Assembly: GCA_002753135.1 (NCBI GenBank)
Contig: PDZV01000006.1
Span: 1-64,000 of the forward strand
Origin: Magnetococcales bacterium WMHbinv6
GTDB lineage: Bacteria > Pseudomonadota > Magnetococcia > Magnetococcales > Magnetaquicoccaceae
DNA length: 64,000 nucleotides
Reading direction: 5' to 3'
Both the position numbers and the translations under genes were made by a program. Below, piece after piece: positions 1 to 64,000 of this stretch. Within the stretch, counting starts at the first letter, position 1; each line of letters starts with the position of its first letter. The notes under the pieces were generated by a model. It saw nothing but the letters and a program-made list of their open reading frames with translations. It had not been told where the DNA came from and did no database searches.

Positions 1-3000
1 AATGCGCAACCCTGGCGCATTTTCGACCAGCGCACTCTCCACCTGTAATTCGGCAACGGCAGGCGCTTCGCCTGCCCGCAACGGCAGGGTAAAATAAAAA
101 CAACTGCCCACCCCCACCGCGCTCTCCACCCCCATCTGCCCCCCCATCAACTCCACCAACCGTTTGGCAATGGCCAAGCCCAGACCGGTACCGCCATATT
201 GCCGGGTAATGCCGGAATCGGCCTGGGTGAAATGATCGAAGATGTGCTGCACATGTTCCTCGGCAATACCAATGCCCGTATCTTTAACCTGAAAAAACAG
301 TGTCGCTTGCGGTAACAACTGACGGTTGAGATGGATGGCAATGGTACCGTGCTGGGTAAACTTGATGGCATTGCCCAACAAATTGATCAAGATTTGTCGC
401 AAGCGTCCCTCATCACCCTGTTGCCACTCCGGCACATCGTCGGCAATCTCCTCCAGCAACTGCAAATTTTTTTCTGCCGCCGCCAGACGCATCAACTGCG
501 CCACATCGCGTACGATCTGCCTGGGAGAATAGGGCAAATCCGATAAAATGAAACGCCCCGCCTCCATGCGGGAATAATCCAGCACATCGTTGATCACCCC
601 CAACAACGCCTTGCCGGAACGGTTCATGGTTTCGACCAGCCGCCGCTGCTCCTCTGCCAACTCCCCTTCCAATAGCAGATCAGAGATGCCCAACACCACA
701 TTCATCGGGGTGCGTATTTCATGGCTCATGGCGGCGAGAAATTCGCTCTTGGCGCGGGTGGCCGATTCTGCCTTCAATTTGGCCTGCTGCAGTGCCTGTT
801 CGCTCCGTTTTTGTTCGGTAATATCGGTCGAAACGCCGCTCAAACCCCAAATTTCGCCTTTTTCATCCAAAACAGCCCGTTTCGCCTCCAGATAGACCCG
901 TGTTTCACCGCTCTGCCGTGGAGCCACCACCATTTCCACCTTGCTGGGTTGGCCGCTGGTCAACACCCGCTCATCGACCGCTTGCAAGGCAGCCAACTGA
1001 TCCTCTGCCTGGAACAACTCTTCATCCCGATGCCCGATCAACTGTTCGGCGCTACAACCGAACAGCTGCAGGGTCATGCGATTGGCGTAGACATAGCGGC
1101 GCTGTCGATCCTTGATATAGATGTAGGCCTGCACATCGTTCATGATGTCAGAAAACCGTTTATTTTTCAGCAGTTCATCATGGAGTCTTCCCGTCATCTG
1201 CCAGGCCATGCGCAGGGCCCGACGCCGCCCATGCGCCAACAGCCAGACCAACAGGGTCAACAACAGCGTCGAAATCAACCCAAAGGTGAGAACAATCTGG
1301 GCCCGCGTCTCATCCAAACGGGCTTCAAAATTGGCCCGTGAACGGATCAGAATGGTCCAGCTGTGATTGGCAATGGCCAAAGTCTGACTGAGGCGAAACT
1401 GACTGGCGTGAACTTTGTTCAGTAACACCGAGCTGTCGGAGTCATACAACAGATCTTTTGACGAGTAACATTCACAGTCAAAAATTTCCAGATCAAAATC
1501 GGTGGGCGAACTGCCAAGAATTCCCGCCATCAACTCTTCCATACGAAAAGCGGCAGAGGCCCAACCCATCAGGTGGCTTTGCCGTTCTGGCGCAGTGGTC
1601 AGCAACGCGCCTGCCTGATAGACCGGGATAAATTTGATAAAGCCGATTTGTATTTTACCGACCTCATCCTCCTGCACCAGGGTGACGCGACCAGAAATGG
1701 CTGGCAGCCCGGAATCTCTGGCCTGTTCCATGGCTTGACGGCGTACGCTATCGCTGTACAGATCATAACCCATCGCTCTGAGATTGCGGTTGGTCAACGG
1801 TTCAATAAACAGGAGCGGAGCGTAGATTTCGCGTTGGCCGATGGGCCATATCCAGTAATCGCCATAGCCTTCCTGGTGTACCTGCTGGAGAAACGTCTCT
1901 TTTTGCGCTTCGCTCACCCGGTGGATATAGGCGATGGCCTGAATACCCGGATACCGTTTTTGCAGTTGCAGGGATTCCACATAGCGATGAAAATCGGTGC
2001 GATTCACCTTTTCTGAGGCATCAAAAAGACCGCGCACCCCACGCAGAATCTGTTCATAGGCAATCATTCTCTGCTGAATGCGCTGGATGATCTCTTTGGC
2101 CTGGTATTCAAAATTTTCCTGCAGGTTGTGCCTGGCATCCTGTAGGGTAAACAGATAACCCACCCAGGTTATCGCCAATCCTGCCAGGAGTACCAGCCAG
2201 GGCAGCAGGTGCGTCATCCGGTTGACGGGAGCCAACAGCGACGCATCGACAGCCGAAAACAGACCCTGCGGCTGATTTGTACTCCGGGCGAGTCCCTCTT
2301 GCAACCGATACAAGCCCCATCCTGCCCCGGCCAAAAGCAGCAGACCCAGCACCAACCATCCGATCGTCACGACCAGGGAGCCATGCCGCTGTTCCGGCAA
2401 CTGGAACCATTGCTTCTGAATCTGACGGTGATCCTGTGGGGTCAACTCTGCCAATGCCTTGTCGAGCAGGTCGCGCAGTATCGGCCAATCTTTGCGCACG
2501 GCAAAACTGAGGCGATAGGTAAACTCGGTTTCACCGGCACTGCGCAGATTGGCGATGCGCAGACGTTGGGTCCAATATCCTGCCGTGGCACGATTGAGCA
2601 AGGTGGCATCGGCCTCTCCCAACGAGACGGCTGTCAACACATCTTTTACATTCTCATACCAGCGCTGTTGAATCTCCGGATAGTGCTGCGCCACCATCTC
2701 ATTGATGGCCCAGCCTTTGATTCCAGCAACTGTTTTGCCAGACAACCGGCGCAACGGATCTTTGGTTGCCACCCTTTCCTCATCCAGTGTCACCCCTTGC
2801 CGCAGCAGCAACAGGTCGGGAAAAGCGGCATAGGATTGGGTAAAGAGCAGATAGTTTTCCCGTTCCGGCGTCGGTGTGGCTACCGTGACCAGATCGGCTT
2901 CCTGCTGTTTGAGCATTTGCAAGGAGTTGGCCCAGGAGCTGGTGGGCATGCTTTCGATACGAATGCCAAGCAACTGGGCCACTCTGTGCAAAGTGTCGGG

Positions 3001-3198
3001 GGCGATGCCTTCGATGGCACCATCGGCATTGCGCGTTTCAAACGGGGCATAATCGGGATCCGGGGCATGGCGAATAACCGGATGATCGCGTAACCAGGCC
3101 TGTTCTTCTGGGGTCAGGCGCAGTTCGGCGCAGGCGGGTTGCAGGCCGACAAAAAACAGCCAGCAGACGGTTAACCACAAGGGATTGAATCGCATCAT
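1..3198 (-). CDS. Hybrid sensor histidine kinase with SBP_bac_3 and CHASE sensor parts (3' end outside window)
   Basis: The gene reads right to left and is still open at base 1, giving 1066 residues here. An N-terminal signal (residues 1-24) is followed by a periplasmic solute-binding domain like SBP_bac_3 (about 25-255). Hydrophobic helices lie near 276-299 and 330-350, and a CHASE-like segment spans about 383-600 (RGVRGLFDASEKV). Another helix (633-656) and a PAS domain (about 683-790) follow. HisKA has HEIRTPMN near residue 826; HATPase_c has the N box NLLGNAIKF, DTGIGI and GGTGLGLAIA. The last visible residues, PGLRI, look like the start of a receiver domain. ATG ATG at 3198/3195 is the only sensible start, though the RBS is weak. 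It should sense a small periplasmic ligand; the ligand is unknown. Confidence 0.88.
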   Translation of the reverse strand, partial: MMRFNPLWLTVCWLFFVGLQPACAELRLTPEEQAWLRDHPVIRHAPDPDYAPFETRNADGAIEGIAPDTLHRVAQLLGIRIESMPTSSWANSLQMLKQQEADLVTVATPTPERENYLLFTQSYAAFPDLLLLRQGVTLDEERVATKDPLRRLSGKTVAGIKGWAINEMVAQHYPEIQQRWYENVKDVLTAVSLGEADATLLNRATAGYWTQRLRIANLRSAGETEFTYRLSFAVRKDWPILRDLLDKALAELTPQDHRQIQKQWFQLPEQRHGSLVVTIGWLVLGLLLLAGAGWGLYRLQEGLARSTNQPQGLFSAVDASLLAPVNRMTHLLPWLVLLAGLAITWVGYLFTLQDARHNLQENFEYQAKEIIQRIQQRMIAYEQILRGVRGLFDASEKVNRTDFHRYVESLQLQKRYPGIQAIAYIHRVSEAQKETFLQQVHQEGYGDYWIWPIGQREIYAPLLFIEPLTNRNLRAMGYDLYSDSVRRQAMEQARDSGLPAISGRVTLVQEDEVGKIQIGFIKFIPVYQAGALLTTAPERQSHLMGWASAAFRMEELMAGILGSSPTDFDLEIFDCECYSSKDLLYDSDSSVLLNKVHASQFRLSQTLAIANHSWTILIRSRANFEARLDETRAQIVLTFGLISTLLLTLLVWLLAHGRRRALRMAWQMTGRLHDELLKNKRFSDIMNDVQAYIYIKDRQRRYVYANRMTLQLFGCSAEQLIGHRDEELFQAEDQLAALQAVDERVLTSGQPSKVEMVVAPRQSGETRVYLEAKRAVLDEKGEIWGLSGVSTDITEQKRSEQALQQAKLKAESATRAKSEFLAAMSHEIRTPMNVVLGISDLLLEGELAEEQRRLVETMNRSGKALLGVINDVLDYSRMEAGRFILSDLPYSPRQIVRDVAQLMRLAAAEKNLQLLEEIADDVPEWQQGDEGRLRQILINLLGNAIKFTQHGTIAIHLNRQLLPQATLFFQVKDTGIGIAEEHVQHIFDHFTQADSGITRQYGGTGLGLAIAKRLVELMGGQMGVESAVGVGSCFYFTLPLRAGEAPAVAELQVESALVENAPGLRI

Positions 3199-3362
3199 AC
3201 AACAAACCGTTCCCACCGTACAAAGCATCAACCACGCAGGCGGTCAATCTGGCTCTTGGTCAAAGGAAAAATATGGCATCCTTGCGCACGTGCCCATCCC
3301 CTCGAAGCCCTGCGAAGGTAGCATGGATTTGCACAAAAAAAAATGCTAAAAATGTTCGTTGC

Positions 3363-4559
3363 TCAGGAGAGTCTGGCACCATGCCCAGAGAGGCGACGCA
3401 GAACCGCTGCCATCTCTTCGCGCACCCATCCATCTGATTCTTGTTGGAATTGTTCGCGCAGACAACGGCACGGTTCACTGCCGAAGGGTTCCCCGGCATA
3501 TTGCTCGAGCAGGCGTCCGATTCCCCAGGCGGCATGGTGCCGTACCAGGGGGGCTTCATGCTGCAGCAGTTGCAGCAACAGCGGCAGCGCCTCCACCGCT
3601 CCCCAGTTGCCCAGAGCAATCGCCACGTTGCGCAGCCAACGCCGCAGACCGATTCGACGAAGCGGCGTCTGTCCGGTCAAGGCCCGAAATCCCTCCGCAT
3701 CCAGCCTGCCACAATGCAACAAGGAGGGGGCCAGCAGTTCACCACGGGGCAAAAAGGCGGGCATGCGGCTCTGTGCGGCAAACCGGTTCCACGGGCAGAC
3801 CTGAATGCAGGCATCACAGCCATACAGGCGTGTTGCCATCGCCACCCGATCGGCAGGGGCAAAGGGACCATCCTGTTCGATATTCATATAGGCCAGGCAG
3901 CGTTTGGCATGCAGTCGGTACGGTTGCGCCAGGGCATCAGTCGGGCAGGCCTCCACACAGAGCCGACAACTGCCGCAATGATCGGCGATGAGTGGATCCG
4001 GGCTGAGCGGCAGCGGCAAAACCATCTCTGCCAACAGCAACCAACAGCCAGCTTGTGGCGAAACCAACAGGGAATTTTTGCCCTGCCAGCCCAAACCGGC
4101 AGCCACCGCCAGCGGTTTTTCCAGAATGGGTGCTGTATCGACCAGCAGACGACCTTCGGCAAGCGGTCCGATGGTCTGGTTCAACCAGGCCCAGAGACGT
4201 TTGAGAGCCGCTTTGAGCAGCTCATGATAGTCGGGCCGCCGGGCGTGGACGGCAACCGTGCCAGCGCCCGCCGCCACCTCTGCCTCTTCCCCGACGACAG
4301 GGCGGCTGCTCACCCCCAGCACCACGACGCTGTGCGCCGAGGACAGCAGTCGGCGCGGATCGGCTCTTTTTTCCGGCTCTTTGGCCAACCAGGCCATATT
4401 GCCGTGCCAACCGGCCTGCAACCAGGGCAACAACTGCTCGGCATGCGGTGGCGGCTGCGCGGCGGCAAAACCCACCACATCAAACCCCTCCTCCAGGGCA
4501 CGCCGGCGAATCAACCCTTTTAATTGGTCTGTGGCAATCACTTTTTTATCGTCATTCAC
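3363..4559 (-). CDS. queG: Epoxyqueuosine reductase QueG
   Basis: QueG carries out the last step of queuosine synthesis, reducing epoxyqueuosine in tRNA with a cobalamin cofactor and two 4Fe-4S clusters. The 398-residue product has the ferredoxin-like motif CGSCRLCVEACPTDAL (about residues 193-208) and a second cluster motif CDACIQVCPWN near 245-255. C-terminal HEAT-like repeats (about 300-370) match the longer QueG form. I place the start at a GTG (4559), because GGTGAG sits about eight bases upstream. The reading frame also allows a TTG one codon earlier. It stands alone between the kinase and the divergent sdh operon. Confidence 0.93.
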   Translation of the reverse strand: MNDDKKVIATDQLKGLIRRRALEEGFDVVGFAAAQPPPHAEQLLPWLQAGWHGNMAWLAKEPEKRADPRRLLSSAHSVVVLGVSSRPVVGEEAEVAAGAGTVAVHARRPDYHELLKAALKRLWAWLNQTIGPLAEGRLLVDTAPILEKPLAVAAGLGWQGKNSLLVSPQAGCWLLLAEMVLPLPLSPDPLIADHCGSCRLCVEACPTDALAQPYRLHAKRCLAYMNIEQDGPFAPADRVAMATRLYGCDACIQVCPWNRFAAQSRMPAFLPRGELLAPSLLHCGRLDAEGFRALTGQTPLRRIGLRRWLRNVAIALGNWGAVEALPLLLQLLQHEAPLVRHHAAWGIGRLLEQYAGEPFGSEPCRCLREQFQQESDGWVREEMAAVLRRLSGHGARLS

Positions 4560-4680
4560 CAAAAAATCTCACCAGCGCACAAGAAGAAAAAAACGTGACC
4601 GGGTAAAGAATAAAGCTAGACGTTTGTTGTGCAATCCTTCATAATGCGGTGCAGCATTTTACTGAATTGAGATGTTTATT

Positions 4681-4709
4681 TTGCCGTATGATCAAAAATT
4701 TACTATAGA
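4681..4709 (+). promoter_or_regulatory. Sigma70-like promoter of the sdh/frd operon
   Basis: TTGCCG at 4681-4686 and TATAGA at 4704-4709 are separated by exactly 17 bases. They lie about 60 bases upstream of the flavoprotein start, in an AT-rich patch that stands out from its surroundings. The downstream gene has a strong AGGAGG ribosome binding site at 4761-4766. The promoter is inferred from sequence only. Confidence 0.5.
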
Positions 4710-4770
4710 TCAAAATTCTCCCGGAGAGACAACCTCCCGGAACGGGAACAGCTTGCTGTAAGGAGGCGTT

Positions 4771-6456
4771 ATGAGAAATCATGACCTGGTCATCGTCGGT
4801 GCCGGATTGTCGGGGATGCGCGCCGCTCTGGAAGGAGCCAGAGCTGGCATTGATGTAGCCATTATCAGTAAAATTCACCCCTTGCGCAGCCACTCCTGCG
4901 CAGCCCAGGGCGGTGTCAACGCCGCCATCGATTCCAGAGATTCTCGCGAGTCACACACCTACGACACCGTCAAGGGAGCCGATTATATCGGCGATGAAGA
5001 TGCAATTCAATTGATGTGCCAGGAAGCACCAGAGGTGATTCTGGAGATGGATCGCATGGGCACCCCGTTTTCCCGTTTGGAAGATGGCAGCATTGCCCAG
5101 CGCCCCTTTGGTGGTGCCAGTTTTGACCGCACCTGTTATGCCGCTGACCGCACCGGTCAGGTAATGTTGCATACCCTGTGGGAACAACTGGTCAAAGCCC
5201 AGGTTAAAGTCTACGAAGAGTGCGCCATTTTGCGCCTGGTCACCACCAAAGAGGGACGTGCTGTGGGCGTGGTGGTCTATGACATTAAAACCGGCGAAGT
5301 CTTTCCGGTTGGCGGCAAAGGGATTTTGATTGCCTCTGGCGGCTATGGTCGGGTCTACCATTCCAACACCAACGCCACCACCAACACCGGCGACGGCATG
5401 GCCCTGGCTTTGCGTGCCGGTGCCCCGCTGGCCGATATGGAGTTTGTGCAGTTTCATCCGACCGGTCTGTTGACCACCGGCGTTCTGGTCACTGAGGGTG
5501 CCCGTGGTGAAGGGGGTTACCTGATCAATATTCACGGTGATCGGTTCATGGGCAAATATGCCCCGAAAAAATGGGAACTGGCCTCCCGCGATGTGGTTGC
5601 CCGTGCCGAACAGACGGAAATCATCGAAGGCCGTGGCGAAAACGGGGCCATTTTCCTTGATTTGCGCCATTTGGGTGCAGAAAAAATTCTTGAACGTCTG
5701 CCGCAAATCCGCCAGTTGGCCATGGATCTGCAGGGGGTCGATCCGATCTACAAACCGATTCCGGTCCGGCCCACCGTCCACTATTCCATGGGCGGCATCC
5801 GCACCGACAAATGGGGGGCCTCGCCGATGCCGGGCCTCTTTGCCGCCGGGGAAGCCGCCTGCGTCTCGGTACACGGTGCCAACCGTCTGGGCGGCAACTC
5901 GCTGCTGGATACGGTGGTGTTTGGCAAAATTACCGGCAAGCATGCCAGCGAATTTGTCAAAGGGGAAAAACAGCCCGATTTTCCCAAAGATGCCGTCGCC
6001 GAAGTGCAAAACCAGATTCGCACCCTCAAACAAGGCAAAGGGCAACGGGCTCCCGCCCTGCATACCCGCATGTCGCAGGCGATGAACCTGCATTGCGGTG
6101 TTTTCCGCACCCCGGAGGGGATGCAACAAATGGTCGATTTAATTCCGGAACTGCGCCGGGAGTATGCCCAGGTCAGCGTGCAGGATCAGTCATCCGTGTT
6201 CAACATCGATCTGCTGCGCACCATCGAAATGGGCAACATGCTCGATTTGGCCGAGTGCATCGCCAAAGGTGCCCTGGCCCGTCAGGAGTCTCGTGGTGCC
6301 CAGTCGCGCACCGATTTTCCAGATCGGGATGACCAGAATTGGCGCAAACATACCATCACCCACTGGGATGCCAATAAAGGCGAAGTGGTGCTTTCTTACG
6401 AAGCGGTACGCACCCTGGGTATCCCGGAGTTTGAGCCGAAAGCCCGCACATATTAA
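4771..6456 (+). CDS. sdhA: Succinate dehydrogenase/fumarate reductase flavoprotein subunit
   Basis: This is the catalytic subunit that interconverts succinate and fumarate with covalent FAD. The 561 residues open with the Rossmann motif [26 protein letters not shown] follows, with the His expected to carry [18 protein letters not shown] and [11 protein letters not shown] mark the active site, and [13 protein letters not shown] is the C-terminal FAD-binding signature. The Fe-S subunit follows after 39 bases and the CCG-domain subunit after that. No cytochrome b anchor genes are present, so this is the non-classical type of complex. The direction of the reaction (oxidative TCA, fumarate respiration or reductive TCA) cannot be read from sequence. 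Confidence 0.93.
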
Positions 6457-6495
6457 GGTGGTTGTTCCGACTTTCGATCGCTATTGGAGGCATCT

Positions 6496-7473
6496 ATGCC
6501 CGTTTATACCTTCCGCATTCAACGCAACCAAAAAAATGGTCAGGGGGTCCTGGAAAGCCGTTACCAGGAGTACACTCTGGAGTTGCCTGAGACCACCACC
6601 GTACTTAATGCCCTGGAAGAGCTGAAGGCCGACCAGGACGGCACCATCACTTTCCGGCAATCCTGCCGATCGGCCATCTGCGGTTCGTGCGCCATGAAAA
6701 TCAGTGGCCGCACCCGTCTGGCCTGCAAAACCCATGTGGAAACGGTGGCCCGCAACGGGGTCATCGAACTGGCTCCCATGGCCAATCAGCCGGTTCTCAA
6801 AGATCTGGTCGTCGATATTGGTCCCTTTTTCCGCAAGGTGCATCAGATCAAACCCTATCTGGAAGAGGGTCCAGAAAAAGCGGCCAGTGTGGATCGCACC
6901 TCCTATGACCAGGTCAACCATGTGACCCAGTGCATCATGTGCGGCTGCTGCTACTCCGACTGCACCATGAAAGAGGTCAGCGACGAATTTATCGGACCGG
7001 CGGCGTTGGCCAAAGCCTTCCGTTTTGTCTCTGACCCGCGCGAAGGGCAAAAAACCGCCCGCCTGCAGGAGCTTTCCGAAGCGGGCGGCGTGTGGAGCTG
7101 CACCCGTTGCGCCATGTGCATCGACAGCTGCCCCAAGGATGTGAAACCCATGGAGGCCATCGTCAAACTGCGCACCCGTGGCATGGAAAAAGGGTTTGTC
7201 GACGGACCTGGTCCGCGCCATGCCTTGGCGTTTCACCAGGATATTCAAAAATGGGGCGACCTCAACGAGTTTACCCTGTTGCAACGGACGGTCGGTATTT
7301 TGGGTTCCATCGCCGAGTTGGGTACCGCCTTTCATCTGCTGAAGAGAGGTAAAATTCCCTCTCCCTTCCCGCATCAGGCAAAAGGGGTGGAACAGTTGCG
7401 TACCATCTACCAACTGCTGGAAAAAAATCCGATCGACGTGGAAACCAAAGCCAAAGAGGTTGTCCCTGAATAA
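6496..7473 (+). CDS. sdhB: Succinate dehydrogenase/fumarate reductase iron-sulfur subunit
   Basis: This subunit carries electrons between the flavoprotein and the quinone-reactive partner. A 2Fe-2S plant-type ferredoxin domain has Cys57, Cys62, Cys65 and Cys77. A C-terminal alpha-helical ferredoxin domain has CIMCGCCYSDC (146-156) and CTRCAMCIDSC (202-212). At 325 residues it is longer than classical SdhB (about 240), with an extra C-terminal tail as in the SdhABE/MFR type. I chose ATG 6496 over the in-frame ATG at 6484 because GGAGG (6486-6490) is correctly spaced for it. It sits between sdhA and the CCG subunit. Confidence 0.92.
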   Translation: MPVYTFRIQRNQKNGQGVLESRYQEYTLELPETTTVLNALEELKADQDGTITFRQSCRSAICGSCAMKISGRTRLACKTHVETVARNGVIELAPMANQPVLKDLVVDIGPFFRKVHQIKPYLEEGPEKAASVDRTSYDQVNHVTQCIMCGCCYSDCTMKEVSDEFIGPAALAKAFRFVSDPREGQKTARLQELSEAGGVWSCTRCAMCIDSCPKDVKPMEAIVKLRTRGMEKGFVDGPGPRHALAFHQDIQKWGDLNEFTLLQRTVGILGSIAELGTAFHLLKRGKIPSPFPHQAKGVEQLRTIYQLLEKNPIDVETKAKEVVPE

Positions 7474-7497
7474 GGGCGGTCCAATAGGAGGAATACA

Positions 7498-8385
7498 ATG
7501 TCTCTGGAATTTGCCTATTATCCCGGTTGTGCTGCCAAACAGGTGCAAAAAGAGGCGGATTGGGCCGCGCAGGCCGTTGCCCGTGAATTGGGAATCACCT
7601 TGCATGCCATGCCGCAAGCCACCTGTTGCGGTGCGGTCAGTCTGCGCGAGAGCAAACCGGCCTTTTCTCTGGCGGTCGCCGCCCGCATTCTTTCCGAAGC
7701 CGAAGCCCAGGGTCGCCATCTGGCCACCATCTGCAACACCTGCTTGCAGACCTTGAGCCACGCCAACTATCGGTTCAAAAATGAGCCGGAGCTGTTGGAA
7801 AAAATCAACGGTGTCATCACCCAGGCCGGGGTACGTGCCTACAAGGCCAGCATCAATGTCTACCACCTGCTGTGGGTGATCACCGATCAGGTGGATCCGG
7901 CCCTGTTGCGGCAAAAAATCAAAAAACCGCTCAACGGCATGCGCGTTGCCCCCTTTTATGGCTGTCACAATCTGCGCCCGGCAGAAATTTTGGCCGCCAA
8001 GGGGGGGGAAAAGGCCGATCATCTCGACCGTTTGATCGAACTGCTGGGTGGGGCACCGGTGGCCTATTCCGGCCATGACAAATGTTGCGGCTTCCATGTC
8101 ATGCTCTCCGATGCCAGAGAGATGCGCACCATGGTCGCCAACAACTGCCTCAACGCCAAAGATGCCGGGGCCGAAGTGATGATCAGCCCCTGCACCTTGT
8201 GCGACATGGCCATGGGAGCCTACCAAAAACCGGCTGAAGATGCCGTCGGCAAAGAGATCAAGCTGCCGGAGATGAACTTTGCCCAACTGCTGGGCATGGC
8301 CATGGGCATCAGCCCGGAAACCTTGGGTATCAGCCGGCTGCATGTCGATCCCAGCGCCGTGCTGGCTGCCCGCAAGGTTCTGTAA
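7498..8385 (+). CDS. CCG-domain (heterodisulfide reductase B-like) subunit of non-classical Sdh/Frd
   Basis: The 295 residues contain two cysteine-rich CCG domains. The first has Cys11, Cys43-Cys44-Gly, Cys79 and Cys82; the second has Cys156, Cys196-Cys197-Gly, Cys232 and Cys235. In archaeal and epsilonproteobacterial complexes, such a subunit replaces the membrane anchors. It binds a 4Fe-4S cluster and links the complex to the membrane and quinone pool, often through amphipathic helices. There is no clear transmembrane segment. A perfect AGGAGG-type site precedes the ATG, and a hairpin follows the stop. It is often called SdhE or SdhC in these systems; I leave the symbol blank because both names are used for other proteins. 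Confidence 0.9.
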   Translation: MSLEFAYYPGCAAKQVQKEADWAAQAVARELGITLHAMPQATCCGAVSLRESKPAFSLAVAARILSEAEAQGRHLATICNTCLQTLSHANYRFKNEPELLEKINGVITQAGVRAYKASINVYHLLWVITDQVDPALLRQKIKKPLNGMRVAPFYGCHNLRPAEILAAKGGEKADHLDRLIELLGGAPVAYSGHDKCCGFHVMLSDAREMRTMVANNCLNAKDAGAEVMISPCTLCDMAMGAYQKPAEDAVGKEIKLPEMNFAQLLGMAMGISPETLGISRLHVDPSAVLAARKVL

Positions 8386-8391
8386 CCTGGA

Positions 8392-8429
8392 CAGGGGGCT
8401 TGCAGGCTGCCTGGCTGGCAAGCCCCCTG
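8392..8429 (+). terminator. Hairpin closing the sdh operon
   Basis: A perfect 12-bp stem pairs CAGGGGGCTTGC (8392-8403) with GCAAGCCCCCTG (8418-8429) around a 14-base loop. It begins seven bases after the CCG-subunit stop codon. No long T-run follows, so it may slow or protect rather than fully terminate; pabB starts only eight bases beyond it. Confidence 0.55.
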
Positions 8430-8437
8430 CTTGATCG

Positions 8438-10270
8438 ATGTCCTGTCGTCTTACTCCCGCCCTGCTGCGCTCTGCTTGCAACCTGCTGTTCGATTTTGTC
8501 GGACAGCCCGCCCCTCTTTTTTTCCGTCATCCTCTGGCTGTGTACCATACCGATCATCCCGGTGATGTGACGGCCCTGTTGGCCCTGGCCGAACAGGCGG
8601 CGCTGGCCGGTCACTGGGTGGGGGGATTTATCACCTACGAAGCGGCAGCCGCCTTCGGTCTGCCGGTCTCTCTGCACCGTTCCCTGCCGCTGCTCTGGCT
8701 GGCCCTTTTTGCCCAGGCAGAAGAGGCGATCCTGCTCCCCCCCACGGGCTGGCAAGCGCCCGCTTTGCAGCTGAACTGTCCGCCGGAACGGTATCGGCAG
8801 GATCTGCAGGCCATTCTGGCTTATATCGCCCGGGGCGATAGCTACCAGGTCAACTATACGCTGACGGGTGCGCTGGCCGATTGTGATCCGGCCTCCCTGT
8901 TTCTGGCCTTGCACAGCGCCCACCGTCACCCATACAGCGCCTGGATGCAGTGCGATGCGCTCACCGTGGCCTCTTTGTCGCCAGAGTTGCTCTTGCAGCG
9001 CCGTGGCGACTCTTTGCTGACCGCCCCGATCAAAGGGACCATCGCCCGCGCCGACGATCCGGAAGAGGATGGCCGACTGGCAACCGCCTTGTCGGCATCG
9101 GCCAAGGAGCGGGCGGAACATTTGATGATTGTCGATATGGCCCGCAACGATCTGGGCCGGGTCTGTCGTACCGGTTCTGTCCAGGTGCAACAGCTGTTCG
9201 GGCAGCGTCTTTTTGCCAGCGTGCAGCATCTGGAAAGTCGCGTGGTCGGGGTGCAGCGTCCCGGCACCAGCTGGCGGCAGTTGATGGCCGCCCTGTTTCC
9301 CGCCGCCTCGATCACCGGGGCACCGAAACGACGCACCATGCAGATTATTGAACAGTTGGAGCAACAGGCGCGCGGTATTTATACCGGCAGCCTTTTTTTG
9401 CTGCAGCCAGGCGGTGATCTCACCTGCAACGTGGCCATTCGCACCATCACCTGGCAACAGGGCCAGCCGGGCCGTCTGGGTTTGGGCGGCGGTATTGTCG
9501 CCGACTCCCAGGCAGGGCGGGAGTGGCAGGAGCTGGCGGAAAAAAGCCACTTTTTGCACCATCTGCCGCCACCGTTGCAGCTGATCGAAACCCTGCTGTT
9601 GCAGGCAGACGGCACTTTGCCCGGCCTGCAGGCCCACTGGCGACGGTTGCAACAATCGGCGCGTGTATTGGGATTTGTCTGTGATTTGGCTCAGATCGAA
9701 CAGTCGTTGTCGCAACAGGTGGCCCTCTGGCAGCAGGAGGGAAAAGAGGAGTGGATCGTCCGTTTGCGCTTATCCCCTGACGGTCAGTTCAGCTGGCAGC
9801 GCCGTCCCCGCCCGTTGCCGCCCCGTCAGCTTGCCGTCCGTCTCTCCCCCAGGACGGTCGATCGTCTGGATCATCTGCTGCCCCACAAAACCAACCGGCG
9901 GCAGCTGTTTGAGCAGGCCTTGGCCCTGGCCAAAGCCGGGGGCGAGGCGGAAGGGTTGCTGTGCAACCAACTGGGACATGTCACCGAAGGATCGGTACGC
10001 GCCATCGCCGTGCGTCGTGGCCAGCGCTGGCAGGTGCCACCCTTGCGCGACGGTTTATTGGCCAGCTTGTGGCGACAGACGATGATCGAGGAACTGCAGG
10101 CCGAGGAAGGCAGCCTGACCGTGGCCGATCTGCTGCAGGCGGACGAGGTACGCATGGGCAACAGCGTACAAGGCAGCGCGCAGGTGGTGCGTTTGTGTGA
10201 TGCGACGGGCAGGTTGCTGAAGGCGTGGGGAGTGGGCGAAAGCGGTTGTTCGGGGACAGACTGGAAGTGA
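8438..10270 (+). CDS. pabB: Aminodeoxychorismate synthase component I fused to 4-amino-4-deoxychorismate lyase (PabB-PabC)
   Basis: The 610-residue protein covers two steps of p-aminobenzoate, hence folate, synthesis. Residues about 1-370 are the chorismate-binding domain, with APIKGTIARA (the Lys distinguishes PabB from TrpE), VDMARNDLGRVC and ITGAPKRRTMQIIE. Residues about 375-610 are a class IV PLP fold with PHKTNRRQLFEQAL, whose Lys should hold PLP, and NQLGHVTEGS. The glutamine amidotransferase partner PabA is not in the window. The start at 8438 has no clear RBS and sits just after the sdh hairpin, so translation may be weak or the true start a little downstream. Confidence 0.9.
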   Translation: MSCRLTPALLRSACNLLFDFVGQPAPLFFRHPLAVYHTDHPGDVTALLALAEQAALAGHWVGGFITYEAAAAFGLPVSLHRSLPLLWLALFAQAEEAILLPPTGWQAPALQLNCPPERYRQDLQAILAYIARGDSYQVNYTLTGALADCDPASLFLALHSAHRHPYSAWMQCDALTVASLSPELLLQRRGDSLLTAPIKGTIARADDPEEDGRLATALSASAKERAEHLMIVDMARNDLGRVCRTGSVQVQQLFGQRLFASVQHLESRVVGVQRPGTSWRQLMAALFPAASITGAPKRRTMQIIEQLEQQARGIYTGSLFLLQPGGDLTCNVAIRTITWQQGQPGRLGLGGGIVADSQAGREWQELAEKSHFLHHLPPPLQLIETLLLQADGTLPGLQAHWRRLQQSARVLGFVCDLAQIEQSLSQQVALWQQEGKEEWIVRLRLSPDGQFSWQRRPRPLPPRQLAVRLSPRTVDRLDHLLPHKTNRRQLFEQALALAKAGGEAEGLLCNQLGHVTEGSVRAIAVRRGQRWQVPPLRDGLLASLWRQTMIEELQAEEGSLTVADLLQADEVRMGNSVQGSAQVVRLCDATGRLLKAWGVGESGCSGTDWK

Positions 10271-10287
10271 GCCCTTTTGGCTTGCTT

Positions 10288-10446
10288 AGGAGCCTGGCAA
10301 AAATAACTTGGACATCTTGCTTGTCTTTTGCTCCTCCTGCGTCGTTGCAAAAACGTTTACATACTGAGAGTATGCGCACGTTTTTGCGCCTGGCAGGCGA
10401 AGCAAAATCCGGCGCAATCTGCACAAGTTATTTTCGCCAGGCTCCT
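10288..10446. repeat. 159-bp palindromic element, copy 1
   Basis: The ends AGGAGCCTGGC (10288-10298) and GCCAGGCTCCT (10436-10446) are perfect complements. Inside are paired AAAATAACTTG/CAAGTTATTTT arms, an imperfect middle, GCAAAAACGT (10347-10356) with ACGTTTTTGC (10378-10387), and a terminal CATACT-GAG-AGTATG hairpin. The whole folds around base 10367. A second copy of identical length lies at 11022-11180, in the same orientation. This copy sits 17 bases after the pabBC stop and 36 bases beyond the toxin stop, between convergent genes. It encodes no transposase, and I see no clear target-site duplication. Confidence 0.92.
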
Positions 10447-10482
10447 TACTGGATTTGCTGAAGCGCAAAGAACCCTGTCCAA

Positions 10483-10776
10483 TCACACTTGCCAGTGGTC
10501 GTGCCAGTAATCAGGGCGACGATGCAGATGGGACACAGCGACGACCAGAATATCAGGGCCATCCTCATGGTAGATCAACCCATAGGGAAAACGCCGTAGG
10601 CGGCAACGCCGGGTATTGGCACTGATGGGCTGCCAAGCCGCCGGGTAGCGTCGTATCAGTTCCAGTGCAGCCAACACTTCGGCCAGAAAGGAACGACCAA
10701 GACCAATCACCTGTCTTTCATGAAAAGCGACTGCTTCGTCGAGTTCCTGTTGAGCGATAGCAAGGAAGCGGATCAT
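10483..10776 (-). CDS. ParE/RelE-family toxin of a type II toxin-antitoxin module
   Basis: The 97-residue basic protein has the ParE/RelE layout. An N-terminal helix hairpin (AQQELDEAVAFHERQ) is followed by a beta sheet ending in RRFPYGLIYH and VVAVSHLHRRPDYW. This family acts either on gyrase (ParE) or on ribosome-bound mRNA (RelE); sequence alone does not say which. Its ATG overlaps the antitoxin stop by four bases (ATGA), so the two are translationally coupled, with the antitoxin first. The pair is enclosed by the two 159-bp palindromes. Confidence 0.85.
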   Translation of the reverse strand: MIRFLAIAQQELDEAVAFHERQVIGLGRSFLAEVLAALELIRRYPAAWQPISANTRRCRLRRFPYGLIYHEDGPDILVVAVSHLHRRPDYWHDHWQV

Positions 10777-10988
10777 CGGTAGTTGGCCAGCACTTCATCC
10801 AGAGGGAGTGCCTTGATCTCCCCTCGCTGGTAGGCCGCCAAGCGCTCCTCGACCTCCTGGGACCACAACTGATCGATCTCCTGATCCGCTTCGTCCAGAC
10901 TGTTCAGGATAGCCTCCACCAGCTCCAGTCGCGCCGACGGACTCAGTTTACGGGCTTGAACTTCTATAGCGGTTGCTCTGGTATCCAT
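10773..10988 (-). CDS. Addiction-module antitoxin (Unstab_antitox/TIGR02574-like)
   Basis: The 71-residue acidic protein (MDTRATAIEVQARKLS, then ARLELVEAILNSLDEAD) matches the short antitoxin family usually paired with ParE/RelE toxins. The C-terminal half, rich in acidic residues, should wrap and block the toxin. GAGGAG lies seven bases before the ATG. Only 33 bases separate the start from palindrome copy 2, so the module's promoter must lie in or right beside that element. Confidence 0.82.
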   Translation of the reverse strand: MDTRATAIEVQARKLSPSARLELVEAILNSLDEADQEIDQLWSQEVEERLAAYQRGEIKALPLDEVLANYR

Positions 10989-11021
10989 ACTCTTCTCCTC
11001 AGGCCAAATGCTGCCAGAGTC

Positions 11022-11180
11022 AGGAGCCTAGCAAAAATAACTTGGACATCTTGCTTGTCTTTTGCTCCTCCTGCGTCGTTGCAGAAACGTTTACATACTG
11101 AAAGTATGCGCACGTTTCTGCGCCTGGCAGGCGAAGCAGAATCCGGTGCAATCTGCACAAGTTATTTTCGCTAGGCTCCT
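11022..11180. repeat. 159-bp palindromic element, copy 2
   Basis: This copy differs from copy 1 at only seven of 159 positions. Two pairs of changes are compensatory across the palindrome: G10296/C10438 becomes A11030/T11172, and A10350/T10384 becomes G11084/C11118. One change is in the terminal loop (GAG to GAA), one turns an A-T pair into a G-T wobble, and one falls where the arms do not pair. It lies between the nnr stop (on the minus strand) and the antitoxin start. Start-to-start distance from copy 1 is 734 bp. Confidence 0.92.
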
Positions 11181-11236
11181 TATCAACGACTCCCATTCAT
11201 TCCATTTACCGACGCACCAAGCGCAACACGGCATGC

Positions 11237-12781
11237 TTACCCCCACTGCCTGCGCAAGCGGCGCAGGTGGGGCAGCAGGTCGCTGGCCAATAATCCGGCA
11301 CCGACCCCTTCGGCGTCGGCGGCGGCACCATGCATCCAGACGCCGGCGCGGAGCGCACTTTCGACCGGCCAGCCCTGGGTCAGCAAACCGGCGATGATGC
11401 CGGTCAACAGGTCACCGCTGCCGCCTGCCGCCAGACCGTGATGGCCGGTTTCGTTGATCCAGGCCCGCCCGTCCGGGGCGGCGATCACCGTTCCTGCCCC
11501 TTTCAGCACCAGCCAGACCTGCCAGTCATGGGCCAACTGCAGGGCGTAGCCCAGACGGTCGCTCTGGACCGCTGCCGCTGATATTGCCCCGGAGAGCAAG
11601 CGGGAAAATTCGCCCGGGTGCGGGGTGAGAATCAACGGGCTCTGCCGCCCCCGGCTGATTCCAGCCAGCCGATGACCTGCGGCGGCCACCGCATTCAGGG
11701 CATCGGCATCGAGAACGGCAGGCAGATCCCAGCGACTGAGCAGGGTCAAAATGGCTTCGGTCAAGGCAGCCCCCCGCCCCAGGCCCGGCCCGATGGCCAG
11801 GGCATCGGCGGCAATGCCGCTTTCCAGAAGAGCGCTGGCAACCGCCACCCCCTCGGCATCCTCCGGAAGGGGCAGGCTCATGGCTTCGGTCAATTGGCCC
11901 AGCAGCGCCGCACGGGCATTGGCCGGGGTGGCCACGGTGACCAGTCCGGGACCGGTACGCAGGGCACCAAGGGCGGTCAGCACCGCCGCCCCCTCTTTGC
12001 CGAGCGAACCGGCCCAGATCAGCAGATGGCCGAAGGAACCTTTATGGCTGTCCGGGTGCCGTTGCGGCACCTGCAGATCATCCGGCAGATTGCGGGCGAT
12101 GCCATGTTCGGGAATATCGAGATAGCGGGCCGGAATACCGATATCGACCCGGATCACCTCCCCGCACAGGGCGGCCCCCGGGTAGGTGCGATGGCCGATT
12201 TTTTCGGCGGCGAAGGTGACGGTCCATTGTGCCTGCAGGGCGATGCCCAGGATTTGTCCCGTATCGGCAGAGACACCGGACGGCATGTCGACGGCCAGCA
12301 GCGGTTTGGCGGCCCGATTGATTTTATCGAACAGTTGCAGGGCGACCCCTTCCACCGGGCGGGTCAGACCGGTGCCGAACACCGCATCGACCACCACCCC
12401 AGCATGGCTCAACAGTTGGTCGAAGCGTTGCAGATCGGTGGCGATACCCACTTCGCGCACCAATCCGCCGCACCCCTCAAAGACCTGGAAATGGGTCAAG
12501 GCATCGCCCTGCAGGCGGTCGCACTGGCCGAAAAGAAAGACCGAAACCCGCGCCCCGCTTTGCAGCAGGCGGCGGGCGATCACAAAGCCGTCGCCGCCGT
12601 TGTTGCCGTGTCCTGCCAGCACCAGAATGGGCACTTTGCGCCAATCAGGCAGCCGCTGTTTCAGCACCTTGACCACCTGTGCCCCGGCGTTTTCCATCAA
12701 CACCACACCCGGCAGACCCAACTCTTCGATTGTCCGCCGGTCCGCTTCGCGCATTTGGGCGCTGGTCAACAGTTTGGCCAC
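11237..12781 (-). CDS. nnr: Bifunctional NAD(P)H-hydrate epimerase/dehydratase
   Basis: The enzyme repairs hydrated NAD(P)H. The N-terminal YjeF_N domain (about 1-210), with VLAGHGNNGGDGFV, epimerises the S and R hydrates. The C-terminal ribokinase-like domain (about 225-514), with LTPHPGEFSRLL and AAGGSGDLLTGIIAG, dehydrates using ADP or ATP. I place the start at GTG 12781 because AGGGAG lies eight bases upstream; a TTG seven codons earlier is in frame but lacks a site. Together with nadA upstream on the same strand this suggests a shared NAD theme, though a hairpin pair and another gene lie between. Confidence 0.93.
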   Translation of the reverse strand: MAKLLTSAQMREADRRTIEELGLPGVVLMENAGAQVVKVLKQRLPDWRKVPILVLAGHGNNGGDGFVIARRLLQSGARVSVFLFGQCDRLQGDALTHFQVFEGCGGLVREVGIATDLQRFDQLLSHAGVVVDAVFGTGLTRPVEGVALQLFDKINRAAKPLLAVDMPSGVSADTGQILGIALQAQWTVTFAAEKIGHRTYPGAALCGEVIRVDIGIPARYLDIPEHGIARNLPDDLQVPQRHPDSHKGSFGHLLIWAGSLGKEGAAVLTALGALRTGPGLVTVATPANARAALLGQLTEAMSLPLPEDAEGVAVASALLESGIAADALAIGPGLGRGAALTEAILTLLSRWDLPAVLDADALNAVAAAGHRLAGISRGRQSPLILTPHPGEFSRLLSGAISAAAVQSDRLGYALQLAHDWQVWLVLKGAGTVIAAPDGRAWINETGHHGLAAGGSGDLLTGIIAGLLTQGWPVESALRAGVWMHGAAADAEGVGAGLLASDLLPHLRRLRRQWG

Positions 12782-12823
12782 GTCGTCGTCTCCCTGAACC
12801 AAGAAAAAAAAGTCCCGAGGGGT

Positions 12824-12872
12824 CGCGGGGAGATCATCTCCCCGCGCGGAGTGCAGAGGCAGAGCCTCTGCA
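12824..12872. repeat. Double-hairpin intergenic element
   Basis: Two palindromes stand side by side between nnr and the DUF1566 gene. The first is an 11-bp stem, 12824-12834 with 12836-12846, GC-rich around GGGGAGAT/ATCTCCCC. The second is TGCAGAGGC/GCCTCTGCA (12852-12872) with a three-base loop. Such paired GC-rich hairpins are a familiar class of extragenic repeat in proteobacteria. Here it could also terminate the upstream minus-strand operon. I see no second copy in this window. Confidence 0.6.
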
Positions 12873-12949
12873 AGCAGATGCGCCTATATCGAAGCTGATT
12901 TACCCCGCCAATCAGCGCAGCACCGATTAATATGTTTTTCAGGACAAAC

Positions 12950-13411
12950 TCAAGGCACCTTACGCACCGGCCAGAGCAGACCAGCGGCGTTACTTTTTTG
13001 ATGGTAGCCGATATAGCCGTTGCTGAGCAACACCAGCCAGGCGCTGGCTGGTGCGCTGTCCACACTGCTGGCGGACCAATAATTTTTTTGTTCCACCCCG
13101 ACAAACGGCCCCTGCCGTTGCCAATCCAGCAACAGCAGCAACTCCTGGCGTTCCGGCAACCGCCAGGCCCCCGCCTGGGAGCCATCCTGCAGACCACAAC
13201 TTCCTTCGGCCAACTTCGCCACCGCCTCCTGCGCCGCCTCCCAGCTCATCATCCCGAAACAGTTGCCATTTTGCAACACCAGCAAACCCGACTGCCGGTC
13301 GGTGACCGTGCCGTTACCGTGTACGATAAAGCGCTGACTCTCTTCGCTCGGGTTGGCCTGCAGGGGGGTGCAAAGCAGCAGCAACAGCAGGATGGTCAGG
13401 TATCGTGTCAT
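12950..13411 (-). CDS. Secreted DUF1566/Lcl_C-domain protein
   Basis: The 153-residue product starts with a signal peptide (TRYLTILLLLLLCTPLQA). The body contains the Lcl_C/DUF1566 signature: the W-A-A region SWEAAQEAV, WRLPERQEL, then NYWSASS and WPVR near the end. GGGAGA lies six bases before the chosen ATG; an earlier in-frame ATG at 13441 lacks a site. Members are periplasmic or surface proteins of unclear role. It is last in the nadA-HD-HD-yceH run, 44 bases after yceH. Confidence 0.75.
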   Translation of the reverse strand: MTRYLTILLLLLLCTPLQANPSEESQRFIVHGNGTVTDRQSGLLVLQNGNCFGMMSWEAAQEAVAKLAEGSCGLQDGSQAGAWRLPERQELLLLLDWQRQGPFVGVEQKNYWSASSVDSAPASAWLVLLSNGYIGYHQKSNAAGLLWPVRKVP

Positions 13412-13455
13412 GGTTTTTCTCCCAGCAACCATAAAATTCAAGAATAAATCGCAAC

Positions 13456-14121
13456 CTATTCAAACTGCTCCTGAAAACTCTGCAACGCCTCGCGCAGCTC
13501 TTGCAACTCGGCACGCAATACGGCCACCTCCTCCTCCAACTGGTTCACCCGCACCGCCAAGCCACCACCGGCGGCAGAGCCACTTCGCTCCTCAGACTCG
13601 CCCGCCTCCCGCCAGCTCTCCGGATCAGGGATGCCCATCAGGGTGTGCATGTAGCGCGGCTCTTTTCTGCCGAGTTGCACGGGCAAAATGACAATCCAGG
13701 GTGGTGATACCTCGAGCAGATTTTTGATGTGATGCTCGACACTGGCCAAATCGGGGAAAGGGTGCAAACGGCTGGCATGGCCGCGCAACTCGCCCAACGT
13801 CTGCGGACCACGCAACATCAACTCACACAACAACGCCGCCTCGCCGGGGACAAATTTGAACCGATCGGTAAAAAAATGACGATATTTGCGTACCCGACTG
13901 CCCGGCACATCGCTGGCCATGGCCAAGGTTTTGGCACACAACCCCTCGACCAACTGCTTGACCTGCTCCGGCTCATAATTGACCACCGGCAGCCGGTTGC
14001 TCTTCTGGTTGCAGGCGTTGGTCAAGGCGTTCAAACTCAACGGGTAGACCTCCGGGGTACTCAACTCTTTCTCCACCAAGGCTGCCAAAACCCGCACCTC
14101 GTCTGCACTGATCTCTTTCAT
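13456..14121 (-). CDS. yceH: YceH/DUF480 family protein
   Basis: The 221-residue protein opens with ISADEVRVLAALVEKE, then STPEVYPLSLNALTNACNQKSNR, the hallmark of DUF480. It folds as two winged helices and ends in a short coiled coil (residues about 185-221, LEEEVAVLRAELQELREAL). Family length is about 215. The frame is open for 42 codons upstream, but those codons belong to the end of the HD gene, so the ATG at 14121 is the natural start. No biochemical function is established for the family. Confidence 0.87.
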   Translation of the reverse strand: MKEISADEVRVLAALVEKELSTPEVYPLSLNALTNACNQKSNRLPVVNYEPEQVKQLVEGLCAKTLAMASDVPGSRVRKYRHFFTDRFKFVPGEAALLCELMLRGPQTLGELRGHASRLHPFPDLASVEHHIKNLLEVSPPWIVILPVQLGRKEPRYMHTLMGIPDPESWREAGESEERSGSAAGGGLAVRVNQLEEEVAVLRAELQELREALQSFQEQFE

Positions 14122-14158
14122 CGCACGCCGCCTGTCCTGTTTAAAAGCAAAAAAGTGT

Positions 14159-15661
14159 TCAATGAGCCACCGCAACCGCCAACTGCGGGTGGACAAACTG
14201 CGCTTGCAACAATCGCTCCACCGCCGACAACGCCCGTGGATCGACAAAAACCCGTGCCACCCGCCGCCGACTGCCGCCGAGCTGATCGATCAGCGTGGAA
14301 ACCTGCTCTGCCGGTCGTACCAGGCCGGCCTGGGCGGCACTGCCCGCCGTCACCGTCCAGATCGGCTCCACCTTGCCCGGCATATACTGCAGATGGGCAT
14401 AAGGGGAACGCTCCAAACGGTCCACGCGCACCAACAACGACAACGGCACCTGCCGGGGTGACTCTTCCCCCTCCTGCACCGCAATCCGGGTATCCCCGTG
14501 TTGCTGAAAAAAAAGCTCCACCTGATCGGCCAACTCACCATCATGCAGCTGATCACTCAGCCAGGGTTCCTCCCCACGCCACTGCCAGCGCACCCGACGA
14601 TAGACCGGCTTGCGGTCGCGCAACAGACGGCTTTTCCAACACAACTCTGCCGCAGCCGGGCTGCTGGCCTCCTGCAGCGCCCAACTGCCGATGGCACACT
14701 CCAATACCGCATCATCCAAAGCCAGATAGTCGGCCAAATCGAGCGCTTGCCCGTCAGCCAAGCGCTGCAGAATACACTCCAGCGGCCAGGGGGTACCGGG
14801 AGGCGAGCATTGATGCTCCTGCCGATACCAGAGCAAAACGCCAAACCAATGGACCAATAACACCTCAAAAGCCCGTACCGTCTTGTGATCATAGACCTGC
14901 CGGTACATATGATCGCGGGCAACAATATAACTCTCCAATGCCGACGGCCCCCGGGAGACCTCCACCCCAAGCAAGGTGGCCTCGCCGACCCGGCAGGCAC
15001 GCAACGAATGGAGCAGCCACTCCAGATCATAACGGCCATAGGAGACGCCGGTAAAATGGGCATCCCGCAATAAATAATCCATCCGGTCGGCATCCAGCTG
15101 GCTGGAGATCAGTTGCCGGGCAAAAAGGGGCGGTTTGCCCTCCTCCTTGACGCCCAACAAAGCCTGCAACCCCTGAAAAAAGGAGTCTGCCGCCAGCTGC
15201 AGCCGCTGACAGTGGCGCTCGATGAGCTGGCGCACCGCCCCCTGCCGCTCGACCAGTTGCCAGCCAAGCTGTTCATGCTGCACCAGGGCAGGGGCAATCA
15301 ATTCAAACACATGCGAATAGGGACCATGGCCAATATCATGCAGCAGGGCGGCCACCTTGATCTGCAGCATCTGTGGCCGCTCGAGAAGAACATCGTTGCG
15401 GGCCAACAGGGTGGCCAGAATGCGCTTGGCCAGGTGCAAGGTGCCAAGGGCATGGGAAAAACGGGAGTGTTCCGCCGAAGGATAGACCCGGTTGGCCGGA
15501 CCAAGCTGGCGAATGCGGCGCAGACGCTGCATTTCCGGGGTGTCGATCAGATCGAGCAGCAGGGCATCCCCCCAGTCGACCGGATCGGTTGCCGGTCCGT
15601 CCGCTTCCCGATGCAACGAGATCATGTTATGCACCGCGTCGCGGAACACTTTATAGCTCAT
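14159..15661 (-). CDS. HD-domain phosphohydrolase (SAMHD1/YdhJ-like)
   Basis: The 500-residue product has all the metal ligands of the HD fold: RFSHALGTLHLA, ALLHDIGHGPYSH (the HD pair) and the distal Asp in DADRMDYLLRDAHF. The layout matches the SAMHD1-like group of nucleotide phosphohydrolases, with an extra C-terminal region (about 330-500) of unclear role. Its substrate is not predictable; dNTPs are one option. The ATG overlaps the stop of the small HD gene by four bases, so the two HD proteins are translated together. Confidence 0.85.
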   Translation of the reverse strand: MSYKVFRDAVHNMISLHREADGPATDPVDWGDALLLDLIDTPEMQRLRRIRQLGPANRVYPSAEHSRFSHALGTLHLAKRILATLLARNDVLLERPQMLQIKVAALLHDIGHGPYSHVFELIAPALVQHEQLGWQLVERQGAVRQLIERHCQRLQLAADSFFQGLQALLGVKEEGKPPLFARQLISSQLDADRMDYLLRDAHFTGVSYGRYDLEWLLHSLRACRVGEATLLGVEVSRGPSALESYIVARDHMYRQVYDHKTVRAFEVLLVHWFGVLLWYRQEHQCSPPGTPWPLECILQRLADGQALDLADYLALDDAVLECAIGSWALQEASSPAAAELCWKSRLLRDRKPVYRRVRWQWRGEEPWLSDQLHDGELADQVELFFQQHGDTRIAVQEGEESPRQVPLSLLVRVDRLERSPYAHLQYMPGKVEPIWTVTAGSAAQAGLVRPAEQVSTLIDQLGGSRRRVARVFVDPRALSAVERLLQAQFVHPQLAVAVAH

Positions 15662-16107
15662 GGCACCGACCCGGAAAAAAAGAGGGTGGAACGCAACTGA
15701 GTCCAGTAGTGTTCATATTTGGCCAGACGCTGGCGGTCATGTTCACTGAGCTGCGACTGCAGCCGCCGCACATCCATGTTGTCTTCCAAATCGAGCAGTT
15801 TGATCTGCATGGCCAGCGGGTGGGTCATCACCCGTTCCATGTACTCTGGATAGGTATGGCCGGCGCGATGGGTCAACAGATCCAGCACCGTCAACACCGT
15901 CTCGGAAAACCCTTCTGCCTGCAGCTGCTCCAGCGTTAACGAAGTGTCCTCGATGGTATCGTGCAAAACGGCAATGATTTTCGCCTCTTCGCTGCCTGCC
16001 CGCAACATCAGGCGCAACGGATGCAGAATATAGGGCGCGCCCACTTTGTCCACCTGTCCCTGGTGGGCCACCACCGCCAGATAGAGAGCCCGCTCCAGGT
16101 CAGCCAT
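15658..16107 (-). CDS. Small HD-domain hydrolase of the SpoT/MESH1 type
   Basis: The 149-residue stand-alone domain resembles the (p)ppGpp hydrolase half of RelA/SpoT: AHQGQVDKVGAPYILHPLRL, then AVLHDTIEDTSLT with the H-D and E-D pairs, and LLDLEDNMD in place of the usual KLADRLHNM. There is no synthetase, TGS or ACT domain. By family it could hydrolyse (p)ppGpp or a related nucleotide such as NADPH, as MESH1 does. That would fit its place three bases after nadA; the substrate is inference. Confidence 0.82.
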   Translation of the reverse strand: MADLERALYLAVVAHQGQVDKVGAPYILHPLRLMLRAGSEEAKIIAVLHDTIEDTSLTLEQLQAEGFSETVLTVLDLLTHRAGHTYPEYMERVMTHPLAMQIKLLDLEDNMDVRRLQSQLSEHDRQRLAKYEHYWTQLRSTLFFSGSVP

Positions 16108-16110
16108 CGG

Positions 16111-17208
16111 CTAGACCACGTTCAACATGCGTTGCAGGGCGATACGGGCCGAGGCCGCTTCCCGCTCCGGCACCTTGATCCGGTTGATGACCTGCCCGTG
16201 CAGCAGATTTTCCAGCACCCAGCACAAATGGGCCAAATCGATGCGGAACATGGTTGAACAGAGGCAGACCGTGGGACAGAGAAAATGAATCTCCTTGTCT
16301 GGCATCTCTTTTTTCAGCCGGTTGACCAGGTTGAGTTCGGTACCGATTGCCCATTTGGATCCGGAGGGTGCGGCACGCACCCGCGCCTGAATCTGCTCGG
16401 TCGAACCCCGATCATCGGCCAACTGGCAGACCTCAAAGGAACATTCCGGATGGACAATCACCTGAATGCCCGGCAGCCGCTGGCGAAACAGGGCCACATG
16501 CGCCGGTTGAAACATGGTGTGGACCGAACAGTACCCATCCCACAAAATCACCCGCGCTTTACGGATCTCCGCCTCGCTCAACCCGCCGTTGGGCAACGAC
16601 GGCTGCCACAACACCATCTCCTCCAGCGGCACCCCCAAACGATGGCTGCTGTTGCGCCCCAAATGTTGATCGGGAAAAAACAGCACCTTTTCCCGCTGGG
16701 CAAAGGCCCACTGCAACATTTTTTCCGCGTTGGAAGAGGTGCAGACCGAACCGCCATGCTCGCCGCAAAAGGCTTTCAGATCGGCGGTGGAGTTGACATA
16801 GGTCAGGGGGGTGATCACCTGATCACAATCCAGCACCTGACCCAAAGCCTGCCAGGCCTGCTCGACATGCGGCAGATCGGCCATGTCGGCCATCGAACAG
16901 CCTGCCGCCAGATCGGGCAGAATGACCGTCTGTGCCGGGGAGGAGAGAATATCGGCCACCTCGGCCATGAAATGCACGCCACAAAAGATAATATATTCTG
17001 CCTCTGTGCGCTGCGAGGCCAGGCGGGAGAGTTTCAGGGAATCGCCGGTCAAATCGGCAAAATGATAGACCTCCTCCCGCTGATAATGGTGACCCAAAAT
17101 CACGCAGCGCTCGGCCAGCTGCGCCTTGGCCTGGGCAATGCGCTCCTGCAACGCCTGGTCAGAAAGCGCATACAGCGGTTCCAACGCTACCGGGGGCGAA
17201 AGAGTCAT
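16111..17208 (-). CDS. nadA: Quinolinate synthase A
   Basis: NadA condenses iminoaspartate with dihydroxyacetone phosphate to quinolinate, the precursor of NAD, using a 4Fe-4S cluster. Seen here are VILGHHYQREEVYHFADLTG, FCGVHFMAEVADIL, YVNSTADLKAFCGEHGG, CTSSNAEK, and near the end CPTVCLCSTMFRI. Cysteines at all three expected cluster positions are present. I favour ATG 17208 (365 residues) with AAGGA upstream at loose spacing; an in-frame ATG at 17259 adds 17 unconserved-looking residues. nadB and nadC are not in the window. Confidence 0.93.
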   Translation of the reverse strand: MTLSPPVALEPLYALSDQALQERIAQAKAQLAERCVILGHHYQREEVYHFADLTGDSLKLSRLASQRTEAEYIIFCGVHFMAEVADILSSPAQTVILPDLAAGCSMADMADLPHVEQAWQALGQVLDCDQVITPLTYVNSTADLKAFCGEHGGSVCTSSNAEKMLQWAFAQREKVLFFPDQHLGRNSSHRLGVPLEEMVLWQPSLPNGGLSEAEIRKARVILWDGYCSVHTMFQPAHVALFRQRLPGIQVIVHPECSFEVCQLADDRGSTEQIQARVRAAPSGSKWAIGTELNLVNRLKKEMPDKEIHFLCPTVCLCSTMFRIDLAHLCWVLENLLHGQVINRIKVPEREAASARIALQRMLNVV

Positions 17209-17389
17209 CGTTTTGTTTTGTCCTTGCGAAAAAATATTGAATCCATTGACAAGATTCATTCTAGCAACTTACCCCGGCGACCGGAAGAGTCTTTCCATGC
17301 AAAGGGGCTTGCCAGCCGGAGGGAGTTGGCCTATCTTGAAACGGGATAAGGTATTGTTTCATTACTTGCAGAAGGCGTCAGGCAACCCC

Positions 17390-19987
17390 ATGAGCGAACG
17401 GGAACGAGTACGGGAAAAATATAACCCCCAAGCCATCGAAAGCAAATGGCAGAATTTTTGGGAAGAACAGCAGAGCTTTCGCGCCGTGGAGGAGGCAGAG
17501 CGGGAAAAATATTATCTGCTGGTCATGTTTCCCTATCCCTCCGGTCGCATTCACATGGGGCATGTGCGCAACTATACCATCGGCGACCTGCTGGCCCGCT
17601 TTCAACGTCTGCGCGGCAAAAATGTGCTGCACCCCATGGGTTGGGATGCCTTCGGCATGCCTGCCGAAAATGCCGCCATCCAGAAAGGAACCCATCCTCG
17701 CACCTGGACCTACAGCAATATCGAGGCGATGCGCCGCGAATTGCGCTCCATGGGTCTCTCCTACGACTGGCAACGGGAGCTGGCCACCTGTGATCCGCAG
17801 TATGCCCATTGGGAACAGGAGCTGTTTCTGAAACTCTACGAAAAAGGGTTGGTCTACCGCAAACTGTCACAGGTCAACTGGGATCCGGTCGATCAGACGG
17901 TTTTGGCCAACGAACAGGTGATCGACGGCAAAGGGTGGCGCAGCGGGGCGGTGGTGGAACGGCGTGAGCTGTCGCAATGGTTTCTGAAAATTACCGCCTA
18001 CGCCGAAGAGTTGCTCGACGGGCTGCGCCAACTGGAAAACGGCTGGCCGGAGACCGTGCGCAGCATGCAAAGCCACTGGATCGGCAAAAGCCATGGCCTG
18101 GAGTTTGCCTTCGCCATCGAGGGCAGCGACGAAACCTTGCCGGTCTATACCACCCGTCCCGATACGGTGATGGGGGTAACCTTCTGCTCCATCGCCGCCG
18201 AACACCCCCTGGCCCGCCGCATTGCCAGCGCAAATGGTGCCGCGCAAGCCTTCATTCAGGCGTGCCAAAGCGTCGGCACCAGCGAAGAGGCAATTGAACG
18301 GCTGGAAAAAAAGGGGTTCCCCACCGGTTTGCAGGCCATCCACCCGCTCACTGGGGAACGGGTGCCGATTTTTATCGCCAATTTTGTCCTGATGAACTAC
18401 GGCACCGGTGCGGTGATGGCCGTTCCGGCCCACGATCAACGGGATTTTGAGTTTGCCCGCACCTATCGGTTGCCGATTCGGGTGGTCATCCAGCCGCCAG
18501 GGGTCACCCTTGATCCGGCAGAGATGAGCGAAGCCTACACCGGTCCGGGTGTATTGTGCCACTCCGGCCCCTTCGACGGTCTGGAGAACGAAACGGCCAA
18601 AGAAAAAATCATCGCCGCCTTTGTGGCGCAAAAGGTGGGCAATGCCACCACCCAGTACCGCCTGCGCGACTGGGGCATCTCCCGGCAACGCTACTGGGGC
18701 AACCCGATCCCGATGATCCATTGCCCGCAGTGCGGCATCGTGCCCGTTCCGGTCGAACAACTGCCCGTCCCCCTGCCGGACGATGTGGAGTTGACCGGCA
18801 GCGGCAACCCGCTGGCCCGCCATCCCACCTGGAAACAGACCAGCTGCCCCCGCTGCAGCACGGCGGCGGTGCGCGAAACCGATACCATGGATACCTTTGC
18901 CGAATCCTCCTGGTATTTTCTCCGCTACTGCTGTGCCGACCATGACGGGCCGTTGGATGTGGCGCGGGTCAACCATTGGATGCCGGTCGATCAATATGTG
19001 GGCGGTATCGAACACGCCGTCTTGCATCTGCTCTACGCCCGTTTTTTTCACAAGGCGCTGCGCGACTGCGGTCTGGTGGCCTGCGATGAACCGTTCAGCC
19101 GTCTGCTCACCCAGGGCATGGTGCGCAAGGATACTTTCCGCTGCCCGGAACATGGCTGGCGCTACCCGGAAGAGGTCCGACAACAGGCCGACGCTCTCTA
19201 CTGCCTGCAGTGCAACGCCCGCATCCAGGTGGGGCGCAACGAAAAAATGTCCAAGAGCAAACACAATGTGGTCGACCCCAACGACATCATTCAAGGCTAT
19301 GGTGCCGATACCGCCCGCCTGTTCATGCTCTTTGCCGCCCCGCCGGAACAGGATCTGGAGTGGAACGACAGCGGCGTCGATGGGGCCTGGCGCTTTCTCA
19401 ACCGTTTATGGCGGCTGATTCTGGATGTTGCCGATCTTCCTTATCAGCCTCCGGCCCGGACCATGCCGGAACAGGCCGATCTGCGCGCCCTGCGCAGCAA
19501 AACCCATGAGACGATCGACAAGGTCAGCCGCGATGTGCAACGGTTTCAGTTCAATACCGCCATCTCTGCGGTGATGGAACTGGTCAACGCCGCCAATGAA
19601 TGGCAAAACGCCACGCAGGAGGGCCAACGCACTCCAGAGGGATTGGCCGTCTTGCGCGAGGTAGCGGAAAGTGCCGTGTTGCTGCTCAACCCCTTCGTGC
19701 CCCACATCACCGAAGAGTTGTGGCACCGTTTGGGCCATGCGCAGCCTCTCTGTCAACAACGCTGGCCGGAGGTGGATGCCGAAGCCCTGCAACGGGAAAG
19801 CATCACTCTGGTGATTCAGGTCAACGGCAAACTGCGCGCCCGCCTGACCGTGGCGGCAGAGGCGACGCCAGAACAGATCGAAGCGGCTGCCCTGGCCGAA
19901 CCTGCCGTTCAACAACAACTGCTCAACCGAACCATCCGCAACCGTATTCTGGTGCCGGGTCGGTTGTTGAATTTTGTGGTCAATTGA
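17390..19987 (+). CDS. leuS: Leucyl-tRNA synthetase
   Basis: The 865-residue class I synthetase has the HIGH-type motif PYPSGRIHMGHVRNYT near residue 45 and NEKMSKSKHNV near 615. Between them is the CP1 editing domain (TTRPDTVMG and MNYGTGAVMAVPAHDQRD), and the C-terminal domain runs to the stop. Family length is about 860. The frame stays open far upstream, but ATG 17390 begins the conserved EKYNPQAIESKWQ block. The gene is divergent from nadA and precedes lptE and holA, a common arrangement in proteobacteria. Confidence 0.96.
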   Translation: MSERERVREKYNPQAIESKWQNFWEEQQSFRAVEEAEREKYYLLVMFPYPSGRIHMGHVRNYTIGDLLARFQRLRGKNVLHPMGWDAFGMPAENAAIQKGTHPRTWTYSNIEAMRRELRSMGLSYDWQRELATCDPQYAHWEQELFLKLYEKGLVYRKLSQVNWDPVDQTVLANEQVIDGKGWRSGAVVERRELSQWFLKITAYAEELLDGLRQLENGWPETVRSMQSHWIGKSHGLEFAFAIEGSDETLPVYTTRPDTVMGVTFCSIAAEHPLARRIASANGAAQAFIQACQSVGTSEEAIERLEKKGFPTGLQAIHPLTGERVPIFIANFVLMNYGTGAVMAVPAHDQRDFEFARTYRLPIRVVIQPPGVTLDPAEMSEAYTGPGVLCHSGPFDGLENETAKEKIIAAFVAQKVGNATTQYRLRDWGISRQRYWGNPIPMIHCPQCGIVPVPVEQLPVPLPDDVELTGSGNPLARHPTWKQTSCPRCSTAAVRETDTMDTFAESSWYFLRYCCADHDGPLDVARVNHWMPVDQYVGGIEHAVLHLLYARFFHKALRDCGLVACDEPFSRLLTQGMVRKDTFRCPEHGWRYPEEVRQQADALYCLQCNARIQVGRNEKMSKSKHNVVDPNDIIQGYGADTARLFMLFAAPPEQDLEWNDSGVDGAWRFLNRLWRLILDVADLPYQPPARTMPEQADLRALRSKTHETIDKVSRDVQRFQFNTAISAVMELVNAANEWQNATQEGQRTPEGLAVLREVAESAVLLLNPFVPHITEELWHRLGHAQPLCQQRWPEVDAEALQRESITLVIQVNGKLRARLTVAAEATPEQIEAAALAEPAVQQQLLNRTIRNRILVPGRLLNFVVN

Positions 19988-19991
19988 GCCG

Positions 19992-20534
19992 ATGATGCCG
20001 ACCTTTTTTTCCTCCATGCGCCGTTCTTTCTCTGGCAGCCTGTTGCTGCTGGTGCTGTTTTTGCTGGCCGGGTGCGGTTACCGTTTCCCTGGTGCCGATG
20101 CGCAACCCGATGGCCGATGGCGCAACAGCACCCTGCAGATTTCCGGCAAGGGGGCGGAACAAAATCCTCAACTGGTCTATTTTCTGCGTGAGCGTCTGCA
20201 AACCCATCTGGGACTGCAGGGAGCCGCAGCCGGTCAGGAGAAGGTCAGCACCATCAAACTCAGCTTAGGTCTGGTCGAACGGGCGCTGGTCACCGAAGAC
20301 CAGGCCGGACGGGCCAATCTGGTCCGTATCTCTATCTCCGCCCGTCTGAATATCGAAGGGGTTGCCGATGCCCCCGCTTTTCCTTCGGTCGTCACCGGCA
20401 CCACCACCTATTATGAACCTTTCATCAGTACCGCCGTCCAGGCCACCCGCAAGCGGGCCGAAACCGAAGCCGTGGAACAGTTGGCCGATACCTTGATCGC
20501 TTTGCTGAGCAGTTCATGGCCGGACAAACCGTGA
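19992..20534 (+). CDS. lptE: LPS-assembly lipoprotein LptE
   Basis: The 180-residue product has a signal with the lipobox LLAGC (lipid-carrying Cys at residue 28) followed by GYRFPG, typical of LptE/RlpB. LptE plugs the LptD barrel that inserts LPS into the outer membrane. Its place between leuS and holA is conserved across many proteobacteria and supports the call, since the sequence itself is weakly conserved. Start choices are ATG 19992, 19995 or 20016; all keep the signal peptide. Confidence 0.85.
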   Translation: MMPTFFSSMRRSFSGSLLLLVLFLLAGCGYRFPGADAQPDGRWRNSTLQISGKGAEQNPQLVYFLRERLQTHLGLQGAAAGQEKVSTIKLSLGLVERALVTEDQAGRANLVRISISARLNIEGVADAPAFPSVVTGTTTYYEPFISTAVQATRKRAETEAVEQLADTLIALLSSSWPDKP

Positions 20535-20565
20535 CCGCGAGAGCCCCCTCCCCGCGTGATCGACC

Positions 20566-21621
20566 ATGAAACTGAAAGCCAACGATCTGCCCAACCGGCT
20601 GACCGCCCTGCGTCACGGCACCCTCAAGGTACCGGAAGCGATTCTCTTGTTCGGTCAGGACCAGGGCTTGATCAATGCCGCCCTGACCGCACTGCGGCAG
20701 GCCACTTTTGCCGAAGAGCAGGCCGACTTTAATCTGGAAACTTTTTACGCCGGCGACCTCAATGTCGAACGTCTGCTCAACTCCTGCCAGAGCTATCCCT
20801 TTCTCGCCCCGCGCCGTCTGGTCATTCTCAAGGATGGCGACCAGTTGAACGCCGCCCACACGCAACTCTTGATGCACTATCTGCGGCGCCCTTCGCCAAC
20901 CACCTTATTATTGGTTTTGGCAGGCAATCTGGAGATTCAGCACGCCTTGCGTAAAGGGTTTGATCAGCACGAAAGCGCCTGGAGCATTCCGTTCTACACC
21001 CTGGAAGGACGGGAACTGCGGCAATGGCTGGTACAACAGCTGCAGCAGGAGGGGTTTCAGGTGGAAGATGATGCGCTGCAATCGTTGTGTGACCATCTGG
21101 CCGGTGATACCCGCAACAGTCGGCAGGAGTTGGACAAGCTGATTCTTTTCATGGGCGAACAGCGTCGCATTCGTCTGGAGGATGTGCTGGCCATGGTGGG
21201 CGAGACCACCACCCACAGCAGTTTTGGCCTGGCTGCCGCCATCACCGCCGGTCAGAGTGGTACGGCGTTATCGATTTTGGATAAATTGCTGGAAAGTGGC
21301 GAAGAGCCGATTCTCCTGCTCGGGGTGATCAGCCAGCGGCTGCGTCGTCTGGTGTTGTGTGCCGATGGCCTGCAGCAGGGCAAGGAGCCGAAAGCCCTGG
21401 CGGCCCAGTTGCAAATTTTCTGGAAAGAGCAGGCACAATTTTTTGAACAGAGCCGCGCGATTGCTCCCCGCAAGCTGGCGGACAGCCTGCTCGATTGCCT
21501 GGAGGCGGACCGGCAGTTGAAAGGGGGAAGCGACGCCCCCCTGCCAACCGCGCAGATCATGGGCCGTCTGGTGATGCGCCTGTCCAACCGCTTCAGCAGC
21601 CGTTTTGGCAGCCGCCGTTAG
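20566..21621 (+). CDS. holA: DNA polymerase III delta subunit
   Basis: The delta subunit of the clamp loader opens the beta clamp. The 351 residues show the family's N-terminal region (EAILLFGQDQGLINAALTAL), the RRLVILKDGDQL strand, and DTRNSRQELDKLILF followed by the C-terminal helical collar domain. The length is normal. The 3' end overlaps the convergent MFS gene by four bases. Confidence 0.9.
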   Translation: MKLKANDLPNRLTALRHGTLKVPEAILLFGQDQGLINAALTALRQATFAEEQADFNLETFYAGDLNVERLLNSCQSYPFLAPRRLVILKDGDQLNAAHTQLLMHYLRRPSPTTLLLVLAGNLEIQHALRKGFDQHESAWSIPFYTLEGRELRQWLVQQLQQEGFQVEDDALQSLCDHLAGDTRNSRQELDKLILFMGEQRRIRLEDVLAMVGETTTHSSFGLAAAITAGQSGTALSILDKLLESGEEPILLLGVISQRLRRLVLCADGLQQGKEPKALAAQLQIFWKEQAQFFEQSRAIAPRKLADSLLDCLEADRQLKGGSDAPLPTAQIMGRLVMRLSNRFSSRFGSRR

Positions 21622-22817
21622 TCGATCTTCTCCAAAGAACGACCATCGCGCACCTGGTTTTGCATGCGCTGCAGCAGCAGCCAGGTCAGGGTCAAACCGC
21701 TGGCAACGGTCAAAAAGAAATGGTCGGGCCACGATTGATAGGCCAAACCGCCGATGACCGGTCCCACCCCACGCCCCAGAGCGCTCATCGACTGAAACAG
21801 ACCCAGCATCAAACCCTGTTGCTGTGCCGGAACATTGAGGCTGACCAGGCTGGAGAGTCCCGGATGCACCAACCCCGACCCGGCGGCCACCAAGGCCAGG
21901 GCCAGCAGGATGGATGACAATGCGGGTTGGTTGAACAGGGCAATACCGGCACTGATCAAGAGCAGACCCAAAGCGGCGGTTTTTTTCTCCCCCAAGCGGG
22001 CCGCCAGATGGCGCACCACCCCGCCCTGCACCAAAACGGCCACCACCCCGATATAGGTAAAAAACCAACCAACCGTCTGCACCGTCCAGCCCAGGCGATC
22101 GTGTCCCCACAGGGGCATGATCACCTCAAAGGCGGCAAAGAGGGTGGTAAACAGCCCCATCAAAAAACAGATGCGCAACGCCCCTGGCAACTGTTTGGCC
22201 TCCTGCCAGGGGGCACCGAGCAGGGGATGTCCACGGCGCACGTTGGCGGAACGTTGTTGCTGGGGATAGGGTTCCCCCAACCAGAAAAAGGCGGCCAGTC
22301 CGTTGAGGCCGGTGATCAGGGCCGCCAGCAGCGGGGCTGCCGACACGCCGTGTTCTGAGGTCAAACTGCCCAGGGCTGGCCCGAGAATAAAACCCAAACC
22401 GAAGGCAACGCCGATCAACCCCATGGCTTTGGTCCGTGTTTCCGGGGTGGTCAAATCGGCAAGGGCGGCCTGGGCAACAGCAATATTGGCCCCCATGATC
22501 CCTGCCAGAGCCCTGGCCAGCATCAGCAACCACAGGCTGGATGCCAAACCGTATAACAAATAGGAAAAAGAGGAGCCGAACAGTCCGATCAACAACACCG
22601 GTCGCCGTCCGATGCGATCCGACAGCCGTCCCCAGAGCGGGGCAAAAAGAAACTGCATCAGGGAAAACAGGGCCATCAACCAGCCAATTTCCGCCGCCGT
22701 TGCCTGAAAACGGGGATCGGCAGCATAGAGCGGCATCAGCGGCAACACCATGCCGAAACCCAATAAATCCATGAAAACAGTAAAGAAAATTACACCAACC
22801 GAAGCCGTGCGTCGCAT
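21618..22817 (-). CDS. MFS drug/H+ antiporter of the TetA-like DHA1 group
   Basis: The 399-residue protein shows about 12 hydrophobic helices. The MFS motif between helices 2 and 3 reads GRLSDRIGRRPVLLIG, and the helix 5 antiporter motif region reads GVAFGLGFILGPALGSL. The best start is ATG 22817 (MRRTASVGVIFF); the 37 codons upstream are unlikely to be used. The substrate is unknown; TetA-like proteins export tetracycline or other compounds. Confidence 0.88.
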   Translation of the reverse strand: MRRTASVGVIFFTVFMDLLGFGMVLPLMPLYAADPRFQATAAEIGWLMALFSLMQFLFAPLWGRLSDRIGRRPVLLIGLFGSSFSYLLYGLASSLWLLMLARALAGIMGANIAVAQAALADLTTPETRTKAMGLIGVAFGLGFILGPALGSLTSEHGVSAAPLLAALITGLNGLAAFFWLGEPYPQQQRSANVRRGHPLLGAPWQEAKQLPGALRICFLMGLFTTLFAAFEVIMPLWGHDRLGWTVQTVGWFFTYIGVVAVLVQGGVVRHLAARLGEKKTAALGLLLISAGIALFNQPALSSILLALALVAAGSGLVHPGLSSLVSLNVPAQQQGLMLGLFQSMSALGRGVGPVIGGLAYQSWPDHFFLTVASGLTLTWLLLQRMQNQVRDGRSLEKID

Positions 22818-22905
22818 AAGCCCTGTCCCGAAGGAGGAATGAAAGCAGCACAGTATATACCACGATATAACACATCGAGGCAGGAGAAAATGTTGCCTGC
22901 CATAC

Positions 22906-23124
22906 TCAGCAAGAGGCGGAGGTGACAACCTTCAGCAGGCGCTGAATATCGGCAGCTGTCAAAACGGTGTCCAGGGAGAGTGTCAACAAAGGGGGGGGAG
23001 CAACCTCCTGTAGCGGGGCGGGCAGCACTGTCAGGCCAGCGCTGCTCGACGAGACAGGCAGGCCGCTTGTCCATGGCGCTGCGATTGTCTCTGTCACTTC
23101 TTCTCTTGCCTGTGGTTCTTGCAC
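22906..23124 (-). CDS. Possible small hypothetical protein, GTG start
   Basis: A 72-residue frame in the 525-base gap between the MFS gene and the ATPase operon has a good site: AAGGA eight bases before a GTG. The product is acidic and Ser/Pro-rich in the middle, with a helical C-terminus (TAADIQRLLKVVTSASC). I recognise no family. The rest of the gap holds nothing else I can support, and other frames there look like chance ORFs. Confidence 0.35.
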   Translation of the reverse strand: MQEPQAREEVTETIAAPWTSGLPVSSSSAGLTVLPAPLQEVAPPPLLTLSLDTVLTAADIQRLLKVVTSASC

Positions 23125-23342
23125 GCTCGTTTTCCTTCCGGCCAGCAGTCATCGCATCGCCAGGATAACAAGCAACCTGCACGCCAATCCTGCTGCTTGT
23201 ACCGCAAACAACCACACGTCATCTGCCATTTTTCTATTTACCCGCCTCATGGAACCGGTTACCATAGCAGTTGCTGGCGTCACCTGGTTCTGGAACCGGA
23301 GCGCCAAAACGACTCCTTCCCTTCGCTGACAGGTCATGCGCG

Positions 23343-23705
23343 ATGGATCACCCCTCCTCAACCGCTCTCTCCGCTGCCGCCGCCATCAAAGCCGCTTTGG
23401 CCGCCGAAAGCGCCGCAACCCAGGCCATCGCCGATTGTCAACAACAGGCAGAACAGATTCTTGACGATGCGCGCCGCCGGGTCAGCGAAATTGCCAGTCA
23501 GAGCGATGCCCGGATCAGCGAACTGCACAAGGAGTACAATAAACGGATCCGCAAACAGGAAGAGGCGGCCCAGGAGGTGGCCCGACGGCAGCGCTCTGCC
23601 CTCAGCGATCTGCCGGAAACCACCCTCAACGCCGCCGTGGAGGCGCTCGCCACCTGGCTGACCGGCAACGGTGAGCTGCCGACTGCCACGGGTAACTCTC
23701 CATGA
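23343..23705 (+). CDS. V/A-type ATPase subunit G/H-like stalk protein
   Basis: The 120-residue product is mostly one long charged helix (residues about 15-85) rich in Ala, Glu, Gln and Arg (QQQAEQILDDARRRVSEIAS). That fits the peripheral-stalk subunit G, which pairs with E in V/A ATPases. It is first in the operon, and its stop overlaps the next start by four bases. The assignment rests on shape and position. Confidence 0.75.
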   Translation: MDHPSSTALSAAAAIKAALAAESAATQAIADCQQQAEQILDDARRRVSEIASQSDARISELHKEYNKRIRKQEEAAQEVARRQRSALSDLPETTLNAAVEALATWLTGNGELPTATGNSP

Positions 23706-24412
23706 CCCCTGCGTTTGCCTATCTGCAAACCCGTCTGCAAGCCCACCACGGCCAACGACTCGACGAACATGGCTGGCGTCGTCTGGAAATGGTCATGCCC
23801 TACCGGCTTTTTCTGAAAAATGCCCGCGAAACCTCCTTGGCCCCCTGGCTGCAAACCATCAGCGAAAGCGATCCGCCCGCTTTATTGGAACAACGCCTGC
23901 GAGAAAATTTGTTCCATGATATTGAGGCGCTCTGCCACTGGAGCCCGCCTTCCTGGCAAGCAGCCATCCGTTGGACCATGACGCTCTGGCTGTTGCCCGC
24001 CTGGCAGCACCGCTGGCGGGGAGAACCGCTGCCCTTCGGGGTGACCCTGGTCGATAGCGACCCCATGATCCAGCTGGAAACAGCCTGGCGCAACGGTGCC
24101 AGTTTGCCAGAGGCCTGGTTGACCCATTGGCAAACGCTCTGCCCGACACAACAAAAACATGCCGCGCGGGCCATGCAACAGCTGCTGCAACGGCTGCAAC
24201 AACACCATCAACAGTTTGTCGCCTTGGCCGACGCCAGCATCGCCAAACAGGCCCGCTTGCAGCTGCAGCAATCTTTGCGTGAACAGTTTCGCCGTGCCGC
24301 CGGCATGCCGGCGGCCATTTTCACCTATCTGGCCCTGTCGGCTCTCGATTGGGAACGTCTGCGCGGCCATTTGCTGCTGCGCGCCCTCTACCATGCCGCC
24401 GACACGGAGTGA
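23702..24412 (+). CDS. ntpC: Shortened V/A-type ATPase subunit C (AC39-like)
   Basis: The 236-residue protein resembles Thermus subunit C at both ends. The start reads FAYLQTRLQAHHGQRL then RLFLKNARETS; the end reads FTYLALSALDWERLRGHLLLRALYH. Thermus-type C has about 323 residues in three related helical domains, so about 90 residues appear to be missing from the middle. Subunit C is the socket joining the rotor shaft to the membrane ring. No other gene in the operon could fill that role, which supports the call. Confidence 0.7.
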   Translation: MTPAFAYLQTRLQAHHGQRLDEHGWRRLEMVMPYRLFLKNARETSLAPWLQTISESDPPALLEQRLRENLFHDIEALCHWSPPSWQAAIRWTMTLWLLPAWQHRWRGEPLPFGVTLVDSDPMIQLETAWRNGASLPEAWLTHWQTLCPTQQKHAARAMQQLLQRLQQHHQQFVALADASIAKQARLQLQQSLREQFRRAAGMPAAIFTYLALSALDWERLRGHLLLRALYHAADTE

Positions 24413-24417
24413 CAGGC

Positions 24418-26274
24418 ATGTTTCGCCCCCATCCCGCCCATTGGTTTCGTCTGCTGGTCGTCCGCGAAGATTTGCCGCAAACCCTGGCCCTGCTGGCCAG
24501 CCAGCAAGGGATCGAACTGGAGATGCGCGAGGAGGAGAATCACACCCTGCTCTCCGATGAGGTGGCGGACTATCTGGCCCACTTTCAACAACTGGCCCGC
24601 CAGTATCAGGCCCATTGGCCGGAAGCCCGGGCAGAGCCGGTCCGCTTGCGCTTCAACCGGGAAAAAATTCCCGACAGTCCGCAAGAGGTGCTGGCCACCG
24701 CCCTGGAGGCCCTGGAACAGTGGCGCATCGAGGCCGAACCCCTGATTCAGCGACTGGACGAAGAACGGGCCCGCAACGCCGACTTGCTGCTCTACGAATC
24801 CTTGGCCCGGCAACTGGTCAGCCATCCCCAATCGGCCCAGCTGGATCTGGTGGCACTGCGGGAAAAACCGGGCTCCTGGTTGCAGGCAGAGCTGTTTTTT
24901 CTGCCGGAACCGCTCTCAGAAGAGAGGCAACACCCCTCCCTGCTGCTCTGCCCGGTGACCGGCGAAAATCACACTTTTCTGATTGCGCTCGGTGACCAGG
25001 AAGGGATGGCCGCCCTGCAGGAACAGGTCGCCAGCGCCAAAGGACGCTCCCTGTCGATTCCCTACTGGCCCCCGGGCACCACCGCCAAGGTGCTGCCGCA
25101 GATCAAGGAACGTCTGGAGGCCAGCAACCAGAAAAGGCAGCGTTTGCAACAGGCGCTGAACATCATTCATCGTCGCCACGATATTCCGACCAATCTGCAG
25201 GCAGTGGCCCGTCTGCAATGGTTTTTTTCCGCCATAGAACGGGTGCAGTCGGGGCCGTGGCTGGTTCGTCTCTCCGGCTGGACCGATCAAACCGACGGCG
25301 ACACCCTCAATCGCCTGTTGCAACAGGCCAATCTGCGGGCCCTGCTCGATCTTTCCGAACCGCCGCCCGCCGTCGAGCCGCCGACCATGCTGGTCAACAG
25401 CTGGTGGGCCAAACCGTTTGAAATTTTTGCCCGACTGTTGGGCATGCCCGGTCAGCATGAGGTGGATCCCACCCCCCTGCTCGCCCTGATTGCCCCGTTG
25501 CTGTTTGGCTACATGTTCGGCGATGTGGGCCAGGGGTTGCTGCTGACCGCCCTGGGGCTGGCGCTGCGCAAATCGCTGACCTTCTCCTGGCTGTTGATCT
25601 CCGGCGGTCTGGCGGCCACCTTTTTTGGCCTGTTGTTCGGCAGCTTTTTTTGTCGGGAAGATTGGTTGCCGGCCCTCTGGCTGCACCCGACCCAGCAGCC
25701 GCTGCCGGTCTTGGCCGTGCCCCTGTTTTTGGGGGTGTTGTTGATTTTGACCGGCTTGATTCTCGATGGTGTCAGCCACTACTGGCGCGGACAACTCGAA
25801 ACCTGGTGGTTGCGCAAATCCAGCATATTGCTCTGCTATCTGGGGGCGATGATCGGCCTGCTGCATCCGGTGGGCTGGATTTTGGCCGCCGCTGCCCTGG
25901 TCTGGTTTCTGCTCGGCAACCGCTTGGCCGGTGACTCGCTGCCAACCCTGCTGGCTCATCTGGCCCATCTGTTGGAGAGCGGTCTGCAGTTGGGGGTCAA
26001 TACCCTCTCCTTTGCCCGGGTGGGTGCTTTTGCCCTGGCCCATGCCGGTCTTGCGCAAGCGGTGGTCACCATGGCCGATCTGACCGGTCACCCTTTGGCC
26101 GCCTTTCTGGTCATGCTGCTGGGCAATCTGCTGATCATGCTTTTGGAGGGGTTGGTGGTCTCCGTGCAAACCACCCGTCTGATTTTGTTTGAATTTTTTG
26201 TCCGTTTTCTGCGCGGTGAGGGTCGCCCGTTCCGGCCCCTGACCCCGCCGCCCGGCTGGCTCTTTCAGGGATGA
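24418..26274 (+). CDS. ntpI: V/A-type ATPase subunit I (a subunit)
   Basis: The membrane stator subunit holds the half-channels for ion passage. The 618 residues split into a soluble arm (about 1-340, with long helices such as ASNQKRQRLQQALNII) and a membrane half with about seven or eight helices. FGYMFGDVGQGLLL is the conserved region around the first of these. The essential Arg is expected in the helix near LSFARVGAFALAHAGLA. GGAG lies eight bases before the ATG. It is slightly shorter than typical (about 650). Confidence 0.93.
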   Translation: MFRPHPAHWFRLLVVREDLPQTLALLASQQGIELEMREEENHTLLSDEVADYLAHFQQLARQYQAHWPEARAEPVRLRFNREKIPDSPQEVLATALEALEQWRIEAEPLIQRLDEERARNADLLLYESLARQLVSHPQSAQLDLVALREKPGSWLQAELFFLPEPLSEERQHPSLLLCPVTGENHTFLIALGDQEGMAALQEQVASAKGRSLSIPYWPPGTTAKVLPQIKERLEASNQKRQRLQQALNIIHRRHDIPTNLQAVARLQWFFSAIERVQSGPWLVRLSGWTDQTDGDTLNRLLQQANLRALLDLSEPPPAVEPPTMLVNSWWAKPFEIFARLLGMPGQHEVDPTPLLALIAPLLFGYMFGDVGQGLLLTALGLALRKSLTFSWLLISGGLAATFFGLLFGSFFCREDWLPALWLHPTQQPLPVLAVPLFLGVLLILTGLILDGVSHYWRGQLETWWLRKSSILLCYLGAMIGLLHPVGWILAAAALVWFLLGNRLAGDSLPTLLAHLAHLLESGLQLGVNTLSFARVGAFALAHAGLAQAVVTMADLTGHPLAAFLVMLLGNLLIMLLEGLVVSVQTTRLILFEFFVRFLRGEGRPFRPLTPPPGWLFQG

Positions 26275-26333
26275 CTGCCACCAGCCGGCCCTTTTGTTCA
26301 ACCCGTCATCGATCCGAAATCAAGGAGTGGATT

Positions 26334-26690
26334 ATGTCGCCACGCAGCAAAATCGCCATCGCGTTGACCCTGTTCACCGGCCTGCTGGCCACGGCCCTGC
26401 TCTTTTTGGGTGGTCCCGCCCTGGCCCTGGCCAGCGACCCCATGGGCGGAAGCGTCGCCCGCAGCACCGGAGATGCCGTTGGCCTCGGCTATATTGCCGC
26501 CGCTCTGGCCACCGGTCTCTCTTCCCTGGGGGCCGGTCTGGCCGTGGCCCATGTCGGTGCAGCGGCCATCGGTGCCATTACCGAAAAACCGGAACTGCTG
26601 GGCCGCATGTTGATTCTGGTCGGTTTGGCGGAAGGAATCGCCATCTATGGTCTGATCGTCTCCATCCTGATTTTGAACCGGTTGGGGTGA
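26334..26690 (+). CDS. ntpK: V/A-type ATPase proteolipid subunit K (c subunit)
   Basis: The rotor-ring subunit is a single helical hairpin of 118 residues. It begins with an N-terminal signal-like helix, as in Thermus K, rather than the doubled 4-helix form. Helix 1 is glycine-rich (ATGLSSLGAGLAVAHVG) and the loop reads AITEKPELLG. Helix 2 carries the single carboxylate in GLAEGIAIYGLIVSILIL. There is no Gln in helix 1 of the kind used by many Na+-binding rings, which leans towards H+ coupling, though weakly. Confidence 0.92.
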   Translation: MSPRSKIAIALTLFTGLLATALLFLGGPALALASDPMGGSVARSTGDAVGLGYIAAALATGLSSLGAGLAVAHVGAAAIGAITEKPELLGRMLILVGLAEGIAIYGLIVSILILNRLG

Positions 26691-26989
26691 TGCCTGCCAT
26701 CCTTTTTGTTGGCGATGCCGTCAGCGCCTCAGGCTGGCGGTTGGCAGGCGTGCAGACCCTGGTGCCAGAAGCCGGTACAGAGGCCGAGTGTGTGACCCAA
26801 CACGCCGTTGCCCCCACCCAACTGGTGCTGCTCACCGCCGCCATCGCCCAAACCTTGCCAGCAAGCGTGCAGCAACGCCTGTTCGCTTTGGTTTCGCCCA
26901 TGGTGCTGGTGGTACCCGATCTGCGCGATCAGTGCGCCATGCCCGATCTGGCAGAAACCGTGCGTAAACAATTGGGAGTCGGAGCGTGA
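26690..26989 (+). CDS. V/A-type ATPase subunit F
   Basis: The 99-residue protein starts on the last base of the K stop codon (TGATG). It has the Rossmann-like start ILFVGDAVSASGWRLAGV, LVLLTAAIAQ and the strand VLVVPD, as in the central-shaft subunit F. Family size is about 100-105. It overlaps the E gene by four bases. Confidence 0.85.
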   Translation: MPAILFVGDAVSASGWRLAGVQTLVPEAGTEAECVTQHAVAPTQLVLLTAAIAQTLPASVQQRLFALVSPMVLVVPDLRDQCAMPDLAETVRKQLGVGA

Positions 26990-27581
26990 ACGACGATCAC
27001 AGCGAACCTTTGCGCCTGCTGGTGCAACGCATTACCCAGCACCAGCAGCGGCACTGTCAGCACATTCTCGACGAAGCCCGCAGCCGTGCCGCCGAAATGG
27101 TGGCCAATGCCACCGCCGAAGCAGAGCGGCGGGAAGCAGCGGCTCTGGCTGCCGAACAGCAACGTTTGGCCGATACGGCGGCCACCCTGCAGGCCCGTCA
27201 GGCCACCGAGCAACGACAGCAACGGTTGCTGCAGACCCGTGCCTTGCTGGAACGGGGCTGGAGTCGCCTGCTGGAAACCTTGCAACAGCAGTGGGCCGAC
27301 AGCAACCAGCGCCGCCAGTGGTTGCAGAGCCTGCTGCAACAGGCCCGGCGCACCTTCGCCCATGCGGACTGGCTTGTTCTGCACCCCCCGGAATGGGACG
27401 CACAAGAGTGGCAGCAGCAACTGCCCGAGGCCCGCTTTCAGGTCGATCCCTCTTTAAGTGCCGGCATCAAAATCGGCTGCCGGGGTGCCTGGCTGGATGG
27501 CAGCATACAGGGGATGATGGCCAACCGCCGCGAACTTTCCGGTCTGTTGTTGGCCCAATTGGCAATCGATGAGGAACCGTC

Positions 27582-27585
<4 letters not shown>
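26986..27585 (+). CDS. ntpE: V/A-type ATPase subunit E
   Basis: The peripheral-stalk subunit pairs with G. The 199 residues have an N-terminal coiled helix (about 5-110: ILDEARSRAAEMVANATAEA) and a C-terminal globular domain ending GIKIGCRGAWLDGSI, as in family members. It overlaps both neighbours by four bases, so F-E-A are translationally coupled. Confidence 0.88.
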
Positions 27586-29342
<1,757 letters not shown>

Positions 29343-29404
29343 ACGGCCATTTCCCGCTCGGCAAGCACGCTCTCCACCCTGTCACAACAAGGATATAGAC
29401 GGCC

Positions 29405-30805
29405 ATGATCACAGCAAACCTCTCCCTGACCGACGCCACCACCCGCATTGATGGTCCGCTGCTTTTTGCCCATCGGCGGGTCGATGTCGGCCTCAACGAA
29501 GCCGTTGAGGTGACCGGCAGCGACGGACATCCCCGCCTGGGTCGTATCGCCGCCCTGGACGATGAGTTGATGACCGTGGAAATTCTCGAATCGACCAGCG
29601 GCCTGGGACTGCGTGGTACCCGCATCCGCTTTTTTGGCGAACCGATCTCTTTTTCCTTGGGACCGGGCATTTTAGGGCGGGTATTTGACGGGGTGGGGCG
29701 GGTGATCGATGGCGGTCCGCCCATTGCCACCCGCTCGCGCATGCCGGTGGATGGGGCCGTCCTCAACCCGATACGCCGCAAAAAACCGGAAGATTTTATC
29801 GAAACCGGCGTTTCGACCATCGATGTTCTCAACAGTCTGGTGCGCGGACAGAAATTGCCGATTTTTTCCGGTGGCGGTCTGCCGCATAACCGCCTGGCGA
29901 TCGAAATTGCCCTGCATGCCCGCCTGCGCGCCGGTCAGGAGACAACAGAAACACAATCCCCTTTTGCCATCGTCTTTGCCGGGATCGGCGTTCCTTTTGA
30001 AACGGCTGAATTTTTCCGCCGATCTCTGGAAGAGAGTGGTGCCCTCGGTCGCACCGCCCTCTTCCTCAACCTGGCCTCCGACTCCAGCACGCAGCGGCTG
30101 TTGGCACCCCGTTTTGCCCTCACCGCCGCCGAATATCTGGCCTTTGTCGAAGGGAGGCACGTGCTGGTCATCATCACCGATTTCACCAACTATTGCGAAG
30201 CCTTGCGGGAAGTCTCCGCCAGCCATGGTGAAATTCCCGGTCGCAAAGGCTACCCCGGCTACATGTATTCCGATCTGGCCACCCTCTACGAACGGGCGGG
30301 CAGTCTGCAAGGCAAACCGGGCACCTTAACCCAACTGCCCATTTTGACCATGCCTTCCGACGACATCAGCCATCCGATTCCCGATCTGACCGGCTATATT
30401 ACCGAGGGGCAGATTACCCTGAACCGCTCTCTGGACCGGGAAGGGATCTATCCCCCGGTCGGGGTGTTGCCCAGCCTTTCCCGTTTGATGAAAGATGGTA
30501 TCGGTCCTGGTTTTACCCACCCGGACCATCCGGCCCTGGCCAATCAGCTCTATGCCTCCTACGCCCGCGCCACCCAGGTACGCCTGTTGGCCAACGTGGT
30601 CGGCAGCGATGGCTTGACCCCCGACGATCGCCGCATGCTCACCTTTGGCCAGCAGTTTGAACAGCGCTTTATCCGCCAGGAAAAGGCCCGCTCCCTGGAA
30701 GAGAGCATGAATGAAGGGTGGTCGCTGCTCCGCCAGTTGCCGATTGGCGAGCTGTCTCGGCTCAATGATCAACAAATCGACACCTACATCCACGGAAGCG
30801 ACTAA
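29405..30805 (+). CDS. ntpB: V/A-type ATPase regulatory subunit B
   Basis: The 466-residue non-catalytic subunit has GGGLPHNRLAIEIALHA in place of a functional P-loop. It also has VFAGIGVPFETAEFF, EGRHVLVIITDFTNYCEALREVSASHGEIPGR (only the pattern matters here), and SDLATLYERAGS. Length is normal. Its stop shares a base with the D start codon. Confidence 0.95.
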   Translation: MITANLSLTDATTRIDGPLLFAHRRVDVGLNEAVEVTGSDGHPRLGRIAALDDELMTVEILESTSGLGLRGTRIRFFGEPISFSLGPGILGRVFDGVGRVIDGGPPIATRSRMPVDGAVLNPIRRKKPEDFIETGVSTIDVLNSLVRGQKLPIFSGGGLPHNRLAIEIALHARLRAGQETTETQSPFAIVFAGIGVPFETAEFFRRSLEESGALGRTALFLNLASDSSTQRLLAPRFALTAAEYLAFVEGRHVLVIITDFTNYCEALREVSASHGEIPGRKGYPGYMYSDLATLYERAGSLQGKPGTLTQLPILTMPSDDISHPIPDLTGYITEGQITLNRSLDREGIYPPVGVLPSLSRLMKDGIGPGFTHPDHPALANQLYASYARATQVRLLANVVGSDGLTPDDRRMLTFGQQFEQRFIRQEKARSLEESMNEGWSLLRQLPIGELSRLNDQQIDTYIHGSD

Positions 30806-31398
30806 TGGAAAGCACACCAACCCGCAGTGCCCTGCTCCGGGCACGGGAAGAACGCCAGGTAATGGGTGAAGGGTTCCGTTTTCTGGATGAAAAGCGACTC
30901 CTCCTCGCCTCGGAAATGGCCCGCCAGTTTGAACGCTACCGCCAGGAGCGGGAAATGTTTCTGCAGTTGCACCAGGAGGCGGTGGCCGCCCTGCAACAGA
31001 CGCTGCTGCGCCATGGCCTGCATGGCCTGCAACTGCTACCGGCCAGCAGCGAGGCCCTGGCACCTCTGCAGCCGGAAGCACGCCGCTTTTTTGGTGTCAT
31101 CCTGCAGGAGATTCCCCCCGCTGTCGACGCCACCCCCCCTTCCGGCAACCAACTGAGCCCGGAAGCTCGGCTCTGCCAGCAACAATTCCGGCAACTGCTC
31201 ACCGCCAGTACCCTCCTGGCCGCCCGTTCCGGCAATCTGCACCGCCTGCTGGCCGAATACAAACGGACCGAACGGCGGGCCCGCGCCCTGGAAGATGTGT
31301 TGCTCCCCGAATTGGACGCCCTGATCCACGAAATGGACCTCAGTCTGGAAGAGCTGGATCAAGAAGAGTCGGTCCGCGTGCGCTTGGGTCGCAGCTGA
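30805..31398 (+). CDS. ntpD: V/A-type ATPase subunit D
   Basis: The central-shaft subunit is a 197-residue antiparallel coiled coil. The N-terminal helix (LDEKRLLLASEMARQF) and the C-terminal helix (LAEYKRTERRARALEDVLLPEL) are the conserved parts. It is somewhat shorter than Thermus D (about 223), mainly at the C-terminus. It is last in the operon; no hairpin terminator follows immediately. Confidence 0.92.
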   Translation: MESTPTRSALLRAREERQVMGEGFRFLDEKRLLLASEMARQFERYRQEREMFLQLHQEAVAALQQTLLRHGLHGLQLLPASSEALAPLQPEARRFFGVILQEIPPAVDATPPSGNQLSPEARLCQQQFRQLLTASTLLAARSGNLHRLLAEYKRTERRARALEDVLLPELDALIHEMDLSLEELDQEESVRVRLGRS

Positions 31399-31402
31399 TC
31401 AT

Positions 31403-31469
31403 CTTCGCAAAAATAACCATCCGAAACCGCTTGCCCCTTCGCAAAAATAACCATCCGAAACCGCTTGCC
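31403..31469. repeat. 34-base direct repeat, two tandem units
   Basis: The 33-base unit CTTCGCAAAAATAACC... occurs at 31403-31435 and 31437-31469 without a mismatch; the period is 34. It begins five bases after the V/A-ATPase operon stop. The first part shares GCAAAAATAAC with the arm of the 159-bp palindromes 21 kb away. It is too short and has no spacers to be a CRISPR. Confidence 0.85.
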
Positions 31470-31618
31470 ATAAAGAACGCTTGCACAACGAGATCGCAAA
31501 AATTTATTAAATTATAAAACTTGCGAAATATTTTTTATTCGCCCATTGGCACCTTTTACCGCTTTTTCTGTCCAAAAAAAATCGCATTGCAACACTCCCA
31601 CGCCAAGTTTGACGTTGC

Positions 31619-31648
31619 TTGACATGGCCTGTCGGGAGGGCGTACAGT
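31619..31648 (+). promoter_or_regulatory. Putative promoter of the MgtC/DUF4010 gene
   Basis: A consensus TTGACA (31619-31624) and TACAGT (31643-31648) are spaced by 18 bases, about 160 bases before the start codon. A second TTGACA at 31784 is too close to the ATG to serve it. Confidence 0.35.
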
Positions 31649-31809
31649 CCGCCGGGTTGGCATTGTTCGGCTTGCTTGCAGCCTCTTGTGACCGTCTGTT
31701 TTTTTTCTGGAAGCTGCCACCCGGATTGTGTGAGCGGCAGTTCAGCGTCGGGTAACCGACGGTGAATTCTTTGGCGCAAACTATTGACATACATCAGGAA
31801 TTTTACATT

Positions 31810-33120
31810 ATGGAAAACGATACCATACATATTGGCTTGCGACTGCTGGTCTCCTTGTCCATCGGTTTTGTCATCGGCATTGAACGGACCATCGCCAAGC
31901 GGGGCTCTGAACATCGGGTCGGTGCCCGAGACTTTATGCTGGTCTCTATCTTCTCTTTTGTCTCCAGTTTAATGCAGGACAAGCCTTATGTTTGGGCTCT
32001 GGCTTTCGGTATTGTCCTGCTCTACTCCTTGATGATCAGCATCTTTGAAAACATCAAAGAGGTTTCTGGTCTGACGACTGTAATTACATTGCCAATTACT
32101 TTTATACTTGCATCGCTGATCAATTTTGGGGTCAATTTTTGGATTGTTGCCACCTTGCTGTTTGTCGTGATTCTGGTACTGGGCATGAAAGAGCAGCTGC
32201 ATGCCTTCAGCGATGACTTCCAGCTCTTTGAAATTCTCGACCTGGCCATTTTGATTGCCATCACCATCACCATTACGCCGCTGGTGCCTGGCAATCTGTT
32301 CCTGCCGGTGCCGTTGTTCAACTACAGTGGCGGGGTCTGGAGCGTCACCTTTCAAAATATCAGTGTCGCCACCTTCTGGAAGGTGGTGGTCATGGTCAGC
32401 ATCATGAGCTTTGGTGCCCACTTTATCACCAAATATATCAAAGGGCGCAACGCGCTGTTGTTGGCCACCTTTTTTGGTGGTTTGGTCTCATCGCTGGCCA
32501 CCATCATCCTGTTGTTGAGCAAAGATCCGGAAGGGGGCAAAGAGGAGTTGGCCCCGCGAGAAATTTTTCTCGGCTTTGTTGCCGCCAACACCGGCTCGAT
32601 CACCAAGGATATTGCCGTCTTTTTCCTGGTGATCGGTTCGGTTGCCTTTGAGAGATACCTCTTTCCCATGGTCTCGACCCTGTTGCTGTTTGTCGGCTTC
32701 ACCACCTACTCTTTTGCCCGTGCCCAACCTGGTGAGATCAAAATTACCAAACGTCCTTTGCCCCTCAGCTTTGTGGCAAAATTTTCCTTTGTTTTTGCCT
32801 GTGTCATGGTCTTCATGGCCATGGTTACCCACTATCTGGGTAGCGGTGCCACCGTTTTGGCTGCCTTTTTCTCTGGGGTCATCAGCTCTGCCGCCGCCCT
32901 GGCTGCGGTCGGCAACTCGTTGTCCAGTGGCAGCATCTCGGTCGATGTGGCCGGTTGGAGTACCATTGCCGCCCTGTTGGGCTCGCTGACTGCCAAATAT
33001 ATGGTGATCGCCAAAATGATCGGTTGGCACAAAAGCCTGCGCTTCGCCATGCCAATCGCCGCCCTGGCCGGTGTCGGTCTCAGCACCATGTGGATGTCGC
33101 TCTCCATCGCCACGCGTTAA
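31810..33120 (+). CDS. MgtC/SapB and DUF4010 membrane protein
   Basis: The 436-residue integral membrane protein has an MgtC-like N-terminus (SIGFVIGIERTIAKRG... VGARDFMLVSIFSF) and a DUF4010 C-terminal half with many helices (FFGGLVSSLATIILLLS; GVISSAAALAAVGNSL). About 12 to 13 hydrophobic segments are visible. I chose ATG 31810 with AGGA about ten bases upstream; a GTG 48 bases earlier is possible. Some MgtC relatives affect Mg2+ homeostasis or ATPase activity, but no function is established for this fused form. It is monocistronic, ending in a strong terminator. Confidence 0.85.
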   Translation: MENDTIHIGLRLLVSLSIGFVIGIERTIAKRGSEHRVGARDFMLVSIFSFVSSLMQDKPYVWALAFGIVLLYSLMISIFENIKEVSGLTTVITLPITFILASLINFGVNFWIVATLLFVVILVLGMKEQLHAFSDDFQLFEILDLAILIAITITITPLVPGNLFLPVPLFNYSGGVWSVTFQNISVATFWKVVVMVSIMSFGAHFITKYIKGRNALLLATFFGGLVSSLATIILLLSKDPEGGKEELAPREIFLGFVAANTGSITKDIAVFFLVIGSVAFERYLFPMVSTLLLFVGFTTYSFARAQPGEIKITKRPLPLSFVAKFSFVFACVMVFMAMVTHYLGSGATVLAAFFSGVISSAAALAAVGNSLSSGSISVDVAGWSTIAALLGSLTAKYMVIAKMIGWHKSLRFAMPIAALAGVGLSTMWMSLSIATR

Positions 33121-33164
33121 AACGGATCGTCTGTCGAGCACGACAAACCGAACGGCAGCATGCA

Positions 33165-33192
33165 GGCGGACTGGTGACAGTCCGCCTTTTTT
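33165..33192 (+). terminator. Rho-independent terminator
   Basis: The stem GGCGGACT (33165-33172) with AGTCCGCC (33179-33186), a six-base loop and an immediate run of six T's form a textbook terminator. It lies 45 bases after the MgtC/DUF4010 stop and separates it from purM. Confidence 0.93.
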
Positions 33193-33286
33193 CTTTTAAA
33201 ATTATGGAAAGCTGAAACTCCCCGTGCAACTGATCGTGGGAGATCGGCCCTCGCTATGCTGACTTTTTTTCCGGAGCTTGATCGGT

Positions 33287-34342
33287 ATGTCCTCTGCTGA
33301 GCCTCTTAAACCCGTGACTTATCGCGATTCCGGCGTCGATATTGATGCCGGCAACCGGGTCGTCTCTCTGATCCGTGCTGCGGTCGCCTCCACCCATCGC
33401 CCGGAAGTGGCCTCTGATTTGGGGGGATTTGGTGCCCTGTTCCATCCGGATTGGCAAAAATACCGCGATCCGGTGCTGGTCTCCGCCACCGACGGGGTCG
33501 GCACCAAATTGAAATTGGCCTTTTTGACCGGTCGTCTGGATACCGTCGGCATTGATCTGGTGGCCATGTCGGTCAACGATCTGATTGTGCAGGGGGCGGA
33601 ACCGCTCTTTTTTCTTGACTATTTTGCTACCGGTCGCCTCAAGCCGGAAGATGCCGCCACCGTCATTCAAGGCATTGCTGCCGGTTGCCGACAGGCCGGT
33701 TGTGCCCTGATCGGTGGTGAAACGGCGGAAATGCCCGGTTTTTATCCGGATGGGGAGTTTGATCTGGCCGGTTTTGCCGTCGGTATCGTCGAAAAAGAGC
33801 GGATCATCGATGGTCGCCATATTCAACCGGGCGACGCCGTCATCGGCCTGGCATCCTCCGGGCCCCACTCCAACGGCTACTCTTTGATCCGCAAACTGAT
33901 CCTCGATCCGTCAGGCCCCGGACTGCAGGCCCCTTTCGAGGGCACAACCCTGGGCGAAGCGTTGCTGACACCAACCCGCATCTACGTCAAGCCACTGCTG
34001 GCCGTGCAGCAACAGCTGACCATCAAAGGGCTGGTCCACATCACCGGCGGCGGTTTTTGGGAAAACATTCCCCGTGTTCTGCCCGCCCATTGCGCGGTAG
34101 CCATCGCCAAAAACAGCTGGCAACGACCGGCCATCTTTGATCTGTTGCAATCTTTGGGTCGCATTGCGGAAACGGAAATGTTGCGCACCTTCAACTGTGG
34201 TTTGGGCATGGTGGTAATCGTCGCCGCCGCCGATGCCGAGCGGACGCTGCAGTTGTTGCAGCAACACGGTGAACAGGCCTGGCTGGCGGGTCAGGTGGTG
34301 GCGAGAGTCACGGCAGACGATCCTGCGGTGACTCTCTCTTGA
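33287..34342 (+). CDS. purM: Phosphoribosylformylglycinamidine cyclo-ligase
   Basis: PurM closes the imidazole ring in purine synthesis (AIR synthase). Seen are [49 protein letters not shown] and [29 protein letters not shown] and [16 protein letters not shown] follow. The 351 residues match the family. ATG 33287 has GGAG ten bases upstream; an in-frame TTG at 33278 is too close to that site. purN follows after 36 bases. Confidence 0.96.
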
Positions 34343-34378
34343 CTTTTTTCCCTCTGGTACGGATGTAACCCAGCAGCC

Positions 34379-35047
34379 ATGAACGCCGACTCTCTCCCTT
34401 TGCCCATTGCCGTGCTGATTTCCGGCGGTGGCAGCAACCTGCAAGCCCTGATCGATGGCTGTGCCACCGGCATGATTCCCGGTCGCATTGTCCTGGTCAT
34501 CAGCAACAACCCGGAGGCTTTTGGCATCAAACGGGCCAAACATCATCACATTCCGACCCGGATCGTTGACCATCGTCTCTACGCCAATCGGGCCGCCTTT
34601 GATCAGGAGTTGGCCCGACTGATCGATCAGGCCGAGGCACAACTGGTCTGTCTGGCCGGTTTTATGCGTGTGTTGACCGCCGATTTCACCCACCACTATG
34701 CCGGTCGCCTGATCAACATTCATCCGGCGCTGCTGCCTGCCTTTCCCGGCCTGCATGTGCAACGCCAGGCCATCGAAGCCGGTGCCCGCTTTTCTGGAGC
34801 CACCGTCCACTTTGTGGTACCAGAAGTGGATGCCGGTCCGATCATCGTGCAGGCGGTGGTACCGGTCTTGGCCGACGATACTCCAGATACCCTGGCCGCC
34901 CGCATCCTGCACCAGGAACACCGGATCTATCCGCTCGCCGTGCGCTGGTTTGCTCAAGGACGACTGCAGCTCGAAGGCAATCGTGTCCGGGTCCTGAATG
35001 CCGACGAAAAGGAACAGGATGTTTTGATTCATCCGACTGGGGAGTAA
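34379..35047 (+). CDS. purN: Phosphoribosylglycinamide formyltransferase
   Basis: PurN transfers a formyl group from 10-formyl-THF to GAR. The 222 residues show AVLISGGGSNLQALID, LAGFMRVL, the catalytic INIHPALLPAFPGLH, and the loop SGATVHFVVPEVDAGPII with the active Asp. It sits in its usual pair with purM, and TauE begins 22 bases after the stop. Confidence 0.96.
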   Translation: MNADSLPLPIAVLISGGGSNLQALIDGCATGMIPGRIVLVISNNPEAFGIKRAKHHHIPTRIVDHRLYANRAAFDQELARLIDQAEAQLVCLAGFMRVLTADFTHHYAGRLINIHPALLPAFPGLHVQRQAIEAGARFSGATVHFVVPEVDAGPIIVQAVVPVLADDTPDTLAARILHQEHRIYPLAVRWFAQGRLQLEGNRVRVLNADEKEQDVLIHPTGE

Positions 35048-35069
35048 TCATGGCCGTCACCTTGACTGG

Positions 35070-35915
35070 ATGTCCAGCACCATGACCCTTCTCTCCCTGC
35101 AATTTATCGGCTATCTGGCCTCCGGTCTGTTGGCGGGGGTGTTGGCCGGACTGTTCGGCATCGGTGGCGGCATCCTCATCGTCCCGGCCCTGCTCTATCT
35201 GTTCCATCTCGATGGCATCAACCCGGTCATCTCGATGCAGTTGGCCGCCGGAACCTCTTTGGCCACCATCATTTTTACCAGCCTCTCCGCCACCTGGAAC
35301 CACCACCGCCATCACAGCGTCCACTGGCTGCTGGTGTGTCGCTATATTCCCGGCATCGTGGTCGGTGTCTGGCTGGGTGCTTTCTTGGCCTCTCTGTTGG
35401 AAAGCAACGACCTGGTGATCCTCTTCGCCCTGTTTGAAATTGTCGTCGGCTTGCGTATGATCTTCCCCTCGCCCCGTCCACAACCGGAACCGACCATCGA
35501 TGAACACCTCGCAGCCCCAGCCAAACTGCAAAGCTTTCTCCATGTCAGCGGCATCGCCACCCTGATCGGCACCATCAGTACCCTGTTCGGCATTGGTGGC
35601 GGCACCATGCTGGTGCCCGCACTGACCTTGCTCTCCGGTTTGACCATTCATCAAGCCATCGGCACCTCCTCGGCTATCGGTGCCGTCCTCTCTCTGACCG
35701 GAACCACCGGCATGATTCAATCCGGCTGGGAAAACAGTGGCCTGCCCCCCGATACCGTCGGCTTTGTCGTACCGCTGGCCGCCTTTGGCGTCATCCTGGG
35801 AACCTTGATCACCACCCCGCTGGGTGTCAAACTGGCGCACCATACTGAACCTCAGCAGTTGAAAAAGGGCTTTGGCATCCTGTTACTGCTGGTCGGCATC
35901 CGACTGCTGTGGTAA
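35070..35915 (+). CDS. TauE/SafE-family sulfite or organosulfonate exporter
   Basis: The 281-residue membrane protein has two internally similar halves. Each contains the glycine-rich motif LAGLFGIGGGILIVPAL or STLFGIGGGTMLVPAL, followed by AAGTSLATIIFTSL or GTSSAIGAVLSL. About eight helices are visible. The family exports sulfite, sulfoacetate or similar anions; the substrate is unknown here. ATG 35070 or 35082 could start. It lies between pur genes and the LPS heptose genes, probably on the same transcript. Confidence 0.87.
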   Translation: MSSTMTLLSLQFIGYLASGLLAGVLAGLFGIGGGILIVPALLYLFHLDGINPVISMQLAAGTSLATIIFTSLSATWNHHRHHSVHWLLVCRYIPGIVVGVWLGAFLASLLESNDLVILFALFEIVVGLRMIFPSPRPQPEPTIDEHLAAPAKLQSFLHVSGIATLIGTISTLFGIGGGTMLVPALTLLSGLTIHQAIGTSSAIGAVLSLTGTTGMIQSGWENSGLPPDTVGFVVPLAAFGVILGTLITTPLGVKLAHHTEPQQLKKGFGILLLLVGIRLLW

Positions 35916-35943
35916 CCCACATCCAAGTAGAGAGCCACCTCGA

Positions 35944-37473
35944 ATGTTTCTCGACCGTACCCGTATTCTGACCACCCTGCACGCCGCTTTTGCCCACCGG
36001 CGCTTGCTGGTGGTCGGTGATCTGATGCTCGATCGCTACCTGTGGGGCGAGGTGAGCCGTATCTCGCCAGAAGCACCGGTACCGGTGGTCCGCCTGCTCA
36101 AAGAGACCGAAAGCGGTGGTGGCACGGCCAACGTGGCGCTCAATCTGGTCAACCTGGGGCTGCACACCTCGCTGGCCGGTTGGGTCGGCAACGACACCGC
36201 CGGTCACCGCCTGCTGACCCTGTTGCAACAGGCCGGTATCGATACCTCGTTGATCCATACCCTGCCCGACCGCCCCACCATCAGCAAAACCCGGATCATC
36301 GGCGGCCATCAACAGATGCTGCGTCTGGATCTGGAAGAAAACCGCCCCCTGGATGATGCTTTTATCAGCCGCTGCCAACAACAGTTGCTGGATCATATCC
36401 ACCATCCGGCGACACGACCGCAGGCGATTGTTCTCTCCGACTACGGCAAAGGCCTGTTGCAGCCTGGCCTCTGCCAGGCCTTGATCCAGGCAGCGCGGGC
36501 CGCCGGGATTCCGCTTTTGGTCGATCCCAAAGGGATGGACTACAGCAAATATCGCCAGGCAACCGTCATCACTCCCAACCGACGCGAATTGATCGAGGCG
36601 GTCGCCGCTCAGGAGCAGGCGATGATTCCCGCCGAGGCACTTGATCGCCTGTTGGCCGCCGGGGAACGGTTGCGGCACTCTTTGGCCATCGATTGGCTGG
36701 CCGTCACCTTGAGCGAACAGGGCATTGCCCTGCTGGAACAGGACAAAGAGCCGCGACGCATTCCGGCCATGGCCCGCGAAGTGTATGATGTCTCCGGGGC
36801 CGGTGATACGGTGATCAGCACCCTGGCCGCCAGTCTGGCCGCTGACCTGCCGATCATGGACAGCCTGCATCTGGCCAACCTGGCCGCCGGGGTGGTGGTC
36901 GGCAAGTTGGGCACCACACCAATCACCCGGGTCGAACTGCTCTCCGCCCTGGCCGATGATGCCCATCTGGCCCAATCGGATAAAATTTGTTCTCTGGAGA
37001 GCGCCCTGGCCCGCGTCAATCAATGGCGACAACGCGGTGAACGCATTGTGTTTACCAATGGTTGCTTTGATCTGCTGCATGCCGGTCATGTCACCTATCT
37101 GGAAAAAGCCCGCCTGCTGGGGGCCCATCTGGTGGTCGGTCTCAATACCGATCGTTCGGTACGGGCCCTGAAAGGAGCCAATCGCCCGATCATCCATGAA
37201 GCTGACCGGGCCCGCGTTCTGGCCGCCATGGCCTCGGTCGATCTGGTCGTCCCCTTCGATGAAGAGACACCGCTGACCTTGATCCGTACCCTGCAACCCC
37301 ATATCCTCGCCAAAGGGGCTGACTATCAGGAACACCAGGTGGTCGGCGGTGAGGAGGTCAAACAGTGGGGCGGCAGTGTCGCCCTGGTGCCCCTGGTGGA
37401 AGGGCGCAGTTCCAGCCGCATCATGGCCCATATTCAACGCCAAAACGAAGATTCATCCCAACAAGGAGCCTGA
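35944..37473 (+). CDS. hldE: Bifunctional heptose-7-phosphate kinase / heptose-1-phosphate adenylyltransferase
   Basis: HldE performs two steps towards ADP-heptose for the LPS core. Residues about 1-330 are a ribokinase-fold kinase (VVGDLMLDRYLWGEVSRISPE; DVSGAGDTVISTLAASL). Residues about 360-509 are a nucleotidyltransferase with FTNGCFDLLHAGHVTYLEKA and a GRSSSRIM tail. Length is close to E. coli HldE (477) plus a longer N-terminus. ATG 35944 follows TauE by 28 bases; the hldD RBS is embedded in its 3' end. Confidence 0.95.
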   Translation: MFLDRTRILTTLHAAFAHRRLLVVGDLMLDRYLWGEVSRISPEAPVPVVRLLKETESGGGTANVALNLVNLGLHTSLAGWVGNDTAGHRLLTLLQQAGIDTSLIHTLPDRPTISKTRIIGGHQQMLRLDLEENRPLDDAFISRCQQQLLDHIHHPATRPQAIVLSDYGKGLLQPGLCQALIQAARAAGIPLLVDPKGMDYSKYRQATVITPNRRELIEAVAAQEQAMIPAEALDRLLAAGERLRHSLAIDWLAVTLSEQGIALLEQDKEPRRIPAMAREVYDVSGAGDTVISTLAASLAADLPIMDSLHLANLAAGVVVGKLGTTPITRVELLSALADDAHLAQSDKICSLESALARVNQWRQRGERIVFTNGCFDLLHAGHVTYLEKARLLGAHLVVGLNTDRSVRALKGANRPIIHEADRARVLAAMASVDLVVPFDEETPLTLIRTLQPHILAKGADYQEHQVVGGEEVKQWGGSVALVPLVEGRSSSRIMAHIQRQNEDSSQQGA

Positions 37474-37476
37474 TCC

Positions 37477-38430
37477 ATGTATATCGTCACCGGCGGTGCC
37501 GGTTTTATCGGATCCAATATTGTCGCTGGTCTCAACCAGGAGGGCCACAACCACATTCTGGTGGTCGACAACCTGCATAAGGGCGATAAATTTCTCAACC
37601 TGCGTGATCTGAATATCGCTGATTTCATGGACAAAAACGAATTTCGCGAACGGGTGCGCCACGGCTATTTTCAGGATAAAGCGATTAAGGCCATCTTTCA
37701 TCAGGGTGCCTGCTCCGACACCATGGAGTATGATGGCCGCTATATGATGGATAATAATTTTACCTACTCCAAAGAGGTGTTGCAGCTGGCACTGGACAAA
37801 GGGGTGCCGCTGATCTACGCCTCCAGCGCCGCCGTCTACGGTGCCAGCACCACCTTTGTCGAAGATCCGCAAAACGAAAAACCCCTCAATGTTTACGGCT
37901 ATTCCAAACTGCTCTTTGATCGCCATGTGGAACAGTTGCGTCCACAAATACACAGCACCGTGGTCGGGCTGCGCTATTTCAATGTCTACGGCCCACGGGA
38001 GCAGCACAAAGGGCGCATGGCCTCCATGGTCTATCAACTCTATCAGCAGCTGCGCAGCAGTGGCGTTGCTCAACTTTTTGCAGGTTCCGGCGGCTATGGC
38101 GATGGGGAACAACGGCGGGATTTTATCAGTGTGGCCGATGTGGTGCGCATCAACCTGAGCCTGGCCAGAAAAAATAATCTGCAGGCAGTCTGCAACGTCG
38201 GTACCGGTTTAAGCCGCAGCTTCAACGATATTGCCCGCCATCTCTGCCATCTGCTGGGACAAGGCAGCATCCACTACAAAGCGATGCCGGAAGGATTGGC
38301 CAAAAAATATCAAAATTTTACCGAGGCTGATGTCAGCCGCTTGCGCTCCCTGGGCTTTGCCGAACCGTTCACCACCCTGGAAGAGGGCATCACATCGTTT
38401 GTCGCCAGTGAACAGGCGCTGGCCGCTTGA
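37477..38430 (+). CDS. hldD: ADP-L-glycero-D-manno-heptose 6-epimerase
   Basis: HldD inverts C6 of ADP-heptose. This is a short-chain dehydrogenase fold of 317 residues with IVTGGAGFIGSNIV, HQGACSDTMEYDG, YASSAAVYG, and the catalytic Tyr and Lys in NVYGYSKLLFD. LRYFNVYGPRE and QRRDFISVAD are also typical. AGGAG lies eight bases upstream, inside hldE; the gap between the genes is three bases. Confidence 0.96.
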   Translation: MYIVTGGAGFIGSNIVAGLNQEGHNHILVVDNLHKGDKFLNLRDLNIADFMDKNEFRERVRHGYFQDKAIKAIFHQGACSDTMEYDGRYMMDNNFTYSKEVLQLALDKGVPLIYASSAAVYGASTTFVEDPQNEKPLNVYGYSKLLFDRHVEQLRPQIHSTVVGLRYFNVYGPREQHKGRMASMVYQLYQQLRSSGVAQLFAGSGGYGDGEQRRDFISVADVVRINLSLARKNNLQAVCNVGTGLSRSFNDIARHLCHLLGQGSIHYKAMPEGLAKKYQNFTEADVSRLRSLGFAEPFTTLEEGITSFVASEQALAA

Positions 38431-38445
38431 GCGTTGCCAGTCGCC

Positions 38446-39468
38446 ATGAACCACTCCGACGCCATTCTGCTGATCGGCCCCTCCTGGGTCGGCGACATGG
38501 TGATGGCCCAACCCCTGCTGATGCTGCTTAAACAACGGCAACCGCAGCGGGCCATCGATGTGGTTGCCCCGCCATGGAGCTTGCCCCTGTTGCAACGCAT
38601 GGCGCAAGTGCGGCAGGGTGTTGCCCTGGCGGTCGGCCATGGCCGTCTGGATCTCTCTGCCCGACGGCAACTGGCAGTCGCCCTGCGTGGCCGCTATCAA
38701 CAGGCCATTCTGCTGCCCAACAGCTTCAAATCGGCCCTGTTGCCCTTTTGGGCAAACATTCCGCGCCGCACCGGCTTTTTGGGCGAGTGGCGTTACGGTC
38801 TGCTCAACGATATTCGTCCGTTGCACAAAGAGTGCTTGCCGCGCACCGTCGACCGTTTTTTGGCCCTGGGGGCTGAAGTCGGGGAACCCCTGCCCCCCTT
38901 GCCGCTGCCGCAGTTGACTGCCATCCCGCAACAGGCCAGTACCACCTTGCGCCAGTGGTTGCCGGATGGCCTCGTGCGCCCCTTGTTGCTGCTCTGTCCG
39001 GGGGCAGAGTTTGGCTCTGCCAAACGGTGGCCCGCCGAACGGTTTGCCGAGCTGGCCCGTCTGGCCGAGGCCAGAGGGTGGCAAACACTCCTGCTCGGTT
39101 CGCACAAAGAGCAGACCATCGGTGCCCACATTGCCGCCCTGGCCGGCTCGCGCTGCCTCAACCTGATCGGACACACCTCCCTGGAACAGGCCGTCGATCT
39201 GCTCTCTCTGGCCGCTTGTGTGGTCAGCAACGATTCCGGCCTGATGCACGTTGCCGCCGCCCTCGGTCGACCGGTGGTGGCCCTGTTCGGCTCCTCGGAC
39301 CCCCATCATACCCCACCGTTGGGCAAACATACCCGTATCGTCACCTTGGGCCTGCCCTGCGCACCCTGCTTTCGCCGCCACTGCCCGATGGCGGATCTGC
39401 CCTGTCTGGGCGGCATCACGGCCCACTCCGTTCTGGAACAGGTGGAAAAACCGTGGCCAGCGCCCTGA
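38446..39468 (+). CDS. waaF: ADP-heptose:LPS heptosyltransferase II
   Basis: WaaF adds the second heptose to the inner core at the cytoplasmic face of the inner membrane. The 340 residues (GT9 fold) show IGPSWVGDMVMAQPLL at the start, LCPGAEFGSAKRWPAERFA in the donor region, and SNDSGLMHVAAALGRPVVALFGSSDP. The cysteine-rich end CAPCFRRHCP matches WaaF. The start ATG 38446 is 15 bases after hldD. Confidence 0.93.
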   Translation: MNHSDAILLIGPSWVGDMVMAQPLLMLLKQRQPQRAIDVVAPPWSLPLLQRMAQVRQGVALAVGHGRLDLSARRQLAVALRGRYQQAILLPNSFKSALLPFWANIPRRTGFLGEWRYGLLNDIRPLHKECLPRTVDRFLALGAEVGEPLPPLPLPQLTAIPQQASTTLRQWLPDGLVRPLLLLCPGAEFGSAKRWPAERFAELARLAEARGWQTLLLGSHKEQTIGAHIAALAGSRCLNLIGHTSLEQAVDLLSLAACVVSNDSGLMHVAAALGRPVVALFGSSDPHHTPPLGKHTRIVTLGLPCAPCFRRHCPMADLPCLGGITAHSVLEQVEKPWPAP

Positions 39469-40460
39469 CGCGACCCTGGCCGCTGCGCGTGCGCCATCGC
39501 CTGGAGTGGCTGCTTCTGCAGACTCTCCTGCCCTGGCTGCAATCCGGCGATCTGGCCCAAGCCAGCCGCCGCGCCCAGCGGCTTGCCCGCCTGTTGCGCT
39601 GGCTGTTGGCCTCCGAATGGCGTTGGGCACAGAACAATCTGTACCTGGTCTATGGCGACCATCTCACCCCTGCCGAGCGGCTCCGTCTGGCGGCCATGGC
39701 CATGGAAAACATGGTACTCACCCATCTGGACGGCTTGCGCCAGGATCCCTTTTCTATTCTCAATCACGACTCGGAAGCGCGGACCATTCTGCAGGAGTGC
39801 CTCGCACAGGGTCGTGGGGCCATCATTTGCGGTGTGCATCTCGGCTCCTGGGAAATTGGCCTGAAATGGTTCGCCTCCCTGGGTTTTCCCATTCATGTCG
39901 TCTATCGGCACAGCAACAACCCGCTGAGTGAACAACTTTTCATGGCCGCCCGCGCCCATTACGGCGTGCAGTGGATCCGGCGCGACGAGCCGCTCAAACT
40001 GCTGCGGGCGCTGCAAAAACGCCACATTCTGGTGTTGATGACCGACATCAACCAACGCCGCGATGGCATTCCCGTCCCCTTTCTCGGCACAACAGCCCTC
40101 TCTCCGGCAGGACCGGCCCGCCTGGCCAAGCGTTGGCAGGTGCCCCTGTTGCCGCTGGTCTGTGTGCGCGAGCAGACCGGCCAGTTTCGCATTCTCAACG
40201 GCCCTCTGCTGACCGCCAACGCCGATGAAGACGAAGTGGCCCTGACCGCACGGATTTATGCCTGTTGCCAACCCTGGATCCATCACTATGCCGAACAATA
40301 CAACTGGCTGCATGCCCGCTGGCGTTCCCGACCCGATGGCTCGCTCTGGCAGCGTACCATCTCTGCCGAAGCGCTTGCCGCCGCCCGTCTCACCCCTCCG
40401 GCGCTTCCGGCAGAACGGGTACACCATTTGTTGAACTCCAGACCGGATAAGCCACGCTGA
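39453..40460 (+). CDS. lpxL: Lipid A late acyltransferase, LpxL/HtrB family
   Basis: This enzyme adds a secondary acyl chain to Kdo-lipid IVA. The 335-residue protein has GVHLGSWEIG with the H-x4-E acyltransferase motif, IRRDEPLKLLRALQKRH, LMTDINQRRDGIPVPFLG, and a terminal NWLHARWRSRP. I choose GTG 39453 because AGGTGG sits seven bases before it and the conserved body starts just after. That makes a 16-base overlap with waaF. Its stop touches the waaC start. Confidence 0.9.
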   Translation: MASALTRPWPLRVRHRLEWLLLQTLLPWLQSGDLAQASRRAQRLARLLRWLLASEWRWAQNNLYLVYGDHLTPAERLRLAAMAMENMVLTHLDGLRQDPFSILNHDSEARTILQECLAQGRGAIICGVHLGSWEIGLKWFASLGFPIHVVYRHSNNPLSEQLFMAARAHYGVQWIRRDEPLKLLRALQKRHILVLMTDINQRRDGIPVPFLGTTALSPAGPARLAKRWQVPLLPLVCVREQTGQFRILNGPLLTANADEDEVALTARIYACCQPWIHHYAEQYNWLHARWRSRPDGSLWQRTISAEALAAARLTPPALPAERVHHLLNSRPDKPR

Positions 40461-41470
40461 TGCAAAAAATTTTACTCATCAAAACCTCCTCCCTGGGCGA
40501 TGTGCTGCATCTGCTTCCGGCCCTGAGCGATGCCCGTCGCTTTCACCCCAACCTGCGCTTTGACTGGCTGGTTGAAGAGGCCTTTGCGGAGATTCCCGCC
40601 TGGCATCCCAGCGTGCAGCGGGTGATTCCGGTCGCCCTGCGCCGCTGGAAAAAAGAGCCCTTTCTCTCTGTGTGGCGGGGCGAACCGCAACGTTTCTGGC
40701 GCGCCATTCATCTGGATCGTTATGATGCGGTAATCGATGCCCAGGGGTTACTGAAAAGCGCCATTTTAGGCTGCCTGGCGCACGGTCGACGCTACGGCTA
40801 TGATTTTCGCTCCGCCCGCGAACCGCTGGCAACACTGTTGTACCAGGCAAAAGAGCAGGTTGACCGCGACCTGCACGCCCTGACCCGCCTGCGCATCTTG
40901 TTCGCCGCCATTTTCGGCTACCCCCTGCCGCGTTCGCCCGCCGATTATGGCTTAAGCAAACGGTTTCCCAGAGCAAACGATCCCTCTTTTGATTGGATTT
41001 TTATTCCCGGCACCACCTGGAAAAGCAAACTGTGGCCACAACAGCATTGGCAAACTCTGGCCGCTCTGGCAGCAGCAGAGGGCCGGGTACTGCTGGTCTG
41101 GGGCACGCTCGATGAACTGACCCGCGCCAAACAGATTGCCGCCGTCGCCCCGGAGCGGATCCGTGTTGCCAGCAAAGGTTCTTTGAGCCAACTGGCCACC
41201 GCCTTGGCCGCAGCCAAAGGGGTGGTGGCTGTCGATACCGGTCCCGGCCATCTGGCCGCTGCCGTCGGTACACCGGTTGTCGGCCTCTACGGTCCCACCG
41301 ATCCGCAACGCACCGGCAGCGTTGGTCCACAACAGCGCCTGCTGCAGGGGATGTGTGCGCAACTGCCCTGTCGGCAACGTCTTTGTCCGTTGGATGACCC
41401 ATCCCCCTGTCTGCAGGCACTGCCCCCGGAAATGGTTTGGCAGGCCCTGCAACAACAGAGCCTCTCATGA
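40460..41470 (+). CDS. waaC: LPS heptosyltransferase I
   Basis: WaaC attaches the first heptose to Kdo. The 336 residues begin ILLIKTSSLGDVLHLLPALSDA, the family signature. LRFDWLVEEAFAEIPAWHP, IDAQGLLKSAIL, PGTTWKSKLWP and VAVDTGPGHLAAAVGTPVVGLYGPTDP follow. It overlaps lpxL by one base and the next gene by four. Confidence 0.94.
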   Translation: MQKILLIKTSSLGDVLHLLPALSDARRFHPNLRFDWLVEEAFAEIPAWHPSVQRVIPVALRRWKKEPFLSVWRGEPQRFWRAIHLDRYDAVIDAQGLLKSAILGCLAHGRRYGYDFRSAREPLATLLYQAKEQVDRDLHALTRLRILFAAIFGYPLPRSPADYGLSKRFPRANDPSFDWIFIPGTTWKSKLWPQQHWQTLAALAAAEGRVLLVWGTLDELTRAKQIAAVAPERIRVASKGSLSQLATALAAAKGVVAVDTGPGHLAAAVGTPVVGLYGPTDPQRTGSVGPQQRLLQGMCAQLPCRQRLCPLDDPSPCLQALPPEMVWQALQQQSLS

Positions 41471-42216
41471 ACAGGGTGCCGCTCTCTGCCGTGCTGGTTA
41501 CCTGCAACGCCGCCGAACAGTTGCCCGACTGTTTGGCCAGCCTCTCCTGTGTCGACGAAATTGTGGTGGTCGATTCCGGCAGCCAGGATCACACCTGTGC
41601 CCTGGCCCAAGCGGCGGGTGCCCGTCTGCTGCACCATGAATGGGCCGGTTTCGGGCCACAAAAAAGGTGGGCGGTACAACAGGCCCGTCACGACTGGGTA
41701 TTATGCCTGGATGCCGATGAACGGCTTTCCGCCGCCTTGCAGGAACAGATTCGTACCCTCCTGGCCGCCCCTCCGCCCTTTTCTGCCTATCGACTGGCCC
41801 GTTGCAACCGGTTCATGGGGCGCTGGTTGCGCCATGGTGAAGGGTATCCCGATTGGGTGGTGCGCCTGTTTGACCGGCGTCAGGCACAATGGAGCGCCGA
41901 CAAAGTCCATGAACGGGTGGAAAACAGCGGCAGCATCGGCACCCTGCACGGTGATCTGTTGCACGACTCGGCCATCTCGCTGCATGACTATCTGAGCAAA
42001 CAGAATCATTACACCACCCTGCAGGCACAACGACTGTGCGCCGAGGGCAAACGGATCCATCTCGGCCATCTGTTGTTGAGCCCTCTGGCGCGCTTTATCA
42101 AATTTTATTTTCTGCGGCGGGGATTTCTCGATGGCATACCGGGACTGGTACACATTCTCATCGGCTGTGGCAACAGCTTTATCAAATATGCCAAAGGGAT
42201 GGCGCTGCGTCTGTGA
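41467..42216 (+). CDS. Glycosyltransferase family 2, WaaE-like
   Basis: The 249-residue GT-A enzyme has VLVTCNAAEQLPDCLASL, DEIVVVDSGSQDHT, and the metal-binding LCLDADERLS. The end has a hydrophobic amphipathic tract (KFYFLRRGFLDGIPGL) typical of WaaE/KdtX, which adds glucose to heptose I or modifies Kdo. It is last in the heptose operon, and its stop is four bases from the convergent hda stop. Confidence 0.85.
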   Translation: MNRVPLSAVLVTCNAAEQLPDCLASLSCVDEIVVVDSGSQDHTCALAQAAGARLLHHEWAGFGPQKRWAVQQARHDWVLCLDADERLSAALQEQIRTLLAAPPPFSAYRLARCNRFMGRWLRHGEGYPDWVVRLFDRRQAQWSADKVHERVENSGSIGTLHGDLLHDSAISLHDYLSKQNHYTTLQAQRLCAEGKRIHLGHLLLSPLARFIKFYFLRRGFLDGIPGLVHILIGCGNSFIKYAKGMALRL

Positions 42217-42220
42217 CCAG

Positions 42221-42976
42221 CTACAAGTGCAAAATCTCTTTGGCCAAGGGAACAGTCAAGGGACGTTTGCGCAGCAGACCGGCCTCATCCAGTCGCTCCA
42301 GAGCGGTGATATAATCGGGAATGCGGCGTGGCAGGCGGCTGTGCAAAAATTTCAACAATTCGTCGCTGCAGCGCACCTGACGATCTTCCACCATTTTGCT
42401 CAGGATGGCAGCCAGCATTTCATCACTGGCCGCTTCCAGGGCAATGGCCGAACCCCATAATAATCGGGAACGCAAATCTTCGCGCAGCCCTGTCAACCAC
42501 TGCGGCGATTGCCGACTGGCCACCAGCATTCGTCCATCCGGCAATTCACGCATCCGGTTGAACAGATACAAGATTCCCTCCTGCAATACCGGTCGACACG
42601 TCACCTCCTGCAGATCATCCACCGCCACCAGGCGGCAGGCCGCATAACGGCTGAGAAACTGGCTCAACGCCTGTTCGGCACTCTCCTGCAGTTGCCCGTG
42701 CAGCGCCGCCAGATCCAGATAGATGGCCGACTCTTCCCCCTCCCGCGCACGACAATGGGCCACCGCCGCCTGCAACAAATGGCTTTTGCCGGTACCCGCT
42801 TCGCCGGTCAACAGCAGCACCGTCGCCCGTTGCATCATGGGGGGGTCACGGTTTTCTGCCAGCGCCAGCACCGCCTCTGCCGCACGCTGGTTGGCCTCGC
42901 CGACCACCAACGTGTGGAAAGTGCAGACCGGATTGAGCGGAAAGGGAAAAAGGGTCTGGATAGCAGAAGAGATCAT
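42221..42976 (-). CDS. hda: DnaA-like regulatory ATPase (Hda/HdaA)
   Basis: The 251 residues have the AAA+ core of DnaA without the DNA-binding domain IV. The Walker A motif is LTGEAGTGKSHLLQAA, Walker B is RLVAVDDLQEV, sensor 1 lies near LVASRQSP, and a C-terminal lid follows. Hda promotes hydrolysis of DnaA-ATP to prevent re-initiation. The start is ATG 42976 (MISSAIQTLFPF), overlapping pgsA by four bases; this pairing is common in alphaproteobacteria. Confidence 0.87.
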   Translation of the reverse strand: MISSAIQTLFPFPLNPVCTFHTLVVGEANQRAAEAVLALAENRDPPMMQRATVLLLTGEAGTGKSHLLQAAVAHCRAREGEESAIYLDLAALHGQLQESAEQALSQFLSRYAACRLVAVDDLQEVTCRPVLQEGILYLFNRMRELPDGRMLVASRQSPQWLTGLREDLRSRLLWGSAIALEAASDEMLAAILSKMVEDRQVRCSDELLKFLHSRLPRRIPDYITALERLDEAGLLRKRPLTVPLAKEILHL

Positions 42977-43521
42977 GCGGGCGTGATCCGTTCCTGTTCT
43001 GTGGCCAAACGACTCCAGCGCATCACATAGCTGCCCCCGGAGAGCAAGGTGGTCAGCGCCGTGATGCCGATCAGACCGTCCAGCCAGAGCGTGGCAAAAT
43101 GTCCGTCCGCCGTATACATCACCCAGGACAACAGTATCATCTGGTTGACCGTATTCCACTTGCTGATCCACAACGGCTCAATGCGCAAGGCACCGGTCAC
43201 CATGCGGAATACAATTGCCCCGCCAACAATCACCACATCGCGGGTGACCACCAACAAAGTCAACCACAGCGGCAACAACCCCAGCACCGTCAGGGTAATG
43301 TAGCCCGACAACAGCAACAGTTTATCTGCCAACGGATCCAGATGACGCCCCAGTTCGGTCTCCATCTGCCAGCGTTTGGCCACATAGCCATCCAGGGCAT
43401 CGGTCAATCCTGCGGCGACAAACAGCATCAACGCGGCTGACAACATGTTTTCCATCAACAGCCAGATCAGCATTGGCACGAAAACAATTCGCAACAATGA
43501 CAAAGCGTTGGGCAAATTCAT
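42973..43521 (-). CDS. pgsA: CDP-diacylglycerol-glycerol-3-phosphate 3-phosphatidyltransferase family
   Basis: The 182-residue membrane enzyme has the CDP-alcohol phosphotransferase motif spread over LTDALDGYVAKRWQMETELG and RHLDPLADK. The pattern is D-G-x2-A-(K)-R-x8-G-x3-D-x3-D with all acidic residues kept. It makes phosphatidylglycerol phosphate or a related lipid. About four to five helices are visible. It overlaps both neighbours by four bases. Confidence 0.88.
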   Translation of the reverse strand: MNLPNALSLLRIVFVPMLIWLLMENMLSAALMLFVAAGLTDALDGYVAKRWQMETELGRHLDPLADKLLLLSGYITLTVLGLLPLWLTLLVVTRDVVIVGGAIVFRMVTGALRIEPLWISKWNTVNQMILLSWVMYTADGHFATLWLDGLIGITALTTLLSGGSYVMRWSRLATEQERITPA

Positions 43522-44693
43522 GGCAACTGTAAAAGCAGTTCGATCCGATTCGACGGTGCAACAGCCGCCGCCGGAAGCGGTTCCACTTTGGCACCCAACT
43601 GTGTCAGCAACTCCTGCAATTGATTGTCCTGACCTTGATATTCAATCTGCAGGGTGGCCTCGGTGGCCCGTTCCTCGACAAATTTCAGACCGACCACACC
43701 GGCAGAGGAGCGCAATTTATTGGTAAACTGAGAAAATTGCGCCAATTTTGGCCCATGAATCACCCGCAGTTGTGCCACATGCTGCAACGCCGGATTAATG
43801 GTATGGGCCTGAATCCAACGGTCCGTGACCTGTTGCAACAGCTCCCGCACCAGTTGGGATGCCGGACATTTGCCTGTTTCACCGCTTTCGCTACAACGGG
43901 TTGCCCCCTCCTTTGCCGCCACACTGGCCACGATGGCCTCCTGGCTGCCACCGACACCCGACAGTTGTGCCTGCAGGCTTGGGGTGCCACTTTTGCCCTT
44001 GCCCGCTGCCGTGCTGCCGAGTTGGACTGCCAGCGTCCAGAGTTGATCCGTACCATAACGACCGGCAACCCACTGCTTGAGAGCCGGATCCGCAGCCTTG
44101 GCCCGTTCCCAGCTCAACTGGGCCATATCCTCCAGATCACCCAGGGGCATCACCATCGGCATGGCAAACGCCTTGCCCTCCTCCAGCAAGCTTTTCTGCA
44201 GCAGGGCCTCCACTGCTGCCGCTTCCCCTTCCGCACCACCCTGAGCGCGCACCAGCACCAAGACCGGCGGATGGCGGCTTTCATTATAGGCCATCCCTTT
44301 TTCCGCCAGGGCCGCCGCGATCCCTTTGGCCGAAAAGGTCACTTCCACCAAAATATGCAGGGCGTTACCCCGTTGGGTCTCGCCGACAATCTGCACCCGT
44401 TCGCTGAACCGTTTTCCCCCCTGCAACAAGCTGTTGAAAAAGCCCTTTTCTCTCTCCAGATCGGCGCGGGTGAACATGCGGCTGAACAGGCGTTCCAGAG
44501 CCATTTTTTTCGCCTTTTCCAGCCCGATACTACGTGGCTCTTGTCCTGCAGGCAGTGGCAACGGTACCACGGCTTCTGCCCCCACTTGATAAAAATGGTT
44601 TGGTTCAGCCCACACGGGCGTTGCCAACAGGGCCCATACCGCCAGGATGAATCCATATCCTTTTGCCAACCTCACGTGCCAATCCAGACCCAT
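43518..44693 (-). CDS. Exported DUF2066 protein
   Basis: The 391-residue product has a signal peptide (YGFILAVWALLATPVWA) and a DUF2066 layout. The N-terminal part has SIGLEKAKKMALERLFSRM, and the C-terminal part has RVIHGPKLAQFSQFTNKLRS and VEERATEATLQIEYQG. GGGAG lies seven bases before ATG 44693. DUF2066 genes commonly precede pgsA-hda in alphaproteobacteria; the function is unknown. The gap to gmhA is 28 bases. Confidence 0.83.
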   Translation of the reverse strand: MGLDWHVRLAKGYGFILAVWALLATPVWAEPNHFYQVGAEAVVPLPLPAGQEPRSIGLEKAKKMALERLFSRMFTRADLEREKGFFNSLLQGGKRFSERVQIVGETQRGNALHILVEVTFSAKGIAAALAEKGMAYNESRHPPVLVLVRAQGGAEGEAAAVEALLQKSLLEEGKAFAMPMVMPLGDLEDMAQLSWERAKAADPALKQWVAGRYGTDQLWTLAVQLGSTAAGKGKSGTPSLQAQLSGVGGSQEAIVASVAAKEGATRCSESGETGKCPASQLVRELLQQVTDRWIQAHTINPALQHVAQLRVIHGPKLAQFSQFTNKLRSSAGVVGLKFVEERATEATLQIEYQGQDNQLQELLTQLGAKVEPLPAAAVAPSNRIELLLQLP

Positions 44694-44721
44694 TTTTTTC
44701 TCCCGCAATATGGCAATACTG

Positions 44722-45312
44722 TCACTTGTCCGCCGGTTGAAACATGCCCCGTTCCACATAGGCACAGAGCAAATGACCAACCAGCAAATGGCTTTCCTGA
44801 ATTCTGGGCGTCACCGTGGCCGGAATCCGTAAACAGAGATGACACAAATCGGCCATTTTGCCCCCGGAAGAACCGGTCAGACCAACCACGGTGATACCCA
44901 TGCGCCGTGCCGTGGCAATGGCGTGCAAAATATTGGGTGAATTGCCTGAGGTACTGATGGCCAGGAGCAAATCCCCCGCTTTGCCATTGCCTTCAATCTG
45001 GCGGGAAAACAGCAGCTCATAGCCGTAATCGTTACCGATGGCGGTCATGATGGAGCTGTCGGTGGTCAGGGCGATGGCTGGCAGTGCCGGTCGATCAAAA
45101 TAGAAGCGACTGACCAGCTCCCCGGCAATATGTTGGGCATCGGCAGCCGAGCCGCCATTGCCGGCAATCAACAATTTGCCGCCCGCCCGATAGACCGCCA
45201 AGGTCAGCTCACACACCTGCACCAACTCGGCAAGCCAGGCCGCATCCTGCAACAGGCGTTGCTTGACGGCGATACTCTCCTGAATCTGTTCTTGCAAAAA
45301 TAAATCTTTCAT
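44722..45312 (-). CDS. gmhA: Phosphoheptose isomerase
   Basis: GmhA converts sedoheptulose-7-phosphate to heptose-7-phosphate, feeding HldE. The 196-residue SIS-domain protein shows LLIAGNGGSAADAQHIAGELV, LTTDSSIMTAIGNDYGY, AISTSGNSPNIL and LTGSSGGKMADL, plus the catalytic-type PRIQESHLLVGHLLC. It is away from the main heptose cluster, on the opposite strand, and overlaps the usp stop by four bases. Confidence 0.94.
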   Translation of the reverse strand: MKDLFLQEQIQESIAVKQRLLQDAAWLAELVQVCELTLAVYRAGGKLLIAGNGGSAADAQHIAGELVSRFYFDRPALPAIALTTDSSIMTAIGNDYGYELLFSRQIEGNGKAGDLLLAISTSGNSPNILHAIATARRMGITVVGLTGSSGGKMADLCHLCLRIPATVTPRIQESHLLVGHLLCAYVERGMFQPADK

Positions 45313-45776
45313 CGCGCCCTCACCACCAACACCGGCATATCTGCCAATTGTAATATTTTTTCGGTGGTGGCCCCCATCAACAGGTTGTCGATGCCAGAAG
45401 TGCCGCTGTAGCCAACGACCACCATCGAGGCTTTCACCTTTTTGGCCGTATGGATGATCTGGCTGGCAGGCACCCCATGGGCAACCACCGTTTCCAACCC
45501 CACTTTGAACTGCTTGGCCAATTTGGCCAAATCATGCTCTTTGACAAAAGCACGCATACTCTCTGCCGCCACCTCTAAAACCGGTCGCAAAACTTTTTTG
45601 ATCTCTTTTTTCTTTTGCGGTGGACTGGCCTCCGTGGTCACTTCGTGGACCACATGCAACAAATGCAGCCGACTCTCCGCCTGTCGTCCAATGACGAAAG
45701 CCGTGCGCACCGCTTCCAGACTGTCTCTGGTAAAATCAACTGCTACAACAATGGCTTGCAAATTATCTACGGTCAC
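45309..45776 (-). CDS. Universal stress protein (UspA family)
   Basis: The 155-residue Usp fold starts AIVVAVDFTRDSLEAV and ends VVGYSGTSGIDNLLMGATTEKIL with LADMPVLVV. The ATP-binding pattern G-x2-G-x9-G is followed by Ala rather than Ser/Thr. I favour GTG 45776 as start, with GGGGG upstream; the frame is open 14 codons further. It is first in the usp-gmhA-DUF2066-pgsA-hda run. Confidence 0.85.
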   Translation of the reverse strand: MTVDNLQAIVVAVDFTRDSLEAVRTAFVIGRQAESRLHLLHVVHEVTTEASPPQKKKEIKKVLRPVLEVAAESMRAFVKEHDLAKLAKQFKVGLETVVAHGVPASQIIHTAKKVKASMVVVGYSGTSGIDNLLMGATTEKILQLADMPVLVVRAR

Positions 45777-45835
45777 GGCATACCCCCACTGACAACACAA
45801 ATCCCCACCCAAACGCAAACTGCAGCTTGTGTCCT

Positions 45836-45926
45836 TACCGAAAGGTAGCTAAGATTAGCCGCAAGCCGGTCGCTTGGCAAGCGTGGGCGTATTACCGGTT
45901 CTCCGGGTCCGGTACGGATCGAACCG
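45836..45926. promoter_or_regulatory. Structured leader between usp and the Gln-rich protein gene
   Basis: This intergenic DNA contains several short perfect stems. TACC-GAAA-GGTA (45836-45847) has a GNRA loop. CAAGC (45862-45866) can pair with GCTTG (45872-45876), which can instead pair with a second CAAGC (45878-45882). TACCGG/CCGGTA (45893-45898 with 45909-45914) competes with CGGTTC/GAACCG (45896-45901 with 45921-45926). It fits no riboswitch class I can recall. It could act as a leader on either strand. Confidence 0.4.
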
Positions 45927-45962
45927 ATTACAAGAACCCGATTTTCAAGGAAAAACACTACA

Positions 45963-47000
45963 ATGAAAACCAGAATCCTGACCGCTTCTGCGTTGGCTGT
46001 ACTGCTCTCTTTCTCTGGAATGGCCGTTGCCGCCGATAATCCGAATGCGCGCAAACCCTTTGATGAGGCTGAATTCACCCGTTTCATGACCGATTATCCC
46101 GCCGTGACAAAATGGGTCACCGACAAGGGCAGTCGCTATGGCAGCAACAACTCACCCTGGGCTTTGTCCGGTCTGCGTTACGATAAGGAGCTGTTAAAAC
46201 ATCTGCAAAGTTCTGGATGGGATGCGGACCGTTTCTTTTATCTGCTGGACCATATCAATCTGGGTTTGATGACCACCCAGGCCGAAGCACAACAAGAGGC
46301 CCAGCGCACCCGGATCAATCAACAACGGGAAAAAGCGCAAGCCAGCCAAAAAGAAGAACAACAAAAATGGCAAGCCCAGAGGCAGGAGCAACAAAAAACC
46401 TCTCTGGAAACCGCCCGCGGGCAATGGTCCGCCCAACGGGAACGGGTTGCCCAGGATCCTTATCTGCCGCCCATGCAAAAGCAACAGATTCTGGCCCAAA
46501 TGGATCGCAACCAACCTTCGGCACAAACCAGCAATCCGGATCAGCAGCTTGCCAGCATGCGCCAACAACAACGGAACTGGATAAACGAACAGAAACAGCA
46601 AATTGCCGCCAATCCGACCATTCCGCCCGGACAAAAGCAGGAGATGCTGGCCCAGTTGGATCGTTCCATCGAAGGGGTCAACCAACCGAAAAATATGGCC
46701 CCCGCGCAACCCCCGGCCATGGTTGATCCGGCAGAACAACAGGCCAAAATGCAAGCCCAACACAAACAATGGATTGAAGAGCGGATGAAAGAGATTCGCG
46801 ACAATCCGATGATGCCGCCAGCACAAAAACAGCAAATGCTCGATCAACTGCAACTGTCGTTAAAAAATGCCGACAAAGCCGCGCAAATGGCCAAGGAACA
46901 ATCCGCCAAAGCGCAAAGCGGCCCCCTGCCTGCCCAGGAGAGCCAATTGATCAAAGCAAACCGGCAAAAACTGACCACACTGTTCTTCCCGGAAATGTAG
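45963..47000 (+). CDS. Secreted Gln-rich protein with three internal repeats, unknown function
   Basis: The 345-residue product has a signal peptide (residues 1-24, cleavage near AVAA-DN) and a small conserved-looking domain (about 32-103, DEAEFTRFMTDYPAVTKWV). A Gln/Ala/Lys-rich helical body follows. Three repeats begin at Trp155, Trp206 and Trp270. Each reads W-x(n)-(D/N)P-x(2)-PP-x-QKQ-x(2)-L-x-Q over about 28 residues (DPYLPPMQKQQILAQM; NPTIPPGQKQEMLAQL; NPMMPPAQKQQMLDQL). I recognise no family. AAGGA lies about ten bases before the ATG. It is monocistronic, ended by a strong hairpin. Confidence 0.75.
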   Translation: MKTRILTASALAVLLSFSGMAVAADNPNARKPFDEAEFTRFMTDYPAVTKWVTDKGSRYGSNNSPWALSGLRYDKELLKHLQSSGWDADRFFYLLDHINLGLMTTQAEAQQEAQRTRINQQREKAQASQKEEQQKWQAQRQEQQKTSLETARGQWSAQRERVAQDPYLPPMQKQQILAQMDRNQPSAQTSNPDQQLASMRQQQRNWINEQKQQIAANPTIPPGQKQEMLAQLDRSIEGVNQPKNMAPAQPPAMVDPAEQQAKMQAQHKQWIEERMKEIRDNPMMPPAQKQQMLDQLQLSLKNADKAAQMAKEQSAKAQSGPLPAQESQLIKANRQKLTTLFFPEM

Positions 47001-47008
47001 CCCAAGCC

Positions 47009-47061
47009 GCAGGAGAGCGACAGCAACCGGTTGCCGTCGCTCTCCTGCAGCGACTCTCTTT
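47009..47061. terminator. Long bidirectional terminator
   Basis: GCAGGAGAGCGAC (47009-47021) pairs perfectly with GTCGCTCTCCTGC (47036-47048). The loop is itself palindromic (GCAACCGGTTGC), so one long hairpin forms. A T-rich stretch follows at about 47056-47061. It lies between two convergent genes and probably ends both. Confidence 0.88.
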
Positions 47062-47062
47062 T

Positions 47063-50000
47063 TTATCCCTCTTTGTTACTGGCCAAAAAGAGCATCAATG
47101 CCTCCTGAATCGGCTGATAAAGCCGCCGCACATAGGCCAGCTCCTGGGTTGCTTCCTGCCAGCGCTGTTCTTTGACCGCTTCATACAGGGTGCGAGTCGG
47201 CTTCTGCAGAACCGGAAAAATGGTGTTGGCCATGCTCCCCTTCACCACGTGTGCGGTGGCCCGTGCCGATTGATAACTCTCTTGTTCAATGTCACGGTGC
47301 ATGGTGTTGAGCAATTCGATGAATTGTGCCGCCAGCAGTTCTGCCACTTCACGGAAATCCTCTTCCTGCAAACCGATGGAGCGCATCGATTTCAACAACG
47401 CCTCCATATCAACCTGTTCAACCACTTCGCTTGCCACTTTTTCAGCAGAGGGTGAGTCGTCCCGCTCCTGGTTAACCTCGTCTGCCGTGGTGCCTTTGCT
47501 GCCATCCTGACTCACTGCGTGCAACAAAGAAAACTGGCGCAAATAGTTGCGCAAATCGGTAATACTCACCGGTTTGGGCAAAAAACCGTCCATGCCACAG
47601 GCCTGAATGTTTTCTCGTGCTTGCGGTGTTACATCGGCGGTAAAGGCCACAATCGGCACCCGTCTGGAATGACCCAGGCTCTCTTCCAAGCCATGAATGG
47701 CACGTGTCGTCTCAAAGCCGTCCATGATCGGCATCTGGCAATCCATCAGAATCAGACTGAAACGTTTCTGGCGAAAATGGTCGATCGCCTCCTGACCGCT
47801 CAAGGCCGTATTGATCTGATCGCTGCGAAAACCCAAATTGAGCAACATGCCCCGGGTGACGATCAAATTGGCCTGCTGGTCATCGACAATCAAAATTCTG
47901 CCTTCGGCACGCCAGCTGACCGGCTCCTGGGGCGACATCTCCCCGGCTGTCCGCTGATGGTTGCCCTTGTTCTGAATCAACCATTCAATGGCCGCCAATA
48001 ACCGTTCGGCATTGATCGGTTTTTTCAAACAAATGGCTGTGCCGGGCAACTCTGTGGCCTGATCCCAACCCTGATCCAACAGGTCGGTCAACAGGATAAA
48101 GCGCAACTCGGTGTTGCAATTAAGCAATTGCTGGAACTCGCGGCGATGGCTGAGCCCCGGTTTTTGGTTGCAGAGTACCAACTGATAGGGTTCCCCACGG
48201 GCATCGGCCTCCTGCAACAACAGGGGGGCATGTTCCACCTCAACGGCATGATCCAGGCGTGCGCCATGCGACAACAGCGCATCCTCCACCAAAGTGCGCA
48301 ACAAGCCATCCTGGGCGACCGCCAGAACCCGCATATTTTTCAGGTCCTGTTCTTTTTCGTGGCGGTTGTAGGAAAGATGCTGTTTTTCCAGCCGAACTGT
48401 AAAATAAAAAACCGAACCAGAGGGGGTATCCGGATTGCTGTCAACCTGGATTTCTCCTCCCATCATCTGCACCAGATGTTTGCAAATCGACAAGCCCAAA
48501 CCGGTCCCTTCGTGACGGCGGGTGGAAGAGGAGTCCACCTGGGTAAAACGTCCGAATATTTTCTGCCGATCCTCGGCGACAATGCCGATACCGGAATCCC
48601 GCACCTCAAACAACAAATCGATCCCTTGCTCATCCCCACTCACCGGACCGCCATACAACTCGACCGTTCCCCCCTCCGGGGTAAATTTGATGGCGTTACC
48701 CAGCAGATTGATGAATATCTGTTTCAAACGGATGGGATCACCACGGACCGCCGTATAGGCAACATCCGGAAAAAAGGCAGTCAGTTCAATCCCTTTGGTA
48801 TGGGCCAACGGGGCAACTGTCATCGCCGCTTCATAGACCATGCGACGCAGATCAAAATCCACCTTGTCCAACACCAGCTGTTTGCCGTCCATTTTGGAAA
48901 AATCAAGCACATTGTTGATCAACGTCAACAAGGTCTGACCGGCACCCAAGGCCAGTTCCACCCGTTCCCGGTCTGGCAGGCGAATATCGGCACTGCGCAG
49001 CAACTCCAACATGCCGAGAATCACATTCATCGGGGTGCGAATTTCATGGCTCATGGTGGCCAGAAACAGGCTCTTGGCCTGACTCGCCGCCAGCGCCTGA
49101 TCCCGTGCCACGGCCAGATCGTTGGTGCGTTCTCGCACCTGTTCTTCCAACGAAGCGGCCAAATTGCGCAACGCCCGGTGCGAAACGCTCAAGGTATCCA
49201 ATAACGATCGGAAGGCCGAGGCCAACTCACCCACCTCATCGGGAGAAGAGACATCAATTTGTACATTCTCCTCCCCGGCGGCAATACGATGAATGGTCTG
49301 GGTCAAGTGGCGAATCGGTCGGGTCAGGCGACGGGTGGTAAGGACAATCAAAATGCTCAACACCAGCGCAATGGCCAGTGAGATGTGCAATATCTCCTGC
49401 CAATAGTTGCGAATTCCTTGTACCATGGCGGTATTGGAGGCAAAGGCCACCATCAGAATATGGCGATTCGGCGTGACGGGATCAAAATAGATGCGTTGAT
49501 ACACCAAATGCAGGCCCTGTTCTGCCAGGGCCACCCGGACGGGAGAGTCGACATAAATCGACATTTGATGCCGCATACGGGGTGCCGATTCGCTATCCGT
49601 CCACAATTGCGGCAGGTCCGGAAACATTGCCTGTATCCGATTGCTGCCAGCCACCCCATCAGGCCAATTCCGACCAATGCGTTGCGCGCCCTGTTGCAAT
49701 AAGACTTTTGCCTGGGCTTTGAGGTACAAGATATTTCCTGCCCCATCTGCCAGCAAGAGTTGCACCTCATCGCTTGCCTGGCGAAACAGGGTATTGGCCA
49801 ACAGGCGAAAATTTTCCCGAATGGTCAAAATGCCCGACCGATCCTCTTCCGAGGTAAATACGGGAACCGCCATCTGCAACACCGCATCCCCGCTGCCCGA
49901 TGCGGTTGCGGAAGTGGTGCCATCATTCTGTTCAAGCAAGGTAAACTGGTTGGGATTCAGGCGTAACGCCTTCTGGAAATAGAGTTGGTTCTGTTCCGAA

Positions 50001-50464
50001 CGCAGATCTTTCTCGGCGACACGTTCGAGCATGCCATTGCTGCGCCGTTCAACCCGCAGCAACTCCCGACCCTCCGGTGCCGTACTGAGCAGAGCAATAT
50101 CGCGATAGGTCAGATGCAGCCCCATGATGGAAAAAAAATCGTTGGCTACAATATTTTTGGCCTCTGCCGAATCCTGTCGGTAACCGGCTTGCAGAGAGGG
50201 TGCATGCAGCTCTCCGGCCAGACGCAGCACGGAACTGGAATCGGCCAGCATGATCAGCGTATTGCGCAACTCCAGCACGTGATGCACGTAAAGGTTGGAT
50301 TTGCGCCGCAATTCGTTGGAAATGTCGGAAAAAGATTGCTCCCGCAACAACTTTTCCACACTGGAAAGCGTGACGTAACCTACCAGAGCTACGCCCGACA
50401 TGGTAAAGATCAGGGTCAATAAGGCAATCTTGGCAGGCAATTTCAGAAGTGGTTTAATCATCAT
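47063..50464 (-). CDS. Hybrid sensor histidine kinase with two receiver domains and HPt (BarA-type)
   Basis: The 1133-residue kinase has helix 1 (about 12-33), a large periplasmic sensor (about 35-355) and helix 2 (about 358-378). HAMP, HisKA with HEIRTPMN near 471, and HATPase_c with NLLGNAIKF and GTGLGLSICKH follow. The first receiver (about 711-822) lacks the phosphorylated Asp: the strand reads LVLCNQ. The second (about 851-972) is intact (ILIVDDQQAN, LILMDCQMPIMDG, LPKPVS). The HPt domain (about 1015-1130) has AHVVKGS. ATG ATG at 50464/50461 starts it. No cognate response regulator is adjacent, so output goes to an unlinked partner. Confidence 0.9.
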   Translation of the reverse strand: MMIKPLLKLPAKIALLTLIFTMSGVALVGYVTLSSVEKLLREQSFSDISNELRRKSNLYVHHVLELRNTLIMLADSSSVLRLAGELHAPSLQAGYRQDSAEAKNIVANDFFSIMGLHLTYRDIALLSTAPEGRELLRVERRSNGMLERVAEKDLRSEQNQLYFQKALRLNPNQFTLLEQNDGTTSATASGSGDAVLQMAVPVFTSEEDRSGILTIRENFRLLANTLFRQASDEVQLLLADGAGNILYLKAQAKVLLQQGAQRIGRNWPDGVAGSNRIQAMFPDLPQLWTDSESAPRMRHQMSIYVDSPVRVALAEQGLHLVYQRIYFDPVTPNRHILMVAFASNTAMVQGIRNYWQEILHISLAIALVLSILIVLTTRRLTRPIRHLTQTIHRIAAGEENVQIDVSSPDEVGELASAFRSLLDTLSVSHRALRNLAASLEEQVRERTNDLAVARDQALAASQAKSLFLATMSHEIRTPMNVILGMLELLRSADIRLPDRERVELALGAGQTLLTLINNVLDFSKMDGKQLVLDKVDFDLRRMVYEAAMTVAPLAHTKGIELTAFFPDVAYTAVRGDPIRLKQIFINLLGNAIKFTPEGGTVELYGGPVSGDEQGIDLLFEVRDSGIGIVAEDRQKIFGRFTQVDSSSTRRHEGTGLGLSICKHLVQMMGGEIQVDSNPDTPSGSVFYFTVRLEKQHLSYNRHEKEQDLKNMRVLAVAQDGLLRTLVEDALLSHGARLDHAVEVEHAPLLLQEADARGEPYQLVLCNQKPGLSHRREFQQLLNCNTELRFILLTDLLDQGWDQATELPGTAICLKKPINAERLLAAIEWLIQNKGNHQRTAGEMSPQEPVSWRAEGRILIVDDQQANLIVTRGMLLNLGFRSDQINTALSGQEAIDHFRQKRFSLILMDCQMPIMDGFETTRAIHGLEESLGHSRRVPIVAFTADVTPQARENIQACGMDGFLPKPVSITDLRNYLRQFSLLHAVSQDGSKGTTADEVNQERDDSPSAEKVASEVVEQVDMEALLKSMRSIGLQEEDFREVAELLAAQFIELLNTMHRDIEQESYQSARATAHVVKGSMANTIFPVLQKPTRTLYEAVKEQRWQEATQELAYVRRLYQPIQEALMLFLASNKEG

Positions 50465-50572
50465 GTGTCTACGACCAAGTTTGACCAAAGGAAACAGTGA
50501 CACAATACACAACTGTAACTCATCTTGACAGCGTTTTTCATCATCCATCGAATATTTGAGGTGCAACGGCTT

Positions 50573-52495
50573 ATGGCTTTGATCGGTATGCGCGAAGTAT
50601 CGATCCGTTTCGGCGGACCAACCATTCTGGAACAGGTTAATTTTGCAGTGGAACCCGGCGAACGGGTCTGTCTGGTCGGACGCAACGGCAGCGGCAAGAC
50701 CACCTTGCTGAAGCTTTTGGCTGGTGAATTGCGACCCGATAGCGGTGAAGTGGTGCGGCAAAAAGGGATGCGCGTTGCCCGCCTGGAGCAGGAGATTCCG
50801 GAGGGGCTTTCCGGCACGGTGCTGGAGGTGGTCGCCGACGGTTTGGGCAAGCTGCGGCATGCCCTGACCGCCTACGACCAGGCCAGTCGCCAACTGGCGC
50901 ACGGCAGCGATGAGGCGGCGCTGGCGGCGATGAGCAAAGCCCAGGAGTTGTTGGATCATCAGGAGGGTTGGGCGGTACAGCAACGGGTGGCGGAACTGCT
51001 CTCTCTGCTCTCCCTGCCCACCGATCTGGCATTTGCCACCCTTTCCGGCGGTCTGAAACGGCGGGTGTTGCTGGCCAGAGCCCTGATCACTGACCCTGAT
51101 CTGCTGCTCCTGGACGAACCGACCAACCATCTGGATCTGGAAGCCATTCAATGGCTGGAAGATTTTTTCCGGGCCGACGGCACGACACGCACGTTTCGTG
51201 GCACTCTCTTTTTTATCTCCCATGATCGTCTGTTTCTCAACCGTCTGGCCAGCCGCATTCTCGAGCTGGATCGGGGACGATTAAGCGACTGGCCCGGCGA
51301 CTATGCCACCTATCGGCGGCGCAAAGAGGCCGTCCTGGAGGCCGAACTGCAACAACAGGCCCAATTTGATAAAAAATTGGCCCAGGAAGAGAGTTGGATC
51401 CGGCAGGGTATACAAGCCCGACGCACCCGCAACGAAGGTCGGGTACGGGCCCTGGAACGTCTGCGCCGCGAACGACAGCAACGACGGGAACAGCTCGGCG
51501 TGGCCAAACTGCAACTGGAAAGCGGTGAACTCTCTGGCCGCCTGGTCATCGAAGCGGAGCGCATCTCCTATGATTATGCAGGGGTGCCGGTCATCCGCCA
51601 CTTTTCCACCCTTATTCAGCGCGGCGATAAAATCGGTATCATCGGGGCCAACGGCGTGGGCAAAACCACCCTGTTGCGCCTGCTGCTCAACGAATTGCGC
51701 CCCACGCAAGGCAGCGTTCGCCTGGGCACCCGCTTGGAAGTGGCCTATTTTGATCAATTGCGCAGCCGACTGGATGAAAACAAAACGGTGATCGATGCCG
51801 TGGCCGATGGGCAACAGGAGATTGTTTTCCATGGCCGACGCCGCCATATCATGGGTTATCTGCAGGATTTTCTCTTCAGCGGTGAACGGGCCCGTTCACC
51901 GGTCGGTATTCTTTCCGGCGGTGAGCGCAATCGCTTGTTGTTGGCCCGCCTTTTTCTGCGCCCCTCCAACGTGCTGGTCATGGATGAACCAACCAACGAT
52001 CTGGATGTGGAGACGCTCGAACTGCTGGAAGCCTTGCTGGTCGACTATCCCGGCACGCTGCTGCTGGTCAGCCACGATCGTACCTTTTTGAACCATGTGG
52101 TCACCTCGACGCTGGTTTTTGAGGGAGGGGGGCAGGTCAATGAATATGTCGGCGGCTACGACGATTGGCTGGCCCAGCGCCCGCCGGTCGCCGCGCAGAC
52201 CACCGCCAGCGAAGAGAACAGCCGTCGATTGAAAAATGAACCCCGGCAACGGGAACGCAAACGTCGCCTGACCTTCAAGGAGCAGCAGGAGTTGACCGCC
52301 CTGCCCAGCCAGATCGAGGCCTGGGAAGAGGAACAACAGCAGCTGCATCAACAAGTTGCCGACCCTGCCTTTTACCGCCGTGCTGGTGAAGAGATCATCG
52401 CCGCCAGCAGTCGTCTGAACCAACTCGAACAGCATCTGGCAGAGGCCTACGAACGCTGGCAACAGCTCGAAGAGCTGGCCGAAGAGCGTGGATAA
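50573..52495 (+). CDS. uup: ABC-F ATPase, Uup type
   Basis: The 640-residue soluble protein has two ABC domains. Walker A motifs are VGRNGSGKTTLL and IGANGVGKTTLL; signatures are LSGGLKRRV and LSGGERNRL; Walker B regions are LLLDEPTNHLD and LVMDEPTNDLD. A linker carries RTRNEGRVRALERLR. The C-terminal coiled coil (about 555-640) marks Uup rather than other ABC-F members. It acts on ribosomes or branched DNA intermediates. ATG 50573 is chosen over upstream codons; srkA follows after 23 bases. Confidence 0.93.
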   Translation: MALIGMREVSIRFGGPTILEQVNFAVEPGERVCLVGRNGSGKTTLLKLLAGELRPDSGEVVRQKGMRVARLEQEIPEGLSGTVLEVVADGLGKLRHALTAYDQASRQLAHGSDEAALAAMSKAQELLDHQEGWAVQQRVAELLSLLSLPTDLAFATLSGGLKRRVLLARALITDPDLLLLDEPTNHLDLEAIQWLEDFFRADGTTRTFRGTLFFISHDRLFLNRLASRILELDRGRLSDWPGDYATYRRRKEAVLEAELQQQAQFDKKLAQEESWIRQGIQARRTRNEGRVRALERLRRERQQRREQLGVAKLQLESGELSGRLVIEAERISYDYAGVPVIRHFSTLIQRGDKIGIIGANGVGKTTLLRLLLNELRPTQGSVRLGTRLEVAYFDQLRSRLDENKTVIDAVADGQQEIVFHGRRRHIMGYLQDFLFSGERARSPVGILSGGERNRLLLARLFLRPSNVLVMDEPTNDLDVETLELLEALLVDYPGTLLLVSHDRTFLNHVVTSTLVFEGGGQVNEYVGGYDDWLAQRPPVAAQTTASEENSRRLKNEPRQRERKRRLTFKEQQELTALPSQIEAWEEEQQQLHQQVADPAFYRRAGEEIIAASSRLNQLEQHLAEAYERWQQLEELAEERG

Positions 52496-52518
52496 ACACC
52501 GTTAGCAAGGAAACCATC

Positions 52519-53520
52519 ATGTCGCCCCACGAAGAACAAACCCCTTATCAACACCTGACCCCGGATACCATTCTGCACGCGGTGGAAGCGGTCGGCTTTC
52601 CTTGCAACGGCACCTTGCTGGCCCTCAACAGTTATGAAAACCGTGTCTACCAGATCGGCATCGACGACGGCGCACCCCTGATCGGAAAATTTTATCGCTC
52701 CGGTCGCTGGTCCGATGCCGCCATCCGCGAAGAGCATCATTTTTGCCTGGAACTGCAGGAACAGGAGTTGCCGGTCATCGCCCCCCTGCGCCTCAATGGC
52801 AATACCCTGTTTACCCATCAAGGATACCGCTTTGCCCTCTACCCACGGCAGGGTGGACGTCCGGCGGAACTGGATAACACCGAACATTTAGAGCAGTTGG
52901 GACGACTGCTGGGACGACTGCATGCCGTCGGTGCCCTGCGTTCCTATCGCCACCGTCTCACCCTCAACGTGGCCAACTGGGGCCACGGCTCGGTTGCGCA
53001 TATTCTGGCGGCCAATCTGCTCCCTCCCGGCCTGCAGCGCCACTATCAGGCGGTCAGCAGCACCCTCCTCGACACACTGCAGGCCGCTTTTGCCGCGGTT
53101 GGCAGCGTGCGCCTGCTGCGCCTGCACGGGGATTGCCATGCCGGCAACCTGCTCTGGACCGGCAGCGGCTTCATGCTGGTCGATTTTGACGATACCTGCC
53201 TGGGACCGGCCATTCAGGATCTCTGGCTTGCCCTCTCCGGCTTGCTGCACGAGCAGCGCGGCCAGCTCTATCATCTGCTGCAAGGGTATGAAACCTTTTA
53301 CCGTTTTGATCAGCGGGAAGTGGCTCTGATCGAACCGTTGCGCACCCTGCGCATGATTCACCATGCCGCCTGGCTTGCCCGCCGCTGGCGCGATCCAGCC
53401 TTTCCCAAAGCTTTTCCCTGGTTTAACGCCCCACGCTATTGGGAAGAGCATATTCTCGCCCTGCAGGAACAACTCTCTTTGTTGCAAACGGCAGCGGAGC
53501 CCATGCCAATGGATTGGTGA
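52519..53520 (+). CDS. srkA: Stress response kinase A
   Basis: The 333-residue APH-fold Ser/Thr protein kinase (YihE) shows LNSYENRVYQIGIDDGAPLIGKFYR at the nucleotide site, the catalytic loop RLHGDCHAGNLLW, and LVDFDDTCLGPAIQDLW with the metal-binding Asp. E. coli SrkA has 328 residues and protects stressed cells from death pathways. AAGGAAACC precedes the ATG. Confidence 0.92.
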   Translation: MSPHEEQTPYQHLTPDTILHAVEAVGFPCNGTLLALNSYENRVYQIGIDDGAPLIGKFYRSGRWSDAAIREEHHFCLELQEQELPVIAPLRLNGNTLFTHQGYRFALYPRQGGRPAELDNTEHLEQLGRLLGRLHAVGALRSYRHRLTLNVANWGHGSVAHILAANLLPPGLQRHYQAVSSTLLDTLQAAFAAVGSVRLLRLHGDCHAGNLLWTGSGFMLVDFDDTCLGPAIQDLWLALSGLLHEQRGQLYHLLQGYETFYRFDQREVALIEPLRTLRMIHHAAWLARRWRDPAFPKAFPWFNAPRYWEEHILALQEQLSLLQTAAEPMPMDW

Positions 53521-53547
53521 ACGCAACAGGAAAAGTTTGGAATTAAT

Positions 53548-53576
53548 TTGACATTTGGCAAAATTGTTGCTATCTT
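53548..53576 (+). promoter_or_regulatory. Consensus sigma70 promoter of the chemoreceptor gene
   Basis: A perfect TTGACA (53548-53553) and TATCTT (53571-53576) with exactly 17 bases between them lie in AT-rich DNA, 74 bases before the start codon. GAGGGGGAAA precedes the ATG as ribosome binding site. Confidence 0.65.
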
Positions 53577-53649
53577 ATTGCAATTGGCGTAAAATTTGCT
53601 TATATCAATCTGATATTCTTCAAATTCTCATCAAAGAGGGGGAAATTTG

Positions 53650-55863
53650 ATGCATCCATTCACTGGACTGAACAATCTTGCCGTCAGTTATAAAATTACG
53701 TTTGGTTTCGGTCTGGTCGGTGTTTTATTTCTGGGGGTGATCGCACTCTACCAGAACACGCTGACCAGCACCCTCACCACCTTCCAGACCGATATTCTGG
53801 AACGGGCAGAAGCAGAAAAAAGCAAGGCAACACAAGTCAATACCTGGATGTTGGAAGCACGGCGCAACGAAAAAGATTTTTTGTTGCGTAAAGAGACAAG
53901 CTATCTCGACGCGGTCAAAACCACCGTCGGTCGAGTGCAAAAACTGGCGGAAGAGATGCAACAAACTGCCAAGGCCAACCAGGATGAAAGCAGCGCCAAA
54001 CTTGACCAGGAAATCCAACGTCTGGCAGGCGAATATTTGACAGCTTTCCTGCTGGTGGGACAGACGGAGACAGAAAAAGGACTCGATCCACAATCCGGTC
54101 TGCAAGGGGCTTTCCGGCTCAGCGCCCATGATCTGGAAAAACGGATCAAAGATTTCGACAGCGAAGAGATCTATCTGGCCCTGCTGCAGTTGCGCCGCGC
54201 CGAAAAAGATTATCTGCTGCGCAAAGATTTAAAATATGTCGTGACCATGGAGACCCGCCTGCAACAACTGCAGCAGGCTGTCACCAACGCCACCCTGGCA
54301 GCAGATCTGAAACAATCTTTGACCGAACAGAGCCAGCACTATTGGTCGTCGTTCAAAGCCTATCTGCAAAATGCCGACAAAACGGCAGGCGACGCTTTCC
54401 GGGAAAGCGCCCATACCATGGAATCGTTGCTGGAGAGCCACTATGTGACCGGACTGGCGGAAGGGTATCTGCAAATCCGCAAGGAGGAAAAAGATTATCT
54501 GCTGCGCGGTGATGAAAAATATGCAACAGCCGTCGGCAAGCAGGTTGAACAGTTGCAACAGCGCATTCAGGCCTCCCCCATCAGCGAACAAGACAAACGG
54601 GCCTTGAGCGAAACGATGACCACCTATCGGGAACGATTTTCCGCCCTGGTAGCCAAAGACAAGGAGATCATCAAACAGATGCAGCGCATGCGTGCGGCTG
54701 CCCATGCCGTGGTACCAATCGTCGATGAACTGGTCAAAGAGGCCAGCGACGATATGAACGAGACGGCCCGCACCACAACGACAACCGCCTCCAACAATGC
54801 CCGTTTTGCCTTGCTGGTCAGTGGCATCATTTTGCTGCTGGGGGCACTGGTGGCCTGGTTGATCGGCAAAAGCATCGTCACGCCGATTCAAGCCCTCTCC
54901 AGCCTGCTGCAACGTTTTGCCGAGGGGGATATGACCATCCGCAGCCCGATCCAGCAAAAGGATGAGATCGGCCTCATGGCGGCAGCCCTGGATCAAAGCG
55001 CCGTTCGTCTCTGCCAGGTGGTCGAGCAGATCAAACAATCTTCCGTCGAAGTGGCACACGGCAGCCAACAACTCTCCGAGGCGGCACAATCTTTTGCGCA
55101 AAGTTCCGCCGAACAGGCCGCCTCCATCGAAGAGACCTCCTCAGCGGTCGAACTGATGACCGGCAGCATTCAGCAAAACAGCCAACAAGCGGTCGGCACC
55201 GCCTCCATCTCACAGCGTGCCGCCCAAGATGCGGTCAGCACCGGTCAGGCGGTGGCGCAGGCGGTCAGCGCCATGCGTGAAATTGCACAAAAAATATCGG
55301 TTATCGAAGAGATTTCCCGGCAAACCAACCTGTTGGCGCTTAACGCTGCCATTGAGGCGGCACGAGCCGGGGAACAAGGCAAGGGCTTTGCGGTGGTTGC
55401 CGCCGAGGTGCGAAAACTGGCGGAACGCAGCCAAGGTGCCGCTGGCGAAATCGGCACGCTCTCGGTGACCAGCATGCAAATTGCCGAGCAGGCCGGTGGC
55501 ATGTTGAGCAAACTGGTACCGGAAATTCAAAAAACGGCGGATCAGGTGCAAAATATCGCCCAAGTCAGCCGGGAACAGGATCAAAGCGCCGAACAGATCA
55601 ATCGCTCCATGCAGCACATGGATCAGGCCATTCAACGCAACGCCGGCACTTCCGAAGAGATGGCCGCCACCTCCGAACAGCTGTCGGCGCAAGCGGATGC
55701 CCTGCAGGAGGCGATTGCCTTTTTCAAAACCGAAAGCGCCGCTTCCGGCAACCGCCCCAGCAGCGCAGCGGTGCGTGTTGCACGCCAGCAACAGAAAAAA
55801 CCAACCTCCGCGCGCGCTGTGGCCCGCCTGCCACAACGGCAGGCGGTGGCCCTGCTCAACTGA
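53650..55863 (+). CDS. Methyl-accepting chemotaxis protein with helical bimodular-type sensor
   Basis: The 737-residue receptor has helix 1 (about 14-36), a large all-helical periplasmic domain (about 40-380), helix 2 (about 382-411), HAMP (411-460) and a signalling coiled coil. Its tip reads [20 protein letters not shown] (about 555-575). The sensor domain carries three copies of a motif E-K-D-(F/Y)-LLR near residues 72, 182 and 277, in keeping with helical bimodular sensors. There is no CheR-binding pentapeptide. No che genes are nearby, so it feeds a distant array. The ligand is unknown. Confidence 0.9.
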
Positions 55864-55879
55864 TTTGCTGCCGCCCGGC

Positions 55880-57493
55880 TCATGCCGTGGTGGAAAGGTG
55901 CATGGCGGCGGCCAGCAGTTGTCGGGTGTAGGGATGTTGCGGATTGTCGAACAGGGCCTGTGTCGGCCCCTGTTCGACAATCTGCCCTTGCCACAGCACC
56001 AGAATATGGTGCGACATGGCCCGAATCACCCGCAAATCGTGGGAGATAAAGATAAACGACAGGCCATGTCGCTCTTGCAGACCGCGCAACAGGGCCAAAA
56101 TTTGTGCCTGTACCGACAGATCCAACGCCGAAGTCGGCTCATCCAACACCAGCAGCTCCGGGTGCAGAATCATCGCCCGGGCAATGGCGATCCGTTGCCG
56201 CTGGCCACCGGAAAATTGATGCGGGTAACGATCCAGATAGGCTTCCGGCAATCCCACCTCCGCCAACATGGCTGCCGCCCGCTGCTGTCTGGCCGTCTCA
56301 CTCTGTTCCAAGCGGTGGATCCATAACCCTTCTGCCAAAATTTCCCCGACGGTCATGCGCGGCGACAACGAAGAGAAAGGATCCTGAAACACCACCTGAA
56401 TGCGCCGCCGCAAGGCCCGCACATGTTCCCGATCAGCCGTTTGCAGCTCCAAACCGTCAAAACGGATGGTGCCACGGCTGTGGTTGAGTTGCAGAATGGC
56501 CTCGCCCAGGGTGGTTTTGCCGCTGCCTGACTCCCCAACGATACCCACTGTTTCCCCCCGCGCCAGGGTAAAGCTCACCCCATCCACCGCCTTGACATGG
56601 CCGACCGTGCGCTGCAACAAACCCCGTTTGATCGGAAAATGGCAATATAAATTCTCAATCTGCAACAACGGAGCCGCACCGACCCGTGGCGGCGGCGCAT
56701 GGCGGCTGGGCAGGCTGCCCAGCAACTGCTGGGTATAAGGGTGTTGTGGCTGGGCAAACAAACGTTCCGTGGCACCGCTTTCACAAATTTCCCCCTGGCG
56801 CATGACATAGACCCGATCGGCACTTTTTTGCACCATCGGCAGATCGTGGGTGATCAGCAGCATGGCCATGCCCAGCTCCCGCTGCAGGCGGGCCAGCAGT
56901 TCGAGAATTTGCGCCTGAATGGTCACATCCAGGGCTGTGGTCGGTTCATCGGCAATCAACAGGGCCGGACGACGGGCCAGGGCCATGGCAATCATCACCC
57001 GCTGCCGCTGACCACCGGAGAGCTGGTGCGGGTAGCTGTCCAGTTTTTGTTCCGGGTCGTTGATGCCGGTCAAGGTCAACAACTCGATGGCCCGGCGGCG
57101 CAGCGTCGGCAGTTGGGCCGCCGTCATCCCTTCCGGCAGGAAAGATTCCGCCAACTGGCGAAAAATCGGTTGCACCGGATTCATGGCGGTCATCGGTTCC
57201 TGAAACACCATGGCAATCTGCTGGCCGCGCAACCGACGCAGCGCCTCCGCTGACAAAGAGCGGATATCCTCGCCGCGCAGGCGGATCGTCTTGGCCTGAA
57301 CGGTGGCGTTGCCCGGCAACAACTGCAACAACGAGAGCGCGGCCACACTTTTGCCGCTGCCGGATTCACCCACCAGGGCAACGGTTTCCCCGGGTTGAAT
57401 GGTCAGGGAGATACCGCGCACGGCGGCAACGACACCGGCCTCGGTGCGAAAATCGACCTGCAAAGTGTCGATGTGCAACAGCGGTTTCTCCAT
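55880..57493 (-). CDS. yejF: Oligopeptide/microcin C-type ABC transporter, fused double ATPase (YejF)
   Basis: The 537-residue protein has two complete ABC ATPase domains in one chain, as in YejF. Walker A GESGSGKS occurs near residue 41 and [13 protein letters not shown] near 320. Signatures [12 protein letters not shown] and [12 protein letters not shown] precede ADEPTTALD and LDEPTSALD. Each domain ends with the OppD/F-type proline-rich tail ([16 protein letters not shown]). It follows yejE directly (TGA-ATG overlap). The partner genes yejA and yejB are not in this window. Confidence 0.92.
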
Positions 57494-58528
57494 TCAGCTC
57501 TCCTTGCGCGGGTCCATGGCATCGCGCCCTGCCTCACCGATAAAATTGAGCAGCAGCATCATGGTCACCAGCACGATGAAGGTTGGCAGCGAGATCCACC
57601 ACGCCTCCATATTGGCTTTGCCCTGCTGCAGCAGTTCGCCCAGACTGGGGGTGGAGGGTGGCACCCCCAAACCGAGAAAATCCAGACTGGTCAACGCCAG
57701 AATGGTGCCGGAGATGCGAAAGGGGAGAAAGGTGATCACCGGGGTCATGGCATTGGGCAACAGATGGCGAAACATGATGGTACGATCCGAGGCCCCCATG
57801 GCTCGTGCCGCCTTGACATAGGCCATGTTGCGGGCACGCAAAAATTCGGCCCGCACATAATCGGCCAGCCCCATCCAGCCGAACAACGACAGCAAAACTA
57901 TCAGCAACAACAGGCTCGGATTGAACAGACTGGCAAAAATAATCAACAGATAAAGCTCCGGCATCGCCCCCCAGATTTCGATCAGCCGTTGCAGCAACAG
58001 GTCGGTATAGCCACCAAAATAGCCCTGCACCGCCCCGGCAAGAATGCCGATCAGAGTACCAATCGCCGTCAAGGTCAGGGCAAAGAGTACCGACAAGCGA
58101 AACCCGTAGAGCAGACGGGCCAAAATATCCCGGGCCCGGTCATCGGTGCCAAGATAATGGTGTTGATCGGGAGGGGCGGGGGCCGGATGTTGCAACTGGC
58201 TGTCAATGCTTGCAAAACTGTAGGGAATCACGGGAAAGATAACCCAGTTGGGGGCCTGTTGCAGGCGGGTGAGAATATAGGGATCCCGATAATCGGCCTC
58301 GGTGGCAAAATCGCCGCCAAACAGGGTCTCCGGATAACTTTTCAGCAGGGGAAAAAACAGTTCACCCTGATAGCGGATCAGCAACGGTTTGTCGTTGGCC
58401 AGCAGTTCAGCCCCCATCGAGATCAGCAGCAACAGGGCAAAAAGCCATAAGGAATAATAGCCGCGTCGATGGGCCTTGAAACGGTTCCAGCGGCGGCGAA
58501 TCAGTGGCGAAGGTGAAAAAAAGCGCAT
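57494..58528 (-). CDS. yejE: Microcin C/oligopeptide ABC transporter permease YejE
   Basis: The 344-residue permease has an N-terminal helix after RRRWNRFKAHRRGYYSLWLF, a periplasmic loop with GDFATEADYRDPYI, and about five more helices. The EAA loop is AYVKAARAMGASDRTIMFRHLLPN, where it contacts the ATPase. The C-terminus FIGEAGRDAMDPRKES is typical. ATG 58528 has GGGG six bases upstream. The gene lies 40 bases after the waaG-like gene on the same strand; its usual permease partner YejB is absent here. Confidence 0.91.
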   Translation of the reverse strand: MRFFSPSPLIRRRWNRFKAHRRGYYSLWLFALLLLISMGAELLANDKPLLIRYQGELFFPLLKSYPETLFGGDFATEADYRDPYILTRLQQAPNWVIFPVIPYSFASIDSQLQHPAPAPPDQHHYLGTDDRARDILARLLYGFRLSVLFALTLTAIGTLIGILAGAVQGYFGGYTDLLLQRLIEIWGAMPELYLLIIFASLFNPSLLLLIVLLSLFGWMGLADYVRAEFLRARNMAYVKAARAMGASDRTIMFRHLLPNAMTPVITFLPFRISGTILALTSLDFLGLGVPPSTPSLGELLQQGKANMEAWWISLPTFIVLVTMMLLLNFIGEAGRDAMDPRKES

Positions 58529-58568
58529 CAGCAACCCCTGTCAGGGAAGGTTGGTCCTATCCGGCCTC

Positions 58569-59732
58569 TCATCCTGGCTGCTCTCGTTGCAACAAGGAGT
58601 GGTATAGTTGCAGCAGACGCCCGCTCATCGCCTCCAGCGTCAAGGGCAGCACGGTGGCGCGGGCCAACGCGGCCATTCGTTGCCGCACCTCCGGCACCAG
58701 CAACGTCTCAATATTGGCCTGCAAACGGTCCGCGTCCAGGGAGTCACCCAACAGACCGTTGACACCCTGCTGCAACAGGTCGGCGGCACCGCATTGATAG
58801 GAGGTTACCAGCGGCAAACCGGCTGCCATCCCCTCCAAGGCCACATTGGGAAAAGGGTCATAGCGGGTCGGCAACACCAAAATATCGGCTGCCCCGTAAA
58901 AGGGTTCTACCTCTTTTTGCCCCCCGGTGAAACGAACCCGCCCGGCCAGACCCAAGCGGCGGCTCTGCTCCTGCATCCGTTGCAGGTGACGATCCGCCCC
59001 CACTACCAGCAGTTGCACCGTCGACGGCAGGCGACACATCACCTGCAGCAAAATCGGTACCCCTTTGCGCTCAAAACCGGAGCCGACCAGCAACAGCAGC
59101 GTTGCTGTCTCCTCGATCCCCCACGCGCTCCGGGTTGCGCTGCGCCAGCGTGCGGCCAGGTTGGGATGAAACCGTTCCGTATCCACCCCGCTGTAAATGA
59201 CATGCAGTTTGTCGGCAGCCACGGCAAAGCCCTGTTCAATCTCCTGCTTGACCATCTGCGAGTTGCAAATCACCGCCCGCAGTTGCGGGCTGCAAAACAT
59301 CTGCCGTTCCAGGGCGAGAACTTGCCGATGATAGGGGCTCAACGTGGTACCCAGGCGACCCCACCAGCCCAGGGTGCGATTGCGTTCGCGCAGCCAGACC
59401 TGATGCACCCCATCCCCGGCCCGATAGAGATCGCAACCCGGCAACCGTTCATGCGACTGGACCAGATCAAAAGGCTGTTCCCGCAACCGCTGTTGCACAC
59501 AACGGACAAAAGTGCGATCCCGCCACCAGCGGCCCAGATACCAGGGATCACAGGCCATCATCTGCCAACCGGCCAACTCTCCCGACCAGCGCCGGGCCAA
59601 CAGGGTCACCTGCAACCCCCGCTCCTGACGCAAGGCTCCCATCGCCCGTTCCAGAAAGCGCTCCGCCCCACCAAAGGGCGTATAACGCTGGCGAATCAAT
59701 GCCAAGGAGAGGGGAGAAGCCGAGTGATTCAT
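58569..59732 (-). CDS. waaG: LPS core glycosyltransferase, WaaG-like (GT4)
   Basis: The 387-residue GT-B enzyme begins LALIRQRYTPFGGAERFLERAM, the WaaG signature. AVICNSQMVKQEIEQGF, VIYSGVDTERFHP, LLLVGSGFERKGVPILL and YDPFPNVALEGMAAGLPLV follow. WaaG adds the first glucose of the outer core. The start ATG 59732 is chosen where the conserved region begins. It is divergent from the next glycosyltransferase cluster, with 96 bases between the starts. Confidence 0.88.
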   Translation of the reverse strand: MNHSASPLSLALIRQRYTPFGGAERFLERAMGALRQERGLQVTLLARRWSGELAGWQMMACDPWYLGRWWRDRTFVRCVQQRLREQPFDLVQSHERLPGCDLYRAGDGVHQVWLRERNRTLGWWGRLGTTLSPYHRQVLALERQMFCSPQLRAVICNSQMVKQEIEQGFAVAADKLHVIYSGVDTERFHPNLAARWRSATRSAWGIEETATLLLLVGSGFERKGVPILLQVMCRLPSTVQLLVVGADRHLQRMQEQSRRLGLAGRVRFTGGQKEVEPFYGAADILVLPTRYDPFPNVALEGMAAGLPLVTSYQCGAADLLQQGVNGLLGDSLDADRLQANIETLLVPEVRQRMAALARATVLPLTLEAMSGRLLQLYHSLLQREQPG

Positions 59733-59828
59733 TGCGCCGCAGGACAACTTACTATAACGTGTCGGAAATCCGGTCAAGCCGGTGAGCATGCCATTTTCCC
59801 GTTTTACAGGAATATCCCGTTTGGAACA

Positions 59829-60977
59829 ATGACTACTCTGCATGACAGGCCTTTACGCATCGCCCACAGCGAATCCTCCTTGGGATGGGGCGGGCAGGAG
59901 TTGCGTACCTTGACCGAAGCCGCCGGGATGATCGCCCGCGGTCATCAGGTGACCCTTCTGACACCACCGCAGGCAAAAATTTATCAGGCGGCCCGGCAAC
60001 GCACTCTGCCGGTGGAGGCGGTGCGTATTACCCGCAAATCGTTGCCTGGTCTGTGGGATCTGTGGCGCTGGTTGCGTCACAACCCGGTCGATTGCCTGAT
60101 CAGCCACAGCTCGGTAGACAGCTGGCTGGCTGCCGTGAGCTGTCGTTTGCTGGCCCGTCCGCCGGTCATCATCCGCTTGCGCCATATTTCGGCAGCCGTA
60201 CCGCGCAATATGGCCACCCGCTGGCTCTATACCCGGGGCTGCCACCATATCGTCACCACCGGCGAAGCGTTGCGCCAACAGCTGATCAACGACAATGGTT
60301 TTCCCGGCGAACGGATCACCTCCATTCCCACTGGTATCGACCTGCAGCGATTTTGCCCCGGTTCAGCCAGCGAGGCCCGACAGTCCCTGGCTCTGCCGGA
60401 AGATAAATTGATCATCGGCATTGTCGCCACCCTGCGCAGCTGGAAGGGGCACAGTTATCTGTTGCAGGCGGTGGCTGCTTTGCAACGGCAGGATATTCAT
60501 GTCCTGATCATCGGGGATGGGCCGCAACGCCACAATCTGCAACAACAGATCGCCTCTTTGCAATTGACCACTCAGGTCACCCTGGCCGGCAATCAGGAAA
60601 ATGTCGTGCCCTGGTTGCAGGCCTGCGATCTTTTTGCCCTGCCCTCCTATGCCAACGAAGGGGTACCGCAATCGCTGATGCAGGCCATGGCCTGCGGCAT
60701 TCCGGCCATCTCCACCCCGGTTGGCAGCATTGGCGAACTCATCGAGGAGGGTGTCACCGGCCTGCTGGTTCCCCCCAAAGATGCGGCGGCACTGCAACAG
60801 GCCCTGCAAACGCTGCTCGATAACCCGGCGTTGCGCCACACCCTGGGTCAACACGGACTGGCCTGCATTCAACACCGTTTTGCCCTGCCGCAGATGGTGG
60901 AACAGATGGAACAGATTATCCGCCAGACGTTGCGCACCTTCCGGCACCCAGAGCCACAAGCGATTGCCACACCATGA
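59829..60977 (+). CDS. Glycosyltransferase family 4, LPS-type
   Basis: The 382-residue GT-B enzyme starts RIAHSESSLGWGGQELRTL and contains IPTGIDLQRFCPG, IVATLRSWKGHSYLL, and the sugar-nucleotide site SYANEGVPQSLMQAMACGIP. The N-terminal GWGGQE is common in a group that adds sugars to LPS cores. GGAACA precedes ATG 59829. The open frame runs far upstream through waaG in antisense, but those codons are not part of the protein. It overlaps the next gene by four bases. Confidence 0.88.
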   Translation: MTTLHDRPLRIAHSESSLGWGGQELRTLTEAAGMIARGHQVTLLTPPQAKIYQAARQRTLPVEAVRITRKSLPGLWDLWRWLRHNPVDCLISHSSVDSWLAAVSCRLLARPPVIIRLRHISAAVPRNMATRWLYTRGCHHIVTTGEALRQQLINDNGFPGERITSIPTGIDLQRFCPGSASEARQSLALPEDKLIIGIVATLRSWKGHSYLLQAVAALQRQDIHVLIIGDGPQRHNLQQQIASLQLTTQVTLAGNQENVVPWLQACDLFALPSYANEGVPQSLMQAMACGIPAISTPVGSIGELIEEGVTGLLVPPKDAAALQQALQTLLDNPALRHTLGQHGLACIQHRFALPQMVEQMEQIIRQTLRTFRHPEPQAIATP

Positions 60978-62152
60978 AAATTGCCTATCTGGATCCCCAC
61001 CCGGTCCCCGACGCCGTCACCGTGCCGTTACAGATTTTGCAGATGGTCGACGCCTTCGGCAATGGGGGCGCGGAGGTCCATCTGATCACCCCGCAACCTG
61101 CGCACACGCGCAGCGTCGACAGCATATTGGGCCACTCCCTCTCCACACAGGTCCAGCTGCACCATCTGCCCGATCTGCGCCATCGCTGGTGGTTTCCCTC
61201 CGGCAGCAACCGGCCCTATTATTGGATGGCCAGCCGTCTGCTCGCCCGCCTGTCAGTTGATCTGCTCTTTATTCGCAATATTCGACTGGCCGCCCGACTG
61301 CTGCAGGATAAACGGGTGCAGCTGCCCTTGTTCTTTGAAACCCACGAACTGTTTGCCAACACCTATCAGGAAGAACACCCCCACCCTTCCTGGCAAGAGC
61401 GCAGAAAATGGCAGCGTTTGGCCGCGACAGAAGCACTGGTCTACCAGAAAGCCAGCGCACTGATCAGCCTGACCCCCTTTCTGTTGCAAGATATTGAGCG
61501 CACCTATGCAACCCGCACCCCGAGCCTGGCGGCCCCGCTGGGTTTTGATGCCACCCTGGCACAACAGGCCCTGGCCACGCCACGCCCCACCAATCCGCAA
61601 CCGGTGTTGCTCTATTTGGGCAATCTCCATCCCTGGAAAGGGGTGCCCACCCTGTTGCAGGCCATGACCCAGGTTGAGGGGGCCGTGCTGCGCATTATCG
61701 GTGGCAACCCGGAGCGCAACCAACTGCTGCAGCAGCAGGCAGAACAGTTGGCAATTACCGATAAAATTCAACTCTTGCCCCCTGTTCCCCCTGCCCAGCG
61801 ATTTCATGCCATCCACGCCGCAGATATCTGTCTGTTACCGCTCAGCCAGCGGACCATTGCCAGCCGTTATACCAGCCCGCTGAAACTGTTTGAGTACATG
61901 GCCATGGGCAAAGCGATCATTACCGCCGATCTGCCCAGCATGCGCCTGTTGCTGCAACATGATCGCAACGCCCTGTTGACCGAGGTGGGTGATCCCGCTG
62001 CCCTGGCTGCGGCCATTCGTTCCCTGCTGGCCGATCCGGCCACAGCGCAGCGACTGGCCACGGCGGCCCAACAACTCTCTTTGCACCATACCTGGAATGA
62101 ACGGGCCAAACGCATGCTGGCCTTCATGGAGGAACGGTTGAACCAGCGATGA
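60974..62152 (+). CDS. Glycosyltransferase family 4
   Basis: The 392-residue protein has an N-terminal domain (IAYLDPHPVPDAVTVPLQIL, FFETHELFANTYQEE) and a GT4 C-terminal half: LLYLGNLHPWKGVPTLLQ, IIGGNPERNQL, and SPLKLFEYMAMGKAIITADLPS. The pattern fits an LPS or capsule glycosyltransferase; donor and acceptor are unknown. It overlaps both neighbours by four bases, so the three form one translational unit. Confidence 0.87.
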   Translation: MKIAYLDPHPVPDAVTVPLQILQMVDAFGNGGAEVHLITPQPAHTRSVDSILGHSLSTQVQLHHLPDLRHRWWFPSGSNRPYYWMASRLLARLSVDLLFIRNIRLAARLLQDKRVQLPLFFETHELFANTYQEEHPHPSWQERRKWQRLAATEALVYQKASALISLTPFLLQDIERTYATRTPSLAAPLGFDATLAQQALATPRPTNPQPVLLYLGNLHPWKGVPTLLQAMTQVEGAVLRIIGGNPERNQLLQQQAEQLAITDKIQLLPPVPPAQRFHAIHAADICLLPLSQRTIASRYTSPLKLFEYMAMGKAIITADLPSMRLLLQHDRNALLTEVGDPAALAAAIRSLLADPATAQRLATAAQQLSLHHTWNERAKRMLAFMEERLNQR

Positions 62153-63144
62153 ACATTCTGGTCATCAACGTGGCCCGCATCGGCGACACCCTGTTGATCA
62201 CCCCGATCCTGCGTGCCATCAAACAGGCCTATCCTGACCACAAACTGGGTTGTCTGGCCCATCCGAAACGGATGGAAGTGTTGCAGGGGCTGCCCTTCAT
62301 CGACACGTTGGCAGGGATCACCCCCGGCAGTCAGTGGTGGCGCGCACGACTGCTGCGGCAGCGCCCCTGGGATGCAGCCCTGGTCTACGGACAGGATGCC
62401 CCCTTGATCCGCTACGCCAGCCGGGTGGCCAAACAGGTGGTCGCCTTCAACCAGCCGCTGGCCGCCAGCAATCGTCTGCTCAGCCACTGCGTGGCGAAAC
62501 CGGATACGCTGATCCACGCGGTCAAAGGACGCTTGCTGCTGGCCAACGCCCTGGGCATTCATACCGACGATTTCTCCTTGAGCTACCAGGTTACCGCAGA
62601 GGAGTCCCACGCCGCACAGGCGTGGTTGCAGCCACGCCTACCCCAGCAAAGCGGCCCGCTGGTAGGCATGCAATTTACCAGTTTTGCCACCAAATGGTAC
62701 CGCGATTGGCCGATTGAGCAGTTCATGGCCCTGGCCGATGCGCTGCGGCAGCGCCATCCCGCCATCTGTTTCGTCCTGTTGGGCGATAAGCACAATCTGG
62801 CAAAAGAAGAGATGTTCTATAAACAATTTCCGCAACATACCGTGTGCGCTTCCGGGCTGTTCACCCTGCGGCAATCGGCAGCGCTCATGCAGCGCCTGCA
62901 TCTCTATATCGGGGTGGATACCGGCCCGACCCATCTGGCAGGTGCCTTGCGCATTCCCATGGTTGCCCTGTATCACTGCCGTTTTCCTGGCCGCAACCTG
63001 ATCCCGCTGGGCCATCCTTTGCTGCGCATGATCGAACATCCCCATCCCCATTCACCCTGCCCGGAACAAACACCGATGCAGGAGATTGCCGTCGCCACCG
63101 TTCGGCAGGCGGCGCAGGAACTGTTGCAGGCAACAGGGTGGTAA
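62149..63144 (+). CDS. Glycosyltransferase family 9 (heptosyltransferase-like)
   Basis: The 331 residues begin ILVINVARIGDTLLITPIL, the GT9 signature. VGMQFTSFATKWYRDWP and YIGVDTGPTHLAGALRIPMVALY form the donor site. It is a third GT9 member besides waaC and waaF, probably adding heptose III or another core sugar. The C-terminus has a HPHPHSPCPEQ tail unlike WaaC/WaaF. Confidence 0.88.
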   Translation: MNILVINVARIGDTLLITPILRAIKQAYPDHKLGCLAHPKRMEVLQGLPFIDTLAGITPGSQWWRARLLRQRPWDAALVYGQDAPLIRYASRVAKQVVAFNQPLAASNRLLSHCVAKPDTLIHAVKGRLLLANALGIHTDDFSLSYQVTAEESHAAQAWLQPRLPQQSGPLVGMQFTSFATKWYRDWPIEQFMALADALRQRHPAICFVLLGDKHNLAKEEMFYKQFPQHTVCASGLFTLRQSAALMQRLHLYIGVDTGPTHLAGALRIPMVALYHCRFPGRNLIPLGHPLLRMIEHPHPHSPCPEQTPMQEIAVATVRQAAQELLQATGW

Positions 63145-63432
63145 CTCTTCCTTGATCGTACCTTGCCAAACAGGCTTCTCCCTTCTTATGATTGTGTGTT
63201 TGTTATTGAGTGTTAAAAATGGTTGGTGCTTGCTGCCAATCGATACCCTGCGCTCAAAGCACATTCCATCTCACGGGGCCAGCATGCCTAGCAACCCTTG
63301 TCAAAAACGCGATGCAGTAACCTGCCACACTTGTCGGAACAAACGGGTTCGGCATGGCGGAGCGCCGCTGCAAAACGACCATCACGGTGTGCAGATTCAC
63401 CCCGCCCCTTTGGCAGCCGGGTAAGGGCGCTT
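63145..63432. other. 288-base spacer before the last glycosyltransferase
   Basis: This spacer breaks an otherwise tightly overlapping glycosyltransferase run. A weak promoter-like pair is visible (TTGTGT at 63192 and a TAAAAA-type box about 16 bases later), in a locally AT-rich patch. No hairpin terminator or supported small gene is seen. The next gene may therefore have its own promoter. Confidence 0.35.
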
Positions 63433-64000
63433 ATGGCCAAGTTTGTCTTTATCGATGTGACGGTCACTGTCAGCTACGGCGGCGTGCAAACCGCGGTGTG
63501 GCACCTGGCAAAAGAGTTGTACGATCAAGGACATGAGGTTACCGTTTTTGGCGGGCACGGCCCTCTGCAACCGGATCTGCAGGGCAGAGCCATCACCGTG
63601 CATCGTTTTCCCTTTGTGGCACGCGACAAAATCCCCCATTTCGGCAATCGTTTTCGCCGTATCGGCGAACGGTTTTCCATGGCCCTTGCCGCCAGAAAAA
63701 CATTTTTGCAGGGTAAGTTTGACTGGGCCATTCTGACCAAACCCACCGACTTTTTTTGGCCATGGCTGATCCCCGCCGATTGCCCCACCCGTTTTGCCTT
63801 GCGCAGCGGCGGGACCGATTTTTATCCGGGAGATCGCCTGCTGGCCAAACGGATCGATGCCTGGTTTGCCAACAGCCATTTCAATGCCTATCAGATTCAG
63901 CAACGCTATCGTCGCTATCCCACCGTCATCTACAACGGCGTCGATACCGCCCGTTTTTCACCCGAACGGTATGACCGCTCCCTGCGCCAGCAGTGGGGGG
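63433..64000 (+). CDS. Glycosyltransferase family 4, 3' end outside window
   Basis: The visible 189 residues are the N-terminal domain of a GT4 enzyme: FVFIDVTVTVSYGGVQTAVW, LAKELYDQGHEVTVFGG, and IYNGVDTARFSPE at the start of the linker to the C-terminal domain. The YGGVQTAVW region is common in polysaccharide or LPS transferases. Start ATG 63433; the RBS is weak (AAGGGCGCTT). The gene is cut by the window edge, not broken. Confidence 0.85.
   Translation, partial: MAKFVFIDVTVTVSYGGVQTAVWHLAKELYDQGHEVTVFGGHGPLQPDLQGRAITVHRFPFVARDKIPHFGNRFRRIGERFSMALAARKTFLQGKFDWAILTKPTDFFWPWLIPADCPTRFALRSGGTDFYPGDRLLAKRIDAWFANSHFNAYQIQQRYRRYPTVIYNGVDTARFSPERYDRSLRQQWG

Follow-up and report, generated by a model that had tools for sequence, protein, structure and literature searches.

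The window, a stretch of 64,000 nucleotides of Magnetococcales DNA, contains an open reading frame at 45963..47000 (+) whose 345-amino-acid product had been described, from the sequence alone, as a secreted protein with three internal repeats and no recognised family. The locus raises the question of whether the repeats are real, what the protein is related to, and what an exported protein of this construction might do. The gene was taken from the list of open reading frames and aligned as one of 26 full-length family members, itself included. This alignment left out L027, in which a contig end cuts the gene, five second records of included genes (L028-L032), and the short protein L033, which is described separately below.

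Layout of the protein

Residues 1-24 (45963..46034) were identified by eye as a signal peptide, with the sequence MKTR, a hydrophobic run and AVA-A-D, in line with the earlier prediction of secretion. The signal peptide is followed by an N-terminal helical domain at residues 31-105 (46053..46277), defined by conservation, hhalign and structural models, in which WxxxR(F/Y)(F/H)Y is present in 26/26 members. The sequence-only reading had called this a short N-terminal domain; a domain is present, but it is the most conserved part of the protein and is common to another family. Residues 106-151 (46278..46415) form a variable, long Gln-rich helix, lying within a predicted helix of residues 88-163 and having a column identity of 0.22. 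The hairpin repeats R1 (residues 152-183; 46416..46511), R2 (residues 204-235; 46572..46667) and R3 (residues 268-299; 46764..46859) follow, each delimited by the model, the family alignment and profile self-comparison. The C-terminal motif, LPxxExxLIxxNxxKLxxLF, occupies residues 320-345 (46920..46997). All of these features are on the + strand. Cys is absent from the protein, and Gln makes up 9-17% of the precursor.

The mean column identity was highest in the N domain (0.46), followed by R1 (0.42), R2 (0.39), R3 (0.37) and the C motif (0.35). The linkers are poorly conserved, with a mean column identity of 0.12-0.17.

Statistics and conservation of the repeats

The best ungapped 30-residue BLOSUM62 self-match scored 87 between R2 and R3, 76 between R1 and R2, and 56 between R1 and R3, compared with a mean of 37.4 (sd 4.9, maximum 60) in the shuffled body (n=200). 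The R1/R3 match is approximately 3.8 sd over the mean. As this pair alone falls below the shuffle maximum, the family profile decides for three repeats; its self-comparison gave 99.5% (E 9e-23) for R1R2 against R2R3 and 94% for R1 against R3. The three internal repeats are thus real, with two of the three self-match pairs exceeding the shuffles and the family profile supporting the full set. The loss of the repeat pattern in homologues, which the sequence-only reading had named as the observation that would count against it, did not occur: all three repeats are retained in 26/26 full-length members, and the copy number is constant at three.

The loop core, [ND]xx[ILMVY]xxx[QEDR][KR], is present in 26/26 members in R1, 26/26 in R2 and 25/26 in R3. 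The Trp that had been proposed as a conserved position is retained in 19/26 members in R2 and 24/26 in R3, and in 6/26 in R1, whose W155 is shifted by one residue relative to the register of W206 and W270. The repeat-to-repeat distances are 52 and 64 residues in the window protein and 45-69 and 53-79 across the family, so the regular spacing that had been noted did not hold. Judged from the aligned members, the constant feature of the repeats is the loop, and neither the Trp nor the spacing.

Family and structure searches

Searches of Pfam, NCBIfam and PDB sequences with the protein and with the family profile gave no convincing match. All Pfam and NCBIfam matches of the single protein were under the cut-offs, and among the 26 members no more than two hit any listed Pfam model and no more than four any NCBIfam model, with a best E of 0.007. 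The best PDB match of the full family profile was the coiled coil of vimentin (E 0.022), and no lipase foldase (Lif) was reported at E up to 10. A convincing match to a known family, the other outcome that would have counted against the sequence-only reading, was not found in these searches, and the earlier assignment to no recognised family stands. A literature search for a lipase chaperone in Magnetococcales found nothing, and the protein is not described in the passages of PMC6783814 that were consulted. The protein belongs to a real, lineage-specific exported family that is unnamed in the libraries searched.

An AlphaFold2 model, built from five sequences, had a mean pLDDT of 73.3 and a pTM of 0.39. 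Each repeat was modelled as two helices joined at an N-P-x-x-P-P loop (a helix-NPxxPP-helix hairpin), with a mean pLDDT of 82-90 in the blocks of ten residues composing R1, R2 and R3; with five sequences and this pTM, the model does not fix the overall arrangement of the hairpins. Foldseek analysis of the full model returned 91 matches, none at E 0.001 or better, headed by a phage ejectosome protein (E 0.42) and the BibA adhesin (E 0.61). VIA-align analysis of the full model gave no Z of at least 8; the best matches, with Z up to 7.8, were unrelated helical proteins, and no Lif entry was among the 50 matches listed. When modelled alone, the N domain reached a pLDDT of 77.2 and a pTM of 0.69; its best Foldseek match had an E of 1.1 and VIA-align gave no Z of at least 5. 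The absence of a structural match to the N domain does not show a new fold. The repeats had been suggested to form a helical unit for binding or assembly in the periplasm or outside. The predicted hairpins, the conservation of the repeats between free linkers and the export signal are compatible with a helical repeat that would serve for binding in the periplasm.

A core shared with a short alphaproteobacterial family

A gene on an alphaproteobacterial contig (L033) encodes a 186-amino-acid protein matching the N domain, with an E of 1.2e-4 in its own genome and a score of 22.5 bits, compared with at most 3.4 bits in the 823 shuffles reported of 1000. As the patterns that led to L033 included WDADRFFY, the motif was selected in L033 itself; its relatives were found with the L033 protein and not with the pattern. 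With that protein as the query, 100 of the 153 genomes of its order matched, including its own. In an alignment of the best 20 of the 100 matches, the corresponding motif, W...(R/H)FF(Y/F), is present in 20/20. Comparison of the short family with the Magnetococcales family by hhalign gave 97.7% for the N domain and 69% for the C motif, with reversed controls at 0.1% and 0.3%, respectively, and 0.2% for the repeats.

The short family is therefore like the Magnetococcales protein in its N domain and C motif, and unlike it in lacking the repeats, in having an N-terminal hydrophobic stretch that resembles an anchor, and in having a HAD-IIA hydrolase gene upstream. With the N domain and C motif shared and the repeats not, both ends belong to a common core, and it is only in the Magnetococcales form that repeats are present between them. 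On this comparison of sequences, the long helix and the repeats sit between the two ends of what appears to be an older core, and the repeats would have been gained rather than lost. Two proteobacterial lineages have in common a conserved domain that bears no Pfam or NCBIfam name; no Pfam or NCBIfam match over the cut-off was found in the two short proteins scanned.

The gene of the short family, whose proteins have approximately 186 amino acids, lies directly after the HAD-IIA hydrolase gene in 21/21 loci (L033:4089-5561 and L212-L231, of which L033 and L212 are one genome). The HAD gene of L033 matches TIGR01459, and those of the other loci cluster with it by BLAST. Another gene family adjoins in 12/21 loci; the one member of it that was scanned had no Pfam or NCBIfam match.

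Comparison with the lipase foldase and other periplasmic chaperones

The lead to Lif arose from Foldseek, in which two Lif entries were present at ranks 7 and 18 (E 1.8 and 2.9). A Lif set was assembled from 28 matches; L114 and L115 were left aside, and L105 and L112 were excluded as over-long or in the wrong frame. The remaining 24 sequences were cut to the last 300 residues; the scan of Lif sequences with the repeat profile used 26 uncut sequences. All of the hhalign comparisons were one against one, without calibration against a library.

When each repeat alone was compared with the 24-sequence Lif alignment, all three aligned to the same Lif hairpin, R1 with a probability of 55.3%, R2 of 35.5% and R3 of 50.4%; the controls gave 0.1-0.4% (reversed Lif), 0.4-2.4% (Spy) and 0.2-0.7% (Skp). 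The three repeats together gave 51.1%, no higher than one alone. This Lif hairpin, I-x-N-x-x-L-S-x-x-x-(K/R)-x-x-x-I/L-x-x-L, was the best fit of each repeat among the profiles tried. Lif has helical hairpins in its extended helical domain and in mini-domain 2. The whole family against Lif gave 50.1% with a score of 39.5; the reversed comparisons scored 15.5 and 16.6, and 60 column shuffles reached 26.0 at most. The repeat profile matched 3/26 Lif sequences with at least 8 bits, and 0/520 shuffled sequences, 0/29 Spy and 0/30 Skp. In an unprompted search of 177,635 PDB sequences with a profile built from 76 repeats, the lipase chaperone 2es4 ranked first among two matches, with an E of 1.3. 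The N domain showed no likeness to Lif (0.7%).

Spy/CpxP (LTXXQ, PF07813) and Skp/OmpH (PF03938) are small helical periplasmic chaperones. The whole family gave 4.7% against Spy (score 25.0 over 12 columns) and 19.3% against Skp (score 31.6 over 21 columns), the latter being not far behind Lif in score. PF07813, PF03938 and the Lif family PF03280 were all absent from the four Pfam matches to the protein at E up to 10, a search in which filters drop most matches above 0.1. Similarly, neither PF03280 nor PF07813 was among the 25 families listed, of 27, when the 26 members were scanned with E up to 1. A match to the Spy-type LTXXQ family was observed on the same contig at C27:77775-78044, outside the window and approximately 31 kb from the gene.

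PF03280 matches were present in 23/299 genomes, all of them outside Magnetococcales. The cognate lipase gene usually lies beside the Lif gene; no lipase gene is adjacent in the window, where uspA, gmhA and a kinase gene surround the gene, and the neighbours at the other loci were compared with the window proteins. According to the relevant passage of PMC7046727, the foldase motif of Lif, RXXFDY(F/C)L(S/T)A, is located in mini-domain 1. The strict motif was found in 0/26 members, a weak test since the pattern finds just 3/24 Lifs. The looser pattern [FYM][DE][YF]xL was found in 17/24 Lifs and in 0/26 members within the first 115 residues. Membership of the Lif family was rejected, given the lack of a PF03280 match and of the foldase motif.

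The three-hairpin protein and Lif (PF03280; 2es4) are alike in being all-helical, extended and periplasmic, the last presumptively for the three-hairpin protein. They differ in that the former has another N-terminal domain, a cleavable-looking signal peptide and, in the window, no adjacent lipase gene. The Lif comparisons are consistent and point weakly in one direction, none being significant in a library-wide search, and convergence may also produce a helix-loop-helix capped by Asn and Pro.

Distribution and inheritance

The protein query matched 27 of 61 genomes, including its own. The 26-row profile matched 27/48 Magnetococcales genomes, with one copy apiece. The gene is present in 6/7 genomes of its own genus, 8/11 of the sister genus, and 4/5 and 7/8 of two other families, as well as in the sole members of two further families; the remaining Magnetococcales families had matches in 0/15 genomes. 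The match in Candidatus Magnetaquicoccus inordinatus UR-1 (L029), of the same genus, has 77% identity. Among 398 genomes of the phylum, including those of the order, no full-length copy was seen outside Magnetococcales, the other profile matches being nine partial ones with E from 1e-4 to 0.01. No match to the protein was present in plasmid records.

In the gene tree, members of a genus or family cluster together, the pattern that vertical inheritance with losses would give, although the deep joins are unsure owing to two long branches and several open forks. In a genome of the same genus without the gene (G003, locus L197), a kinase gene (66% identical) adjoins gmhA, and the gene and uspA are missing between them. 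This arrangement fits the loss of both, although the sequence after gmhA does not match the next gene of the window. Given this apparent loss, the gene is probably dispensable in some relatives. At 15 gmhA-like loci of 12 genomes lacking the gene, no hidden homologue was found beside gmhA among open reading frames of at least 60 amino acids within approximately 1.5 kb.

Neighbouring genes and possible functions

The divergent neighbour, at 45309..45818 (-), is uspA, a universal stress protein (Usp by Pfam). Beyond it lies a gene at 44722-45312 that we take, from its sequence, to be gmhA. The convergent neighbour, at 47063..50599 (-), encodes a hybrid sensor histidine kinase by Pfam. An overlapping run of genes at 42221-45818 (-) comprises uspA, gmhA, a DUF2066 protein, a phosphatidyltransferase-like gene and an Hda-like gene, the last two identified by eye; L077 has matches to these five genes in the same order.

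We tentatively propose that the protein is a helical chaperone or scaffold that binds a client in the periplasm, Lif-like in action yet not a Lif. The proposal builds on the conservation of the family, the open reading frame with its export signal, the shared ends with the repeats between them and the predicted hairpins, from which we infer the periplasmic location, the client binding and the chaperone role. An all-helical, elongated protein would be exported, presumably to the periplasm, with its conserved N domain and C motif representing the older core that is also found in the short family. Between the ends of this core, the Magnetococcales form would have its long helix and its three helix-NPxxPP-helix hairpins; carried on flexible linkers, these hairpins could grip a client, secreted or in the envelope, much as the Lif helices contact lipase. 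A more specific version, which we consider rather doubtful, is that an envelope domain gained three foldase-type hairpins and became a second, independent Lif-like steric chaperone for a non-lipase client, with the hairpin as a portable client-gripping module. If the hairpin is indeed a module reused by exported proteins, some steric chaperones may still await discovery, and this gene would be a compact three-copy example.

The hairpins could instead assemble with each other and not with a client, as part of a coat, spacer or adhesive rod. The Gln content, the long helix, the three repeats on flexible linkers and the ejectosome and adhesin matches that head the Foldseek results are in keeping with such a structural envelope protein. 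However, no anchor motif was seen by eye, and rods and adhesins often differ in repeat copy number, which is constant here; we regard this explanation as unlikely, if somewhat less so than an independent steric chaperone. The neighbouring genes suggest two other roles. CpxP regulates CpxA by binding its sensor domain, and by analogy the protein could be a periplasmic accessory that binds the sensor domain of the convergent kinase and sets its activity. A kinase gene is convergent in 11/26 loci, at a distance of 34-959 bp, and the kinase of the window contains a HAMP domain and matches a sensor-domain model below the cut-off. The pairing is confined to one family, however; in two other families the gene lies directly after gmhA (4/4 and 4/7 loci) without a convergent kinase alongside, and the protein shows no LTXXQ match and the low Spy comparison given above, which makes this role very unlikely. 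The other neighbour is gmhA, which lies within one gene in 14/26 loci across three families (in 8 immediately upstream and co-oriented, in 6 beyond a divergent uspA) and would link the protein to lipopolysaccharide heptose supply or surface assembly. These neighbour counts were made by hand against the window proteins only, with contig ends shortening some loci. The adjacency may be merely inherited position, and GmhA is a cytoplasmic enzyme, whereas the three-hairpin protein is exported. Furthermore, a gmhA match was present in 12/12 gene-less genomes searched (of 21), 10 of them at 45-78% identity, so gmhA was not co-lost there; in G024 and G046 the identity is just 38%, and the match may represent a different protein of this kind. 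A heptose-related role is accordingly the one to which we assign the lowest likelihood.

Promoter, leader and terminator

A weak sigma70-like promoter pair, TTGTGT-17-TAAGAT, was identified by eye at 45827..45855 (+). The consensus TTGTRT-17-TAAGAT is present upstream in 6/6 same-genus members having the gene, and the consensus promoter scan did not report the pair. A structured leader had been proposed, but the sequence at 45815-45965 is no more stably folded than its shuffles (z 0.11) and matches no Rfam model, which gives no support to a riboswitch or other RNA element in the leader. The very strong terminator that had been noted downstream was confirmed as a hairpin at 47006..47051 (+) of -35 kcal/mol (z -5.86), though its T run, at 47059-47064, begins 7 nt past the stem.
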